From contig JADFAK010000131.1 in the NCBI GenBank assembly GCA_015665315.1, forward strand, positions 1-42,580: a stretch of DNA of 42,580 nucleotides, in the 5' to 3' direction. This document shows positions 1 to 42,580 of this stretch, piece after piece. The notes beneath the pieces are model-generated. The model made no database searches. It had not been told where the DNA came from and saw nothing but the letters and a program-made list of their open reading frames with translations. Position numbers and translations under genes: made by a program. Source of the stretch: Flavobacteriales bacterium (GTDB taxonomy: Bacteria; Bacteroidota; Bacteroidia; Flavobacteriales_D; Sanyastnellaceae). The first letter of the stretch is position 1; every line of letters starts with the position of its first letter.

Positions 1-78
1 AGTGACTTTGCAAGCTTGGCGGAAAAAGTTCGAAAGGATATCGAGGACCCTGGTCGCATTACCGGATTTAACAATTGA
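1..78 (+). CDS. mraZ: MraZ, C-terminal end only (partial)
   Basis: The first 25 codons of the window read in frame 1 as a short tail containing FASLAEKV and ending in ITGFNN before TGA at 76-78. MraZ proteins, the first gene of most dcw clusters, end in a comparable FA.LAE.V helix, and rsmH follows one base later. MraZ is a DNA-binding transcriptional regulator of the dcw operon. Only the tail is visible, so the call rests mainly on position plus this short motif. Confidence 0.75.
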   Translation, partial: SDFASLAEKVRKDIEDPGRITGFNN

Positions 79-79
79 C

Positions 80-994
80 ATGACAGAACAAGCGTATCAT
101 ATTCCGGTATTGCTAGGGCCATCGGTAGAGGGCTTGAACATTAAACCGGACGGCATATATGTGGATGTCACTTTCGGCGGAGGTGGTCATTCGGCGGAGA
201 TATTGAAGCACCTGACCACTGGCAAGCTATATGGCTTAGACCAGGATCCACGGGCTATGCAGAATGCACCAGACCACAAGAATTTCGAATTCATCCAGGG
301 GAATTTTCGCTACGTCAGCAACTTCTTGATAGCTCATGGAATTACACAAGTTGACGGACTACTAGCCGACTTGGGCGTGTCTTCTCATCAATTTGACGAT
401 GCTGATCGAGGGTTTTCGTTGCGCTTCGAAGGAGAGCTTGACATGCGCATGAACTCCAAAGGAAAAGTCACCGCCAAGGATATTCTGAACGATTACGAAG
501 AGAGTCAATTGGCACGAGTACTAAAGGCTTATGGAGAACTTCCTCACGCTAAGAAAGTGGCTAAAAACATTGTCCGCTTTAGGAGCGAGCAAGAACTGAG
601 TACGACTACCCATTTGCGCGAAGCGATAGAACACCTAGCGCCTAAAAACGCTACCAACAAATTCCTTGCCCAGGTCTTTCAAGCCATACGCATCGAAGTG
701 AATAACGAATTAGAAGTACTCGAAGAATTTCTTGGTCAGATGACCGACCTCATAAAACCTGAAGGCCGATTGGTAGTGATAAGCTACCACTCACTTGAAG
801 ATCGCTTGGTGAAGAATTTCATTCGAAGCGGCAATCTGGAAGGCACTATCGAAAAGGATTTTTTCGGCAACATACTGCGGCCATTCGAGTCGGTCACGCG
901 GAAGGCAATTCAGGCCGACATCAATGAAAAAGAACAGAACAACCGAGCTCGAAGTGCTCGACTACGCATAGCCTCTAGAAATAATGGCAAATAG
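80..994 (+). CDS. rsmH: 16S rRNA m4C1402 methyltransferase RsmH
   Basis: This protein of 304 aa methylates N4 of C1402 in 16S rRNA using S-adenosylmethionine. The start at 80 (MTEQAYHIPVLL) was chosen because family members begin with HxPVLL and the mraZ stop lies one base upstream; the frame stays open to base 2, but that part overlaps mraZ. The SAM-binding motif VDVTFGGGGHS lies at about residues 28-38. LLADLGVSSHQFDDADRGFS and the late SYHSLEDRLVKNF block are diagnostic of RsmH. Length is normal for the family. It overlaps the next gene by 11 nt. Confidence 0.97.
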   Translation: MTEQAYHIPVLLGPSVEGLNIKPDGIYVDVTFGGGGHSAEILKHLTTGKLYGLDQDPRAMQNAPDHKNFEFIQGNFRYVSNFLIAHGITQVDGLLADLGVSSHQFDDADRGFSLRFEGELDMRMNSKGKVTAKDILNDYEESQLARVLKAYGELPHAKKVAKNIVRFRSEQELSTTTHLREAIEHLAPKNATNKFLAQVFQAIRIEVNNELEVLEEFLGQMTDLIKPEGRLVVISYHSLEDRLVKNFIRSGNLEGTIEKDFFGNILRPFESVTRKAIQADINEKEQNNRARSARLRIASRNNGK

Positions 995-1364
995 CTTAAA
1001 GCAGGAGAAAAAGGAAAAGAAGGCAACCAAGGGAGCTTTCAGCAAGACAGTCAACGCCATGCTGAGTGGCGAGTTTTTGACGCGTGCCGGTGTTGTAAAC
1101 CACATGCCTTTCATCCTCTTCGTGGCTCTCATGTTTGTCGCCTATATCGGTGTTGGCTACTACTTCGAAAACACCTTGCGCAAACAAGTTCAAGTAAAAA
1201 AAGAATTGGAGGAATTAACCTCTCGCTATAACACAGTTAAAAGTGATTTGGAATCTAGCAAGCAACAATCTTCCGTCGCCGTGTCGATCGAAGAATTAGG
1301 TCTGCAAGAAGCCAACTCACAGCCACACATCATTACCGTCGACGCAGGCTATTTTGAAGAATAA
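984..1364 (+). CDS. ftsL: FtsL-like cell division protein
   Basis: This is a 126-aa bitopic membrane protein. It has a lysine-rich cytoplasmic N-terminus (residues 1-35), one membrane segment at about 41-61 (MPFILFVALMFVAYIG) and a periplasmic heptad-like stretch (QVQVKKELEELTSRYNTVKS) suggesting a coiled coil. Its place between rsmH and ftsI is that of ftsL, whose product joins FtsB and FtsQ to activate FtsWI at the septum. Sequence conservation in this family is low, so the call rests on topology and synteny; Bacteroidota have a dedicated FtsL-like family of about this size. It overlaps rsmH by 11 nt and ftsI by 11 nt. Confidence 0.88.
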   Translation: MANSLKQEKKEKKATKGAFSKTVNAMLSGEFLTRAGVVNHMPFILFVALMFVAYIGVGYYFENTLRKQVQVKKELEELTSRYNTVKSDLESSKQQSSVAVSIEELGLQEANSQPHIITVDAGYFEE

Positions 1365-3462
1365 AGACGACATATCAGTTAAGTCTTGGATTCTGTTTTT
1401 AGCAGTTTCCTTTTTGGGTCTTGCAATCCTGGTCAAGGTATTTGTGATTCAAATTGGTCAGGCCGAAAAATGGGAAACCAAAGGACAAACGTTTGAGCAA
1501 CAGGAACGTGTGATTCCTGCTGTGCGCGGACAAATTTTAGCCGAAGACGGGAGCCTACTCGCCACCTCTGTACCTGAGTACCATATTCTTTGGGACTCAA
1601 AAACTCCAGGGATTAACCAGGAGCTATTTGATGCAAAGCTGGACTCTTTGGCGGCCGGACTAGCCCGCATATTTGGCAATCGCACGAAGCAGGAATACAT
1701 CAATTTATTCCGCGATGCCCAGCGAAACGGTGCGCGCTACGCTTCCATTAAAAAACACGTAAACTTTCCTGATCTCAAAGAAGTGCAGAAACTGCCCTTC
1801 ATACGACGAAGCAAATACAAGAGTGGCTTCATCATAGAGCGCAGTGATATTCGTAAAAGACCATTCGGTCTGCTTGCAGAAAGGACTATCGGACTATACA
1901 GGGAGTCGGCTTCCGTAGGAATCGAGCGCGCCTTCAACCAACAGCTTGCTGGTCAGGATGGCATTCAACTTCAGGAAAAGCTTGCTGGCAATGTTTGGAA
2001 GCCTATATCCGACGATTTTATACAGGAACCTATTCCCGGGTTGGATGTGGTGACAGCCATCAACGTCAACCTTCAAGACATTGCCGAAACAACATTGAAG
2101 AATCAGCTTGTTACACATTCTGCCGCCTGGGGTTGTGCCGTTCTCATGGAGGTTGAAACCGGCTATATCAAAGCCATCGCCAACCTCACCTACGATGAGG
2201 ATGAAGACGAATACCTCGAGGGCTACAACCACGCTGTCGGAACAAAAGTAGAGCCTGGATCTACCTTTAAACTACCTGCATTGATGGCCGCTTTGGAAGT
2301 GGGAGCCATTGAACTAACCGATTCCATAGACACAGGGAAGGGCCTTAAAAAATTCTACGGCAGCCCCATTCGTGACTCGAACTGGGACCGAGGCGGACAT
2401 GGAAAAGGCACGGTAGAAGAAATTTTTGAATGGTCAAGTAACGTCGGTGTTGCAGAGATCATTGATTCTCGGTTTAAGTCGCGCAAACAGGATTATCTGG
2501 ACGCCTTGGCGGCACTAGGTATCAATCAGCCACTGGGCATCACCCTCATAGGCGAGCCTAACCCGAATATTTATAGGAATGTCGGCGATGACAACTGGTC
2601 AGGAATTAGCCATATATGGATGTCGATTGGGTACGAGTGTGAACAGACCCCCTTGCAAACTTTAAGTCTGTACAACGCCGTGGCCAACGGAGGCAAAATG
2701 GTACGACCCTCATTCGTGACAGGTTACCAAAAGAATGGAAAACTAGTTCAAGAAGATCCTCCCGTCGTACTGCGTGAAGCGGTATGCAGTCAGAAAACCA
2801 TTCAAAGCTGCCAAAAAATGCTCGAAGGCGTTTGTCAGCCAGGAGGAACGGCAGATTACATTTTTAAAGACTGCAACTACGACGTAGCAGGCAAGACCGG
2901 TACAGCATGGCTCAACGCAGCTGGAGGCTATATCGACGGGCACTACCGCGCAAGCTTTGTGGGCTACTTCCCGGTCGACAAGCCGAAATATTCCTGCATC
3001 GTTGTGGTCAACGACCCACGAGGAGGCTCATACTACGGAAGCTCTGTAGCCGCGCCGGTATTCAAGCGATTGGCCGACCATATTTACGCCACTCAATTAG
3101 ATGTTCGCCAAGAAGAACTGAACGATTCATTGGCCAAAACACTCATCCCTATTTCCAAGAGTGGCTACCATCAAGATTTACTCGCTGCCTTTCAAGGACT
3201 GGGAATTCCGGTAATCGATGATTCGCAATCGGATTGGGTAGGTACCCAAACAGGCAAAGACAAGGTGGCTCTCAAAGCCATGACAATCGAAAGCGGAAAA
3301 GTGCCCAATGTATGTGGAATGGGATTGAAAGACGCCCTCTTCCTATTAGAAAACTGCGGACTCAAGGTTCAAATAGAAGGACGTGGCATGGTAAAAACAC
3401 AATCCATCCACCCCGGGACTATCGCCAAGAGAAACGAAACGATTATGCTCAAGTTATCGTGA
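1354..3462 (+). CDS. ftsI: Septal peptidoglycan transpeptidase FtsI (class B PBP) with PASTA domain
   Basis: This 702-aa class B penicillin-binding protein cross-links septal peptidoglycan with FtsW. After a short cytoplasmic tail there is one membrane anchor (about residues 12-32), then a PBP dimerisation domain (RGQILAEDGSLLATS) and a transpeptidase domain. The catalytic motifs are S303-TF-K306, S361-S-N363 and K514-T-G516. A single PASTA-like domain occupies about residues 645-702 (VPNVCGMGLKDALFLLE). The only reasonable start is TTG at 1354, inside the 3' end of ftsL: no ATG lies between the upstream gene and the membrane anchor in this frame. The gene ends in TGATG, sharing one base with murE. 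It is longer than E. coli FtsI (588 aa) because of the PASTA tail. Confidence 0.95.
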   Translation: MKNKDDISVKSWILFLAVSFLGLAILVKVFVIQIGQAEKWETKGQTFEQQERVIPAVRGQILAEDGSLLATSVPEYHILWDSKTPGINQELFDAKLDSLAAGLARIFGNRTKQEYINLFRDAQRNGARYASIKKHVNFPDLKEVQKLPFIRRSKYKSGFIIERSDIRKRPFGLLAERTIGLYRESASVGIERAFNQQLAGQDGIQLQEKLAGNVWKPISDDFIQEPIPGLDVVTAINVNLQDIAETTLKNQLVTHSAAWGCAVLMEVETGYIKAIANLTYDEDEDEYLEGYNHAVGTKVEPGSTFKLPALMAALEVGAIELTDSIDTGKGLKKFYGSPIRDSNWDRGGHGKGTVEEIFEWSSNVGVAEIIDSRFKSRKQDYLDALAALGINQPLGITLIGEPNPNIYRNVGDDNWSGISHIWMSIGYECEQTPLQTLSLYNAVANGGKMVRPSFVTGYQKNGKLVQEDPPVVLREAVCSQKTIQSCQKMLEGVCQPGGTADYIFKDCNYDVAGKTGTAWLNAAGGYIDGHYRASFVGYFPVDKPKYSCIVVVNDPRGGSYYGSSVAAPVFKRLADHIYATQLDVRQEELNDSLAKTLIPISKSGYHQDLLAAFQGLGIPVIDDSQSDWVGTQTGKDKVALKAMTIESGKVPNVCGMGLKDALFLLENCGLKVQIEGRGMVKTQSIHPGTIAKRNETIMLKLS

Positions 3463-4925
3463 TGAATATCCTATCCGACATATTATACAAGGTGCGAATC
3501 ACGCAATTAGTTGGCCCCACAGATATTGGGATCGAATCGATATGCATTGATTCACGCCAAGCTGCACCAGGATCACTCTTCATCGCAATAAAGGGAACGA
3601 TTTCGGACGGACACAATTTCATTGAAAAAGCCATCGAATTAGGAGCTACGGCGATTGTTTGTGAAACGCTACCACAAAATCAGATTACGGGAATCACCTA
3701 TGTAGAGACCAGTAATTCGTCGGAGGCAAGTGGCTTGGTGGCATCGAATTTTTATGGTGAGCCTTCGGCAAATATCAAGCTAGTTGGAATCACTGGAACG
3801 AATGGAAAAACCACAACAGCTACTCTCCTATTCAACCTAGTTCGAGGTTTAGGAGAATCGTGCGGACTCATATCAACCGTTGTCAATAAGATCAACGATG
3901 TGGACATTGTGGCCACCCATACCACTCCAGATCCTATCTCGCTGAACAAGCTATTGGCTGAAATGGTAGAGGCTGGTTGCACCTATTGCTTCATGGAAGT
4001 AAGCTCGCATGCCATTCATCAAAATCGAATTGCAGGTATTCAGTTTACGGGCGCTGTTTTTACGAATATCACCCACGATCATCTCGACTATCACGAAACT
4101 TTCAAAGCCTATATCCAGGCCAAGAAGGGGCTTTTTGATAGCCTATCGGCAAATGCTTTTGCGGTTGTAAATGCAGATGACAAGAACCACGGGGTGATGG
4201 TGCAGAATTGCAAAGCGAAAGTCAAGACATATGCTCTGCGCACGATGGCCAATTACTCGGCAAAAATTCTGGAAAACCAGTTTAGCGGTCTGCACCTACG
4301 CATCAACAACATGGACCTCTACAGCAAATTAATTGGCGGGTTTAACGCTTACAATTTGCTTACGACTTGGGCTGTAGCTTGTGAATTAGGTTTTGATCAG
4401 TTGGACACACTTACCGTGTTATCGGCTCAAGAGTCGGTGGTAGGTCGCTTCCAATATTTGCGCTCGTCGTCAAACATTACTGCCGTCATCGATTACGCCC
4501 ACACCCCAGATGCACTCAAAAATGTCCTTTCTACCATCAAAGATATCCGCACTGGAAATGAAAGTGTGATAACCGTTGTTGGTTGCGGAGGAAACAGAGA
4601 CAAAGAAAAACGACCTGTGATGGCTCAAATCGCCTCCGACTATTCGGATAAAGTGATTTTGACGTCGGACAACCCTCGTCTGGAAAACCCAGAGACTATA
4701 ATTCATGAAATGAAGGCTGGTTTGAACCCTGTTCAAATGAGTAAATCTCTTTCGCTGACTGATCGGCGTGAGGCCATCAAGGTTGCCTGCTCGCTAGCTC
4801 ACTCGGGAGACATTATTCTCATAGCTGGAAAGGGCCACGAAACCTATCAAGATATCGAGGGCGTGAAGCACCCTTTTGACGACACCGCGGTAGTCGGTGA
4901 AACCTTTAAAATGTTGAACAAGTAA
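3462..4925 (+). CDS. murE: UDP-MurNAc-tripeptide synthetase MurE (meso-DAP adding)
   Basis: The 487-aa cytoplasmic ligase adds the third stem-peptide residue to UDP-MurNAc-L-Ala-D-Glu using ATP. The P-loop is G112-TNG-K116-TT, followed by the Mur ligase central domain ([22 protein letters not shown]) and the C-terminal domain. The substrate-selecting motif D403-N-P-R406 is the version known for meso-diaminopimelate enzymes rather than L-lysine ones, so meso-DAP peptidoglycan is inferred. ATG 3462 overlaps the ftsI stop by one base (TGATG). The frame is open upstream to 3234 but that stretch lies inside ftsI. The stop TAA overlaps the mraY ATG by one base. Confidence 0.97.
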
Positions 4926-6169
4926 TGTTATACCACCTATTCGACTACCTCCAAGAAAATTACAACACGCCGGGTGCCGGGTTGTTTCAGTATATCTCTT
5001 TTCGAGCTGCTTTGAGCATCATCATTTCACTGTTGATCTCGATGGTATTCGGAGGAAAGCTCATCAACTGGCTTCGCAAGAAACAAGTTGGCGAAACAGT
5101 GCGCGACTTAGGCTTGGAAGGACAGATCCAAAAGCAGGGCACCCCGACTATGGGCGGACTCATCATCTTGGCGTCTATTCTCATCCCTACCTTATTGTTT
5201 GCCGACCTAACCAATATCTACATCCAGATCATGTTGATCGCAACGGTATGGCTAGGCGGAATTGGCTTCCTAGATGATTATATCAAGGTATTCAAAAAAG
5301 ATAAAAAAGGACTTGCTGGAAAGTTCAAAATCATTGGGCAAGTAGGAGTTGGACTCATCGTAGGATGCATGTTGTATTGCAGTCCGGACGTAAAGCTCAA
5401 GGAGAAAATCAACGACCAGCCGACGCAGCACATTGAGCAGGTCATGGCCTCTCATGACAATGCCGACATAAGTCAGTGGAAAGATTCATCGGCTTCTAAA
5501 ACGACCATACCATTTTTCAAGAACAACGAATTTGACTACGCCTGGTTTATTGAATGGACTGGCCTCGATCCTACTAAATGGGTCTGGATCATTTTCATTC
5601 CGGTCGTGATCATTATCGTCACATCGGTGTCCAATGGAGCCAACATGACCGACGGACTGGACGGCTTGGCTACGGGCACTTCTGGAATAATTGGGGTGAC
5701 CTTGGCGATACTCGCTTACGTGTCGGGTAACTATGTTTTTGCTGATTACCTCAACATCATGTACATCCCCAGCTCGGGTGAGCTGGTAGTCTTCATTAGT
5801 GCCTTTGTTGGGGCATGCGCTGGCTTTCTCTGGTACAACTCGTATCCAGCACAAGTTTTCATGGGAGATACAGGAAGTCTGGCTTTGGGAGGAATCATCG
5901 CTGTCTTCGCCATCGCCATACGCAAGGAACTATTGATACCCATTCTATGTGGCGTATTCCTCATCGAAAATCTGTCTGTCATGATCCAGGTGAGCTATTT
6001 CAAATACACGAAGAAAAAATATGGCGAAGGTCGGCGGGTTTTTCAAATGGCTCCCCTGCACCACCACTACCAAAAGCTAGGATTTCACGAGTCGAAGATT
6101 GTTTCACGGTTTTGGATCGTAGGTCTCATGTTGGCTGTACTCACCATTGTCACCTTGAAGATCAGGTAA
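4925..6169 (+). CDS. mraY: Phospho-MurNAc-pentapeptide translocase MraY
   Basis: This 414-aa polytopic membrane enzyme transfers phospho-MurNAc-pentapeptide to undecaprenyl phosphate, making lipid I. Recognisable blocks are [35 protein letters not shown] and the late [11 protein letters not shown] histidine motif. It is about 50 residues longer than E. coli MraY (360 aa). The extra length is a hydrophilic insert near residues 155-205 (around [15 protein letters not shown]), a feature of Bacteroidota MraY proteins. The start overlaps the murE stop (TAATG). The next gene begins one base after the stop. Confidence 0.97.
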
Positions 6170-6170
6170 A

Positions 6171-7520
6171 ATGGAAGCGAAGAGTTTGGTCGTACTGGGT
6201 GGAGGAGAAAGCGGGACAGGGACTGCTGTACTGGCGAAGCAAAAAGGATATGAAGTGTTTCTCTCGGACGTGGGAGAAATTAAACCACAATACAAAAAAG
6301 TTCTTTCACATCACGGGATTAAATGGGAAGAAGGACAACACAGCGTTGATCGCATTTTAGCATGCGACGAGGTGGTTAAAAGTCCGGGGATACCTGAGTC
6401 AGTTTCTCTCATCCAGGAACTCAAGAAGCAAGGCATTCCATACTGCGACGAAGTAGAATTCGCCTCGCGGTTTACCTCTGGTAAAATAATAGCCATTACA
6501 GGAAGCAACGGTAAGACGACAACCACAATGCTCACCTACCAAATGCTATCAAAAGCCGGGTTGGACGTAGCTGTCGCCGGCAATGTAGGATACAGTTTCG
6601 CCGGTCAGTTGGCCGAAAGAGACCGAGCTTACTGGGTACTCGAGTTGAGCAGTTTTCAACTTGACGGGATTCGGGATTTCCGACCAGACATTGCCATCCT
6701 TCTCAACATTACTCCAGACCACATGGATCGCTACGGTTATGACTTTCAAAACTATATCGATTCCAAGATGAGAATAGCTATGAATCAAACTGAGCATGAC
6801 TCATTGATTTATTGGTTGGATGATCCCGTCATCGAAAAAGAAATACAGAAAAAATTACCCCAAGCACGGCTGTACACATTTGCCGATAAGGCAGAAAAAA
6901 GCAGCAACTGGTTGGGAGCAAGAATAGAAAACGAAGAAATAATAATTCAAACCATCAATAATAAGTTGACCATGTCAATACACAATCTGGCCCTTAAAGG
7001 AAAGCACAACCTGTACAACTCTATGGCCTCCGGAGTTGCAGGACGAGTTCTCGAACTACGCAAAGACATCGTTCGAGACAGTTTAACGCATTTTGAGAAC
7101 ATTGAGCACCGCTTGGAATTTGTTGCCAAAGTCGCGGGAATCACATTTATCAATGACAGTAAAGCGACAAACGTAAATTCAACTTGGTATGCTCTTGAAA
7201 GCATGGACAAACCAGTGATTTGGATTGCAGGCGGAGTCGACAAAGGCAATGATTACGCCGATCTACTTCCGCTCATTGAAGGCCGGGTGAAAGCACTCAT
7301 TTGCCTCGGAACAGACAACCAAAAACTTCACGACGCCTTTGGTGATTCAATCGAAATGATCGTGGATGCCGACAGTGCTTCTGAAGCCGTTCGTCTTGGA
7401 TACGAATTGGGATTGAAAGGCGATGTCGTTTTGTTGTCACCTGCTTGTGCGAGCTTCGATCTTTTCGATAGCTACGAAGACAGAGGACAGCAATTTAAAT
7501 CTGCCGTTAAACGTCTATAA
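6171..7520 (+). CDS. murD: UDP-MurNAc-L-Ala D-Glu ligase MurD
   Basis: The 449-aa cytoplasmic ATP-dependent ligase adds D-glutamate to UDP-MurNAc-L-alanine. The N-terminal domain starts VVLGGGESGTGTAVLA. The P-loop ITGSNGKTTTTML is at about residues 106-118. ELSSFQLDG and LNITPDHMDRYG are the MurD forms of the central-domain motifs. FINDSKATNVNSTWYAL is the family's C-terminal-domain signature, and LSPACASFDLFDSYEDRG closes the protein. Size is standard. It lies one base after mraY and eight before ftsW. Confidence 0.97.
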   Translation: MEAKSLVVLGGGESGTGTAVLAKQKGYEVFLSDVGEIKPQYKKVLSHHGIKWEEGQHSVDRILACDEVVKSPGIPESVSLIQELKKQGIPYCDEVEFASRFTSGKIIAITGSNGKTTTTMLTYQMLSKAGLDVAVAGNVGYSFAGQLAERDRAYWVLELSSFQLDGIRDFRPDIAILLNITPDHMDRYGYDFQNYIDSKMRIAMNQTEHDSLIYWLDDPVIEKEIQKKLPQARLYTFADKAEKSSNWLGARIENEEIIIQTINNKLTMSIHNLALKGKHNLYNSMASGVAGRVLELRKDIVRDSLTHFENIEHRLEFVAKVAGITFINDSKATNVNSTWYALESMDKPVIWIAGGVDKGNDYADLLPLIEGRVKALICLGTDNQKLHDAFGDSIEMIVDADSASEAVRLGYELGLKGDVVLLSPACASFDLFDSYEDRGQQFKSAVKRL

Positions 7521-7528
7521 GCTTCAGG

Positions 7529-8746
7529 ATGCAGGCAATTCTGAGTAAAGTAAAAGGAGACAAGGTCATTTGGATGGTCGTGTTGTTGTTATCGATTATA
7601 TCGGTACTAGCTGTGTATAGCTCGATTTCGAGTTTGGCAGTCAAGGCTGGTGGAAACTCATTCAAATTCCTCATCAAGCATGTCATGATGCTGGGCTTGG
7701 GATTTGGGGTGATCTACGCCATACACAACGTCAAATCAAAGTATTTCTCCCGCTTGTCGCAGCTCTTTATTTGGGTAGCTGGGATCATGCTTTTACTCAC
7801 TTTGCTTTTTGGTCTGGAGATCAACGAGGCGAAACGTTGGTTACTTATTCCCGTTTTCAATCTCACTTTCCAGACCTCGGATTTTGCCAAGATTGTCCTC
7901 ATTCTGTATACCGCTAGAATGTTGAACGTCAAACGTGCAATCCTCCATGACTTTAAAAATGGAGTGCTACCTATTCTGTATCCTATAATCGTCATTTGCG
8001 CCTTGATCTTACCCGCCGATTTTTCCACTTCGGCCATGCTTGGATTTATTTGTTTTGTGTTGATGTATATCGGAGGTGTTCCAGCGAAGCACTTGCTGAA
8101 AATTCTTGGTATTGCTTTTTTAGGACTTTTCGTGATATACCTCCTTGGCACATTTGCGCCTGGCACATTCCCGAGATTCGAAACGTGGGGCGCACGTATT
8201 GAGAGCTTCCTTGGCTTAGGCGAGGCAGCTGTAGACCTGAATCAGAATTATCAAATCGACCGAGCCCAATATGCCATTTACGACGGCGGACTGCTCCCTC
8301 AAGGGCCTGGGACTGGATCCGCTCGGAATTTCTTGCCTCACCCTTATTCAGACATGATATTTGCTTTCATCATTCAAGAATACGGGTCAATTTTTGGCGC
8401 TATAGGTTTGATCTTCTTGTACATTATTCTCCTTTATCGGTGCGTAAAGCTTGCTACAAAGAGCCCCAATCACTTTGCCAGTTTGGCGGTGATGGGACTT
8501 GGATTTATGATGGTTTTGCAAGCTTTCATCAATATGGGCGTCTCGGTGAATATTCTTCCGACAACAGGTCAACCTCTTCCTATGGTAAGTATGGGTGGAA
8601 CATCGATTCTATTTACCGCTTTGTCACTTGGAATCATTCTCTCTGTTAGCCGGTTGATACACAATCCTGAAGAAACCAATGCCGATGACAACCAAAGCAA
8701 TCAACCTGCTAACCGACCAATAGATGCCGACCATGCAGCCTCCTAG
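7529..8746 (+). CDS. ftsW: Lipid II polymerase FtsW (SEDS family)
   Basis: This 405-aa integral membrane protein has about ten hydrophobic segments and belongs to the SEDS glycosyltransferase family; it polymerises lipid II at the septum with FtsI. Family motifs visible are AKRWL near residue 93, [38 protein letters not shown] and [19 protein letters not shown]. The last ~30 residues are polar ([14 protein letters not shown]). Its 3' end overlaps murG by 23 nt, or by 14 nt if murG starts at its second ATG. Position between murD and murG and the proline/glycine motifs favour FtsW over RodA. Confidence 0.95.
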
Positions 8747-9842
8747 AATAATTGTGAGCGGCGGAGGAACTGGCGGACATATTTTTCCGGCCATTGCTAT
8801 TGCCAACGCTATCAAAGCACTTCATCCCGATGCCGTTATTCTATTTGTAGGTGCCAAAGGGCGAATGGAAATGGAAAAAGTACCGGCTGCCGGATACGAT
8901 ATTGAAGGCCTTTGGATTTCTGGTCTACAAAGAAAACTAACGCCTCAAAACTTAGCCTTTCCGTTTAAAGTAATCAGCAGTTTGCTAAAGGCTCGAAAGA
9001 TCATCAAATCTTTCAAACCCGACATAGCCATTGGCGTAGGCGGATATGCCAGTGGTCCGCTTCTCAAAGCTGCTGGTTCCATGGGGGTAGCTACGATGAT
9101 CCAAGAGCAAAACTCCTTTCCCGGAATCACCAACAAAATGCTAGCTCAAAAGGCCGATCGCATTTGTGTCGCGTATGACAATATGGACCGTTGGTTTCCA
9201 AAGGAGAAAATCACTAAAACTGGAAATCCAGTCCGACGAAAAATGGTCGACATAAGCGGAAAACGTGAAATGGCCATCAATCACTTTGGACTCGATCCCA
9301 CAAAAAAAACGGTTTTCTGCATGGGCGGTAGCTTGGGCGCCCGCACCATCAATCACAGTGTCGCCGCTATGCTGCAACAATTTGGCGAAAACAATGTCCA
9401 GTTGATATGGCAGACAGGTAAGTTATACCACGAACAGGCATTGAAAGACGTATCAACATTTGCCGAAGGCTTATGCGTCAAAGACTTTATTTACGAAATG
9501 GACCTTGCCTACGCTGCGGCTGATGTTATCGTATCTCGTGCAGGAGCCATGTCGATTTCTGAGCTTTGCTTGATTGGTAAGCCCGCTATTTTGGTTCCAC
9601 TTCCCTCGGCAGCTGAAGACCACCAAACAAAAAATGCACAAGCACTTGTCGATGAGAATGCGGCCATTTTAGTTCCAGACTCAACATGTCGTGAAACACT
9701 TGCTCAGGAAATGATGGCCTTGCTTGCAGACCAAGACAAACAGCAGCAACTAGGTCAGAATATACTGAAAATGGCCATGCCGGAAGCAGATGCACAAATC
9801 GCAAAACTGGCCATTGAGATCATTCAGAACAAACACTCCTGA
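8724..9842 (+). CDS. murG: UDP-GlcNAc:lipid I transferase MurG
   Basis: This 372-aa GT28-family glycosyltransferase on the inner face of the membrane adds GlcNAc to lipid I to give lipid II. The N-terminal glycine loop is [16 protein letters not shown]. The acceptor-site motif is [11 protein letters not shown], the central C-domain loop is [12 protein letters not shown], and the nucleotide-sugar site is [11 protein letters not shown] followed by [14 protein letters not shown]. Start 8724 gives MPTMQPPR; the second ATG at 8733 is equally possible. Both overlap ftsW. The TGA stop overlaps the murC ATG by one base. Confidence 0.97.
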
Positions 9843-11215
9843 TGAAGCTACTGGAAGCGAAATATTTCCATTTTCTGGGTATCGGAGGAATCGGAATGAG
9901 CGCTCTTGCCCGTTATTACAATCAGCAAGGCAAGACAGTAACAGGGTATGACAAAACACCTTCCAAGCTAACTGGAGAATTGCAAAACGAAGGTATAGAG
10001 GTTCACTTCGAAGACGATGCGGCATATATCCCGAAGTTGGTTCTCGACCACCCCGAAGAGAGCATTGTTGTATATACGCCAGCTATACCCACCGACTCAG
10101 TTCAACTGAACCAACTGCGCAATCAAGGTTACAAGGTCTACAAACGTTCCTTCGTACTTGGGGAGATTGTGAACCATTCGTTTGGAATCGCCGTGGCGGG
10201 CACGCATGGAAAAACAACAATCTCTACCCTCCTTGCACATATATTAACAGATTCACGGCACGGGTGCAATGCATTCCTTGGCGGCATCTCTAGAAACTAC
10301 AAGACCAATTATATCTCAGATCCGAGTTCAACAACTACCGTCGTAGAGGCCGATGAATTTGACCGTTCTTTTTTGACATTGAATCCACACATGTCGATTA
10401 TCTCTTCCGTTGACGCTGATCATTTAGATATCTACGGAGATGAGGACAAGCTGCGAAACACCTTCATTGAATTCGGGCAAAAGACCATCCAGGAAGGATT
10501 TCTACTCACCAAGTTCGAGCTCAAGCTTGACAAAGTTGAAGGTATCGAACACGAGACGTATAGTATTCTGACCGATCAGGCAGAGCATTTCGCCTCAAAT
10601 ATACGCGTCGAAAATGGCCAGTATCATTTCGACCTAAACATAAAAGGCGAAGAAAAGCAAGCATGTCAATTGGGCCTACCAGGGCGTCACAATGTTGAGA
10701 ATGCACTGGCCGCATCGGTGATCGCTAGCCGACTAAAAATTGACCTAAAAAGCATCGGATTGGCCTTAAAGTCCTTCGAAGGAGTTGCCCGTCGATTTGA
10801 CATCCACTTGAACACAGAAAACCTAGTGTTCATCGATGATTACGCGCACCACCCCACCGAAATCAAGGCCGCTGTTTTATCGGCTCGAGAAATGTTCCCC
10901 GGACGAAAACTCACTGGTATTTTCCAGCCGCATCTCTTTTCTCGCACGAAGGATTTTGCCGACGAATTCGCTAGAAGCCTTGAATTACTTGACGAAGTCG
11001 TGTTGCTGCCTATCTATCCAGCAAGGGAAAAACCCATCGCTGGCGTTGATTCACAACTGCTTTTGGATAAAATCCAGAATACCCCCACTCAGGTAGTCGA
11101 AAAAAGTGAGTTATTGTGTGAATTGGATAAGATGAAGCTCGACGTGTTAATGACGCTTGGAGCAGGTGATATCGATCGGTTTGTAGAACAGATTAAAACG
11201 AAATTCGACCAATGA
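9842..11215 (+). CDS. murC: UDP-MurNAc L-Ala ligase MurC
   Basis: The 457-aa cytoplasmic ligase adds the first amino acid, L-alanine, to UDP-MurNAc. The Rossmann-like start is FLGIGGIGMSALARYYNQQG. The P-loop GTHGKTTISTLLAH is near residue 120, with VVEADEFDRSFL and SVDADHLDIYG following. The C-terminal domain has DDYAHHPTEIKA and FQPHLFSRTKDF, both specific to MurC. Length is normal. It overlaps murG by one base and ftsQ by four (ATGA). Confidence 0.97.
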   Translation: MKLLEAKYFHFLGIGGIGMSALARYYNQQGKTVTGYDKTPSKLTGELQNEGIEVHFEDDAAYIPKLVLDHPEESIVVYTPAIPTDSVQLNQLRNQGYKVYKRSFVLGEIVNHSFGIAVAGTHGKTTISTLLAHILTDSRHGCNAFLGGISRNYKTNYISDPSSTTTVVEADEFDRSFLTLNPHMSIISSVDADHLDIYGDEDKLRNTFIEFGQKTIQEGFLLTKFELKLDKVEGIEHETYSILTDQAEHFASNIRVENGQYHFDLNIKGEEKQACQLGLPGRHNVENALAASVIASRLKIDLKSIGLALKSFEGVARRFDIHLNTENLVFIDDYAHHPTEIKAAVLSAREMFPGRKLTGIFQPHLFSRTKDFADEFARSLELLDEVVLLPIYPAREKPIAGVDSQLLLDKIQNTPTQVVEKSELLCELDKMKLDVLMTLGAGDIDRFVEQIKTKFDQ

Positions 11216-12003
11216 AAAAATGGGTACACATATTGATTTGGATGGCAGTCCTTGCAGGTGCGTTGGCGCTTTTGAGTTTTGTCCATGCGAGCAATGAAAG
11301 TGCCGTTTGCTGGAAAATCGACATTGACATCTCCAATTCGGAAAAAGTTCTATTCGTAAACGAAAGTCTGCTACGCCAACAAATCACTGAATCACTAGGC
11401 GCATTGGAAGAAACTCCGATGAACACAATTTCCATCGATCGAATCCGAGAAATAGTTTTAGCCAATTCTGGGGTAAGCTCAGCTGTGGTTCATAAAACAC
11501 TCGATGGTCGGATTCACATCAATGCCGAGCAGCGTGTTCCCAATTGCCGCGTCATGAATGCCGACGGGTCGGGTTTCTACCTGGACCATGACGGATGGAT
11601 CGTTCCGTTGTCAACAAGATATACAGCGCACGTTCCAGTATTCACTGGCGAAATCCAAGAATCGGCACAAATCACTTGCATTGAAGAATTGGTCGCATTG
11701 GAAAAGACGACAAAATCACATCTAGACGAAATTCACAAAGTTGCCAACTACCTTGAAGACCATCCTTTTTGGCTAGCGCAAATAGATCACGTGTGGATTG
11801 AAAAAGACGGAGATTTCATTCTGATTCCGCGAATAGGCAACCACGAAATTATGGTGGGCAACGTGGATGAACTGGATGTTAAAATGAAAAAACTAGAGGC
11901 GTTTTACGGTCAAACCGTGAACAAAGCGAATCTGAACAAATACGAAACTATCAATTTAAAATTCCGGAACCAGGTTGTGTGCAAACGCAAGGCTTGGCAG
12001 TAG
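11212..12003 (+). CDS. ftsQ: Divisome protein FtsQ
   Basis: This 263-aa bitopic protein has a very short cytoplasmic tail (MKKW), one membrane segment at about residues 5-22 (ILIWMAVLAGALALLSFV) and a periplasmic part with a POTRA-like region (ESLLRQQITESLG, then RIREIVLANSGVSSAVV). FtsQ recruits FtsL and FtsB and links the FtsA/FtsZ ring to the FtsWI synthase. Identity is supported by synteny between murC and ftsA plus topology; primary sequence is poorly conserved in this family. The start overlaps murC by ATGA, and ftsA begins 17 nt downstream. Confidence 0.9.
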   Translation: MKKWVHILIWMAVLAGALALLSFVHASNESAVCWKIDIDISNSEKVLFVNESLLRQQITESLGALEETPMNTISIDRIREIVLANSGVSSAVVHKTLDGRIHINAEQRVPNCRVMNADGSGFYLDHDGWIVPLSTRYTAHVPVFTGEIQESAQITCIEELVALEKTTKSHLDEIHKVANYLEDHPFWLAQIDHVWIEKDGDFILIPRIGNHEIMVGNVDELDVKMKKLEAFYGQTVNKANLNKYETINLKFRNQVVCKRKAWQ

Positions 12004-12020
12004 GATAAGACAATACACAC

Positions 12021-13274
12021 ATGGAACAGGAGATTATCGTAGGTCTTGACATTGGTACCACCAAAATCGCGTGCTTGGTAGGTAGAAAGAACGAACACGG
12101 CAAAATTGAAATCTTGGGAATGGGTAAAACCGACTCGCTGGGCGTCAATCGAGGAGTTGTGTCCAATATCGAAAAAACGGTAGGAGCAATTCAGGAAGCC
12201 GTGAGGCAAGCTGAGCAAGCATCGGGAGTTGATATTCGTGTAGTGAATGTCGGCATCGCCGGTCAGCACATTAAAAGTCTGCAACACCGAGGCATCCATA
12301 CAAGAGACTCTTACGAGGACGAGATTACTGTTTCAGATATCGAAGCATTGATCGAGGATATGCACAAACTCGTTATGCTTCCAGGTGAGGAGATTATCCA
12401 TGTTCTTCCGCAGGAATTTACGGTTGATAATGAACAAGGCATTAAAGATCCAATAGGAATGTCTGGAGTGCGATTGGAAGCAAATTTCCATATCATCACC
12501 GGACAAATTGCCGCCGCCAAGAATATCTACAAATGTGTTTCAAAGGCCAACTTAGAAGTGGATCAGCTCATTCTTGAGCCTTTGGCCAGTTCAGAGGCTG
12601 TGTTAAGCGCTGAGGAGAAAGAAGCTGGTGTAGTGCTGGTCGACATCGGTGGTGGAACAACTGACATTGCCATCTTCCAAGATGGAATCATTCGTCATAC
12701 TGCCGTTATTCCATTTGGTGGAAACGTCATTACAGATGATATCAAAACAGGTTGTACCATCATGCGCAACCAAGCTGAATTGCTCAAAATCAAATTTGGC
12801 TCGGCGCTAGGTGGTGAAAACAAAGACAATGAAGTTGTTTGTATCCCGGGATTACGCGGAAGGGAACCAAAAGAAATCTCGTTGAAAAACTTGGCCAATA
12901 TCATCCAAGCCCGAATGGAAGAAATCGTAGAGCACGTGTACTACGAAATCAAGAACAGCGGATTTGAAAAGCATATGATAGGCGGAATAGTAGTAACCGG
13001 TGGTGGCTCTCAACTGAGACATATCCCGCAGCTATTCGAATACATCACAGGCATGGATTGCCGCATTGGATATCCTAACGAACACCTGGCCAAAGCTCCA
13101 TCAGAAGATATTATTTCACCTTCTTACTCAACGGGTGTGGGTCTTGTAATCAAAGGATATGACAGTCTGCTCAACCACGGTAGCAGCAGCTATTCTGAAG
13201 TTGCTCACGATCAAACCAACAAGGGTGCAGCCAACTTTATCAATAAGATTAAAATGTGGTTTGATGAAGATTAA
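12021..13274 (+). CDS. ftsA: Actin-like divisome protein FtsA
   Basis: The 417-aa cytoplasmic ATPase tethers FtsZ to the membrane. The actin-fold phosphate-1 loop is VGLDIGTTKIACLVG (residues 5-19), and the phosphate-2 region is VLVDIGGGTTDIAIF. An SHS2/1C-type insertion lies at about residues 80-170 (VGIAGQHIK, HVLPQEFTVD). The adenosine motif is GGIVVTGGGSQL. The C-terminus NFINKIKMWFDED looks like the short amphipathic membrane-targeting helix. It is followed by a 136-nt gap before ftsZ, the longest inside the cluster, so ftsZ may have extra regulation. Confidence 0.97.
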   Translation: MEQEIIVGLDIGTTKIACLVGRKNEHGKIEILGMGKTDSLGVNRGVVSNIEKTVGAIQEAVRQAEQASGVDIRVVNVGIAGQHIKSLQHRGIHTRDSYEDEITVSDIEALIEDMHKLVMLPGEEIIHVLPQEFTVDNEQGIKDPIGMSGVRLEANFHIITGQIAAAKNIYKCVSKANLEVDQLILEPLASSEAVLSAEEKEAGVVLVDIGGGTTDIAIFQDGIIRHTAVIPFGGNVITDDIKTGCTIMRNQAELLKIKFGSALGGENKDNEVVCIPGLRGREPKEISLKNLANIIQARMEEIVEHVYYEIKNSGFEKHMIGGIVVTGGGSQLRHIPQLFEYITGMDCRIGYPNEHLAKAPSEDIISPSYSTGVGLVIKGYDSLLNHGSSSYSEVAHDQTNKGAANFINKIKMWFDED

Positions 13275-13368
13275 CTATTAACAAATGCCGGTGAACGGTA
13301 TGGAAAACTAGTTGAATATAAAATACACCAATTGCTTTTATTAGCAGATCGGGAACAAACAAAGTAAC

Positions 13369-13386
13369 TCAAGGTTAACCCCTTGA
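13369..13386 (+). promoter_or_regulatory. Small inverted repeat in the ftsZ leader
   Basis: TCAAGG and CCTTGA form a perfect 6-bp stem around a TTAACC loop, 25-42 nt upstream of the ftsZ ATG. It sits in the only sizeable gap of the operon (13275-13410). No T-run follows, so it is not a terminator. An RNA-processing, translational-control or protein-binding role is speculation. No clear TAnnTTTG promoter was found in the gap. Confidence 0.3.
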
Positions 13387-13410
13387 TAATTAAGGTAAAA
13401 CGGAAAGACA

Positions 13411-15297
13411 ATGGACGATAACTCAACAGACATGATGCGGTTCAATCTGCCAAAAGACTATTCATCTATCATCAAGGTCATCGGCGTAGGTGGTGGCGGC
13501 AGCAATGCCGTGAACTACATGTACGAGCAAGGTATCAAAGGTGTAGACTTCATCGTGTGTAACACAGATGAGCAGGCCCTAGATAGCAGCCCGGTGCCAT
13601 TGAAGGTACAACTAGGTGCAACACTTACAGAAGGAAGGGGCGCTGGCTCGGTTCCAGAAGTAGGGAAAAATGCAGCTGTTGAGACGCTGGAAGAGATCCG
13701 AGAATTACTTGCCACAAACACGACCATGGTTTTTGTCACTGCCGGAATGGGAGGCGGAACCGGAACCGGTGCTGCTCCAATTATCGCGCGAGCGGCCAAA
13801 GAATTGGGCATTTTGACTGTGGGTATTGTAACTGTTCCTTTCAACTTTGAAGGGCGCAAGCGAATGACACAAGCCGAAATCGGTTTGCAAGAAATGCGTG
13901 ATGCCGTTGATACTTTGTTGATTATCCGAAACGACAAATTGCGCGAATTGTATGGAAATCTAACCCTCAAAGGGGCGTTTTCACATGCCGATGAAGTGCT
14001 ATGTACTGCCGCCAAAGGTATTGCTGAAGTGATTACACTTACGGGTGAAATCAATGTGGACATGAACGATGTAAATACGGTCATGAGAAGCAGCGGTGTT
14101 GCTATTATGGGTTCTGGACGTGCTCAAGGTGAAAACCGAGCTATGCGTGCCGTTACCCAAGCGCTTGAATCACCTCTATTGAACGATAACGACATCCAAG
14201 GTGCCAATTTCGTACTCTTGAACATCACATACGGTGCACAGGATGTGCTGATGGATGAGATCATGGAAATCACCGATCACATTCAAGAAAAAGCAGGCAT
14301 GAGCGCCGAGGTGATTTGGGGCTATGGACCCGACAGCACATTAGAAGATGATCTATGCGTGACCGTCATCGCCACTGGATTCCAGTCGCACGAAGTTGAC
14401 GCCGGTCTGCCTAAAGAAGCTCCTAAAAAGGAAGTATACGTCTTAGGACAAGATGAACTCAAAGAGATTACCAATAAGGTAACTAAGCCAACACAAACCA
14501 ACGAGGTGAAGTCTTCTCAGGTTGACGTGGCGCCTCCTAGCATCGAAGAGCCTTACCTGATGCGCAAAGAAGAACCAGCACAGGATAAGCCGGTTGTAGA
14601 GACGAATGCCACTGAGAATAAAGTGGAGGCATCGGTTGAGCATGAAGAGAAAGAAACGATCGAGTCCACAACTGAAGAAGAAGCTACAATTGAACAATTA
14701 GGTGAGTCTTTTGTCGATGAGGATGCGCCTTCGGCAAATGACGAGACGGAGACGGCTGATTCTTCTGAGACAGAAGAAGAAACAACCATAAACTTCGACT
14801 TACAACCGAATTTGTTTGCTACTCCAGTTGACGAAAAGTCTGACGAAGAAGAAACAAAGGAGGAAGAAACCAATGCCACTCCAGAAATGGAAAAGAGTGC
14901 GCCTTCAGCCCAAGATGATAACTCTATCAAATACTACAACCTCGATGCCGATGTCCTCGATTCTGCGCCTACCCCAGAGCTTGGAACACTTCAGATCGCA
15001 TCCGAAGATGAAACAGGATTTGAAGAACGCCCGTCCAGAGAGAAGCTAGTGGCTAGAAACCGCGAGCGCGAGCTGACCATCAAGGATCTGACGCTCAAGC
15101 TCAAGACTCCTTCTGGATTGGCCGATTTAGAATCTGAGCCAGCATATAGAAGACGCAACGTGCAGCTGGATGATACGCCAACTTCAGATCAGTCTAAAGT
15201 ATCGCGCTTTACGCTTTCGGAAGAAGTTGACGAGAACGGCCGAAAAGAAATAAAATTAAAAGACAACAATCCGTTTCTACATGACAATGTAGACTGA
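13411..15297 (+). CDS. ftsZ: Tubulin-like division GTPase FtsZ with long acidic linker
   Basis: This 628-aa protein polymerises into the Z ring. The GTPase core fills about residues 1-335: VIGVGGGGSNAVNYM, then the tubulin signature GMGGGTGTGAAP near residue 112, and FNFEGRKR with the following catalytic-face residues. From about residue 340 to 540 there is a low-complexity linker rich in Glu, Asp, Thr and Ser. The end (REKLVARNRERELTIKD, then PAYRRRNVQL and NNPFLHDNVD) matches the conserved C-terminal region of flavobacterial FtsZ. It is therefore much longer than E. coli FtsZ (383 aa), as is usual in this phylum. A hairpin terminator follows directly. Confidence 0.97.
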   Translation: MDDNSTDMMRFNLPKDYSSIIKVIGVGGGGSNAVNYMYEQGIKGVDFIVCNTDEQALDSSPVPLKVQLGATLTEGRGAGSVPEVGKNAAVETLEEIRELLATNTTMVFVTAGMGGGTGTGAAPIIARAAKELGILTVGIVTVPFNFEGRKRMTQAEIGLQEMRDAVDTLLIIRNDKLRELYGNLTLKGAFSHADEVLCTAAKGIAEVITLTGEINVDMNDVNTVMRSSGVAIMGSGRAQGENRAMRAVTQALESPLLNDNDIQGANFVLLNITYGAQDVLMDEIMEITDHIQEKAGMSAEVIWGYGPDSTLEDDLCVTVIATGFQSHEVDAGLPKEAPKKEVYVLGQDELKEITNKVTKPTQTNEVKSSQVDVAPPSIEEPYLMRKEEPAQDKPVVETNATENKVEASVEHEEKETIESTTEEEATIEQLGESFVDEDAPSANDETETADSSETEEETTINFDLQPNLFATPVDEKSDEEETKEEETNATPEMEKSAPSAQDDNSIKYYNLDADVLDSAPTPELGTLQIASEDETGFEERPSREKLVARNRERELTIKDLTLKLKTPSGLADLESEPAYRRRNVQLDDTPTSDQSKVSRFTLSEEVDENGRKEIKLKDNNPFLHDNVD

Positions 15298-15320
15298 TAT
15301 AAGAATAAACCGCTAAGAGA

Positions 15321-15385
15321 AAAAGAGCTGTCCAAATCTAAACCGTCTTTGTCGAGATCGAGGGTTTGATTAGGACAGCTTTTTC
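15321..15385 (+). terminator. Terminator closing the dcw operon
   Basis: AGCTGTCC at 15326-15333 pairs with GGACAGCT at 15373-15380. The stem continues inward imperfectly (AAATCTAAACC against GGGTTTGATT). TTTT follows the second arm. It lies 23 nt after the ftsZ stop and before the YqeY-like gene. Confidence 0.8.
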
Positions 15386-15420
15386 ATTTGTGTTCCTTAG
15401 CTTTGAAAAAAATCTACTCC

Positions 15421-15870
15421 ATGAATCTCACTGAACAGATCAACAATGACATCAAAGACGCCATGCGCGCCAGAGATCAGAAAAAACTTGCCGCATTGCG
15501 CGATATCAAGTCTAAGATTCTGTTGGAAATGACCAAAGGTGGCAGCGATGCCGGAATCGACGAAGCGACCGGATTGAAGATCTTGAACAAGCTTTACAAG
15601 CAACGTGCCGAGGCTGCTGAAGTGTATAAAGCTCAGGATCGTCCGGACTTGTACCAAGATGAGATTGATCAAGCTGCCGTTATAAAAGCCTACTTACCTG
15701 AAGCACTATCTGAGGCCGACATCAAAGCTACTGTCGCTCGTATCGTTGAACAAATGGGTGCAAGCTCAATGGCCGATATGGGTAAAGTGATGGGTGCTGC
15801 AACAAAAGAAATGGCCGGTCGTGCCGATGGAAAGCTCGTATCCCAATTTGTCAAAGAAGCACTTGCATAA
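15421..15870 (+). CDS. GatB/YqeY domain protein
   Basis: This 149-aa cytoplasmic protein contains the whole YqeY fold: an N-terminal helical part (LTEQINNDIKDAMRARDQKKLAALRDIKSKIL) and a C-terminal helical part related to the tail domain of GatB (AYLPEALSEADIKATVARIV, then MGKVMGAATKEMAGRADGKLV). The family is linked by homology to tRNA-dependent amidation or tRNA binding, but its function as a free protein is not established. The start at 15421 was chosen over an in-frame ATG at 15388, which lies beside the dcw terminator. TAGCTTTG at 15398-15405 resembles a Bacteroidota -7 element just upstream. In many flavobacteria this gene also follows ftsZ. Confidence 0.92.
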   Translation: MNLTEQINNDIKDAMRARDQKKLAALRDIKSKILLEMTKGGSDAGIDEATGLKILNKLYKQRAEAAEVYKAQDRPDLYQDEIDQAAVIKAYLPEALSEADIKATVARIVEQMGASSMADMGKVMGAATKEMAGRADGKLVSQFVKEALA

Positions 15871-15904
15871 AAAAAGCCACAGTGCTGAATCACCGTGGCT
15901 TTAT
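15871..15904. terminator. Bidirectional terminator between convergent genes
   Basis: AAAGCCACAGTG and CACCGTGGCTTT form a 12-bp stem with one mismatch around a CTGAAT loop. An A-run on the left and a short T-run on the right let it serve the YqeY gene (+) and the converging secreted-protein gene (-). Confidence 0.8.
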
Positions 15905-15934
15905 CTCTGATGGAATACTCTGGTAGTGTTTTAA

Positions 15935-16456
15935 CTAAGATCCAGAATTCTTTACAATTTTTTTGAAGCACTTTCTCATTTGCTTGGCCATACGCATGCT
16001 ATACTCTTCGTCTGGAGCAAGCTTGCCGTATTCCGGTGCAAATTGAATCTTGGCAATGGGCATTTCCAAAAAGCTGAAATCAACCCCCTCTACCGATTTA
16101 AAAAGTCCCAAATCAAGCTTTACGTCGTGGCCATATCTGCTCTTGCCTAAATCGTATGCATTGATTTCTACTTTCTTGTTGACATAATTTTGCGAACCGT
16201 AAATGATCGTGTATTGGTGGTCAACAGGCAAATTAAACTCATACTTGCCCTTATCATCTGCATTGAAAGCTACATAGATCTCTCCGTCTTGCATGACAAT
16301 TACCTGTGAATTTGAAACGGCAATCTCCTGCATAGCAGCAAGGTCTATTTCTAGAATCTTTCCGTGAAGAAGAAAATGATTGGAATCTACTGGTTTAGTA
16401 CCACCTGAAAAGGCGGTCATGGCGGCTAGAGCCAATGTGAATATCGTTGAAGTCAT
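15935..16456 (-). CDS. Secreted protein of unknown function (paralogue 1)
   Basis: This 173-aa protein has a short hydrophobic N-terminus (TSTIFTLALAAMTAF) that looks like a signal peptide. The mature part contains GKYEFNLPVDHQYTIIYGSQ, the look of a carboxypeptidase-regulatory-like beta domain. This is followed by VEINAYDLGKSRYGHDVKLDLGLF and a charged end with EYSMRMAKQMRKCFKKIVK. It resembles the next gene upstream (16524-17045) in layout: GKY-(E/S)-F/C-LP, a Y/V..YG turn, then a KKV/KRIE...D-L-D..LF/VF block. No function is recognised. Envelope location is inferred. Confidence 0.75.
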   Translation of the reverse strand: MTSTIFTLALAAMTAFSGGTKPVDSNHFLLHGKILEIDLAAMQEIAVSNSQVIVMQDGEIYVAFNADDKGKYEFNLPVDHQYTIIYGSQNYVNKKVEINAYDLGKSRYGHDVKLDLGLFKSVEGVDFSFLEMPIAKIQFAPEYGKLAPDEEYSMRMAKQMRKCFKKIVKNSGS

Positions 16457-16523
16457 AGTCGTTAGGTTAGTCGTTCTCTAATCTATACGTACTAGGACGT
16501 GTAAGGTTACGCCGACAAGCGTA

Positions 16524-17045
16524 TCACCGTGAATTCTGACGCACTACTAAGATCGCTTTTCGCACTCCTTCACTATGTTGGTTGGAATATGTAGGGTCAA
16601 AAACAATAAGGTCTGGCTTTTTTGAATAGGCTGCACGAGCGACCGGCTCTGTATGCAGAAGTACCAACAATGGATCTTCTGAACGAAAGACAGACATATC
16701 CAGATCTAAGCTAAATCCTTTTCGAACTGTTTTACCTCCTACATTGGTCAAGTCAAACTCTATGCGTTTCGGCACAAAAGGAGCCTCTCCATATTGAACA
16801 ATGTACACCTCTCCAAAAGGAAGAAAACAACTGTATTTACCTGAAGTACTGCTCTCAGTTACAAGAAAAATACTGTCCCCAATAAAAACGGAAAGTGGGA
16901 TTTGTCCTACTTTAGACTCAGACGAGTCGAGTAAATTTAGCTCCAAAGTGCGCCCGTATAAATACATGCCTTTCTCTTGCGACATACCACTGATCCAACA
17001 GATCAAAAGCAAGGGGAGTACTATGTATGGTCGAAGTTTGTACAT
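16524..17045 (-). CDS. Secreted protein of unknown function (paralogue 2)
   Basis: About 173 aa from the ATG at 17045; an in-frame ATG at 17078 would add 11 basic residues. The later start puts YIVLPLLLICWISGMS directly at the N-terminus as a signal peptide. SGKYSCFLPFGEVYIVQYGE, VPKRIEFDLTNVGGK and FSLDLDMSVF parallel the neighbouring paralogue, but the C-terminal thirds diverge. The two genes lie in the same direction 67 nt apart from coding end to start, consistent with a tandem duplication. No recognised domain beyond a possible regulatory-like beta sandwich. Confidence 0.7.
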   Translation of the reverse strand: MYKLRPYIVLPLLLICWISGMSQEKGMYLYGRTLELNLLDSSESKVGQIPLSVFIGDSIFLVTESSTSGKYSCFLPFGEVYIVQYGEAPFVPKRIEFDLTNVGGKTVRKGFSLDLDMSVFRSEDPLLVLLHTEPVARAAYSKKPDLIVFDPTYSNQHSEGVRKAILVVRQNSR

Positions 17046-17140
17046 GTGACGTTTAGTGAGCTGTTTCCTTATACTCATACCTTGCCATTTAGTTCGGAAA
17101 CATGTAGGACAAAAATGAAATATCTACCGATCCATTCGAT

Positions 17141-17878
17141 TTAGAATAGAAAGGTCGATAACTGTTGGTAGAGAATCACAACACCGGCAATCAACATCAT
17201 AATGAGAACTAGCTTCATAAAAAGATCGTTACTCATTGATTTTAAAAGCCGCTTGCCCAAAAAATTTCCAACGGCTGCTCCTAGTCCAATAGCCAAACCA
17301 TATCCCCACAACTCACCCACCAATCTGCCTAAAGCAGCATAAGTACTGATCTGAATAATGGCCACAAAAAAAGAGTTTACCGCTTTGGTGGCTATCAGTT
17401 CCTCCTTCACCACGCCGTAGTTCAAATAAAAAGGATTCAGCACCGCACCTGTCGCCCCCACCAAGGAACTAAAAAAGCACACAGCAAAGCCCAAGGGGGC
17501 AAAGTAAGATTTACGCATGGGAAAAGTAGACTTCTTCTTCCCGAATTGAAATTGCCATACGCTGGTCAGCAAAAACACACCAATGATTATCTGCATCCAC
17601 TCCATTCGGATACTGGCAAATAACCAAGCGCCCAGAAATCCACCGACCATTGCCGCTGGTAGATAGGCCTTTACAATGTCCCATCGGATGAACTTCCAGA
17701 ATAGAATTAGTCTCGTAGGCCGCCCCACGAAATTCCCTAGGTGCACAAGCGGTGCTACTTCAGTTTTGGAAACAAAAAAATTCACAGCAGGAACAAGAAT
17801 CATCGCGCCTCCACCTCCAGAAACAGTTGAAATGGTAAAAGCGGCAAAGCCTAAAACAAATAGCCAGAAATACAGCAT
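17141..17878 (-). CDS. TauE/SafE (TSUP) family membrane permease
   Basis: This 245-aa polytopic membrane protein has about seven to eight hydrophobic segments. The first block, FTISTVSGGGGAMILVPAV, matches the glycine-rich start of TSUP permeases. A second copy-like block SSLVGATGAVLNPFYLNYG opens the second half, the internal duplication typical of the family. Members export or import sulfite, sulfoacetate and other small organosulfur anions, or have unknown substrates; nothing nearby fixes the substrate. Size is in the normal range. Confidence 0.85.
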   Translation of the reverse strand: MLYFWLFVLGFAAFTISTVSGGGGAMILVPAVNFFVSKTEVAPLVHLGNFVGRPTRLILFWKFIRWDIVKAYLPAAMVGGFLGAWLFASIRMEWMQIIIGVFLLTSVWQFQFGKKKSTFPMRKSYFAPLGFAVCFFSSLVGATGAVLNPFYLNYGVVKEELIATKAVNSFFVAIIQISTYAALGRLVGELWGYGLAIGLGAAVGNFLGKRLLKSMSNDLFMKLVLIMMLIAGVVILYQQLSTFLF

Positions 17879-18220
17879 GCTGCATAGATAGGAAAAAGGT
17901 CAATCTACATGGATATTTTCCCGTAAAATCTGACCCAAATATTCATTTCTTCGTTTGCTTTTGAAATTTATTAATCAAGTAGAGTGCAGACCAAGACAAA
18001 GCTAAAAAGCCCAGTAAATTCATGGTGCGTGTAATTTGATTTATACTATTCACGGTTTCATTTACGCGGTTCTTGATCGGCGCATGCGCGCAAATGTTTG
18101 AACGTCGTAGTCTGCAAGAAAATGTGGTTTTGGAAACTGATTGGAGTTAAACCTATAACAACACCCCATGCCAAATAGTATGAAGCGGGAGATATTTAAC
18201 AAGCTTCGTTAGTCGACAAT
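17879..18220. other. Intergenic stretch with one doubtful tiny ORF
   Basis: These 342 bp separate the TSUP permease from the MutS-like gene, both on the minus strand. The only coding-like item is a minus-strand frame ending at 17943 that reads MNLLGFLALSWSALYLINKF plus a basic tail (26 aa from the ATG at 18023, 36 aa from a GTG at 18053). It looks like a single membrane helix with a positive end. It could be a micro-membrane protein or chance. No terminator, tRNA or promoter match was seen. Confidence 0.35.
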
Positions 18221-20002
18221 CTAAACGATCCCCATCTTCTCCATGAGGAAAGTTGCATTCATGTTGGAACAAACTCCCGGGCGCAAAGTATAGTCGAAAG
18301 ACAGATCGTCATTGGATATTTCCACGTCGAAGTACAAGTTCTGAATGCGATCGGGGTATTTCGATTGAATCTCGCAGAGCGATAAATCGTGTGTCGCGAC
18401 TACCCCACTTACGTCGTATCCCAATAGCTTTTCAACAAAACGAAACGATCCTTCGGCCTTGTCTTTCGAATTGGTTCCTTTGAGAATCTCGTCGAGAATA
18501 ATAAATCGTGATTTCTTCTCTTCGAGTGAATTTATAAGCAAATGCAATCGCTTCAACTCGTTGTAAAAGTAACTCTCGTCGCTTTGTAAACTGTCAGACG
18601 TACGCATGGAAGAATACAATTGGCGTGCTTCCATTTTCATAGACTTAGCCACTACTTGAGCGCCAGCCATGGCCATGACCATGTTTACCCCAAGTGTTCG
18701 AAGGAAAGTGCTCTTTCCCGCCATATTCGCCCCCGTTATGATCGCAAAATCATGGATTCCCAACTCAATCGAATTATCGACTCGCGGTTTAGTGAGCATC
18801 AAAGGATGGCCCAAGTCTACTGCTTTGAGGTCGCAGTTCTTCTCAAAAATTGGTGTCACTAGCGATTCCGCAAATGTGAATGAGTACAGGGCCATAGACG
18901 AACTTCGTTCCCATTGACCAAGCGTTTCCAACCACGACTTGATGGATGGGCCGTAGACAGCATGCCATTTGCGCAAGCGGAAAATGCAGAGAATGTCCCA
19001 GAGCAAGAACATGTTTAACACTACCCCCATCAACATATTGTTCCTGTTATCGAAGGCACTCATGATCTTTGACAACTTGCGAAATGCATTGGCCGCATCT
19101 TGACAAGGCTTTTGGAGAGTTGTGAGTCTGGCCGACTTAAAATCGGTGCTATCTATTTTCTCCAACATGCTGCCATAACTGGCCAAAGCTGCATGCTGTT
19201 TTCCCAACTGCGCATAATCTGCATTAATCTGTTTTAAATTACTGCCCACAATCGACAAAGGGGCCAAAAGCATAATGGTGAATAATCCAGAGCCAATTAA
19301 ATCCATTCCATACGCAGTACACAGGAGAAGTTGGTACACGGGGACGATATAAATGAAAGCCTTGAGCAAAGCAGAAATAACCAATTCGGGGCCTGTCTTG
19401 CTCCAAGCGACAAGTTGATTGACCTGCGCTTTCTCTTCATTTACCAGTCGGCCATGTCCATACAATTCTTCGCACCAGTCTATTTTTTCTGTGAGCTCGG
19501 CTACGGCGACTTGCCGACTTTCTAATTCGTCGATATCGGTGGTGTTGGCCGATAAGGCTTCGGCCAAGGCACTTGCTCCATGGCTCAAAGTTGTGCGATT
19601 GAGTAGGTGAAAAACGGAGCTTGGTCCAAAAAGATCCAGGTCATGTGAAAAATCGTGATCGGAATTGGTGAACTCGGATCCCGTGTCGACATCGGGCATC
19701 TTACCTGCAATGACACTTATTTGCTGCTCAACATAGAACAGTCGGGCTGCAATAAAATTCTTTTCCCTACTCAACTTGGACGATCGCCTAACAACAGCAA
19801 GAAAAAGCGCAATTGCGACCAGAGTAAGCCCAATGGCCAATCCCATACTCACATCTTGTGTCCAATAAAAGACCAAAAAAACAGCTACAAAGGCGATCAA
19901 TCGCAAGGTGACGTTGATGGCAATTTGCTTTTTTACTTTAGCCAGTGCTTCAAGCAATATGGCTTTTCGCGCATTGAAATGATCGATCGATTTGTATTTC
20001 AT
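18221..20002 (-). CDS. Membrane-anchored MutS-like ATPase
   Basis: This 593-aa protein has the MutS domain V ATPase at its C-terminus: Walker A G424-ANMAGKS431, Walker B FIILDE (D504, E505), and a THDLSL signature near residue 537. The mismatch-binding domain I of MutS is absent. Instead there are two hydrophobic segments at about residues 32-71 and two more at about 208-252, so it is probably membrane-bound. The middle has a helical lever/clamp-like region (HLLNRTTLSHGASALAEAL resembles MutS core motifs). Such proteins occur throughout Bacteroidota and are often mis-annotated as mismatch repair proteins; their true role is unknown. Confidence 0.9.
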   Translation of the reverse strand: MKYKSIDHFNARKAILLEALAKVKKQIAINVTLRLIAFVAVFLVFYWTQDVSMGLAIGLTLVAIALFLAVVRRSSKLSREKNFIAARLFYVEQQISVIAGKMPDVDTGSEFTNSDHDFSHDLDLFGPSSVFHLLNRTTLSHGASALAEALSANTTDIDELESRQVAVAELTEKIDWCEELYGHGRLVNEEKAQVNQLVAWSKTGPELVISALLKAFIYIVPVYQLLLCTAYGMDLIGSGLFTIMLLAPLSIVGSNLKQINADYAQLGKQHAALASYGSMLEKIDSTDFKSARLTTLQKPCQDAANAFRKLSKIMSAFDNRNNMLMGVVLNMFLLWDILCIFRLRKWHAVYGPSIKSWLETLGQWERSSSMALYSFTFAESLVTPIFEKNCDLKAVDLGHPLMLTKPRVDNSIELGIHDFAIITGANMAGKSTFLRTLGVNMVMAMAGAQVVAKSMKMEARQLYSSMRTSDSLQSDESYFYNELKRLHLLINSLEEKKSRFIILDEILKGTNSKDKAEGSFRFVEKLLGYDVSGVVATHDLSLCEIQSKYPDRIQNLYFDVEISNDDLSFDYTLRPGVCSNMNATFLMEKMGIV

Positions 20003-20007
20003 CGGCG

Positions 20008-20035
20008 CAAATTTAATGGTTCTTCGTTGGACAAA
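20008..20035 (-). promoter_or_regulatory. Promoter candidate for the MutS-like gene
   Basis: On the minus strand TTTG (20035-20032), a 16-nt spacer, and TAAATTTG (20015-20008) resemble the Bacteroidota -33/-7 elements (TTTG and TAnnTTTG). The -7 element ends only 5 nt before the ATG at 20002, so a transcript from it would be leaderless or nearly so. The spacer is slightly short. Motif match only. Confidence 0.4.
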
Positions 20036-20180
20036 GCTCTCAGGGATATTATTCCTTTAAGCCTCATGCTCAAGCTGAGTCATATTGGGGTACAGTTATG
20101 AAAACGTGGAACAACATTTGCCTTGTGCTAAAGCAGTTCTTTACATCTATTTAACATTTCAATGTACCTACATCTATTGT

Positions 20181-20204
20181 TAATACATATATTTGCCTGT
20201 ATTA
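20181..20204 (+). promoter_or_regulatory. Palindromic operator enclosing a -7 element, upstream of the MarR gene
   Basis: TAATACA (20181-20187) and TGTATTA (20198-20204) form an exact inverted repeat, extendable by one base each side (TTAATACA/TGTATTAA). Between them lies TATATTTG (20188-20195), an exact match to the Bacteroidota TAnnTTTG -7 element. A MarR dimer bound here would block RNA polymerase, so autorepression is inferred. Three copies of ACATCTATT (20143, 20170, 20214) surround it. Confidence 0.55.
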
Positions 20205-20222
20205 ATTGTACAGACATCTATT

Positions 20223-20696
20223 ATGCCGATCGAAAACGAAATAATGCAAGCGAGTTTTGCTTCAGAGAGGGAGAAGTTATTGGTGAACTTACTTTTTACT
20301 TGTGGCTGGGTAGAGGGTTATCAAATGCGATTTTTCAAGAAATATGATTTGAGTACGCAACAATACAACGTGCTGCGCATCTTGAGAGGTCAGAAGGGAA
20401 CGCCCATTCCAATTACTTCTGTGTCGCAACGTATGATTGACAGAATGAGCAATACGTCTCGCTTGGTAGATAAGCTGTGCATCAAAAACTTGGTCGAACG
20501 CACCACATGCAAAGATGACCGACGAGCAGTAGACCTTAAGATTACCAATGAAGGCCTTGAGTTGCTGGCTCGAATTGACAATGACACACATCGTGCCGAT
20601 GGCGAACTCATTACACTATCCGATGAGGACTTGCGCTTATTGAATGGATTACTGGACAAACTTAGAGATGAATCAAATTACGCACATACTTCATAA
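20223..20696 (+). CDS. MarR-family transcriptional regulator
   Basis: About 157 aa with the winged-helix fold of MarR. An N-terminal dimerisation helix (LLVNLLFTCGWVEGYQMRFFKKY) leads to LSTQQYNVLRILRGQ, the recognition-helix region ITSVSQRMIDRMSNTSRLVDKL, and the wing VERTTCKDDRRAVDLKITNEGLELL, which contains the family's DDRR.-----T..G motif. An in-frame ATG at 20193 was rejected because it lies inside the likely promoter/operator. The yceI-like gene starts 10 nt after its stop, so the two are probably co-transcribed and the regulator probably controls both. The ligand is unknown. Confidence 0.9.
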   Translation: MPIENEIMQASFASEREKLLVNLLFTCGWVEGYQMRFFKKYDLSTQQYNVLRILRGQKGTPIPITSVSQRMIDRMSNTSRLVDKLCIKNLVERTTCKDDRRAVDLKITNEGLELLARIDNDTHRADGELITLSDEDLRLLNGLLDKLRDESNYAHTS

Positions 20697-20706
20697 AAAC
20701 AAAAAC

Positions 20707-21297
20707 ATGAAAAAGACAGGACTAATAATGATGTTCTTGGCGGTAGCATCTTTTGCTTTCGCGACAGAAGGAACAGGACGAATGACCGTCAACACAACTA
20801 AAAGCACGATCGCTTGGCTTGGTAAGAAAGTAACAGGTGAGCACGGTGGAATGATTTCCGTGAAGACAGGAGTAATCTCGATTGAAAACGGAGAATTGAA
20901 GCATGCCGATATATCAGTTGACATGAACTCAATGACGTGTACGGATGACATGGGTGATGAGTACAAGGGAAAATTGATTGGCCATTTGCAGTCACCTGAT
21001 TTCTTTAACACAGCTGAATTTCCTACGTCAAACTTTACGATGAAGAGCTTCGAAAAAGGCCGCGATGGAAAGTACACTGTAACAGGAACTTTGAGCATCA
21101 AAGGAATCAAGCACGACATTACCTTTCCAGCAAGTATAAAGATCACTGATAAAGAGGTAATCGTTGATGCCGACGTAACTTTCGACCGCGCTAAATATGA
21201 TATTCGTTACGGATCAGATTCGTTTTTCGATGATTTGGGAGACAAAGTGATCTACGACGACGTAGAAATGAAGCTTCATATAGTAGCTTCGTTGTAG
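20707..21297 (+). CDS. YceI-family periplasmic protein
   Basis: This 196-aa secreted protein belongs to the YceI lipocalin-like family, which binds isoprenoid or other lipophilic molecules in the periplasm. Residues 1-19 (MKKTGLIMMFLAVASFAFA) are a signal peptide. The family pattern follows: STIAWLGKKVTGEHGGMISVKTG, HADISVDMNSMTC, LIGHLQSPDFFNTAEFPTSNF, YTVTGTLSIKGIKHDITFP and FDRAKYDIRYGSDSFFDDL. An upstream in-frame ATG at 20644 overlaps the MarR gene and would bury the signal peptide. MarR-YceI pairs recur in Flavobacteriia. Confidence 0.95.
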   Translation: MKKTGLIMMFLAVASFAFATEGTGRMTVNTTKSTIAWLGKKVTGEHGGMISVKTGVISIENGELKHADISVDMNSMTCTDDMGDEYKGKLIGHLQSPDFFNTAEFPTSNFTMKSFEKGRDGKYTVTGTLSIKGIKHDITFPASIKITDKEVIVDADVTFDRAKYDIRYGSDSFFDDLGDKVIYDDVEMKLHIVASL

Positions 21298-21318
21298 TCC
21301 ATATATAAACCTGATAAG

Positions 21319-21365
21319 AATGGCATGCCTGGTGAACGAAAGTTTGTCAGCATGCCATTTTTTAA
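21319..21365. terminator. Terminator after yceI
   Basis: AATGGCATGC (21319-21328) pairs exactly with GCATGCCATT (21350-21359), followed by TTTTTT. It closes the marR-yceI operon. It also touches the stop codon of the converging barrel gene, so it may serve both strands. Confidence 0.85.
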
Positions 21366-22129
21366 TTCCGGGAAGGTGATTTTTTCATCTTCTTCTTTCG
21401 ATCTGGATTCTCGTGGAAGTAGTAGCGCAAGTCCACGGTCAAGTAACTCCCCGATAAATCAGAAGCCAAGGTCACCGGGTATCCTGAAAGGATGAATGTA
21501 GATCTACTGCTGGCGATCGGGCCAAAAGGTCGGTGATAACTGGCGCCTAAATAGATATATCCCTTCTCCTTGGTGCGCCATTCAAAGCCATAGTTGGCAA
21601 TCAAAGAAACTTGCATCCAATTGTATCGATTGGTGCGTTGCTCGAACACAAAAACCAAGGTATCCTTTTGATCATCCGTTTGCTCAAAAGTATTGGACGG
21701 GTAAAAATCCAAGGAAACTCCTCCAGATGCATTCATCCACAAATGGTCACCAAGCTGCACGTAAATGAGCCCTTGAATGGGCAACTCATAGCCCACAAAT
21801 GCGTGGCGAATGGAAAGCGTTTTGTCGTAGGTAGTATGCGTCAAACTCAAATCATAATTCCTCCGAACGATATTGATCCCGGTCTCCACTGAGAAAAACT
21901 TGGTAAATCCACGGCGAATTACCATACCAAAATTGTATCCCACACGTGGATCAAGGACCATGTCTAACTCACCTTGCGACACGTTGACCGTTCCCGAATT
22001 GAAAAACTTACTGGGGATAATCGGACGGAGTTGGATACCAAAAGTCGTTACATTCATTTGCGCTTCAGCGCCAATCGACGTGAACAATACTACCAATGTG
22101 AATAATATGCCTAGCGTGTTTTTAACCAT
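21362..22129 (-). CDS. Outer-membrane beta-barrel protein (PorT-like fold)
   Basis: About 255 aa, starting with a signal peptide (MVKNTLGILFTLVVLFTSIGAEAQ). The rest alternates polar and hydrophobic residues in strand-length runs with aromatic ends (FGIQLRPIIPS, GYNFGMVIRRGFTKFFSVETGINIVRRNYDL, GYELPIQGLIYVQLG, LIANYGFEWRTKEKGYIYLGASYHRPFG, YLTVDLRYYF). That is the signature of a small outer-membrane barrel of the PorT/OmpW-like class common in Bacteroidota. The ATG at 22129 was chosen because it puts the signal peptide first; the longer frame to 22180 runs through the upstream gene. It overlaps that gene by 19 nt and is last in a four-gene operon. The specific role is unknown. Confidence 0.8.
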   Translation of the reverse strand: MVKNTLGILFTLVVLFTSIGAEAQMNVTTFGIQLRPIIPSKFFNSGTVNVSQGELDMVLDPRVGYNFGMVIRRGFTKFFSVETGINIVRRNYDLSLTHTTYDKTLSIRHAFVGYELPIQGLIYVQLGDHLWMNASGGVSLDFYPSNTFEQTDDQKDTLVFVFEQRTNRYNWMQVSLIANYGFEWRTKEKGYIYLGASYHRPFGPIASSRSTFILSGYPVTLASDLSGSYLTVDLRYYFHENPDRKKKMKKSPSRN

Positions 22130-22440
22130 CCTATAATTGCCAAAGCTACAATGAATCCCATGAACAAAAGCAGAACCCATTGCATAGTTTTATTTGGAAT
22201 GGACCTAGATCGATAATGGGCGTGGGTAAGAAAATTACAATTATTGCTCGCTTTAAGATTACGCTTATTTACTCCAAATAGTGTTTTAGGGGGTGAGGAT
22301 TCTTCGTCGAAAAAACGTTCATATTCTACCTGTCTATCTTTCAACAAATTCTCAAAATAGTCGGCCCGCTCCACGACGTAGAATTCGTAGACCATAAAAC
22401 GCGTGTCGCCCGCATGCTCATAATAATTCGTGAACTTCAT
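22111..22440 (-). CDS. Small C-terminally anchored membrane protein, unknown function
   Basis: This 109-aa protein begins KFTNYYEHAGDTRFMVYEFYVVERADYFENLLKDRQVEYE-like, a soluble segment rich in aromatic and acidic residues. It ends in one membrane helix (MQWVLLLFMGFIVALAIIGWL, about residues 86-106) followed by KTR. The start at 22440 overlaps the nitroreductase stop by ATGA, showing translational coupling. No domain is recognised; the N-terminal part could be a small signal-sensing or DUF2007-like domain, but this is a guess. Confidence 0.7.
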   Translation of the reverse strand: MKFTNYYEHAGDTRFMVYEFYVVERADYFENLLKDRQVEYERFFDEESSPPKTLFGVNKRNLKASNNCNFLTHAHYRSRSIPNKTMQWVLLLFMGFIVALAIIGWLKTR

Positions 22441-23024
22441 TCGGTAATCCATTCAGAGACATACTCCAGGGGCTTGCGGTGCGACTTGGGCCAATCGGCC
22501 TTAGGGTAGCCCATGTACAAAAGTCCCAAACACCTATCGGCAGCGCCTAATCCCAAAAATTCTTTCATTTCGTCGGTATAACACAACTTAGGCGTCGACC
22601 AAAAAGTCCCCAAACCATATCCAACACTGTGCAACATCACGTTTTGGACAGCACAAGCTACGGCCTCAATTTCTTCGATTTCCAGGATTTTTTGCTGTTC
22701 ATCACGGCGCATGCATATAGCAATGACAACGCTTGACAATTCAGGCCTTGACTTAATTTTATCAAACTTCGACTGCATGAATTTTTCGGCTGGTGTGAGG
22801 TTGCGGTAGAGGGCCGACATAAATTCGCTCATTCTCAAACGAGCATCTCCTTTGAACACTTTGAAAAACCAAGGCTGCGTCATGCCGTGACTGGGAGCCC
22901 AAATGCCAGAATTCAATACATTCTTAATAATCTCATCATGCACTACCCGATCTGAATAATGCTCTGGTGTGATTGTTCGTCTGTCCCGAATAAGCTCACT
23001 TATTTCACTGAGGTTATACTTCAT
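22437..23024 (-). CDS. Nitroreductase-family FMN oxidoreductase
   Basis: This roughly 195-aa cytoplasmic flavoprotein resembles NfsA/NfnB/YdjA-type nitroreductases. The N-terminal FMN-phosphate motif is ELIRDRRTITPEHYSDR. Next come SGIWAPSHGMTQPWFFKVFKG, ACAVQNVMLHSVGYGLGTFW (the FMN/dimer region) and LGLLYMGYPKADWPKSHRKP near the end. Physiological substrate unknown; family members reduce nitroaromatics, quinones or enones with NAD(P)H. ATG 23024 overlaps the preceding thioredoxin-like gene's stop by 4 nt; an ATG at 23036 is an alternative. Confidence 0.9.
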   Translation of the reverse strand: MKYNLSEISELIRDRRTITPEHYSDRVVHDEIIKNVLNSGIWAPSHGMTQPWFFKVFKGDARLRMSEFMSALYRNLTPAEKFMQSKFDKIKSRPELSSVVIAICMRRDEQQKILEIEEIEAVACAVQNVMLHSVGYGLGTFWSTPKLCYTDEMKEFLGLGAADRCLGLLYMGYPKADWPKSHRKPLEYVSEWITE

Positions 23025-23584
23025 CCCTGCTTCCATTTGATGTTACAACCAATACTTGGGATTTGGTTTTCTTCGGGAACCGCTGCTCCTCTAACCAATA
23101 AATCCAACACTTTACGCATGTCTGCCCCATCTACCGGAATTTCATTTCCCGGTCGACTTCCATCCAATTGACCGCGGTACACACATTTGCCCTCGTGGCT
23201 AAAAATGCTAAAATCAGGTGTACAAGCAGCCTCGTATGCCTTGGCTACCTCCTGCGATTCATCGTATAAATACATAAAAGGAAATTCCTTCTCCGCAGCC
23301 AATGCAGCCATGTGCGTAGGCCCATCTTGAGGATGTGTAGTGATATCATTTGCCGATATGGCGACAAAGCCAATGCCTTGATTCATGTAATCATTCCCCA
23401 ATCTTACAAGCTCATCCATCACGTGTACCACGAAAGGACAATGGTTGCAGATAAACATCACCACGGTGCCTTTCGGTCCGCGAATGTCTTGCCAAGAGCG
23501 CGTCTTTCCACTCAAAGGTTCTGGAAGTTGAAAATCCGGCGCGGCGAATTTCAAGGGGATTTGGACAGTTGGTGTCAGTGCCAT
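23021..23584 (-). CDS. Thioredoxin-fold (AhpC/TSA-like) redox protein
   Basis: This 187-aa protein has no signal peptide. The fold begins AAPDFQLPEPLSGKTRSWQDIRG, as in peroxiredoxin/TlpA-like proteins, then VVMFICNHCPFV with the redox pair C46-NH-C49. The cis-proline-region equivalent and AACTPDFSIFSHEGKCVYRGQLDGSRPGN are typical of the subfamily often annotated thioredoxin family protein. It probably reduces disulfides or peroxides in the cytoplasm. It heads a four-gene operon (redox protein, nitroreductase, small membrane protein, barrel), so a shared redox-stress role is a reasonable guess. Confidence 0.9.
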   Translation of the reverse strand: MALTPTVQIPLKFAAPDFQLPEPLSGKTRSWQDIRGPKGTVVMFICNHCPFVVHVMDELVRLGNDYMNQGIGFVAISANDITTHPQDGPTHMAALAAEKEFPFMYLYDESQEVAKAYEAACTPDFSIFSHEGKCVYRGQLDGSRPGNEIPVDGADMRKVLDLLVRGAAVPEENQIPSIGCNIKWKQG

Positions 23585-23614
23585 CGTATATTTGCTTTAT
23601 GCTGGGCAAAATTA
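23560..23614. promoter_or_regulatory. Overlapping divergent promoter candidates
   Basis: On the plus strand, TTTG at 23560-23563, a 23-nt spacer and TATATTTG at 23587-23594 fit the Bacteroidota -33/-7 pattern. They point to a start near 23600 for the MORN-repeat gene. On the minus strand TAATTTTG (23614-23607) is a -7 match 22 nt before the thioredoxin-like ATG, without a good -33. The two would compete for the same DNA. Motif matches only. Confidence 0.45.
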
Positions 23615-23622
23615 GTCATTTC

Positions 23623-25335
23623 ATGCGCTTCTTCGTTGGCGGACTTCTCCTCCTGTTTGCCGCCCATGTTATTGCCCAAAATTCAGCAGACTTCGACAAG
23701 TTGCAGGTGTTCTCCAACGAGCTCGAGTCGTCCTTCTATGAGTTATATGAAGCCCCAGAAGGCCGACCGGATCTCAAACATGGCGTGTACAATTTGTTGT
23801 GCAAGGATCTTTTGGTAATCGATGGCTACTACCACAAATCTCGTCGGCAAGACACCTGGTCCTACTTTCATCTCAACGGGGTTCTTTTCGCACAAGGCAA
23901 ATATGTCAACGACCAAAAACATGGCGTGTGGGAGTATTATACAACGAAGGGCAAACTTTCGTCCTATGGTGGATATGTGTTAGGTAAGCGGCGCGGCTTG
24001 TGGAAAGGATTTTACTACTCAGGACAACTCGCGATTGAAGTCACCTACTTGACCGACTCAACTTTTTCAGATTTCACCATTTACAATCTGTCTGGAACCG
24101 TTGCCATGACGCGTACCTTCGAATACTACGACAGCACGATCTTTTGCCACGAGCGCAATTTTCACGTCAAAGGCAATCAGAAATACGAATTTCGTTGTGA
24201 GCTCGATCTCAAAGACCCTCATACCCGCGAGGTCATTCATCGTAATGGGGGAATGGAGGCTTGGCTACTTGAGTCAAAAACCCTGTCCAACTTGAATGTC
24301 AACGACCAGGTTTGGATAATGAATGGCCCCGTCAAGCGCTGGTATTCCAATGGCATGTTGGCCAGTCATCAGGTGTACGTCGACAACAAACTAGTGGGGA
24401 TTTACGGTGCTCACGATTTATGGGGCAATGCCATTCCTGGATGTCAATGGCATGAAGGCACTGGGCGTTGGTTGCAGTTTGGTGAAAATCAAAAACCGCG
24501 ATTCGAGGCCGACTATTTGAACGGTCTGCTAGAAGGTCAGGCCACCTTATACCACGACAATGGCAATATCTCCCTCAAAGCAGTTTTCAAGGAAGGTAGG
24601 CCCGATTCGGTTTGGGTGGGCTACTTCGAAGATGCGTCGAACCGTGTGCGAATGACTTTTTACGACGGCGATTCGGTGTTTGTGGAGCAGACGATCCATG
24701 CCAACAAAGCCGTGCGCTCGGGCTGGGAAGTAGACGGCGATAAGCAAGGGCCTTGGGTAGATATGGATTTCCTGGGGGACACCCTTCTCATTCGGACATT
24801 TGACCAGGGATATTTGAACGGACTGTACGCCGAATTCAATCAGGGAGTTCGGCTCAAGGAAGGGGACTACGGCTATAATTTACGTTCGGGCAATTGGCAT
24901 TCATCCAACATGCGTGGTAAGACGACATGGGTGGAAACGTACGACCGAGATGTCGTTGGCGTCGATCTCACGCATCCTTGGCATGAAGGAGTGCATACCA
25001 TCAATCCCGATCTTTTTCAATTTGAATTTGAGCGAGTACCTGCCAGCGCGTATGAGGACCTAGAACTCGAATTGTACAGGCATCCGCACATGGACGAAAG
25101 GCCTTTTGCCGACTCAAGCTATGTGCTGCTAGCGCTCATTATTGGCCCAGAAGGTGAATTGGAAGATGTACATTTGGTTCGAGATGTTCAGGGAAAAGGG
25201 GCGGCCATAGTTGAGTCGGTCAAGACAGACTTTCCCTATTACAATTCCGAGCGATTTTTAGGACTCCCGGTACGAAGAAAATACTACGTAGAAGTCATGC
25301 TTACACGCGAGAAAAGAACTGCGGGGCGTGATTGA
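23623..25335 (+). CDS. Secreted MORN/YwqK-repeat protein with TonB C-terminal-like domain
   Basis: About 570 aa. The signal peptide is MRFFVGGLLLLFAAHVIAQ. The start at 23623 is preferred over 23599 because a promoter element ends at 23594. From about residue 60 to 470 there are many short beta-hairpin repeats of the type G.W..Y...G.L...G.Y..G...G.W: KHGVWEYYTTKGKLSSYGGY, GLWKGFYYSGQLAIEV, KRWYSNGMLASHQVYVDNKL, ATLYHDNGNISLKAVFKEGR. These match the MORN/YwqK-antitoxin-like repeat class, which despite the name need not be part of a toxin system. The last ~70 residues (LALIIGPEGELEDVHLVRDVQGKG, LPVRRKYYVEVMLT) resemble a TonB C-terminal domain. Envelope or surface location is inferred; function unknown. 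Confidence 0.82.
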   Translation: MRFFVGGLLLLFAAHVIAQNSADFDKLQVFSNELESSFYELYEAPEGRPDLKHGVYNLLCKDLLVIDGYYHKSRRQDTWSYFHLNGVLFAQGKYVNDQKHGVWEYYTTKGKLSSYGGYVLGKRRGLWKGFYYSGQLAIEVTYLTDSTFSDFTIYNLSGTVAMTRTFEYYDSTIFCHERNFHVKGNQKYEFRCELDLKDPHTREVIHRNGGMEAWLLESKTLSNLNVNDQVWIMNGPVKRWYSNGMLASHQVYVDNKLVGIYGAHDLWGNAIPGCQWHEGTGRWLQFGENQKPRFEADYLNGLLEGQATLYHDNGNISLKAVFKEGRPDSVWVGYFEDASNRVRMTFYDGDSVFVEQTIHANKAVRSGWEVDGDKQGPWVDMDFLGDTLLIRTFDQGYLNGLYAEFNQGVRLKEGDYGYNLRSGNWHSSNMRGKTTWVETYDRDVVGVDLTHPWHEGVHTINPDLFQFEFERVPASAYEDLELELYRHPHMDERPFADSSYVLLALIIGPEGELEDVHLVRDVQGKGAAIVESVKTDFPYYNSERFLGLPVRRKYYVEVMLTREKRTAGRD

Positions 25336-25381
25336 ACATGCTTAGAAGGAATTATTTATCATTGTTGAAGAAACAGGATTC

Positions 25382-26146
25382 ATGAAAACTATTTTAATTA
25401 CAGGCGCGGGTTCAGGAATTGGGCGAGCCGCGGCGATTGAGCTCAGTACGAAGCAGGATATCCGCCTAATTCTGAACGGACGGAACGAGGCTCCTTTGAA
25501 AGAAACATGGGGCCAAATGGAGCATTCAGAGCGGCACATTCTATTGGCTTCCGACATTTCTAAAAAGAAGACCTTTTCAGCCGACTTCAAGGCACTTAAA
25601 CCAGAGTCCCTCAATCTATGTGGCGTCTTCGCAAATGCTGGCATAGGTGGTGTAAACGCATACGGCGATGAGGACCGATGGCAGCAAATCTTGGATATCA
25701 ACTTAACGGGCACCTACCAAACAATCATGGAGGCCCTCCCCTACTTGAAAGCGAGCGATGAGGAATACAAGAACATTGTGATTACTTCGAGTTGTTTGGC
25801 TCGATTTGGCGTGCCGAACTACACCGCCTATTGCACTTCCAAAGCAGGACTTTTGGGGCTCACAAAAGCACTGGCAGTTGAATTGGCCCATGATAAAATT
25901 AAGGTCAACGCCCTGGCCCCAGGCTGGATAGAAACCGAAATGGCACGAGCCGGAATTCAAAATCTCGCCGATCGCTCAGGCAGCACGTATGAAGAAGCAC
26001 TCCAGGAACAAATGGCCTTCGTCCCGGCAGGAAAGATGGGTCAGCCCGAAGAAGTCGCCCGCTTGGTGAGTTTCATTATGACCAATGAAGAAACCTCGTT
26101 TACCGGCCAGACCTTCGACATCAACAACGGTGCTTTTATGAACTAG
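25382..26146 (+). CDS. Short-chain dehydrogenase/reductase (SDR)
   Basis: This 254-aa cytoplasmic NAD(P)(H) oxidoreductase is a classical SDR. The cofactor loop is T7-GAGSGIG14. The motif FANAGIGG is at about residues 83-90, N107 sits in the active-site helix, and the catalytic residues are S137, Y150 and K154 (YCTSK). The motif APGWIETEM after the active site and the end FTGQTFDINNGAFMN also fit FabG-like enzymes. The arginine at residue 34 (LNGRN) favours NADP(H). The substrate cannot be told. It stands alone 46 nt after the MORN-repeat gene. Confidence 0.92.
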   Translation: MKTILITGAGSGIGRAAAIELSTKQDIRLILNGRNEAPLKETWGQMEHSERHILLASDISKKKTFSADFKALKPESLNLCGVFANAGIGGVNAYGDEDRWQQILDINLTGTYQTIMEALPYLKASDEEYKNIVITSSCLARFGVPNYTAYCTSKAGLLGLTKALAVELAHDKIKVNALAPGWIETEMARAGIQNLADRSGSTYEEALQEQMAFVPAGKMGQPEEVARLVSFIMTNEETSFTGQTFDINNGAFMN

Positions 26147-26161
26147 ATTATTTTAGCACAA

Positions 26162-26198
26162 GGCAAATGGTGAAGCGAGTAGGACTGACCATTTGCAT
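26162..26198 (+). terminator. Inverted repeat after the SDR gene
   Basis: GCAAATGGT (26163-26171) pairs exactly with ACCATTTGC (26188-26196), loop 16 nt, 16 nt after the SDR stop. Only a weak T-rich tail (ATTTGCC) follows, so it may be an inefficient terminator or a protein-binding site upstream of the peptidase gene. Confidence 0.45.
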
Positions 26199-26244
26199 TT
26201 GCCGAAGGCTAGAAGAAAGATCTCAAAATGTTTAAATTGAACCC

Positions 26245-27618
26245 ATGAAAAAATATTTACTCCTGACTTTAGGTGGATTGCTGGCGGTGGCAAGCAGTGG
26301 ACAAACTGAATTTCAAACGGACTCGACTATCATTCGTTCGATTTATTCGGAGGTATTGGCCAATGGTGAATGTTATGGGAATTTGCGCGTTTTATGCAAG
26401 GACATTGGAGCTCGACTAAGCGGTTCTCCTGAAGCCGACCAAGCGATTGCATGGGGGAAGGACTTGCTTGAATCGTATGGGTTTGAAAACGTGCATACCG
26501 AAGAAGTCTTGGTACCCCATTGGACACGTGGATCGACGGAATACGGCTATTATGAATCTGGAGGCGTGAAGTACACGACCAATGTGACTGCTTTGGGCGG
26601 ATCAGTGGGCTGCCAAGGTGAGATAAGTGGACAAGTTATCGAAGTAAAGAATTTTGAGGAATTGGAAGTGCTCGGCAGGGAGAAGGTTCAGGGGAAAATC
26701 GTGCTTTTCAATCGGCCTATGGACCCACTTCTTATCAACACGGGTGCAGCCTATGGTGGAGCAAATAACCAACGAGGTCGAGGAGCATCAGAAGCAGCTA
26801 AGTACGGTGCGATTGGAGCCTTGGTTCGTTCGCTCACACATGCCCTTGATACTTTCCCTCACACCGGTGGAATGTATTACGAAGAGGGAATAGGAAAAAT
26901 TCCCGCATTGGCGATAAGTACGGTTCACGCTTCGGAATTAAGCCATGCCTTGGAAAAGGATCCAAATCTCACCTACACCATGAATTTATCGTGTAAGCTC
27001 TACGATGATGTTATACAGGCCAATGTGATTGGGGAGATTCGGGGGACTGAACTTCCTGACGAATACATTGTAGTAGGAGGACATTTGGACAGTTGGGACA
27101 TTGGGGAAGGAGCGCACGATGACGGAGCTGGTATTGTGCAGAGCATTGAAGTTTTGAGAGCGATCAAAGCCCTGGGCATTCCGTTGAAACGCACCCTACG
27201 CGTTGTATTATTCATCAATGAGGAAAACGGCAACAACGGAGGAAAAACCTACGCGGCCAATGTTGAAGAATTCGGATTGAAGCATTATGCAGCCATCGAA
27301 TCAGACGCCGGAGGATTTAGTCCGCGAGGATTTCGCATCGAGGGAAACGACGAGCAATACGAACTATTTCAAAGTTGGGAGAATTTATTTGAACCCTACT
27401 CAGTACATCAATTCAGAAGAGGATTCAGTGGTGTAGATATTCGTCCGCTCAAAAACGACACCATTGCCCTATTCGGCTTGATTCCCGATGGACAGCGTTA
27501 TTTCGACTACCACCATTCGAATCAAGACATCTTTGAAAACGTCAATCGACGAGAGTTGGAATTAGGGGCGGCGACAATAGCTTCTTTGGTGTACTTACTT
27601 GATGCTCGGGGTTGGTAA
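26245..27618 (+). CDS. Secreted M28-family zinc metallopeptidase
   Basis: This 457-aa exopeptidase is predicted in the periplasm or outside. The signal peptide is MKKYLLLTLGGLLAVASSGQ. The N-terminal part contains a PA-like inserted domain (VQGKIVLFNRPMDP, then YGAIGALVRS). The M28 dinuclear zinc centre is visible: H280 in GGHLDSWDIG, D292 in HDDGAG, catalytic E326 with E327 in FINEENGNNGG, D354 in ESDAGG, and H423/H424 in DYHHSNQD. This layout is that of glutamate carboxypeptidase/aminopeptidase Q-like proteins, which act on dipeptides or amino-terminal residues. Length is standard. It converges with the next gene, only 5 nt away. Confidence 0.94.
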   Translation: MKKYLLLTLGGLLAVASSGQTEFQTDSTIIRSIYSEVLANGECYGNLRVLCKDIGARLSGSPEADQAIAWGKDLLESYGFENVHTEEVLVPHWTRGSTEYGYYESGGVKYTTNVTALGGSVGCQGEISGQVIEVKNFEELEVLGREKVQGKIVLFNRPMDPLLINTGAAYGGANNQRGRGASEAAKYGAIGALVRSLTHALDTFPHTGGMYYEEGIGKIPALAISTVHASELSHALEKDPNLTYTMNLSCKLYDDVIQANVIGEIRGTELPDEYIVVGGHLDSWDIGEGAHDDGAGIVQSIEVLRAIKALGIPLKRTLRVVLFINEENGNNGGKTYAANVEEFGLKHYAAIESDAGGFSPRGFRIEGNDEQYELFQSWENLFEPYSVHQFRRGFSGVDIRPLKNDTIALFGLIPDGQRYFDYHHSNQDIFENVNRRELELGAATIASLVYLLDARGW

Positions 27619-27623
27619 TTCTT

Positions 27624-28475
27624 TTATTTACCTGCAGCGCTTTTGAGTTGCGCTTCGGTCTTTAGGCCTTCGAGTATAGCTCGGTTGATTAATGGGAGAC
27701 CGTCTGTGGTTTCAACTTCTTTGAGTTTGGCAATACTACCACTTCCGCTATAGATGCGAATATAATTGTGGGACCCGGACTCGTCGAATTCGGCCATCAT
27801 TTCAACAATTCCAACCATGCCCTCTTTCTTAGCAATACGACGCTGAATTCCGGTGAAATCACTAATGGTTGCTGCGTGATGGATATCGGCAATTTTCGTT
27901 GGCTGGTTAAATTCGGGCTGGACATCTTTGGAGTCCAGCATCAACACTTCGAATTCTCCTACCAAAGTGTTGCTTGTGAGCTTTGCTTCTCGTTTTTCGG
28001 GTGACATTGGGCCGATTTGGGTAATTAACAATTCCAAGGATCGCACATAGAGACCAGCATAAATACTCTTTAGCTTGCTTTGATCAATAAGATATTCAGC
28101 AATGGGCGGGAGGGCAGGATCTTTGGCAAATAGTCCTGAGGCGTCTGGCTTTTTAATCACTGCCTTTTCGCTGGACTTGTAAAGTGTAAGCCAACAATTC
28201 GCTTTGTCTCCAACATTTTCTTTCACTGGAACGATAACATATCCTTCACCCGATTTTACTTGCTGATAATAATCGGTCACAGAAAGCACCTTTAAATCTG
28301 CTTTAGCAAAAGTATTCCCACAATAATCCAATACTTGATTGGCGATTTTGCCATTGTCTATCACCAAATAAACTGTTTCACCTTCAAGGGTGCTTGGAGC
28401 TTTATCGGCAATTTTTTGGGCATGGCAAGTGAACGAAATGGCCACCGCGGCGAGGAGAAAAATTATACGTTTCAT
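27624..28475 (-). CDS. Secreted protein of unknown function
   Basis: This 283-aa protein has a clear signal peptide (MKRIIFLLAAVAISFTCHAQ). Its mature part is soluble-looking. It contains ETVYLVIDNGKIANQVLDYCGNTF, a stretch with two cysteines (DYCGN, NCWLTLYKS), and near the end EMMAEFDESGSHNYIRIYSGSG. No family was recognised. The ATG at 28475 was preferred to 28484 because it puts the basic n-region of the signal peptide first. TATTTTTG (28509-28502, minus strand) is a possible -7 element 26 nt upstream. Confidence 0.75.
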   Translation of the reverse strand: MKRIIFLLAAVAISFTCHAQKIADKAPSTLEGETVYLVIDNGKIANQVLDYCGNTFAKADLKVLSVTDYYQQVKSGEGYVIVPVKENVGDKANCWLTLYKSSEKAVIKKPDASGLFAKDPALPPIAEYLIDQSKLKSIYAGLYVRSLELLITQIGPMSPEKREAKLTSNTLVGEFEVLMLDSKDVQPEFNQPTKIADIHHAATISDFTGIQRRIAKKEGMVGIVEMMAEFDESGSHNYIRIYSGSGSIAKLKEVETTDGLPLINRAILEGLKTEAQLKSAAGK

Positions 28476-28568
28476 GGTTGGCATACTTACAACATTTGTT
28501 CCAAAAATAGCTTAAAATTAAAAGAGTACCGATTCTCCCTACATCTTTTCTCGGTGTAGTCAAATCCC

Positions 28569-31250
28569 CTATTTTAAAATGACCAGTCTCGACAGTTCAT
28601 TGAAATTGCTACTCGAAGAAATAACGAAATAAATCCCAGGTTCAATTTGTGGTAAGGGCAGCACAATTTCGGCATTCTCATCTTCCAGCATTTGCCGATT
28701 GCTAAGGACAACTTTTCCGTAGGAATCGACGATTGTGGTTTCCAAATAGTCTTCTTCAACGCCAGTAATGCGCATATACAATACCTGTCCTTCATTGGGG
28801 TTCGGATAGACGCTGATTTCTCTAGCTATCCCCATGGAATTCAAGTTTTTATTGTCACCAGCGAATGTATTGCTCTGCCTTTCTAAATTGATATCCATAG
28901 CGGCTGATCCCAATTGAACCACATTACTTCCATCAAAGCAAGGTGGAAAAACACATGATCCGTCGTCCAAAGTGGCCAAGGAATCGAAATTGCACGCAGA
29001 GGAATCCGTACAACCTACGATACCAAAATCGCAATCCCACCAAGGAGTTGTAGCGCAAGGGTCAAAATCCATCGCCTCGGGATCAGTACAACCCTCAACT
29101 TCAATAAAACTAACGGTGAGCAAGCAGGTGCCCTCATCTCCATTGTAGCCATCAATTTGGATAAGGTAAGTTTGTCCCTGAACCAACACATTTCCTTCAT
29201 TGCAATCATAGTCTATCAGAGAATATAAACTCACTCCCCCATCATCGTCGTCGCTCAATATTGTGCCAGAGCAGCCGTCATACAGTGCGATTTGAGTATC
29301 GTTGAAAGTTCCTGTTCCATCATCGCTGGTTTCGATGACGATGGCCCCACCGTTGGACGGGGCTATAAAGCTGAACCAAACGTCATTTTCAACAGAAGCG
29401 TCAATCCAGGAAGCTCCGACTCCTCCATCGGGTGTAGCGCCTAAGTTGTTGACGGGGATGGGCTGACCAAAAAACTCGATGGGAAGGGCATCGCCGCAGC
29501 CATCATTGGCAGCAGAATACAAGCAAGTTCCGTCGTCAATTCCAGCTTCTTCGTTGTAATTGTACGCAGTTGGATCCGTACATCCACATGCTGTGGGTAG
29601 GCCAATGGAAACCGACGATGACAGTCCATTCGTGTGGGTTCCGGTAGCAAGGACAAGTCCGTCGGCATTGATAAAAGTATATTGAGCGCCATTCCAGGAA
29701 TCTCCAAAAGCGTCGTACATAATGAAAGTGTAGCAATCATTAAGGCCGCACAAGGTGACCGGTGCATTGTCGTTCGATCCACCTTGCATAACAATGTCGT
29801 CGTTGCTGTCCACTAAGGCCCATGAAATTTCCGAATCGTAGTCACCACCTCCGACTTCGAGGAAAATACAATTGTCGTAACAACACGACATGTCCTCTAT
29901 ATTCGCGAGGGGATTGAAGTTGCAAGCGTCGGTTGCAGTACAACCAAGTATTTCAGGGTACACGCAATTCCCATCTTCAATGGTGGCACACTCTTCAAAA
30001 TTCAAGGCTTGGCTATCGGTGCAACCTGGGTTGTCATATAGCGTAATGCTTATATCGCATGTACCCCATTGTGCCCCATTACCGTCTAATTGGACAAAAT
30101 AAGTTTCACCTCCAACTAGCGATGTACCTGCCACACAACTGAAGATGACACAAGCATGAAACATTTGTCCTAGATCCTCATCATCGTGAATTAAGAGCCC
30201 TCCGCAAGCGTCATAAACGGCTAGCTGCGTATCGGTTAACGACCCTGATCCATCATTCCAAGTTTCGATCCGTAGGATGCCGCCTGAAGAAGGAGCTTCG
30301 AAGGTGAACCACACATCATTGTCGACCGAATTGTCTGCCCAGCTCAAGCCGACTGGTCCGTCGGGAGTGGCTAAATAGTTCGTCACATTGGTCAAGGAGC
30401 CGTCGGTCGGAAGTGGCATTGCATTTTCACAGAGGTCATTGCTGGGCACGTAGAAACAGCTTCCATCATCACATACAGCTGTCGGATCAAAGTTGACCGC
30501 TGTGGAGTCAGTACATCCTGGAATGCACGGGGCACATGAGGGATCTGTTGGAAAGTGAAATCCAATCCCAGAACCGTCGAGATCATCGCCATTCACGTAA
30601 TGACAATCTCCAACTTGATACACAGGAGATTCGGGATCTCCCCCATCAAAAACGAGGGTATTCAAGTTATAGAGCAGCTCATCATTTGAATCGATGGTTA
30701 TCTGAGCAATGAGCACAGCATTGTCCATGCCGATTCCGAGTCCATTGTTGTTGCAACTTTCACCCGGTATTGAAGACCAGCTGCCTTCGGTGATGGTAAG
30801 ATTGGGAGTAAGTCCAGCTCCTTGAAAGGACTCTTCGAAACTAGTATCACTTGGAAGGGTTGAGGAATAGTCTACGGGATTACCGCATTCGATAAAGCTG
30901 CCGTCATAAAAGTCGCTGCCTACCCATCCGACTGTCACAAAAGAATCGAAGCATAAAGTGGGGTTGAACATGCAGAAGGCCGTTGTTAGAAGATCTCCAG
31001 TAATTGAACCTTGATCTTGGTTGAATACTTGTTCATTCTGACTTCCAAGAACCAAGTAGTCATCATCGCTGGAATAAACGCTTACGAGTATATCATCGGC
31101 ATCTTGCAGATTGGCGAAAATCTGGTAAGTAGTGAATCCAGGAGCGGCCTGGTCTATGGCGACAATGGAGTGCGATATATAGGATACCTGACCTTGAATA
31201 CAAATGGCACAAGACAAGCATAGGCATATTCCCAATGATAGAGCTTTCAT
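28569..31250 (-). CDS. Large secreted GCTD-repeat protein with T9SS sorting domain (893 aa)
   Basis: The signal peptide (MKALSLGICLCLSCAICIQG) is followed by an N-terminal domain of about 220 residues (VSYISHSIVAIDQAAPGFTT and following) shared with the 1315-aa neighbour. Then come about six cysteine-rich units of the form GCTDxxAxNFxxxAxxDDGSC. Between them are two PPC-like beta domains beginning NDLCENAMP and NDGCGDALP with the motif VENDVWFSFIAPSNGG, and one SFDSE/GDGWNGA-type module (here GGDYDSEISW and DAFGDSWNGA). The last ~80 residues (SVYPNPNEGQVLYMRI ... GIYFVISSS) are a T9SS type-A sorting domain, so outer-membrane export and cell-surface attachment or release are expected. Acidic and Ca-binding-looking. 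An adhesin or matrix role is inferred. Confidence 0.88.
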   Translation of the reverse strand: MKALSLGICLCLSCAICIQGQVSYISHSIVAIDQAAPGFTTYQIFANLQDADDILVSVYSSDDDYLVLGSQNEQVFNQDQGSITGDLLTTAFCMFNPTLCFDSFVTVGWVGSDFYDGSFIECGNPVDYSSTLPSDTSFEESFQGAGLTPNLTITEGSWSSIPGESCNNNGLGIGMDNAVLIAQITIDSNDELLYNLNTLVFDGGDPESPVYQVGDCHYVNGDDLDGSGIGFHFPTDPSCAPCIPGCTDSTAVNFDPTAVCDDGSCFYVPSNDLCENAMPLPTDGSLTNVTNYLATPDGPVGLSWADNSVDNDVWFTFEAPSSGGILRIETWNDGSGSLTDTQLAVYDACGGLLIHDDEDLGQMFHACVIFSCVAGTSLVGGETYFVQLDGNGAQWGTCDISITLYDNPGCTDSQALNFEECATIEDGNCVYPEILGCTATDACNFNPLANIEDMSCCYDNCIFLEVGGGDYDSEISWALVDSNDDIVMQGGSNDNAPVTLCGLNDCYTFIMYDAFGDSWNGAQYTFINADGLVLATGTHTNGLSSSVSIGLPTACGCTDPTAYNYNEEAGIDDGTCLYSAANDGCGDALPIEFFGQPIPVNNLGATPDGGVGASWIDASVENDVWFSFIAPSNGGAIVIETSDDGTGTFNDTQIALYDGCSGTILSDDDDGGVSLYSLIDYDCNEGNVLVQGQTYLIQIDGYNGDEGTCLLTVSFIEVEGCTDPEAMDFDPCATTPWWDCDFGIVGCTDSSACNFDSLATLDDGSCVFPPCFDGSNVVQLGSAAMDINLERQSNTFAGDNKNLNSMGIAREISVYPNPNEGQVLYMRITGVEEDYLETTIVDSYGKVVLSNRQMLEDENAEIVLPLPQIEPGIYFVISSSSNFNELSRLVILK

Positions 31251-31372
31251 AGAATCCTTCGATTAACAAGTAGATAAACGGCAATGGTAGCAACAGCGGA
31301 GGGGTGTTGTCACAAGTTTAAGGCAAACGCATTGACCTTAAATATAAGTCTTTCGAAAATATGGGGCAAAAA

Positions 31373-31402
31373 AAAAGAGCGTCTCCAAGGAGACGCTCTT
31401 TT
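31373..31402. terminator. Terminator of the 1315-aa repeat-protein gene
   Basis: AAAAGAGCGTCTCC and GGAGACGCTCTTTT form a perfect 14-bp stem with an AA loop, starting 20 nt beyond the minus-strand stop codon at 31422. On the minus strand the T-run (complement of the A-run 31368-31376) follows the stem. Confidence 0.9.
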
Positions 31403-31421
31403 CAATTATACTAGAGAATTA

Positions 31422-34400
31422 TTATTTCTCAATAACAAGTCGCTCAGTCTGCGTAGTGTTGTTCATTGTGAATCTCACATTGTAAACACCTGAAGCAAGA
31501 CCGTTAAGGTTGATTACTTCATTTACGTTTCCTGTTGCAACAGTAATCTGCTCAGCTTGAACAGTCTTACCGAACATGTCGATGATATCCATAGTAACTA
31601 CAGTAGACTCAACACCTGAAAGGTTAACGTTGAGGATCTGACCGTTGTTAGGGTTAGGATAAATCGCAGCTTCAGGAGCTACAGCAGCATCAGACAAGTC
31701 TTTCTCCTCGTCAAGCAAGTCAACAGAAGGACCATCTACGCTAGGTAGACCAATAGGGCCAACAATTGAAACACAATCAGCAGCACCGAAGGCACCTAGG
31801 GCACCGTTGGCGAAGATTGGACGAACACGTACATCATAAACACCACCTTCTACAAGGCCAGGTACCCATGAAAGACGTACGAAGTTAACAGCAGTTCCAG
31901 ATACAAAGTTGATCGGAAGCTCAGGAACATCAGTTCTTGTGAATTCCCATTCCCAATCAGCAGCACCACAAACCCATGGAGTCGAGCCGATGTACTGACC
32001 CATCCACTTAGGACCGAAGTTAGTACAGTTATCAGCTGGCTTAACCACAGAAGATGGAGGAGCATTAACAGTAATAGGACAAGAAACAGTACCAGGTACG
32101 TTTGGAAGTTCATCCGTTCCGTTAACGTTTGTAAGCATGTGCTTAACGTCGATTAGAACAGTGTAATCATCACCCCAAGGAAGTGAAGGAACATCAAACA
32201 ACTGGATGAAATCCCATGGATCTCCATCAGCAGTGTAAACCTGACCATCAGAAACAGCAGTAAAGTTGAATGTGTAAACTGCAGGTCCTACCCAGTCAGC
32301 CTTAAACATATCACATAGATTGTATGGACCTGATCCATAATCACATGTAGTTTCAGGAAGATACTGAACACAGATAGTGAAGTCTCCGTCTCCAGAAGCT
32401 GGAGTTCCGTCGTAAGCACAAACAGAAATTCTGTATGTGTCACCAGGAGTCAAATCACCTACGTTCAACCACTCATCAGTTCCGAAAGAAACGTCCTCAG
32501 TATCAACTGAGTTGTTACTTGCATCAAGAAGCTCAACAACAGCGTCGAAACCACCAGCAGAAGAAACCTCGATACGTACACCAGCTGTAACAGCAGTGAA
32601 CTCATACCAAAGGTCAGCCGAAGCTCCCAACGTGAATGCAGTACCTTCGATGTTATCAGATTGAGCAAGGCTCAAATCGTCTGAAATAGTCGAACAAGTT
32701 CCCAATACAGTCAACGAAAGTGCAGTTGCACCAGCTGGCTCATCGTTAGGAATACATGGAGCGAACGTACAAGAACCATCGTCATACATTGCTGCAGCGT
32801 CATAGTTACAAGCAGTAGAATCCATACAACCGAAACAAGATGCAGTATTCACTGAGAATGATCCAGATCCAGCTGTACCACCGGCAGCTTCATCAGCACC
32901 GTTAACAGCCCATGAAATCTCAGAATCAAATGATCCACCACCAACAGTTACCATATAGCAACCATCAAGCAGACAAAGACCGTCAGTTTGTGCGAATCCA
33001 TCAGCCATTGTACCTGAAGCTACAGAAAGTAAAGTAGCAGCATCAACGATGTCATAAGAAGCACCGTTCCATCCGTCACCGAATGAATCGATCAAGTCAA
33101 TTGACAAGCAGTTGTCATAACAGCAAGAACCGTCATCAACAGAAACTGAAGAATCATAGTTACAAGCAGCTGAATCAGTACAACCTGGGTCACAGTTTTG
33201 ACCTACGCTTACTCCAGGAGTAGACTCCGTGAACAAGCCAGTACCTAGACCACCAGTTGAAACATTTCCGTTGTTGTCATCTACAGTCCATGAAGCACCG
33301 TTCCATCCGTCACCGAATGAATCAATAGCTACGAACGTGTAACAATCAGTCAACAGACACAACTCAGCAACTTCTGCAATACCTGAAGCAACTAGGCCAC
33401 CTAGACCATCATATAGTTCCCAAGTAATCTCAGAATCAAATGATCCACCACCTACAGTTACAGTTACACAGTTGTCAAAACAACAAGCAGCTGGATCTGA
33501 GATAGACGCAGTTGAATCAAAGTTACAAGCAGTAGTATCAGTACAACCAGCACAAGTCAAGTACTCGCAAGAACCATCGTCGTTTGTTGCAGCTGAATCA
33601 AAGTTACAAGCACCTGTGTCAGTACATCCAGGAACTCCGTTTGTACAAGAACCATCGTCGTTAGACGCACATGGATCGTAGTTAGCGAAAGTTGAATCAG
33701 TACAACCATCCTTATCTGTAAACGTCAAAGTGATGTTACATGTACCAGCGTCACCGTTGTATCCGTCAACTTGAATCACGTAAGTGTTTCCACCAACTAG
33801 ACCAGTTCCACCGTCACAATCGAATGTCAACAATGAGTACAATGAAGCACCTGAATCATCGTCATCAGCCAAGATAGTTCCACCACATGCATCATACACA
33901 GCAAGCTGTGTATCGTTGAATGATGTAGTACCGTCGTCAGAAGTTTCGATAGTCAATACACCACCTGAAGAAGGAGCAGTAAAGCTATACCAAACATCGT
34001 TCTCAACAGTTCCATCGAACCATGAAGCACCTGCAGCACCGTCGGCAGTAGAACAGTTGTTTGTTACCAAAGTAGCAACACCGTCAACAGCCAGACCAAT
34101 TGCGTTAGCGCAGTCATCGTTAGCTTCAGGAAGAATACAAGTTCCGTTGTCTAGAACAGCACCTGAGTCATAGTTACATGCAGTTGTATCAGTACATCCA
34201 CATTGTCCTGGAAGGCCGATGTTAGCAACATCTTCGAATCCACCAGCGTGCGTACCTGTGTAAAGTACGTTTCCGTCATTATCAGACACTGTATACGTAG
34301 CACCGTTCCATCCGTCACCGAATGAATCATGCAATAGTAAAGCGTAACAATCATCAACTAGACAAAACATTCCTGCAGTTTCAGGAGCAATACCTGAATA

Positions 34401-35369
34401 AAGAATGTTTCCAAGTCCGTCAACAAGATCCCAAGTAATTTCAGATTCGAAACTTCCTGCAGTGATGTCAATAACAACACAGTTGTCAAAACAACATGAG
34501 CTATCATCTAAAGTTGCAGTAGAATCGTAGTTACAAGCAGCTGTATCAGTACAACCAGCGCAAGACAAGAATTCACAAGAACCATCGTCATTTGTAGCAG
34601 CTGAATCGTAGTTACAAGCAGTTGTATCAGTACAACCGTCAACAGCAACACTACAACCTGGATCAGCAGGATAGTGAAGTCCTAGACCAGAACCATCAAC
34701 CTCACCTGGATCTACAGTATTACAGTCACCAATCGTCAAGATAGGAGCACTACCATCTGCAGCATCAAAGATTTGGATGTTCAAGTTGTAAGCCAAGTCA
34801 TCCGTAGAAGGAATAGTAACTTGAGCGATCAATACTGTGTTATTCACACCGATACCGAAACCGTTGTCGTTACAACCAGCAAGGTTTGTAGTAAACCAAG
34901 CACCATCTTGCATCACCAAACTAGGAGCTGCAGGATTGGTTCCAAAAGTAGCACCAATTACAGATGCGTTTGGCAAAGAAGAAATTGTTGTAGTCGCTTG
35001 ACCACAAGCAATAGGGCTTCCATCATAGGCCGTAGTTCCATACCAACCAATTGTAACGAATGATTCGAAACACAAAGGTGGAACAAATCCACAGAAACCT
35101 GTAGCCAATCCATCTCCAGTAGTAGAACCAGAGGCATTGTTTACAACGACGTTACCGTCTCCACCCAATTCCAAGTAATCGTTACTTGCAGCATAAACAG
35201 AAGACAAGAAGTCATCTGCATCTTGCAAATCGGCAAAGATTCGGTAGGTTGTTAGACCAGGACCAGCCTGATCCACAGCATGAACGGTGTGATACACCGA
35301 GGTCACCTGCGCAGTTAATGAGCCACCCAATGTGGCGCATGCGATCAAAAACGTTAAGAGTTTTCTCAT
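31422..35369 (-). CDS. Giant secreted GCTD-repeat protein with T9SS sorting domain (1315 aa)
   Basis: Signal peptide MRKLLTFLIACATLGGSLTAQ. The N-terminal ~230 residues match the 893-aa protein (VYHTVHAVDQAGPGLTTYRI). There are eight GCTD/GCMD...DDGSC units. Three modules carry paired half-repeats, SFDSE-type (VGGGSFDSEITWELYDGLG) and GDGWNGA-type (DSFGDGWNGATYTV). One PPC-like domain (ENDVWYSFTAPSSGG) and a second PPC-like segment near NDEPAGATALS also occur. A C-terminal third without repeats ends in AIYPNPNNGQILNVNLSG ... GVYNVRFTMNN, a T9SS type-A sorting domain. Codon choice differs from the 893-aa gene (GGT-GAC-GGA-TGG-AAC for the GDGWN motif). A surface adhesin or secreted matrix protein is the likely role. 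Confidence 0.88.
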   Translation of the reverse strand: MRKLLTFLIACATLGGSLTAQVTSVYHTVHAVDQAGPGLTTYRIFADLQDADDFLSSVYAASNDYLELGGDGNVVVNNASGSTTGDGLATGFCGFVPPLCFESFVTIGWYGTTAYDGSPIACGQATTTISSLPNASVIGATFGTNPAAPSLVMQDGAWFTTNLAGCNDNGFGIGVNNTVLIAQVTIPSTDDLAYNLNIQIFDAADGSAPILTIGDCNTVDPGEVDGSGLGLHYPADPGCSVAVDGCTDTTACNYDSAATNDDGSCEFLSCAGCTDTAACNYDSTATLDDSSCCFDNCVVIDITAGSFESEITWDLVDGLGNILYSGIAPETAGMFCLVDDCYALLLHDSFGDGWNGATYTVSDNDGNVLYTGTHAGGFEDVANIGLPGQCGCTDTTACNYDSGAVLDNGTCILPEANDDCANAIGLAVDGVATLVTNNCSTADGAAGASWFDGTVENDVWYSFTAPSSGGVLTIETSDDGTTSFNDTQLAVYDACGGTILADDDDSGASLYSLLTFDCDGGTGLVGGNTYVIQVDGYNGDAGTCNITLTFTDKDGCTDSTFANYDPCASNDDGSCTNGVPGCTDTGACNFDSAATNDDGSCEYLTCAGCTDTTACNFDSTASISDPAACCFDNCVTVTVGGGSFDSEITWELYDGLGGLVASGIAEVAELCLLTDCYTFVAIDSFGDGWNGASWTVDDNNGNVSTGGLGTGLFTESTPGVSVGQNCDPGCTDSAACNYDSSVSVDDGSCCYDNCLSIDLIDSFGDGWNGASYDIVDAATLLSVASGTMADGFAQTDGLCLLDGCYMVTVGGGSFDSEISWAVNGADEAAGGTAGSGSFSVNTASCFGCMDSTACNYDAAAMYDDGSCTFAPCIPNDEPAGATALSLTVLGTCSTISDDLSLAQSDNIEGTAFTLGASADLWYEFTAVTAGVRIEVSSAGGFDAVVELLDASNNSVDTEDVSFGTDEWLNVGDLTPGDTYRISVCAYDGTPASGDGDFTICVQYLPETTCDYGSGPYNLCDMFKADWVGPAVYTFNFTAVSDGQVYTADGDPWDFIQLFDVPSLPWGDDYTVLIDVKHMLTNVNGTDELPNVPGTVSCPITVNAPPSSVVKPADNCTNFGPKWMGQYIGSTPWVCGAADWEWEFTRTDVPELPINFVSGTAVNFVRLSWVPGLVEGGVYDVRVRPIFANGALGAFGAADCVSIVGPIGLPSVDGPSVDLLDEEKDLSDAAVAPEAAIYPNPNNGQILNVNLSGVESTVVTMDIIDMFGKTVQAEQITVATGNVNEVINLNGLASGVYNVRFTMNNTTQTERLVIEK

Positions 35370-38300
35370 AATGATTAAGATATATAGTTAAACACTAGCT
35401 ATTTAAATAAAAGTAGGGCCGACCGAAACCGGCCCTACTCTTTTGGTTAATCTTTACGATAATATTAACAAGCTACACCAAACTGTCCAAGGAACAGTAG
35501 AAGGTCTTGCGTGTTAGTGATTCCATCGTCGTTCAAGTCAGTAGGACATGCGCTACCAAGTGTGAACGTACAAGAACCATCATCATTCGTGATCGTTGGA
35601 TCTGAAGTATAGTTATCTGCATCTGGATATGTACATCCAGCACAAGAAGTATACTCACAAAGCGTACAATCACTCAATGGAGGAACAGCATCATAGTTAC
35701 AAGCTGTTGGCTCTTGACATGCGAAACATGTACCAGCACCTACAGAGAAGTAAACGTTAGAAACTGGAGCACCACCTGAAGCAGGTGAAGAAGCACCAAC
35801 AATCAACCATGAGATTTCAGAATCGAATGATCCACCACCAACGTTGATATAGTAACATCCATCAAGTAGACAAAGAACATCAGCTTGGAATGCACCAGCG
35901 GCTAGAGTTCCAGAACCTTGTGAAACGCCAGACGTTGCATCAAACACTTCGTAAGTTGCTCCGTTCCATCCGTCACCGAATGCATCGTTCAACTGAATTG
36001 TTACACAGTTGTCGAAACAGCATGATCCGTCGTCGATAGTCGCACCAGGAGTGAAGTTACAAGCAGTTGTGTCAGTACAACCAGCACAAGTCAAGTACTC
36101 ACATGATCCATCTTCAGTATCAGCAAGTGAATCGAAGTTACAAGCGATTGGGTCAGTACAACCACAAATGCCTCCGCCCAATACGAACGTGTAAACTCCA
36201 GCACCACCAGCAGCAACAGCGTTGCCTAGGTCATCAAACAAGTTGAATCCAACTTCAGAATCAAATGATCCACCACCAACAGTCAATGTATAGCAGCCAT
36301 CATCACAAATACAGAAGTAGTCATCTCCAAGCTCGTTTCCAGCAAAGTTGTCTGTGTCAGAACCTTCTTGAGCAGTATCGATGTCACCAGAAGCAACAAC
36401 GTTACCTAAACCATCAGTGATAGAGTAAGTAGCTCCGTTCCATCCGTCACCGAATGTATCAACCATATCCATGTTGAATCCGTATCCTGGTCCAGGAACG
36501 CAAGCAGCACATAGACAAGAGAAGTAGTCACATGAACCGTCATCAACGTTTGCAGTTGAATCGTAGTTACAAGCAGCAGTTCCCATACAACCAGGAACAA
36601 CAACCTCACACTCGTGAGAGATAGTGTATCCTTGTGGAGTTCCACTTACGTAAACGAAGTAAACCTCGCCAACTACAGAAACAAATTGCAACCATACGTC
36701 ATCAGATTGGAAGAATCCACAGTCTGCACCAGCTTGGTTGTCATCAACCTCACTAGCGAAACATGAGAATGTTCCAGCACAAGTCTGATCAGAAGAAGTG
36801 TAGATATCCATTTGCGTGTCAGATACAGAGTACTCACCTGAACCACCGTCACACGTACGGATAGTATGTAGGTCACCTGTTCCAACGAATGAATACCAAG
36901 CACCGATTCCAGGAGAACCGTTACATCCAGCTACAAGTAGTGGAGCGTCAGCTGCAGTAGCACAAGCCAATGAACCAGCTAAGTCAACAGTACCACAAGG
37001 AAGTGCAGTAGCGTTCAAACAGTCATCGTTAGTCAAAGGATCTCCGATACAATCGTATACACATGAACCATCGTCGATGTTTGCACCTGCAGGTACATCG
37101 TAGTTAGTTGCAAATGGATCAGTACAACCCAAGATACCACAATCAGTAGTGAACTCAAACTCACCACAGTTGATTGGATCAGTTGTGTAAACGAAGAAGT
37201 AGTAGTCAGTGTTAGCTGTCAACGTAAAGAACGCAGACAAGTCACCAGCACAAGTACCAGTTACTAGAGGACAACAAGCAATCTCAACGATGTTTCCACA
37301 TCCTAGGTTACCAAGATCTTCATAAACAGTCATACCTACAGTACCACCAGAGATGTTAGTAACGTTGAAGTTAAATGTATCACAAGTACCAGAGTTTTGG
37401 TAGAACCAAACACCGTAAGGAGTTGCGAAAGCAGGAGTACATGCATCTGGTGCATCAGGACCAACACAACATAGGTTACCTGGGAAGGTTACACCATAAG
37501 GCTGGAAGATAGCATCAGCACAATCATCGTTAATCGAAGTTGAACCAGTACAGTCAACACAGTTAACATCCAATAGGAAGTCACCAGTTGCACCACCGAA
37601 TCCGTGAACCAAAATGTAGTAATCTACACCTGGAGTCGTATTGAATACAAACTCAGACAAGAAACCAGTACAGTTCGGGCTGTCATCGTTACCACCTAGA
37701 CAAAGTAGGTTAGAACAATCAGGAGCTGCTTCGTATACAGAGATACGTGTATCAAATCCAGAAGTTGTGTTACAAGTAGACAAGAAAACTTGGTCACCTG
37801 TTCCATCAAATACATACCAAACACCAGGACCATCTACTGCAGTTCCACAGTTAGTTCCAGTCAACAACTCATTATCTTGAGAGTTGATAGAAGTTCCTGC
37901 AACCTGAATACCACAAGTAACAAGCTCAGCATTCGAGCAGTCGTTGTTGTCCGGAGGACATACACATGAACCATCGTCATTGTTTGCATAAGGGTTGAAG
38001 TTCAAGCAAACTGCATCAGTACAACCATCAATAGCACAAACAGCACCACCAATTGGGAATCCAGAAGGACCGAATGGAGCACCACCAGCGAAAATAACGT
38101 TACCTAGTTGATCTTCGAAAGAGAAACCAATCTCTCCGTCGAAAGTTCCACCACCTACAGATAGAGAGTAGCAACCATCAGCCATACAGATGAAATCTGT
38201 TTGAGCATCTCCAGCTACAATCGTACCTGAAGCAATAACAGCAGCAGTTACAAGATCAGAAATCTGGTAAGTAGCACCGTTCCATCCGTCACCGAATGAA

Positions 38301-39435
38301 TCAGTCATAATCATAGACATCAATTGCTCACTTGGATCACAAGTAACACATGAACCATCGTCACAGATTGCCGAAGGATCGTAGTTATTTGCAGCAGTAT
38401 CAGTACAACCTACAGTTCCACCCAATGCAAATCCAATAACCTCAGGACCTGCACCAGCAGCCAATGTACCTGAAGCAATTACGTTTCCTAGTTCGTCAGT
38501 TGCAGACCATGTAGCGTTGTCCCATCCGTCACCGAATGAATCAGTCATTTCCATGTTGTAGCAACCGTCAAGCAGACAGAAAGTATCGTTAAATGGAGCA
38601 CCGCCAGAAGCGATTACGTTACCCAAGTCATCAGAGAAAGTGAATCCAAGCTCAGAATCGAACAATCCACCACCTACAGATAGAGTAACACATGTGTCAT
38701 AACAGCAAGAACCGTCATCAGCAGCTGCCAATGAGTCATAGTTACAAGCAGTCGTATCAGTACATCCTGGAGGGCATGCACCACCGTTTACTTGGAATAC
38801 GTGATTGATTAAATCAGCAACACCCGACTGTGGGTTGTCAGCACCATTCAATACCCAAGAAATTTCAGAATCAAATGATCCACCACCTACAGAGATACCG
38901 TAGCATCCAGTCGCAAGACATAATTCGTCAGTCGCTGAAAATCCAGTAGTAAATGTTCCAGTTGTAACAACCAACAAAGTGTTCATATCAGTAATAGTGT
39001 ATGAAGCACCGTTCCATCCGTCACCGAATGAGTCGATCATGTCAACAGACAAGCAGTTGTCGAAACAACAAGATCCATCGTCAATTGTAATACCAGCACC
39101 ACCATAGTTACAAGCGGTAGTTGTGATACAACCGATACATGAATAATCACATGAACCATCCTCAAGCGTTGCTAGAGAATCAAAGTTACATGCACCTGGA
39201 TCAGTACATCCAGCACATGTTAAATACTCACAAGAACCATCTTCAAAGTTGGCTGTTGAGTCGTAGTTACAAGCAATCGGATCTGTACAACCCGCAACGA
39301 AACATGGCAATGAAGTTGGATTGGCAGATACAAAAATTGTAACTGTTCCACCTGTACCAGTGAATGTTCCAGATGCAATAGCTGCACCATTGCGTGTAAT
39401 TACATATGTAGCACCATTCCATCCGTCACCGAATG
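33061..39435 (-). repeat. In-frame DNA repeat family encoding FGDGWNG
   Basis: A 22-nt core (plus-strand CCGTTCCATCCGTCACCGAA plus TG) encoding the FGDGWNG motif occurs nine times. Exact copies start at 33064, 33298, 34303, 35961, 36435, 38277 and 39009; near-exact copies lie at about 38517 and 39414. Three are in the 1315-aa gene and six in the 1424-aa gene. Flanking bases (GAATGAATC) are also often kept. A second shared stretch of about 55 nt (TACAACCAGCACAAGTCAAG core) occurs near 33540 and 36075. Such identity at synonymous sites points to recent duplication, gene conversion or strong codon selection. Confidence 0.85.
35412..35439. terminator. Terminator of the 1424-aa repeat-protein gene
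   Basis: AGTAGGGCCG and CGGCCCTACT form a perfect 10-bp GC-rich stem around ACCGAAAC, 26 nt past the minus-strand stop. On the minus strand it is followed by TTTTATTTAAAT. It separates the 1424-aa from the 1315-aa gene, 43 nt before the latter's start, so the latter depends on read-through or an unseen promoter. Confidence 0.85.
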
Positions 39436-39739
39436 AATCAAGTCCTTCAAACACGTAACAGTCATCTACTAAACATAGATCAGTTACTGAAGGCGCACCA
39501 CCCGAAGCTACTAAACCAGCGGCTCCATCATACAAATTCCACGAAATCTCAGAATCGAAAGATCCTGACGTAATTGAAATCTGGACACAGTTGTCGTAAC
39601 AACAATCCAGTGCATCTACGTCCGTAGATACATAGTTACAAGCTGCAGTGTCATTACACCCAGCTTGCGCGTCAATGGTCCAAAAGGCTAAACAGCCTAA
39701 GAAGAGGACCGAAGCTAACTTCGTAAAAGCTTTCTTCAT
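35465..39739 (-). CDS. Giant secreted GCTD-repeat protein with C-terminal dockerin-like loop (1424 aa)
   Basis: Signal peptide (MKKAFTKLASVLFLGCLAFWTIDAQA), then repeats start almost at once (GCNDTAACNY). About thirteen GCTD-type units are present, several degenerate (GCITTTACNYGG, GCMGTAACNYDS, FACQEPTACNYD, GCTYPDADNYTS). Six SFDSE-type and six GDGWNGA-type half-repeats alternate. A central region of about 400 residues holds three NDDC-starting PPC-like domains (DNNDCSNAELVTCG, INDDCADAIFQPYG, TNDDCLNATALPCG). There is no T9SS type-A tail. Instead the protein ends CPTDLNDDGITNTQDLLLFLGQFGVAC-like (written here in part): a single EF-hand/dockerin-type loop with D, N, D, N, D at calcium positions, closing with Cys. 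Secretion route and attachment are therefore uncertain. Confidence 0.87.
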   Translation of the reverse strand: MKKAFTKLASVLFLGCLAFWTIDAQAGCNDTAACNYVSTDVDALDCCYDNCVQISITSGSFDSEISWNLYDGAAGLVASGGAPSVTDLCLVDDCYVFEGLDSFGDGWNGATYVITRNGAAIASGTFTGTGGTVTIFVSANPTSLPCFVAGCTDPIACNYDSTANFEDGSCEYLTCAGCTDPGACNFDSLATLEDGSCDYSCIGCITTTACNYGGAGITIDDGSCCFDNCLSVDMIDSFGDGWNGASYTITDMNTLLVVTTGTFTTGFSATDELCLATGCYGISVGGGSFDSEISWVLNGADNPQSGVADLINHVFQVNGGACPPGCTDTTACNYDSLAAADDGSCCYDTCVTLSVGGGLFDSELGFTFSDDLGNVIASGGAPFNDTFCLLDGCYNMEMTDSFGDGWDNATWSATDELGNVIASGTLAAGAGPEVIGFALGGTVGCTDTAANNYDPSAICDDGSCVTCDPSEQLMSMIMTDSFGDGWNGATYQISDLVTAAVIASGTIVAGDAQTDFICMADGCYSLSVGGGTFDGEIGFSFEDQLGNVIFAGGAPFGPSGFPIGGAVCAIDGCTDAVCLNFNPYANNDDGSCVCPPDNNDCSNAELVTCGIQVAGTSINSQDNELLTGTNCGTAVDGPGVWYVFDGTGDQVFLSTCNTTSGFDTRISVYEAAPDCSNLLCLGGNDDSPNCTGFLSEFVFNTTPGVDYYILVHGFGGATGDFLLDVNCVDCTGSTSINDDCADAIFQPYGVTFPGNLCCVGPDAPDACTPAFATPYGVWFYQNSGTCDTFNFNVTNISGGTVGMTVYEDLGNLGCGNIVEIACCPLVTGTCAGDLSAFFTLTANTDYYFFVYTTDPINCGEFEFTTDCGILGCTDPFATNYDVPAGANIDDGSCVYDCIGDPLTNDDCLNATALPCGTVDLAGSLACATAADAPLLVAGCNGSPGIGAWYSFVGTGDLHTIRTCDGGSGEYSVSDTQMDIYTSSDQTCAGTFSCFASEVDDNQAGADCGFFQSDDVWLQFVSVVGEVYFVYVSGTPQGYTISHECEVVVPGCMGTAACNYDSTANVDDGSCDYFSCLCAACVPGPGYGFNMDMVDTFGDGWNGATYSITDGLGNVVASGDIDTAQEGSDTDNFAGNELGDDYFCICDDGCYTLTVGGGSFDSEVGFNLFDDLGNAVAAGGAGVYTFVLGGGICGCTDPIACNFDSLADTEDGSCEYLTCAGCTDTTACNFTPGATIDDGSCCFDNCVTIQLNDAFGDGWNGATYEVFDATSGVSQGSGTLAAGAFQADVLCLLDGCYYINVGGGSFDSEISWLIVGASSPASGGAPVSNVYFSVGAGTCFACQEPTACNYDAVPPLSDCTLCEYTSCAGCTYPDADNYTSDPTITNDDGSCTFTLGSACPTDLNDDGITNTQDLLLFLGQFGVAC

Positions 39740-40409
39740 TTTGTCTTGGTTTTTGGTTAATACTTAAAAAAATATTGTCGGGATAACCCCGATAGTTAAA
39801 TTGTTTCCAAATGTAAGTGAGCCGAAATCTTCATCACAAAATAATCCTACGCACAATTTCGACATGATCAATACTGTTCATTAATTATATACTGGCACAT
39901 AAGTGCCTATTCCTACAAGGTGTTGAATGGAGCAAGTGAGGTAAGTCAAGGTAAAGGTTGTTCGCTTTCGGGCACAAAAACCGTTCAGCATTTCAAAATT
40001 ATGCATTTAATCCCGTTTTTCCTAAAACTGATCGAGCAAAATATGCTCTTCGTCCCAAGTTAAGCAGTCTACCGACATGATTATCAGCGATATCCTACCT
40101 CAATTTTCAGAACGAGGATGACAAATATAAGAAAGAATCAATACCGATCAACTCAAAATTGAAATTCTTCCCAATTCGACACAAAAGCCCAGAACCCCCA
40201 GTAAATCAGGCAACAAGGATGCATGCCGACTATTTTTTATCAAAGTTTTTTTTTTAGTCTGAGAATATAGACTTCTATGTCCACAGGTGCAAAATGACTT
40301 AAATGCAAGAAATTGCATTTCGCGTAAAATTAGTTCTAAAAAAAACTTTTTTTGCCATGTCAGCCCAACCAAATTGGAAATATTCGGCAAACCATTCAAT
40401 AGAATACGA
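39740..40409. other. 670-bp non-coding region
   Basis: No convincing gene was found. It holds the promoter candidate and leader of the 1424-aa gene (39740-39840). Several short perfect hairpins are present: GGCAC-ATAA-GTGCC (39894-39907), GAGCA-AAATA-TGCTC (40034-40048) and AAATGCAA-GAAA-TTGCATTT (40301-40320). Two homopolymer tracts (T10 near 40245; A8 followed by T7 near 40340) also occur. None of the hairpins is followed by a proper T-run on either strand. An ncRNA cannot be excluded. No tRNA was recognised. Confidence 0.6.
39808..39840 (-). promoter_or_regulatory. Promoter of the 1424-aa repeat-protein gene
   Basis: On the minus strand TTTG (39840-39837), a 21-nt spacer and TACATTTG (39815-39808) match the Bacteroidota -33 and -7 elements (TTTG, TAnnTTTG) with ideal spacing. 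This gives a leader of about 60 nt. Inside the leader TCGGG-GTTAT-CCCGA forms a small hairpin followed within a few bases by a T-run (complement of 39766-39772), which could be an attenuator or mRNA-stabilising element. Confidence 0.65.
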
Positions 40410-40892
40410 CTACCACATTTCGGCATGCCAACTTTGAGCGAATGGCACAAGCCATCCTTCGCGCAGCTCACCTTTCGTTTTGACCAAATTATTGAACACC
40501 CGTGTCTCATCTGTAATAAGACCAGCCTTGCGCATAGCCCAGAACTCATGCATTTGCGTTATCGCTAATCCCCCCTCCTTTATCCAAGCTATGGCCATAC
40601 GATCAAAGAAGTCGACCGACAGTAATTCACCCAGCTCTCGCACCAAGGCCACACTCGCATCAATCGAACATCCCGTAACACCACTCGCCTCTTCGTCGAC
40701 GGCAAATACCAGAAACCTCTTGCGTTCCAGTGCATAGGAGGCTTGTAGCGGGCTACCATGCGCAGACCATGAGTCCGTAAACTCATCACATTTCTTTGTT
40801 ATAAGTTCTATTTCTTGATCAGACAACTCACGAGAACATTGGTAGACCCAAATTCTGGAATGGTCGGGCATGGTGGAAAAGTCAAGTTTCAT
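40410..40892 (-). CDS. Conserved Bacteroidota cytosolic protein, unknown function
   Basis: This 160-aa protein lacks a signal peptide or membrane segment. It contains VYQCSRELSDQEIELITKKC, FTDSWSAHGSPLQASYALER, FLVFAVDEEASGVTGCSIDASVALVRELG and a late region FWAMRKAGLITDETRVFNNLVKTKGEL. Relatives are widespread in Bacteroidota and are sometimes labelled ABC transporter ATPase, but no Walker motif is present here, so that label is unsupported. The start overlaps the 3' end of the exosortase-partner gene by 11 nt, so it is the last gene of that operon. Whether it takes part in sorting is unknown. Confidence 0.8.
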   Translation of the reverse strand: MKLDFSTMPDHSRIWVYQCSRELSDQEIELITKKCDEFTDSWSAHGSPLQASYALERKRFLVFAVDEEASGVTGCSIDASVALVRELGELLSVDFFDRMAIAWIKEGGLAITQMHEFWAMRKAGLITDETRVFNNLVKTKGELREGWLVPFAQSWHAEMW

Positions 40893-41424
40893 TTGCTGTG
40901 GTATTGATTAAAAGTGAATAAGCGGGCACCAAGATCATCAAAGGGACTGGAGACTGCAAGGCTCCGAGAATCTTTCTAGCAAAGCCATACCCTTCGGTAC
41001 CGTGGCCAAAGAACCTGGAAACGGTAAAAACCGCAACAGCAACTAGTAAAAAGCCAAGATAAGCCACGACAATCTGCCTCGTTAAGTTTTTGCTCCCCGT
41101 CCACAGGGAAAACGCTTTGATCACTATTGCCGCATTCAAAACCAAGAAAACCAAGGCGGCCATCCATTTCAATACGACTAACTGCCCCTCATCCAGTCGC
41201 ATCAGCACCTCAACGGGCTCGTGGTTAAAATAGTAATCAAAGGGATGGTCTTTTCTAAACATCTGCAATGCAGCCACTCGCTCTGGACCAGACATTTGGG
41301 CGTAGCCCTGAATATTTACCGCCTGTTCTAGGATGAAATTGGTTTCAATCTTTACACGTTCTTGAAAAAAGCCGAATACAATTCCGACAAAAACGAGCAG
41401 GAAGGCAAGGGCTTTATTTTTCAT
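40882..41424 (-). CDS. Exosortase-associated membrane protein
   Basis: This 180-aa protein has an N-terminal membrane segment (LAFLLVFVGIVFGFF). An extracytoplasmic part of about 65 residues follows (VKIETNFILEQAVNIQGYAQM ... DYYFNHEPVEVLMRL). Three more membrane segments come after it (LKWMAALVFLVLNAAIVI, QIVVAYLGFLLVAVAVFTV, PVPLMILVPAYSLLI). Its place directly after an exosortase and its topology match the XrtX-associated membrane protein type; the name is from memory of that family and needs a profile search. The start overlaps the exosortase 3' end by 11 nt, so the two are very likely made together as partners. Confidence 0.7.
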   Translation of the reverse strand: MKNKALAFLLVFVGIVFGFFQERVKIETNFILEQAVNIQGYAQMSGPERVAALQMFRKDHPFDYYFNHEPVEVLMRLDEGQLVVLKWMAALVFLVLNAAIVIKAFSLWTGSKNLTRQIVVAYLGFLLVAVAVFTVSRFFGHGTEGYGFARKILGALQSPVPLMILVPAYSLLINTTANET

Positions 41425-41962
41425 CGTTGGGCTTTGCCTCTTTTAGGCCGACATCTGAAAGTCGATTGATCCAAAAATACCACAATCCGAAAACGAACAA
41501 GTACACCAATACTGTAAAGGTATAATCATGATGAAATTGCAGGGACTCGGGGCTCACAGAGACGATGATCACCAGGGCAACTATGCGCAAGGCGTTGATT
41601 AGATGGACACACAACAAACCCAGTGGTAAAAACCACAGTTTATGTTTGATTGGGCCCGGGAAAGCCATGACAAAAACTGCCAACAATGACAACAGGGTAA
41701 TTCCGTCACACGGCGCACCAATTTCGATCCAGTGCGAGTCGACTATTCCAACGAAATTGGCAAATTCTCCCACATGAGGCCGCAATTCGTAGCCTAGAAT
41801 ATTGAGAATGCTCTCGGTAAGCCACACCAAGTTATCAATAATGAAATGATCGAAATTGGTATGAGGCTGCAGGTAAAACTCGTAAAGGAGGTACCACAAT
41901 AAGTAGACCCCCGGAGCAATAACAATAAATCGAATAAAAGGATTCGAGAACGAAAGCTTCAT
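41414..41962 (-). CDS. Exosortase/archaeosortase-family transpeptidase (XrtX-like)
   Basis: This 182-aa integral membrane enzyme has the three catalytic residues of the family placed as expected: C85 in GAPCDGITLL, R126 in HLINALRIVAL, and H144 or H145 in FHHDYTFTVLVYLFVF. The C, R and H blocks sit at or in membrane segments. Exosortases cleave a C-terminal sorting tripartite signal and are thought to transfer the substrate to a polysaccharide or other acceptor. It is short compared with EpsH-type enzymes (about 260-300 aa) but normal for Bacteroidota minimal forms. Start 41962 lies one base after the stop of the substrate-like gene; an ATG at 41986 overlaps that gene. Confidence 0.88.
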   Translation of the reverse strand: MKLSFSNPFIRFIVIAPGVYLLWYLLYEFYLQPHTNFDHFIIDNLVWLTESILNILGYELRPHVGEFANFVGIVDSHWIEIGAPCDGITLLSLLAVFVMAFPGPIKHKLWFLPLGLLCVHLINALRIVALVIIVSVSPESLQFHHDYTFTVLVYLFVFGLWYFWINRLSDVGLKEAKPNDEK

Positions 41963-41963
41963 C

Positions 41964-42173
41964 TCACCCTTTACGCGTGAGATCATGGGCTTTCTTACCA
42001 CCATAGGCAATGCCAGCAGCAATAAGGAAACCTAGTCCGCCATCAATAGGACAAGGACCGCCAAAAGGACCGTCGCAAGGTGGTGGATTATCTTCTGGAA
42101 AAGGCTGAGCCCCAACGATCATTGGTAATGCGAGCCAGGCACAAACGATGCCCCAAGAGATGATTTTTTTCAT
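41964..42173 (-). CDS. PID-CTERM-like mini exosortase substrate
   Basis: This 69-aa protein has a signal peptide (KKIISWGIVCAWLALPMIVGAQ). A mature segment of only about 20 residues follows (PFPEDNPPPCDGPFGGPC) with two cysteines and five prolines. Then comes a C-terminal sorting-type signal: P42-I-D44, GGLGFLIAAGIAYGG as a short hydrophobic helix, and a basic tail (KKAHDLTRK). This matches the PID-CTERM class known beside Bacteroidota exosortases. The exosortase gene starts one base after its stop. If cleaved at PID, almost nothing but a proline/cysteine peptide would remain on the surface. Confidence 0.82.
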   Translation of the reverse strand: MKKIISWGIVCAWLALPMIVGAQPFPEDNPPPCDGPFGGPCPIDGGLGFLIAAGIAYGGKKAHDLTRKG

Positions 42174-42201
42174 GTTAATCTGGTTACTGAGCGTACATCG
42201 A

Positions 42202-42285
42202 CAAAGCTACGACATTTTCAAAACACTGCGAACATCACATCAAAATATCATTTACGCCAGTTGAATCGGCAGAATACTATATTTG
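42202..42285. promoter_or_regulatory. Divergent promoter candidates for the exosortase operon and the Wzz-like gene
   Basis: On the plus strand TATATTTG (42278-42285) is an exact TAnnTTTG match 25 nt before the ATG at 42311, with a weak -33 (TTTA at 42251-42254). On the minus strand TAGCTTTG (42209-42202) lies 28 nt before the ATG at 42173, with TTCG at 42232-42229 as a weak -33 at 19-nt spacing. Confidence 0.45.
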
Positions 42286-42310
42286 CACTTCGCTTCCGTA
42301 AATCGCGACA

Positions 42311-42580
42311 ATGTCACAAAAACCAAGTAACCTCATTGATCCTGAAGATCTCAGGCCCATTTTCAAATTCCTGGGAAAGAATTGGTACCTCTTGCTTTTG
42401 TTCCCCATGGCGGCCATGGTGCTTGCCTATTGGTACACGCATACCTTGCCTAATATTTACGCGGCAAAGACGGAAATCCTATTGAAAAGTGCCGACACGT
42501 ACGACTATCAAAGTCAGCTCTACAGCAACCTAGGCTACTATTCTTTGATGCAAGATGTTACGAATCAAAAAAGGGTTTTA
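42311..42580 (+). CDS. Wzz/GumC-type polysaccharide chain-length/export protein (5' part)
   Basis: The first 90 codons are present; the gene runs off the window. After a polar N-terminus (MSQKPSNLIDPEDLRPIFKF) comes a membrane segment WYLLLLFPMAAMVLAYWYT. The adjoining periplasmic start is TLPNIYAAKTEILLKSADTYDYQSQLY. This is the beginning of a Wzz domain, as in GumC or tyrosine-autokinase co-polymerases for exopolysaccharide export. The missing part would tell whether a cytoplasmic BY-kinase is fused. It is divergent from the exosortase operon, a common pairing because exosortases occur with polysaccharide loci. Confidence 0.75.
   Translation, partial: MSQKPSNLIDPEDLRPIFKFLGKNWYLLLLFPMAAMVLAYWYTHTLPNIYAAKTEILLKSADTYDYQSQLYSNLGYYSLMQDVTNQKRVL

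Follow-up and report, generated by a model that had tools for sequence, protein, structure and literature searches.

The system closest to the locus described here is the one covered by the models NF046081 (exosortase X, XrtX), NF046080 (PID-CTERM) and NF046082 (XrtX-associated membrane protein). The window, which is the whole 42,580-nucleotide stretch of DNA that was analysed, matched this system in its families, its gene order and its tripartite C-terminal signal, and two of the three cut-offs were passed. It differs in two features that go beyond the models: the matched part does not extend to the Cys ahead of the PID motif, and a T9SS-module neighbour is not included. The three families were already curated by NCBI, and this locus adds one more member. 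Among the titles listed for exosortase X or XrtX, none was on this system, and no demonstrated XrtX substrate or acceptor was found in the literature searched.

XrtF of Flavobacterium johnsoniae (TIGR04128) is a sister exosortase with a dedicated membrane partner. According to the accessible part of the source, the genes for XrtF and its associated protein have a role in surface colonisation and biofilm formation, and the XrtF substrates are left open there (PMC10936215). The XrtX of the window scored 78.7 bits against the XrtF model, under its 90-bit cut-off.

The PEP-CTERM/EpsH system, as far as the accessible part of its description goes, shares with this locus a motif followed by a helix and a basic tail, the Cys-x-Gly and Asn-x-x-Arg motifs of the enzyme, and a polysaccharide neighbourhood (PMC1569441). 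However, the third EpsH motif is His-x-x-x-Gly, whereas XrtX has His-x-x-Thr-Phe (Haft 2006, PMC1569441). In addition, the EpsH enzyme has at least eight transmembrane segments and its system several cargos per genome, whereas the XrtX described here has 182 aa and a single peptide-sized cargo (PMC1569441).

T9SS type A sorting with attachment to A-LPS (PMC7468200) is related in another way, being genetically coupled with the micro-gene in other lineages. A T9SS type A cargo carries a sorting domain, whereas the PID micro-protein has none of its own, and the 69-aa protein gave no match to TIGR04183, the model for T9SS type A cargo. That T9SS and CTERM systems may have an acceptor chemistry in common has already been speculated upon (PMC7468200), and PID-CTERM is not mentioned in that article.

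Gene content of the exosortase X locus

The features of the locus were as follows.

41964..42173, minus strand: PID-CTERM micro-preprotein (the cargo), 69 aa; NF046080, 38.2 bits, cut-off 26
42108..42173, minus strand: signal peptide, residues 1-22; cleavage between A and Q inferred by eye
42051..42107, minus strand: predicted mature peptide, residues 23-41, QPFPEDNPPPCDGPFGGPC, between signal peptide and PID
41967..42050, minus strand: PID-CTERM signal (PIDGG, hydrophobic helix, basic tail), residues 42-69; NF046080 match
41414..41962, minus strand: XrtX (exosortase X), 182 aa from ATG; NF046081, 173.1 bits, cut-off 170
40882..41424, minus strand: relative of the XrtX-associated membrane protein, 180 aa; NF046082, 44.7 bits, cut-off 75
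40410..40892, minus strand: neighbour ORF, 160 aa, probably no part of the system; class-wide conservation
42311..42580, plus strand: Wzz-type chain-length determinant, divergent, incomplete; Pfam Wzz 1.7e-7

This is almost certainly a dedicated exosortase X locus. The first-pass annotation had described cargo, exosortase and partner in the interval 40410-42580, and all three were recovered. The coordinates also agreed with its junctions, the cargo and XrtX genes lying 1 nt apart and the XrtX and partner genes overlapping by 11 nt. The fourth ORF (40410-40892) had been left undescribed. It overlaps the partner gene by 11 nt and gave no NCBIfam or Pfam match. It was matched in all 24 genomes searched of the window's class, its own genome included, and seven of these had no XrtX match; therefore, we regard it as a widespread neighbour and not as part of the system.

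XrtX just passed its exosortase profile and also exceeded the cut-off of the exosortase/archaeosortase superfamily (TIGR04178, 55.5 vs 23 bits), with Cys, Arg and His present. It was under the cut-offs of XrtY (73.7 vs 160 bits) and Pfam PF09721 (20 vs 25.7 bits). The EpsH-type motifs C-x-G (CDG) and N-x-x-R (NALR) were present in XrtX; the third, H-x-x-x-G, was absent, with H-D-Y-T-F in its place. In ATG numbering, the proposed catalytic residues C85 and R126 were right, and H145 was the correct choice from the proposed pair H144-145, because position 144 is Asn in most relatives. C85, R126 and H145 were invariant in the XrtX alignments (28/28, 74/74 and 43/43). An alternative TTG start at 42022 would give a protein of 202 aa. 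The AlphaFold2 model of XrtX had a mean pLDDT of 91.4, and no relative of known structure was found by sequence below E 0.2 or by fold at E<=0.001. XrtX was the single exosortase match in the window's genome.

The partner was confirmed as a relative of the XrtX-associated protein, but it missed the NF046082 cut-off and matched only over residues 79-170. Scores under this cut-off were found in 67 of the 73 genomes of the order with a match. Of 75 XrtX loci with gene calls, 73 had a partner homologue, and in 71 of them it was the gene immediately following XrtX. Its AlphaFold2 mean pLDDT was 94.2, and no PDB relative was found by fold at E<=0.001.

The polysaccharide context proposed from the divergent gene was supported. 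A divergent gene of the Wzz/AAA_31 cluster was present in 54 of 66 XrtX loci, counting those that had gene calls and no less than 1.7 kb of upstream sequence; one representative of the cluster was annotated and carries both Wzz and AAA_31. In the window, the gene with the Pfam Wzz match breaks off after 90 aa, since the contig ends at 42580. Transporter genes were found among the glycan genes near XrtX loci, with an ABC ATPase cluster in 28 genomes and an ABC-2 permease in 15. These neighbour clusters come from crude gene calls and single linkage, and six of the 81 loci, in which no XrtX gene was called, are missing from them.

The cargo and its predicted mature peptide

The 69-aa protein was confirmed as a PID-CTERM protein, with the NF046080 match at residues 42-62 of 69. 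Its N-terminus is hydrophobic and ends A-Q, as read by eye. The end of the signal peptide was placed by eye with the A-x-A|Q rule, and 19 residues were left between the predicted signal peptide and PID, in line with the peptide-sized cargo proposed earlier. Many PEP-CTERM cargos are larger. A search of the genome for further PID-CTERM proteins returned this cargo as the sole match over the cut-off.

Against one species of the same genus, the 19 codons of the mature peptide showed 12 synonymous and no non-synonymous changes. In the signal peptide, 10 of 22 codons had non-synonymous and 2 had synonymous changes, and the PID-CTERM signal had 10 synonymous and 3 non-synonymous codon changes relative to the same-genus homologue. 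In this one species pair, the predicted mature peptide is under purifying selection.

A linked cargo was found in 66 of the 81 XrtX loci read in the order, 65 in one set plus G018; pattern search found none in the other 15. The Cys statistics refer to the 65 and exclude G018, whose cargo itself has two Cys. A Cys lay at most 5 residues ahead of the motif in all 65, including two in which PIS or PVS replaces PID (G186 and G016). The Cys count was exactly two in 58 of the 65 and even in the remaining seven (6, 6, 8, 8, 10, 12 and 12). It was also even in 12 of 13 further cargo copies of the order, the exception being the L185 cargo with three Cys. These even counts favour disulfides in the cargos of the order. 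A single lipidated Cys, as in MYXO-CTERM, had been suggested by the constant Cys ahead of the motif; it was rejected on the nearly always even counts and on the cargos beyond the order, which mostly have no Cys. Lys was found in the mature peptide of only 1 of the 65 linked cargos, and an N-terminal Gln may cyclise, so that a T9SS sortase would have no evident amine to use, a point against the explanation proposed below.

Among 84 cut cargo sequences from outside the order, 83 were free of Cys, which rules out a disulfide as the function common to all cargos. Their two hydrophobic segments were separated by a short stretch, with a median of about 11.5 residues (n=84, rough cut rule). This median is approximate: the cargo frames of L310 and L316 are unsound, those of L351 and L282 are incomplete, and the cut rule misplaces some signal-peptide ends (e.g. 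G010, G116, G083, G089 and G110).

Of the 84 genomes of the order that had PID-CTERM, 81 gave a single match. A tiny single cargo is thus usual in the order rather than a peculiarity of this locus. Micro-cargos also dominate the phylum PID-CTERM matches, among the matches listed. All counts include related genomes and hence are not independent samples.

T9SS-type module proteins beside the cargo gene

The strongest clue, missed in the first-pass annotation, came from beyond the window. Other lineages often have the cargo gene directly behind genes for T9SS-exported proteins that share a module. Outside the order, 68 of 79 ORFs upstream of a cargo matched TIGR04183 (T9SS-type) at E<=0.001. For an HMM of the module, 33 of these 68 proteins served as the training set. 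The HMM matched all 33 held-out PID-linked proteins, 15 of 15 from the window's order and 6 of 7 others, of which only the held-out 33 and the order proteins are independent; among control T9SS proteins, it matched 2 of 20. Of 18 module rows compared with Pfam, one gave a weak FMN_bind match and the others none. No module link was found in 19 of 87 phylum loci (90 minus L357, L361 and L366). For 14 further loci, only upstream matches were used, and 5 had one at E<=1e-10. No description of the PID-CTERM/T9SS-module pairing was found in the literature searched, and we report it as new.

The pairing could be incidental, the micro-gene hitch-hiking behind surface-protein genes with no functional tie. 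We consider this somewhat improbable, although several counts agree with it. The module occurred without PID in 90 of 150 module genomes. A listed PID gene lay at most 1.5 kb downstream for 60 of the 131 listed module genes in PID-positive genomes and not for the other 71, which lowered our estimate for a T9SS-related reading. Most of the window's order has the cargo beside XrtX and not beside a module gene, and most of the window's family has a cargo without an adjoining module protein. The window's genome has four module proteins with T9SS-like tails, as judged by eye; their genes lie away from the cargo, and the stretch examined behind them showed no PID gene.

On the other side, the pairing recurs in several families, and the module is rare among the control T9SS genes. 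In nine loci of the order, it is joined with XrtX itself: the gene for the T9SS-type protein comes first, the cargo gene follows after 7-44 nt, and XrtX comes next. Six of six tested T9SS-type tails of this set passed the TIGR04183 cut-off, and the tail of the G185 protein was under the Pfam cut-off. In genus g7 of the window's family, the cargo has left XrtX, yet it sits behind a module protein in seven of the eight loci read; in L176, no module protein was found ahead of the unlinked cargo.

Proposed processing and use of the peptide

Families, gene order, co-occurrence, selection and the pairing were computed; from here on, cleavage, acceptor and function are what we infer. In the proposed mechanism, the 69-aa preprotein would be exported by Sec and its signal peptide removed. 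The C-terminal helix would hold it in the inner membrane, the PID motif facing the periplasm. XrtX would then cut near PID, with Cys as nucleophile, Arg and His as helpers and the partner as an accessory, and this predicted cleavage is likely. The product would be a short Pro-rich peptide, probably disulfide-closed in this lineage. XrtX may transfer it to a surface-bound carrier, for instance a lipid or glycan that belongs to the neighbouring polysaccharide system. Once bound to the carrier, the peptide would contribute to surface assembly; T9SS-exported module proteins might dock on it or be attached through it. The first-pass annotation had suggested a tiny anchor, signal peptide or polysaccharide cap, and the cargo may have such a role. 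We propose the transfer to a surface carrier and a T9SS-related role only tentatively; the whole explanation, in which XrtX processes the cargo and the carrier-bound peptide serves surface assembly, stands at about even chances.

Alternatively, XrtX may free the peptide without conjugation, as a secreted small peptide with a signal, structural or bioactive role. The payload is peptide-sized, one species pair shows it to be under strong purifying selection, and its Cys count in the order is almost always even and disulfide-like, all of which is consistent with release. However, genomes carry up to nine copies, many behind different T9SS proteins, among the matches listed, which is more readily understood for a structural partner than for a signal. 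The nearby transporters read as polysaccharide export, although a peptide exporter is possible. Release of a free peptide is unlikely.

A role as adaptor is improbable to the same degree. The micro-protein would then be no cargo but a two-helix hairpin or tail-anchored adaptor by which T9SS or polysaccharide machinery is regulated or docked, with its PID tail binding XrtX uncut. The short stretch between the hydrophobic segments outside the order fits such an adaptor, and cargo cleavage is itself a prediction. However, Cys, Arg and His were kept in every aligned XrtX. Moreover, of 395 phylum genomes, 62 had PID and an XrtX-like exosortase, 53 had the exosortase only, 280 had neither, and none had PID without the exosortase. 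The invariant triad and the restriction of PID to genomes with the exosortase point to catalysis.

It is very improbable that the cargo is what decay has left of a larger PID-CTERM protein, as the first-pass annotation had allowed. In favour of decay, one distant genome (G362) has a 995-aa open frame with a PID-like tail. Against it, the mature peptide shows synonymous changes only, micro-cargos are the norm in the order and among the phylum matches listed, and the genome has no second PID protein over the cut-off. In the G362 frame, a fusion of module and PID tail was also sought, and the 529 aa examined gave no module match.

The processing and transfer proposed here involve a single enzyme, a single partner and a payload of 19 residues. 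Such a system is small enough for purification and mass spectrometry, and could thus show to which acceptor an exosortase joins its cargo. The PID-CTERM/T9SS-module pairing gives a concrete lead to the use of the payload. A peptide-cargo gene beside large surface-protein genes in relatives hints that two protein-sorting systems work together. It is a speculative, rather doubtful proposal that these two C-terminal sorting systems cooperate, with XrtX making a peptide tag, bound to the surface, by which one specific family of T9SS-exported proteins would be anchored, capped or docked. If true, the product of an exosortase would be a build-to-order linker peptide and not a sorted protein.

Gene content and family assignment of the exosortase X locus

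The locus at 40410-42580 contains the following genes, together with a divergent gene that begins within it.

40410-40892, minus strand, 160-aa protein (neighbour gene)
40882-41424, minus strand, relative of the XrtX-associated protein, membrane protein, 180 aa (44.7 bits, under the cut-off of 75)
41414-41962, minus strand, exosortase X (XrtX), membrane protein, 182 aa (NCBIfam, 173.1 bits, cut-off 170)
41964-42173, minus strand, PID-CTERM protein, 69 aa (NCBIfam, 38.2 bits, cut-off 26)
from 42311, plus strand, divergent Wzz-type gene, interrupted by the contig end

The first-pass annotation had proposed a cargo with a C-terminal PID-CTERM signal, an exosortase and a partner membrane protein. 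The cargo and XrtX both passed their NCBIfam cut-offs. The third gene matched the partner model, but below its cut-off. All three families are already curated by NCBI, and this locus is a further member. Profile searches of the same genome for other exosortases and PID-CTERM tails returned one exosortase match and one PID-CTERM protein above cut-off, both from this locus.

The XrtX residues C85, R126 and H145 showed no variation in three alignments (28/28, 74/74 and 43/43 sequences). However, position 144, proposed alongside H145 as part of the triad, was mostly Asn. AlphaFold2 models of XrtX and its partner were confident (mean pLDDT 91.4 and 94.2), and neither had a PDB relative at E ≤ 0.001. 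The 160-aa protein matched no Pfam or NCBIfam family and was present in 24/24 genomes searched within the class and 9/75 outside it. It occurs in genomes both with and without XrtX and is therefore treated as a conserved gene neighbouring the system.

Conservation and cysteine content of the cargo

Cargo codons were compared with those of the homologue in a second species of the genus. Changes in the predicted mature peptide (19 codons) were 12 synonymous and 0 non-synonymous, against 2 and 10 in the 22 signal-peptide codons and 10 and 3 in the 28 PID-CTERM codons. In this one species pair, the codon changes argue strongly against neutral decay of the predicted payload. The idea of a decayed copy, raised in the first-pass annotation, thus fails on the mature codons and on the lack of a second PID-CTERM protein above cut-off in the genome.

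Across the order, the median mature length of cargos linked to XrtX was 22 residues (n = 65; our own cut rule). All 65 had a Cys within 5 residues before the PID motif, and 58 had exactly two Cys; the other seven were Cys-rich (6 to 12, all even). Another 13 copies from the order, which were unlinked, second or split-contig cargos, had an even Cys count in 12 cases and three Cys in one. Because counts are even almost throughout, a disulfide likely closes a short loop in these cargos, for example CWPPPC or CDGPFGGPC.

Co-occurrence of cargo and exosortase

PID-CTERM was matched in 84 of 199 order genomes at E ≤ 0.01 (75 above cut-off); 81 of these genomes had a single match and three had two. 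XrtX was found in 105 order genomes and the partner model in 73. XrtX accompanied PID in 83 of the 84; in the exception, genome G030, the PID match is sub-threshold and falls within a 1434-aa frame that looks like a regulator. Twenty-two order genomes had XrtX without a PID match. One tiny cargo per genome is the rule in the order.

The cargo was linked to XrtX in 66 of 81 order XrtX loci read, of which 65 were analysed further. The polysaccharide context noted at first pass recurred, as a divergent Wzz/AAA_31-cluster gene was present at 54/66 order loci that had gene calls and sufficient sequence upstream. In g7, one genus of the window's family, the cargo is no longer beside XrtX; elsewhere in the family it mostly adjoins XrtX, with the divergent gene. 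At three loci (L165 in G006, L103 in G016 and L123 in G186), the XrtX-adjacent small secreted protein has no standard PID (none, PVS and PIS, respectively) but retains Cys residues and a hydrophobic stretch at its C-terminus, which suggests drift of the sorting signal. At L182 (G100) and L185 (G169), further PID-CTERM copies lie directly 3' of genes whose sequences look like those of a PglC-like sugar transferase and a DegT-type aminotransferase. These neighbours may be read as another polysaccharide tie.

In 395 phylum genomes (PID at E ≤ 0.001, XrtX-like exosortase at E ≤ 1e-10), 62 had both, 53 the exosortase only and 280 neither; PID without an XrtX-like exosortase was found in 0/395. Of 51 genomes whose XrtX scored at least 160 bits, 48 had PID, and 14 PID genomes had lower-scoring exosortases. 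Copies ranged from one to nine per genome. Among the 150 PID matches listed, open frames were at most 200 aa, save one of 995 aa with a PID-like tail (L406 in G362), the sole large candidate. One set of families (L355, L362, L395, L401 and L404) has a longer, low-complexity cargo of about 50-100 residues in which a P-x-W-A stretch recurs.

T9SS-exported proteins encoded upstream of PID genes

Outside the order, 90 PID loci were taken from the phylum survey and 87 were resolved. At 79/87 loci, an ORF of 150 codons or more on the same strand ended within 700 nt upstream of the PID gene, and 68 of these 79 had a TIGR04183 match (T9SS type A sorting domain, E ≤ 0.001). Such domains numbered from 22 to at least 150 per genome in 20 genomes searched (a lower bound in seven, where at most 150 candidates were scored). 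For the genomes that supplied the PID loci, we estimate this as a few percent of genes, at about one gene per kb.

The upstream proteins are alike beyond the sorting domain and share a module before it. An HMM of the roughly 340 preceding residues, trained on 33 upstream proteins, matched 33/33 held-out PID-linked proteins, 15/15 from the window's order and 6/7 others. It matched 2 of 20 control proteins, both from G304; this small set was drawn from the top of the T9SS match list in related genomes and comprises proteins with no PID gene. With training proteins counted in, 68/87 loci were module-linked, with at least one such locus in 33/44 genomes; 5 of 14 further loci had an upstream match at E ≤ 1e-10. 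The module (alignment A4, about 325 positions) is essentially without a Pfam family. The part of the G362 995-aa frame searched had no module match.

The module occurred in 150/395 phylum genomes, including 60 of 62 PID genomes and 90 without PID. Among the module matches listed in PID-positive genomes (131; at most five scored per genome), a PID gene was listed within 1.5 kb downstream for 60 and not for 71. Outside the order, most PID genes are therefore linked to the module, but most module genes are not linked to PID.

Within the order, a large protein ends 7-44 nt before the cargo, followed by XrtX, at nine loci (seven in one family, two in another), with 548-1060 codons open (the shortest interrupted by a contig end). 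All 6 tails tested passed the TIGR04183 cut-off; a seventh, from G185, fell under the Pfam cut-off. In g7, the cargo follows an open frame of 494-981 aa that carries the module at 7/8 loci read (L176 is the exception). The tails look dockerin-like, with a sub-threshold dockerin match in one of two tested. Four module proteins are encoded elsewhere in the window's genome; by eye their tails are T9SS-like, and the few hundred bases examined downstream of them contain no PID gene. The window also encodes large proteins near the locus.

28569-39739, minus strand, three giant secreted proteins (893, 1315 and 1424 aa)

The 1315-aa protein passes the T9SS type A cut-off; in the 1424-aa protein, a dockerin-like tail and repeats of the GCTDP type were recognised by eye. 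The single-linkage cluster of these giant proteins is represented in 27 genomes, where its members mostly lie three to five genes beyond XrtX.

The family assignments and statistics were computed; beyond them, we infer. In the freely available papers searched, we found neither the term 'PID-CTERM' nor a description of this order's pre-PID Cys or of the pairing of PID genes with the T9SS-protein module. Haft 2006 (PMC1569441) proposes that exosortases cleave their substrates at the motif and transfer the C-terminus so formed to a nucleophile. Under this scheme, the action of XrtX would yield a carrier bearing a Pro-rich peptide of about 19 residues, probably closed by a disulfide. Veith et al. 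2020 (PMC7468200) speculate that the chemistry of amino-acid-modified sugars may be common to CTERM systems and T9SS attachment, and the sister XrtF system is reported to play a role in surface colonisation (PMC10936215). Our best reading is that the cargo would be a surface-bound peptide serving the T9SS-exported module proteins or their surrounding polysaccharide.
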